Notes: generated from the letters alone by a model not told the origin. DNA of 8,981 nucleotides from a candidate division KSB1 bacterium (GCA_022566355.1 JADFJB010000158.1:1-8981); one strand, 5' to 3'. Counted from the first letter of the stretch, positions 1-8,981 are shown. A program made the numbers and translations.

Positions 1-369
1 GTAGAGAAGATTAACCTTCTCGCGATACTTAATAAGTTTTTTTTGGTCATCAGTTGAATCACAATTTAATGAACATTTACAACAGTAGGATAATACACAT
101 TTTTTTACCATTCAAGTACACCTTTACGGGTGCACTTTCATTATGCCAATAACCAATAGTGAATAAAAAATGATAAAATAATCTCATCATTAAGCTAAAG
201 GCCAACAGCTAAAAGCCAAGGCCCAGACTGGCTAACTTAAAGCAAAACCCTTATATTGAACGCACATTAAATTAGATTTCCAAAAACATTCAGGATTACA
301 AATTTCCCGAAGATATCGGTGTAACCTTTTTGCTTAAGTTTAGTCTACAATATTAAATTTGCAAAAACA
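1..369. other. Intergenic region upstream of the ECF operon
   Basis: I see no convincing gene on either strand. The stretch is AT-rich. A weak imperfect hairpin lies at 116-135 (GTACACC and GGTGCAC arms around TTTACG), possibly the tail of a gene outside the window. Bases 195-232 hold loosely repeated GCTAAA/GCCAA words (GCTAAAGGCCAA, then GCTAAAAGCCAAGG), low-complexity intergenic sequence without a recognised function. The right end carries the ECF-type promoter listed separately. Confidence 0.6.
321..348 (+). promoter_or_regulatory. Candidate ECF-sigma-dependent promoter (autoregulatory)
   Basis: A -35-like GTAACC at 321-326, preceded by T and followed by a T-run, is separated by 16 bases from a -10-like GTCTAC at 343-348. 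An AAC core upstream and a GTC core downstream at 16-17 bases is the usual form of ECF sigma promoters. It lies 33 bases before the TTG start of the ECF gene, giving a short leader of roughly 25-30 bases. The natural inference is that the sigma factor drives its own operon. Seen by eye only; no start-site data. Confidence 0.6.
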
Positions 370-375
370 GAAAGG
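370..375 (+). promoter_or_regulatory. Ribosome binding site that fixes the TTG start of the sigma gene
   Basis: GAAAGG ends six bases before TTG at 382. No in-frame ATG exists upstream back to a stop codon at 322-324. The next in-frame ATG (409) has no purine-rich site before it and would remove conserved N-terminal residues. TTG is therefore the best start, and its lower efficiency may keep sigma levels down. Confidence 0.65.
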
Positions 376-381
376 CAACGA

Positions 382-936
382 TTGAATCCAATTTCAGATA
401 CACAGCTTATGTTTGCTGTTAAAGAAGGTCAAATCGATAAATTGGGACTCTTATTTGAAAGGCATCATGTCGTGTTATTTAATTTTTTCTTAAAACTTAC
501 AGGGAATCGTGAATTGAGTGATGACCTTGTACAGGAGGTTTTCCTCAGGATTTTGAAATATCGAAACAGTTTTCGTGGTGACAGCAAATTTACCTCCTGG
601 ATGTACCAAATCGCAAGAAATGCACGAGTCGATTACTACCGGAAACGCAAGTTAGAGGTTTTGCCGGATGAAGATGTCCGGGAGCCAGTCAGCCAGGATC
701 CTATTGCAACGGAAGAATTGGAAACCAGTCAGGAGGCTGCTATGGTTCGTAAAGCGCTGGACAAGCTGCCATTTAAAAAAAGAGAAGTATTGGTCCTAAG
801 CCGCTTTCAAAATTTAAAATATGAAGAGATTTCAAAAATATTGAATTGCCCGGTATCTACCATAAAGGTGTTGGTTCATCGGGCTATTAAAGATTTAAGG
901 GGTATTTTTTATGAATTATCCGGAGAGAGAATATGA
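382..936 (+). CDS. ECF-family RNA polymerase sigma factor
   Basis: A 184-residue extracytoplasmic-function sigma factor that would direct core RNA polymerase to a small set of promoters. Region 2 spans about residues 20-90, with the typical LFERHH start, the SDDLVQEVFLRILKY core-binding helix and the FTSWMYQIARNARVDYYRK promoter-melting and -10 segment. An acidic linker (about 91-118) leads to region 4 at about 122-175, with LDKLPFKKREVLVLSRF and the helix-turn-helix EEISKILNCPVSTIKVLVHRA that reads the -35 element. Length and the absence of regions 1 and 3 are normal for ECF factors. It starts at TTG 382 with a good ribosome site, and its stop overlaps the start of the anti-sigma gene (ATGA), which implies translational coupling. 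An ECF-type promoter just upstream suggests it activates itself. The ECF subgroup cannot be assigned by eye. Confidence 0.95.
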   Translation: MNPISDTQLMFAVKEGQIDKLGLLFERHHVVLFNFFLKLTGNRELSDDLVQEVFLRILKYRNSFRGDSKFTSWMYQIARNARVDYYRKRKLEVLPDEDVREPVSQDPIATEELETSQEAAMVRKALDKLPFKKREVLVLSRFQNLKYEEISKILNCPVSTIKVLVHRAIKDLRGIFYELSGERI

Positions 937-1790
937 TGAATTGTAAACGAATTGAAGAATATTTACCGGATTTCATCATCGGAGATTTAGACGAGACCAT
1001 CTTATCTGAAATCCAGGAGCATCTTAACACGTGCGATTCGTGTTCAAAGGAGGTTCTGAGCGCTCAGAAAGTCTGGATGAAACTCGGGACGCTGCCAGAC
1101 GAACAACCCGGTGAAGCAACGCGCGAGCGCTTTTATACCATGCTGTCTGCTTACCAGGAAGGTTTATCGCAATCACAACAAGCGCCAAGAGTTCGGGATG
1201 TTATCAATAGCTGGATCGAACGCTGGTGGCCAAAAAATCCTGCTATTCAAATCGGCTTCTCAATGGCACTATTGCTCCTGGGCATATTTGTCGGAAGCCG
1301 GTTTGAACCTGAACAGACCGGGAATATTCAATTGACGGCATTGCAGGAAGAGGTACGCACGCAGAGTCAACTGACGGCATTGCAGGAGGACGTACGCTCG
1401 ATGAGACAACTGGTCAGCCTTGCTTTGTTAAATCAAGAGTCGCCAAGCGAGCGCCTCAAAGGCGTCAGTTTTACAACGAAAGTTGAAAGACCGGATCAGG
1501 AAATCCTGACCGCCTTGTTGAATACTTTAAATAATGATCCCAATGTCAATGTACGATTAGCGGCTATTCAATCCTTATTCCTGTTTTCCAACAATCCTGA
1601 AGTAAAATCAGGCCTGATTCAATCCCTGGCGGTGCAGAAATCACCCTTGATCCAATTTGAATTGATAGAACTTTTGGTGAAGAAGGGCGCAACACAAGCG
1701 ATAGAAACATTAAAACAAATCTCCGAAAATGATAGTGTCAACGTAGCTGTTCGCGAGCGGGCGAAATTAGGGATAGAACAATTAATCTAA
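933..1790 (+). CDS. Membrane anti-sigma factor: zinc-finger-like N-terminus, one TM helix, periplasmic HEAT repeats
   Basis: A 285-residue partner of the ECF factor. The N-terminus has the zf-HC2-type pattern: Cys4, then His30, Cys34 and Cys37 (HLNTCDSC), the fold that typically grips ECF region 2/4. A hydrophobic helix at about 104-121 gives one membrane span with the N-terminus in the cytoplasm. After it comes a short coiled-coil-like segment (132-169) containing a near-identical 13-residue tandem repeat (QLTALQEEVR and QLTALQEDVR), then SPSERLKGV and two or three HEAT-like helical hairpins (about 188-285) including NVRLAAIQSLFLF. The start ATG overlaps the sigma stop by four bases, with GGAG at 922-925. 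By analogy with other zf-HC2 anti-sigma factors it should sequester the sigma factor. The periplasmic HEAT part is the likely sensor or binding platform, possibly for the DUF4097 products of the next genes (inference). Confidence 0.9.
   Translation: MMNCKRIEEYLPDFIIGDLDETILSEIQEHLNTCDSCSKEVLSAQKVWMKLGTLPDEQPGEATRERFYTMLSAYQEGLSQSQQAPRVRDVINSWIERWWPKNPAIQIGFSMALLLLGIFVGSRFEPEQTGNIQLTALQEEVRTQSQLTALQEDVRSMRQLVSLALLNQESPSERLKGVSFTTKVERPDQEILTALLNTLNNDPNVNVRLAAIQSLFLFSNNPEVKSGLIQSLAVQKSPLIQFELIELLVKKGATQAIETLKQISENDSVNVAVRERAKLGIEQLI
1329..1400 (+). repeat. 39-bp-period tandem duplication inside the anti-sigma gene
   Basis: Bases 1329-1361 and 1368-1400 are 33-base copies with four mismatches, starting 39 bases apart. 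They encode QLTALQEEVR and QLTALQEDVR, and a third degenerate unit (QLVSLALLNQ) follows. The repeat lengthens the coiled-coil-like spacer just outside the membrane. Because the period is 13 residues, it does not keep exact heptad register. Confidence 0.85.
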
Positions 1791-1800
1791 AGGAGTACTC

Positions 1801-2658
1801 ATGAATTTTAAAAGAATCATACTGACCATTTTTCTAGTTGTCTTCAGCATTGCAAACCTGGCGGCAACGGATACCAAAAGAGAAATCATCAGGAAAACAT
1901 TAAAGTTTAGCGGTAGTGGCCCCCGTGAGCTTGTTGTTGATAATGTTAACGGATCGATCGAGATCGTCGGGTATAATGGCAATGATGTCCAACTCGTTGC
2001 AAAGTACACAATAAAAGCCCGTTCGGATCGCAAGATGAAACGAGCACAAGAGGAAGTCACTCTGGATATCAGTGATGATGACAATACCATTTCCTTGTAT
2101 GTTGATGGACCCTTTCGCCGCGCAGATGGCTCTATCAACTATAAAGGCTGGCGGCATTACGGTTATGAAGTTACCTATGATTTTGAAATCAAAGTTCCCC
2201 ACAAAACGGATCTGTTTTTAAAGACGATCAACGATGGTGAGATCACCGTTACCAATGTAACCGGAAATTATGAAGTGGATAACATCAATGGCGGCATCGA
2301 AATGGAAAAAATCAACGGAGCCGGTCATGTGTACGCCCTGAATGGAAGTGTCAGGGTTACGTTCACGAAAAATCCCCAAAAGGATTCCTATTTTGGCTCT
2401 CTGAACGGCAATGTAGATGTTACTTTTCAGCCTGGCTTCTCCGCCGATTTACACATTAAGACTTTTAACGGCCAGGCTTATTCGGATTTTCCTTTCACTT
2501 ATTTACCCACTATTTTACCGAAGCCGGTACGAAAGAAAAATGGCAAGTATGTGTACAAGAGTAATCGTGGCGCTAATGTGAGGGTAGGAAAGGGTGGACC
2601 CAAAATTGAATTGGATGGTTTTAACGGCAACATTTATATTTATGAAAATAAAGACTAG
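1801..2658 (+). CDS. Exported DUF4097-family protein (first of two)
   Basis: A 285-residue protein with a Sec-type signal peptide (KRIILTIFLVVFSIANLAA, about residues 4-22). The mature part is made of short repeated strands ending in NG turns: VDNVNGSIEI (47-55), GYNGNDV, NINGGIE (161-167), ALNGSVRVTF (179-188), SLNGNVDVTF (200-209), KTFNGQAYSDF (220-230) and FNGNIYI (274-280). This is the pattern of DUF4097, a putative beta-helix/adhesin-like family that includes LiaG-type proteins of envelope-stress loci. No catalytic residues are evident. Its ribosome site AAGGAG (1790-1795) is strong, and it begins 10 bases after the anti-sigma stop, so it is clearly in the sigma operon. It probably acts in the periplasm or at the outer surface. 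Its partner is unknown, and a role as regulon output or as a signal reporter to the anti-sigma factor is inference. Confidence 0.88.
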   Translation: MNFKRIILTIFLVVFSIANLAATDTKREIIRKTLKFSGSGPRELVVDNVNGSIEIVGYNGNDVQLVAKYTIKARSDRKMKRAQEEVTLDISDDDNTISLYVDGPFRRADGSINYKGWRHYGYEVTYDFEIKVPHKTDLFLKTINDGEITVTNVTGNYEVDNINGGIEMEKINGAGHVYALNGSVRVTFTKNPQKDSYFGSLNGNVDVTFQPGFSADLHIKTFNGQAYSDFPFTYLPTILPKPVRKKNGKYVYKSNRGANVRVGKGGPKIELDGFNGNIYIYENKD

Positions 2659-2660
2659 AA

Positions 2661-2664
2661 AGGG
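2661..2664 (+). promoter_or_regulatory. Ribosome binding site that fixes the start of the second DUF4097 gene
   Basis: AGGG ends seven bases before ATG 2672. The open frame continues upstream to 2594, but that 26-residue extension would overlap the previous gene and put a charged stretch before the signal peptide, so the start at 2672 is chosen. Confidence 0.7.
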
Positions 2665-2671
2665 TAGAAAA

Positions 2672-3493
2672 ATGAAAAAGAATTGGATGACAACTTTAAT
2701 ATTCCTTGCTGCTGCATTTATGGCATGGCCCGGGTTTGCCCAGGAGCAGGTTAGTGAAAAGTTCACTATCGAATTTAGCGATCCATCGAAGCCGGGATAC
2801 TTGAAAGTTAGCTTAACCTATGGTGGAATTACAATTCGTGGTTATGATGGCGATGAAGTGATCATAGAAACCATATATCGCAATAATAATAAAAATTCTC
2901 GTAGAAAAAAATCGAAAGGGATGTATTTAATTCCTAATACGAGCATGGGCTTTACTATCGAGGAAGAAGATAACAGGATGAAAATTTCCGGTCATGGCAA
3001 TTCAAGATCGGACCTGGTCATCGATGTTCCTGTGAATACTTCCCTGCGAATTTCAACAGTCAACGGCGGAGATATTGTGGTGGAAAATATCGAAGGTGAA
3101 ATTGAAGCAAACAATACCAATGGCGGCATCAGGATCATGGATGTTTCCGGTACCGTGATTGCGAACACGACCAATGGCAATGTAATCGTATCCTTTGTGA
3201 ATGTAAAACCGAATAAGGCGATGTCCTTTATTTCTTTCAATGGCAAAGTGGATGTTACTTTCCCGTCAAATGTAAAAGCTGACTTAAGATTAAAAACCCA
3301 AAACGGCAATATTTACAGTGATTTTGAAATCGAGGTCAAACGCACCATTCGTAGAATTGAAGAAAGTCCTCGCAGAAAAGGCGGTAAGTATAAAGTAAGA
3401 TTGGAAGGCGATATGGTTGGCAAGTTAAACGGCGGCGGTCCGGAAATGCATTTTTCCACATATAATGGCAATATTTATATCAGGAAGAATTAG
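2672..3493 (+). CDS. Exported DUF4097-family protein (second of two)
   Basis: A 273-residue protein starting at ATG 2672, 13 bases after the first DUF4097 gene. The signal peptide is classical (MKKNWMTTLIFLAAAFMAWPGFA, predicted cleavage before QEQ at residue 24). The mature part has the same strand/NG-turn pattern: TYGGITIRGYDG (49-60), STVNGGDIVV (128-137), NTNGGIRIMD (148-157), NTTNGNVIVSF (165-175), SFNGKVDVTF (188-197), KTQNGNIYSDF (208-218) and STYNGNIYIRKN at the C-terminus. The C-terminal third aligns by eye with the first copy (ADL..KT.NG..YSDF, KxGKY, GGP, NGNIYI), so the two arose by tandem duplication and then diverged. Two very basic loops (76-82 and 224-237) could touch anionic surface polymers, which is inference. 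It is the last gene of the sigma operon, with a hairpin downstream. Confidence 0.88.
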   Translation: MKKNWMTTLIFLAAAFMAWPGFAQEQVSEKFTIEFSDPSKPGYLKVSLTYGGITIRGYDGDEVIIETIYRNNNKNSRRKKSKGMYLIPNTSMGFTIEEEDNRMKISGHGNSRSDLVIDVPVNTSLRISTVNGGDIVVENIEGEIEANNTNGGIRIMDVSGTVIANTTNGNVIVSFVNVKPNKAMSFISFNGKVDVTFPSNVKADLRLKTQNGNIYSDFEIEVKRTIRRIEESPRRKGGKYKVRLEGDMVGKLNGGGPEMHFSTYNGNIYIRKN

Positions 3494-3515
3494 TATAGTA
3501 ATAATTGTAGTAATT

Positions 3516-3537
3516 CCCCTCCTTTTTTAAGGAGGGG
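3516..3537. repeat. 9-bp hairpin (CCCCTCCTT / AAGGAGGGG), probable dispersed repeat
   Basis: Perfect 9-bp arms (3516-3524 and 3529-3537) around TTTT, followed by TTAGGGGTGGTTT. It lies 22 bases after the operon's last stop. There is no T-run after the stem on the plus strand, so it is not a classic terminator. The word resembles a repeat that recurs in many environmental genomes (from memory, not checked). Confidence 0.6.
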
Positions 3538-3586
3538 TTAGGGGTGGTTTGTGACAAAAATTCAGTTAGAGAACTACCAAACTGTC

Positions 3587-3617
3587 ATCCCCGAATGCTT
3601 TTATCGGGGATCTTTTT
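3587..3617 (+). terminator. Rho-independent-type terminator built from a palindromic repeat
   Basis: ATCCCCGA (3587-3594) pairs perfectly with TCGGGGAT (3604-3611) around a 9-base loop, and CTTTTT follows at once. It sits 94 bases after the last DUF4097 stop and before the DUF2442 promoter, so it would end the sigma operon. The TGTCATCCC...GGGATCT frame recurs at 4876-4900, so the element may also be a genome-wide palindromic repeat. Confidence 0.7.
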
Positions 3618-3639
3618 ATTAATGAACCAAAGAAATAAC

Positions 3640-3668
3640 TTGACATTCGCTGACATATATATGTATTT
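3640..3668 (+). promoter_or_regulatory. Candidate promoter/operator of the DUF2442 gene
   Basis: TTGACA at 3640-3645 is a perfect -35 word, but the -10 is unclear (only AT-rich TATATATGTATTTA at plausible spacing). TGACAT occurs twice exactly 10 bases apart (3641 and 3651), and ACATATATATGT (3653-3664) is a perfect 12-base palindrome across the expected -10. A dyad over a promoter would suit an autorepressed antitoxin-like gene, but AT-alternation makes such palindromes easy by chance. Confidence 0.4.
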
Positions 3669-3694
3669 ACCTCATATTTCAAAATAAGTAAAGT

Positions 3695-3698
3695 AAGG
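3695..3698 (+). promoter_or_regulatory. Ribosome binding site favouring ATG 3707 for the DUF2442 gene
   Basis: AAGG ends eight bases before ATG 3707. The in-frame GTG at 3698 overlaps this site and has no site of its own, so ATG is preferred. Confidence 0.6.
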
Positions 3699-3706
3699 TG
3701 TCCAAA

Positions 3707-4003
3707 ATGCTACACAAAATTTATCATGTCAAATCGTTTGAAATTGTTGCTCCATATACCTTACGAATAGACTTTAATGATTTAACTACTCAAACAATAA
3801 ACTTCGAAGCTATTCTCAAAGGTGAGCTCTATGGACCATTAAGAGATCTATCCCTATTCAACCAGGTGAAGCTAGATCCGGAATTTGAAACTTTAGTGTG
3901 GCCAAATGGTGCGGATTTTGATCCGGAGACTCTTCATAACTGGCCAGACTATGAATCAGCCCTTAGAGAACGTGCAAAACAATGGTCTGCTTCAGTAATC
4001 TAG
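3707..4003 (+). CDS. DUF2442 family protein, orphan antitoxin-like
   Basis: A 98-residue protein matching DUF2442 along its whole length: an N-terminal strand pattern (KIYHVKSFEIVAPYTLRIDFNDLTTQTINF), the characteristic GELYGPLRDLSLFNQVKLDP, then LVWPNGADFDPETLHN and an additional short C-terminal helix. DUF2442 proteins often occur in pairs with DUF4160 and are annotated as putative antitoxins of a type II-like system. No DUF4160-like reading frame lies on either side here: upstream is a terminator and promoter, downstream the convergent TPR remnant. It may therefore be an orphan or act on a partner elsewhere. It is transcribed alone. The family assignment is firm, but the cellular role is not. 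Confidence 0.85.
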   Translation: MLHKIYHVKSFEIVAPYTLRIDFNDLTTQTINFEAILKGELYGPLRDLSLFNQVKLDPEFETLVWPNGADFDPETLHNWPDYESALRERAKQWSASVI

Positions 4004-4030
4004 AGCTTTTTATTTTTTATTTTGTTTTAA

Positions 4031-4057
4031 TCTTGTTCATCCTGTTAATCCGGTCTA
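4031..4057. repeat. Imperfect 9-base tandem repeat (TCTTGTTCA-like)
   Basis: Three consecutive units, TCTTGTTCA, TCCTGTTAA and TCCGGTCTA, lie between the convergent DUF2442 gene and the TPR remnant, followed by TTTTTTATCGGGGGTCT, which echoes the right half of the palindrome at 3600-3613. It looks like repeat debris marking the left edge of the decayed region. Confidence 0.5.
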
Positions 4058-4091
4058 ATTTTTTATCGGGGGTCTACTTGCAAATGCTCAC

Positions 4092-4683
4092 CTACTTCTC
4101 CAACCGCTCGATGAGAAAGAGAATCTCCGCCGCATCAGCGAAATAGAGGGCTGGATCATCGGCCAGGACCGGGTCCCGGGAGCCATCGAGAATAGTGACT
4201 ACAGCCTGTATCAATTGCTTGCGTGAATCTGTTACCTTCGGATCATTAGCAAGTTGTTTGAATAGCGGTTCGATTTCATCTTCCTTTTGTTGAGAGATAA
4301 GGCCCAATACCTGCTCCACCAGTTTCCCGTTACCTCGCTGCGCATAACCCCCCTGCTGCCGGTAGAGGCCCGAGGTAGGCGGCCCGGGCCTGCCGCCATG
4401 CCGCCCGGGCGGCCCCGTGGTCCCCGGCCACTACTTCTATGTCGTGTAAAATACTTAAGGTTTTCCACGGTTCGGCCGCATGACCAAATTGGCGGTCACA
4501 CTCAATCGCCCGCATGATTTCCGGCCGGGCTTCGTCGTATTGTTTGAGCCTATAAAGGTGTCGGCGATGTTGTTGCGGTCAAGGCCTTCATTTTTCAAAT
4601 CGCCCAACGAGGCATCAATATCAGCTGGTTGCCGGTAAAAGATCACCGCCTCTTCCGGGCCGATTCATATTTGTGTAATGCGC
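4092..4683 (-). pseudogene. C-terminal remnant of a large TPR protein, with two clear frame changes and a probable third
   Basis: Reading the minus strand and changing frame gives one continuous, family-like sequence. It runs from a doubtful ALHKYESA, through EEAVIFYRQPADIDASLGD and DRNNIADT, to LYRLKQYDEARPEIMRAI, HAAEPWKTLSILHDIEVV, ARAAWRQARAAYL, YRQQGGYAQRGNGKLVEQV, LIQAVVTILDGSRDP, and ending in DAAEILFLIERLEK and TAG at 4092. This is the usual C-terminal end of long TPR proteins (helical scaffolds, often with CHAT or NACHT-type partners). Clear frame changes lie near 4364-4370 (about +4 bases) and 4555-4560 (one base lost). The one at 4656-4657 depends on the uncertain ALHKYESA segment. 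No start codon or upstream TPRs are present, so most of the gene is missing. Bases 4371-4430 are 85% GC, unlike the surroundings. It could also be a chain of sequencing errors, but the missing 5' part would remain. Confidence 0.75.
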
Positions 4684-5039
4684 CAACTGGTTTTGGAAGG
4701 GAGATTTCGAGAAACTGAAATGCACGAGATCTAATCGGATGGTGGAAGTTTTTTATCAAAATCCGGAAGCAAGTAGATTTAGGAAAGAAAGCGGATACTG
4801 CAGTTGCTATCCCTATTTTAGCTATTAACCTGGATAATTCATGAATCATGTTTTTAAGCTTAAAACTTCCAATTATGTCATCCCGTCGGGGACGGGATCT
4901 ATTTCCATACATATGAAAAAGCAGAATGTTAAGCATGAAAATAGGGTGAAATGATCTTTTCTTGGATAACAATTATAAGGTTTATGAATAGGTCAGGTTA
5001 ATCTTATTAAGATGAATCAGTCTTTCCTTTTAATATCTA
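4684..5039. other. Non-coding gap between the TPR remnant and the phosphatase remnant
   Basis: An open frame at 4643-4972 on the minus strand shows no recognisable domain and runs through a palindromic repeat, so I do not call it. A few residues near 4680-4730 could be further decayed TPR sequence. The only structured element is the hairpin at 4880-4898. Confidence 0.5.
4876..4900. repeat. Second copy of the TGTCATCCC...GGGATCT palindromic repeat
   Basis: ATCCCGTC (4880-4887) and GACGGGAT (4891-4898) pair perfectly around GGG. With the flanks, the element reads TGTCATCCC...GGGATCT, the same frame as at 3584-3613 but with a shorter centre. No T-run follows on either strand, so a terminator is unlikely. 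It is probably a dispersed REP-like palindrome. Confidence 0.65.
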
Positions 5040-6406
5040 CTAAGCGGACTTCCAAAACGGTCCCGTAATGGCAAGTGTTAGTCCGGCTCGCTGCATATTT
5101 ATGAAAAGAGTTGTTCCGTCCGGGGAAAAGCAAACACCTGCAAATTCAGTATGTTTATGATGATTAGCGAACGTGTAAAACTGTCCCTGCGGCGTGATGC
5201 CGACCAATCTGACTTCATCGCCGCTGCGGTCTTCACAAACGATTATGTCGCCCCAAGGGGCGATGGTCAAATTGTCGGCGTTCTTAATCAGCTCGGAATC
5301 ATTCGACTCAATAAATAGTTCGAGAATACCGGATTCATAACCTTCTTCCCCGCCTTCAACAGAACCGGGAATGTAGCGCCATATTTGGCCCATTTTTTCT
5401 TCCCACCACTGGTACAGGCAAAGTAAACACCGTCTTCGCCACGCCACATACCTTCACCGCGCGCAAACAGCGCCGCCCCCTTATCGTGGCCACGCTTACG
5501 GAGATCATCTTCCGGCGCTTCAACATCTTCCATATCGATCCATGCCACTTTCAGGCGTTCACGAACTTTAATCTGTTCATCACCCCAATTGCGGGTGTCT
5601 TTTCGTCCGTCTACAATTCTCAATGCTTGCAGTTTTCCTCCTTTGACAAATTTTCGGGGTTCATTTGGAATGAAACGATATATCAAACCATTGCCCCTGT
5701 CTTCCGTCTGGTAAACAATACCCGTTGCCGGATCGACAGCAATAGCTTCGTGGCGGAACCGCCCCATCGACTTTAAGGGAATAGGATCGGCTAACTGAAT
5801 TTTTGCAGAGGCTGGCACTTCAAAATTAAAGCCGTGATATTTTTCGATAAGAATACCGTTTCTATTTTCCGGCACATCGTTGGTTTCCTCGCAGGTGATC
5901 CAGGATTTCCAGGGAGTGGGTTCACCGGCACAGTTGCGAACTGATCCGGCCAGACTCAGGTATTGGGTGACTATTGCCTGGTTATGAGTGTCATAAACAA
6001 AAGTGCTTGTGCCCCCGCAGGCTGGCGTCTTTCCTTTACCATCATCATACACTTTATTGGGGTCAATTTTATTAAATAACTCGTGCTTTTTTCCGTAGGT
6101 GCCTTTTCTGCCAGGGTTGATCTCGTGATTTCTAACCACAATCGTAAACTCGTTTGGTCCGGCAAAGGTAGCCATACCGTCTGGTATTGGCGGCACAAAA
6201 TAACCGTCATCCATCATATCGCCTGGTTGAGAGATTATTTAGTAAGTAAACCCATTCGGCAAGTCAAGAATTCCATCAGGATCCGGTCTTAGTGGACCAT
6301 AGCCATGTGCACGTAAACCTGGTTGTCCGATTGATTTTATGGGCGCACACGAAAACTTAGACAAACCAAGAAATCCCATCGAAACAGCACTACAGGTTTT
6401 CAGGAA
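5040..6406 (-). pseudogene. PhoX/DUF839-type phosphatase, broken (5' end lost, in-frame stop, frameshift)
   Basis: The remnant aligns with the PhoX-like family of calcium/iron-dependent alkaline phosphatases. Visible marks in order are FLKTCSAVSMGFLGLSKFSC (remainder of a Tat-type signal), GPLRPDPDGILDLPNGFTY, GDMMDDGYFVPPIPDGMATF, VRNHE, ACGGTSTFVYD, CAGEPTPWKSWITCEET, MGRFRHEA, GIVYQTEDR, FACTSGG, NADNLTIAPWGDIIVCED, and LFINMQRAGLTLAITGP with TAG at 5040. Three lesions are seen. The RR start before FLK is missing (about 6406). TAA at 6239-6241 replaces a codon after GFTY. One base is lost in a six-T run (5393-5398), which moves the frame between CTSGGKK and MGQIWRYIPG. Restoring that base gives 455 codons plus stop. 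Intact relatives are exported by the Tat system and release phosphate from organic esters. No product is expected here. Confidence 0.85.
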
Positions 6407-6800
6407 ATGTACATGGTATTCTCTTGGGATATTAAATTTTCAATCCTCTCTATAAAAAGAGACTTGGGATCATCAGTAGATTTGTATTCACTACTAAGTG
6501 ATGAATAAAAATAGATTTCTTTTCTTAATGTTTCACAAATTGTTCGATAATTGATCCAGTGTTCTTGATAATTAAATGCTTTTAAAACTGTCGTTCCGAT
6601 AGCCACAATGGCTGAGATAATAATAATGAACGATTTTGTTAAATCAAGTGCGACAAGTATTGGAGTCATGGTGGATGCTATGATGACAACTGCAGCCAAA
6701 ACTTATATTTTTTCTGACTCGAAATTGATTTTTTATTGTACCAGGTTATTTGATCTTCGTATCTTCCTTTTGCATATATATCAAATTGTTCCTTATCCAT
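6400..6800 (-). pseudogene. DUF4231/SLATT-like two-TM membrane protein, frameshifted
   Basis: ATG at 6800 is preceded by AGGAAAG and opens MDKEQFDIYAKGRYEDQITW, then YNKKSISSQKKYKF, and stops at 6678. A second frame starting at 6699 continues with LAAVVIIASTMTPILVAL, FIIIISAIVAIGTTVLKAF, YQEHWINYRTICETLRKEI and FIERIENLISQENTMYIS. Adding one T to the four-T run at 6698-6701 joins them into 133 residues with the DUF4231 layout: an N-terminal WY helix, two membrane helices (about 34-52 and 57-75), then the NYQEHWINYR...E.LRKE signature. SLATT-type proteins are thought to be pore-forming effectors in nucleotide-linked conflict systems, but no nucleotide cyclase gene is nearby. Its last codons overlap the truncated start of the phosphatase remnant, so the C-terminus may be altered. 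It could be a recent mutation or an assembly error. Confidence 0.75.
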
Positions 6801-6819
6801 AATTCTTTCCTTTTTATTT

Positions 6820-6846
6820 GCTTTAACTACGATAAATAGTTAAAGC
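6820..6846. repeat. 9-bp inverted repeat upstream of the DUF4231 gene
   Basis: GCTTTAACT (6820-6828) and AGTTAAAGC (6838-6846) are perfect arms around nine bases. It lies between the beta-lactamase-family stop and the DUF4231 start, with no T-run after it on the minus strand. It may be an operator or a weak terminator, without further support. Confidence 0.45.
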
Positions 6847-6913
6847 TTAAAATAACTGTACATTCCATATCAGTGAATGCAAGGTTCTCCTTATATTCAT
6901 TTCCCTCCAACAC

Positions 6914-8410
6914 CTACTCCACTTTCAGCTTCTTCAACATATCCACCGCATTGGTGTTATCAGGATTCAACTCCACAGATTTCTGGTAATTTTTGATGGC
7001 CAATTCCAGTTTTCCTGCTTTCATGTAGGCTTCTCCTAAACTGTCGTAGACGTTATAAGCTTCGGGATAAACTTCTACATTTAATTTGAAGATTGTGATT
7101 GCAATATCAAAACTGTTATTTTGCAGATAATGGTAGCCAAGCGTGTTCAATTCACGTTCAGCAAAATTATATTTGTCAATTTCTTCAACTTTCAAATGAT
7201 GATATTGATGGATTGCCCGGTCAAGACCTTCATTTCGAAGGGTCTTTGCAAGAATACCGGCAATTGAAATTTTTGGGATGGTATACTCACGGTCATGAAG
7301 GATATTCAGAATCTCCTGCCTGATGCTGTTGAGATATGAACTGGAGTGATTTGTCAAGATGATAAATGTATTGCGATCTTCAATTTCTCTATGGATATAG
7401 GTTCTGAATCCAACCCAACCGCCGGAGTGGCTCACTCTCTTTTTCCCTGCTTTCGTTTCCCCAATACCCCAGCCAAATCCATAGTTATGTGTGCTGTCAT
7501 TATTGAGAGTAACCGGTTGAAAAGCTTCCTCCAATGTTGATCGGTTTACAAGTTTTTCTGTATACAAAGCCTGATCCCACTTGAATAAATCACCAATTGT
7601 AGAATAGATTCCACCATCACCGGCAATGCCATTGAGGTAATGATGATCATTGGGTGTTGTGCTACTGCCATCCAGGGCCAATCGGTACCCATAAACTCTG
7701 TCCTCCATTTGCTGATCTTTGATTGGGCTATAGACAAGTGTTCTTGTCATTTTTAATGGAGTAAAAACATGCAGCTTCAGAAAATTGTCAAACTCTTCCC
7801 CAGAAACCCTTTCCACAATAGATGCCAAAATGACATAGCCGGTATTGCTGTATTCCCAGCGATCTCCAGGTGCGAAATGAACAGTCGGTTTATGTTTAGC
7901 CAATAGTTCGATGGCGTCATTGTTCGCTGCCACCTTTTTTGCGGAGGAATTCTCTTGAGTTTTTTCCCAATGTTTATTAAACATAGTGACATAATCCGGC
8001 AATCCTGAAGTATGATTCAGCAGATTCCGAATCGTGATGAACCCATAAGGCAATTCCGGGATATGCTTCCTGATATCATCTTCATAGGTCAATTTATCTT
8101 CTTCTTTCAGCATCATAATCGCCATAGCTGTGAACTGCTTGGAAACGGATGCCAACCTGAATTGAGAATCCAAGCTGAGCTGCTCTTTTGTTTTGTAATT
8201 GGCTATTCCCAGGGCTTTTTGATAGATGATATTGCCATGTTCAGCAAGAAAAACAACGCCATTAAATTGACCGTTTTCGTAGCATGTGGTGATCAGGTTG
8301 TCAAGCTTTTGAGCTTTTGTTTGGGCGAAACAAGTTTGAGCTTTAACTACCAGTGTTAAAATGAGTAAAAGAAAACTTAAATATTTGCGAAATGAGTTGT
8401 GTCCATTCAT
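6914..8410 (-). CDS. Exported serine beta-lactamase-family protein with C-terminal TPR repeats
   Basis: A 498-residue protein with a signal peptide (FRKYLSFLLLILTLVVKA, cleavage probably near residues 29-30), so periplasmic or outer. The beta-lactamase/PBP-like domain covers about 33-370 and has all three class C-type motifs: SVSK with Ser88 and Lys91 (nucleophile and base), YSN at 187-189, and HSG at 328-330. NHTSGLPDY (132-140) and GIYSTIGDLFKW are also typical. A linker leads to two or three TPRs at about 415-495 (LGYHYLQNNSFDIAITIF, DSLGEAYMKAGKLELAIKNY). Such serine hydrolases usually act as peptidases or esterases on peptidoglycan-like or small substrates rather than as resistance enzymes. 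The TPR tail suggests docking to a partner. The start ATG 8410 has GGAG six bases upstream. It is followed after 113 bases by the broken DUF4231 gene and is itself intact. Confidence 0.93.
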   Translation of the reverse strand: MNGHNSFRKYLSFLLLILTLVVKAQTCFAQTKAQKLDNLITTCYENGQFNGVVFLAEHGNIIYQKALGIANYKTKEQLSLDSQFRLASVSKQFTAMAIMMLKEEDKLTYEDDIRKHIPELPYGFITIRNLLNHTSGLPDYVTMFNKHWEKTQENSSAKKVAANNDAIELLAKHKPTVHFAPGDRWEYSNTGYVILASIVERVSGEEFDNFLKLHVFTPLKMTRTLVYSPIKDQQMEDRVYGYRLALDGSSTTPNDHHYLNGIAGDGGIYSTIGDLFKWDQALYTEKLVNRSTLEEAFQPVTLNNDSTHNYGFGWGIGETKAGKKRVSHSGGWVGFRTYIHREIEDRNTFIILTNHSSSYLNSIRQEILNILHDREYTIPKISIAGILAKTLRNEGLDRAIHQYHHLKVEEIDKYNFAERELNTLGYHYLQNNSFDIAITIFKLNVEVYPEAYNVYDSLGEAYMKAGKLELAIKNYQKSVELNPDNTNAVDMLKKLKVE

Positions 8411-8443
8411 GGTTTTCTCCGTATTTTATTTTTCTCTCATAGC

Positions 8444-8543
8444 AAAAACCGACTTTCTTTCGTGTTATGACAAACTGTTTTTCATTGATCTGCAATGTTT
8501 TTAATAGTCAAAATATTTGAAATTATTTAAAAAGTCGGTTTTT
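8444..8543. repeat. Perfect 13-bp inverted repeat with 74-base spacer
   Basis: AAAAACCGACTTT at 8444-8456 is the exact reverse complement of AAAGTCGGTTTTT at 8531-8543. The right arm overlaps the stop codon of the VOC gene, and the left arm lies 34 bases before the beta-lactamase-family start. On the minus-strand transcript the pair could form a long-loop stem ending in GGTTTTT, or it could be the ends of a very small non-autonomous element. The spacer holds no reading frame. Confidence 0.65.
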
Positions 8544-8907
8544 AATTAGGTTGCCACAATTCAACCTTGTCGCCATCGGGATCCATGAACCATCCGAAAC
8601 GGCCATAGTCATAATTCTCAATCTCACCGACATTTTCCGCACCGCCTTCCTTTACTTGCTGTAAAGCATTTTCGAGATGATCCACAATCAAGTTAAACAT
8701 AAATTCTTTAGATGAAGGAGAAAAATAGGAGGTTGAACTATCAAACGCACTCCAAACAGTGTAACCGTTCTCCGGCATTTTAGCCGGCGAAAACGAAACC
8801 CCTGGTCCTTCTTTATCCAGTCCAAGCCATTTGGCATACCACTGCCGTAATTTGCCCGGATTTTCTGATTTGAAAAAAACACCACCCACGCCTAAAACCT
8901 TTGCCAT
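8542..8907 (-). CDS. VOC-superfamily (glyoxalase/bleomycin-resistance fold) protein
   Basis: A 121-residue protein with the two beta-alpha-beta-beta-beta modules of the vicinal oxygen chelate fold. Module one begins at GVGGVFFKSENPGKLRQWYAKWLGL (7-29). Module two begins at FMFNLIVDHLENALQQVKEGGAENV (69-93) and ends in FGWFMDPDGDKVELWQPN. Glu116 in the last strand is at the usual metal-ligand position, while the other ligands are not clear by eye, so metal use and substrate are open. Members include isomerases, dioxygenases and drug-binding proteins, and small stand-alone forms like this are mostly uncharacterised cytoplasmic proteins. The start ATG 8907 has a strong AGGAG (complement at 8913-8917). 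It lies 131 bases before the beta-lactamase-family gene on the same strand, and a shared transcript is possible. Confidence 0.9.
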   Translation of the reverse strand: MAKVLGVGGVFFKSENPGKLRQWYAKWLGLDKEGPGVSFSPAKMPENGYTVWSAFDSSTSYFSPSSKEFMFNLIVDHLENALQQVKEGGAENVGEIENYDYGRFGWFMDPDGDKVELWQPN

Positions 8908-8981
8908 TTTACTCTCCTAAAAAAATAGTTACAAGAAGTAATTTTTCGAATTTATTGAATTAACTTGCATTATTCATGAAT

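Follow-up and report, generated by a model that had tools for sequence, protein, structure and literature searches.

The pairing of an ECF sigma factor with an anti-sigma factor is well known in bacteria, but the locus considered here extends such a module with two genes for exported proteins of the DUF4097 family (PF13349, now called Toastrack). It therefore raises the question of whether the four genes form a single signalling circuit and, if so, what sets the release of the sigma factor. The locus lies in a stretch of 8,981 nucleotides from a candidate division KSB1 bacterium (the window), and was described in an earlier note as a self-contained ECF/anti-sigma/tandem DUF4097 unit, a description that is borne out by Pfam matches, by profile comparisons and by the presence of its own promoter.

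Gene layout and protein architecture

All four genes are encoded on the plus strand and are tightly packed. The sigma factor gene (382-936, TTG start) shares a 4-base ATGA overlap with the gene of the membrane anti-sigma factor (933-1790), which is followed after 10 bases by the gene encoding Toastrack A (1801-2658) and, after a further gap of 13 bases, by that encoding Toastrack B (2672-3493); the gene order, overlap and gaps given in the earlier note are all present. A longer reading frame for Toastrack B, opening with GTG at 2594, was considered and judged an unlikely start. An ECF-type promoter was located by phylogenetic footprinting at 320-348 (plus strand). As had been claimed, the cassette is closed by a predicted intrinsic terminator spanning 3587-3617 (plus strand): RNA folding of 3494-3625 gives a hairpin at 3587-3611, formed by ATCCCCGA, a loop of 9 and TCGGGGAT (z -3.6), and the U run follows as CTTTTT at 3612-3617. 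A simple hairpin scan with a loop limit of 8 does not see this structure.

The sigma factor belongs to the ECF group in having regions 2 and 4 only (Pfam Sigma70_r2, PF04542, 1e-16; Sigma70_r4_2, PF08281, 5e-16) and in passing the ECF superfamily model TIGR02937 with 112 bits against a cut-off of 42.9. Its neighbour matches the Pfam families zf-HC2 (2e-6, over cut-off) and HEAT_2 (5e-7), and its profile matches the structure of RsiW (5wuq_C, E 0.002). The AlphaFold2 model of this protein (pLDDT 90.5) places N-terminal anti-sigma helices at residues 4-52 and 61-83, one membrane helix at residues 103-123, a long helical stalk at residues 134-166 and extracytoplasmic HEAT helices at residues 171-284; the single membrane helix, periplasmic stalk and HEAT repeats that had been read from the sequence are therefore seen in the model. 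The stalk is conserved across orthologues (consensus MRQxVxLSLLxQxSASERLRGVS), and a HEAT_2 match is found in 85/85 aligned orthologues. An N-terminal helical domain and a gene directly 3' of the sigma gene assign the protein to the class I anti-sigma factors (ASDI). On this evidence from sequence, it almost certainly inhibits the cassette sigma factor, which would be held at the membrane through the anti-sigma domain. The zinc-finger-like cytoplasmic domain of the earlier note is present in the window (zf-HC2, with the HxxxCxxC motif at H30, C34 and C37) but is not a constant feature, since the ligands are intact in 78 orthologues and lost in the other 7 of 85. The motif is optional in the ASDI class, in which zinc-less members are normal (PMC7406223). 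The idea of zinc-redox sensing was dropped because of the orthologues without ligands.

Both exported proteins can be assigned to the Toastrack family, by different routes. Toastrack B matches DUF4097 in Pfam over the cut-off (2.2e-7), and its C-terminal part is LiaG-like (NCBIfam LiaG, 6e-8, under that model's cut-off). Toastrack A itself has no Pfam match; however, DUF4097 is matched by 41 of its 59 aligned orthologues, and the profiles of A and B align over 255 columns (hhalign 100%, E 8e-57). A search of the PDB by sequence with the Toastrack profiles gave nothing useful, whereas a fold search with the AlphaFold2 model of Toastrack A (pLDDT 93.5) gave 4QRK as the best match (E 2.5e-9), followed by 3PET and 4OPW, the TM-scores for 4QRK being moderate (0.42-0.52). 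4QRK is one of the two structures used as examples of the Toastrack fold by Ravi et al. 2024 (PMC11237479). By a simple rule, signal peptides are detected in 55/60 Toastrack A and 76/81 Toastrack B proteins vs 1/78 sigma proteins. The earlier proposal of two exported, beta-helix-like DUF4097 proteins thus agrees with the signal peptides and with the Toastrack fold, taken from the model for A and from homology for B, and the cassette Toastracks are very likely extracytoplasmic. Ravi et al. 2024 argue that Toastrack domains in general are intracellular (PMC11237479); their argument is built on fusions with membrane domains, unlike the Toastracks of the cassette.

The promoter and the predicted regulon

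The promoter of the window reads TGTAACCTTT...AGTCTAC, with TGTAACC as the -35 element and GTCTAC as the -10 element, 62 bases 5' of the sigma start, and the consensus over cassettes is TGTAACCTTT-N13-GTnT. Among 75 distinct orthologous upstream regions, TGTAACCTTT is matched at 8/10 or more positions in 72 and at 9/10 or more in 63, compared with 10% and 0.8% of mononucleotide shuffles, respectively. The 66 aligned sites have a near-invariant core, in which A5, C6 and T8 are found in all, and GTnT at a fixed spacing; the ECF-type promoter proposed in front of the cassette is thus confirmed by its footprint. In the whole genome (4.6 Mb) from which the window comes, the only zero-mismatch site lies 5' of the cassette; a related strict pattern has one match in this genome and one in that of the nearest relative, both being the cassette. 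Given the conserved promoter and the single strict site, the operon is very probably transcribed by its own sigma factor, and a conserved, autoregulated operon can be predicted with high confidence.

Further targets were sought with consensus patterns. Allowing two mismatches, the genome of the window contains nine sites, five before genes and four inside ORFs, vs 21 sites for the reversed control pattern; as the true pattern is rarer than its control, the case for a wider regulon rests on which genes lie downstream and not on the number of sites. Three of the four gene-preceding sites outside the cassette stand before FtsX/MacB permeases (at C199, at C175 and, fragmentary, at C12), and the fourth before an exported protein (C90). 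With a PWM derived from the cassette promoters, the cassette scores 26.4 and two permease genes score 20.4 and 14.9, ahead of the next-ranked upstream region (6.5), a ranking that is no independent enrichment test, many of the scored regions having been chosen as MacB/permease loci. Eleven Cytophagales genomes, which are related and do not provide independent site counts, have eight non-cassette sites; five of these precede PF00144 hydrolases (two recognized by Pfam, three by sequence similarity) and one precedes an alpha/beta hydrolase, PF00144 having 26-32 matches per 8 Mb Cytophagales genome. The same families occur around the cassettes. Genes of PF00144 come directly after Toastrack B in five loci of Bacteroidota, and in KSB1 they lie within cassettes or behind them. 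Several cassettes are flanked by MacB genes. A small envelope regulon is therefore probable, at the level of sequence, comprising the cassette, FtsX/MacB permeases in the genome of the window and PF00144 exported hydrolases in the Cytophagales.

The window also contains a PF00144 beta-lactamase-family hydrolase with TPR (6914-8410, minus strand; Pfam 7e-56), 3.4 kb downstream of the cassette. This gene was rejected as a target of the sigma factor, as it has no upstream promoter match, and is possibly a functional neighbour outside the operon. For one hydrolase of this family, NCBIfam gives matches to D-aminopeptidase and AmpH, both under cut-off; because of this relation, beta-lactam resistance should not be assumed.

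Recurrence across phyla

Homologues of the anti-sigma factor were found in 46 of 59 relatives by whole-genome search, and a HEAT anti-sigma profile recovered 351 related loci from one-genome-per-species contigs, in a scan that was seeded on the HEAT motif and is hence biased to HEAT-bearing anti-sigmas, but unbiased as to Toastracks. The best 80 of the 351 loci are distributed over KSB1, Aminicenantes, Acidobacteria, Bacteroidota, Ignavibacteria, Kapaibacterium, Gemmatimonadota and Verrucomicrobia, and the cassettes of Bacteroidota include those of Spirosoma, Runella, Larkinella, Hymenobacter and others. In 78/81 loci the sigma gene lies immediately 5' of that for the anti-sigma factor, and the junction is most often the identical 4-base overlap (31/78). 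Toastrack genes were counted on the same strand and within four genes, in those 75 distinct loci for which 2 kb or more of downstream sequence is available: at least one is present in 74 and at least two in 56. The search for recurrent linkage of HEAT anti-sigma and DUF4097 genes, which the earlier note had put forward as a refuting test, thus gave a strongly recurrent association. That a sigma/anti-sigma pair merely lies beside unrelated DUF4097 genes, by chance or hitch-hiking, has a negligible probability, being refuted by this linkage and by a gene order kept over several phyla at anti-sigma identities of about 24-61%. Exceptions exist: one HEAT cassette of the main set (L051), with sufficient downstream DNA, and one second paralogue (L053) have no Toastrack. 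Many Acidobacteria have a single Toastrack, so that a pair is not essential.

Proposed control of sigma release

The strongest support for cooperation between the HEAT domain and the Toastracks comes from other ECF/anti-sigma operons of the same phylum, outside the main set. In these, Toastracks follow 11/12 HEAT-bearing but 1/29 HEAT-less anti-sigmas (Fisher p 4.4e-8), in a control set that includes 20 regions chosen for an anti-sigma match confined to the N-terminal domain, and in which the HEAT-bearing operons are mostly of a divergent second type, with an anti-sigma factor of 303-332 aa and one Toastrack-like protein of 380-446 aa. Such coupling suggests a joint function. HEAT and Toastracks covaried no more strongly (MI with APC, 52 complete cassettes) than did Toastracks and the cytoplasmic domain; the positive control (sigma factor and anti-sigma domain) was itself barely above background at about 39 effective sequences, so that at this depth the comparison lacks power. 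Physical contact between HEAT domain and Toastracks is slightly favoured, as judged from the gene associations.

It is moderately likely that the cassette as a whole is an autoregulated envelope-stress switch, in which Toastracks bound to the HEAT domain set the release of the sigma factor. In resting cells, Toastracks seated on the HEAT domain or the stalk would keep the anti-sigma factor intact. Damage to the envelope, or titration of the Toastracks to a damaged wall or membrane, would expose the anti-sigma factor to regulated proteolysis, and the sigma factor would be freed. It would then transcribe the cassette, producing a positive loop through the sigma factor itself and a negative reset through the anti-sigma factor and the Toastracks, together with a few envelope genes for FtsX/MacB-type permeases or PF00144 exported hydrolases. 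By analogy with RseB, the Toastracks may be negative co-regulators and not activators, a role that we propose only tentatively. The more general proposition, of a multi-phylum system in which an ECF anti-sigma factor is switched to release by an extracytoplasmic HEAT domain, with two secreted Toastracks as dedicated ligands, seems to us evenly balanced.

The Toastracks could, on the other hand, be outputs only, forming a protective coat or scaffold of the envelope with no contact to the anti-sigma factor, while another signal acts on the HEAT domain. Their genes do lie within the sigma-driven operon, LiaG/LiaX-like relatives are found in envelope-stress loci (PMC11237479), and elsewhere in the genome of the window a Toastrack gene adjoins ABC ATPases and MacB permeases. 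Yet a pure effector should sometimes stand alone, and of the additional promoter sites that were inspected not one lies in front of a Toastrack gene outside a cassette; moreover, Toastracks go with HEAT-type and not with HEAT-less anti-sigmas of the same phylum. We therefore regard this explanation as rather unlikely. Less probable still is that the HEAT domain answers a ligand from outside the cassette, such as a wall precursor, a misfolded envelope protein or an FtsX/MacB-type permease, with the Toastracks activating release, either as receptors or by delivering the ligand. Lysozyme triggers release via RsiV in a comparable manner, transporters can serve as sensors in Bce-type systems, and MacB/FtsX permeases and PF00144 hydrolases are both predicted targets and neighbours of the cassette; some cassettes, however, have no permeases.

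The switch proposed here, with Toastracks on the HEAT domain, shares with RseA/RpoE and RsiW/SigW (ASDI) an ECF sigma factor followed by a translationally coupled, single-pass anti-sigma factor and an autoregulated promoter. It differs from them in the stalk and HEAT domain outside the membrane and in the two exported Toastracks that complete the operon; RseA is not known to have a HEAT domain. As for RseB/MucB, the gene of an exported protein comes right after those of the sigma and anti-sigma factors, and this protein is proposed, here by inference, to sit on the anti-sigma factor outside the membrane. The fold of RseB is a lipid-binding one, with no relation to the Toastrack beta-helix. In the cassette, the fold search gives Toastrack and not MucB/RseB. 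With the Toastrack and LiaG-LiaF contexts of PSP/Lia systems (PMC11237479) the cassette has in common the fold and the association with envelope stress, whereas its Toastracks are exported, paired with a HEAT anti-sigma and free of PspC, LiaI or SHOCT; a Pfam scan of the four cassette proteins and other window genes found no PspC, LiaI-LiaF-TM, SHOCT or PspA. A sigma factor linked in an operon does appear in that survey, in a DUF2089-type context; the pairing with a HEAT anti-sigma is not described there, and the terms 'anti-sigma' and 'ECF' are absent from its main text.

A literature search brought up no work on anti-sigmas with a HEAT domain or on the cassette, and no experimental or comparative description of the circuit, in line with the view of the earlier note; its scope did not extend to the main ECF classification (10.1093/nar/gkaa1229), so that the sigma factor may already have an ECF group number. 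A widely distributed type of cassette has thus apparently not been described as a system. If the proposed reading is true, it would add a further kind of anti-sigma control to the sensing of OMP peptides with RseB and to the ligand-triggered proteolysis of RsiV, suggest what exported DUF4097 proteins do, and give Acidobacteria, Cytophagales and several candidate phyla, in which little such regulation is known, a common envelope-stress circuit that can be tested. The near-invariant ECF promoter would then serve as a readout of regulons, and the cassette is open to experiment because the same arrangement is present in culturable hosts (Spirosoma, Runella, Larkinella and Hymenobacter).

Start codon of the sigma gene

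In 65 of the 74 loci compared, that is, the window (position 382) and its orthologous loci from several phyla, the sigma gene apparently has a TTG or GTG start codon; ATG is found in only nine. The apparent start mostly falls on the same codon across orthologous loci, and such a conserved non-ATG start may act as a brake on translation of the sigma factor.

HEAT and Toastrack genes in other arrangements

At locus L062 (5528-9437), the genome of the window carries another ECF/anti-sigma pair, which lacks HEAT repeats; after the pair come two stand-alone multi-HEAT proteins (611 and 380 aa), as though the anti-sigma factor and its HEAT part had separate genes here. At a further locus of this genome (L058, 1902-8894), a Toastrack gene adjoins genes for two ABC ATPases, an HlyD-like protein and a MacB permease, which is a transport-linked context. 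In one KSB1 cassette (locus L040), the anti-sigma and Toastrack A genes are separated by an inserted gene of the PF00144 beta-lactamase family (2510-3901, reverse strand).

Other features of the window

Positions 3516-3548 hold a hairpin-forming dispersed repeat, CCCCTCCTTTTTTAAGGAGGGGTTAGGGGTGGT, present in nine copies in the genome when up to three mismatches are allowed; the reversed sequence, used as control, gave zero copies. A GC-rich patch at 4200-4600 (up to 64% GC vs about 34-45% in the surroundings) contains no convincing gene. A PhoX gene (PF05787; 5040-6217, reverse strand) is split across two reading frames, matching profile positions 152-370 and 381-515, and is frameshifted or decayed. 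A two-helix fragment at 6400-6699, also on the reverse strand, resembles the DUF4231/SLATT-like family, which is linked to defence systems.
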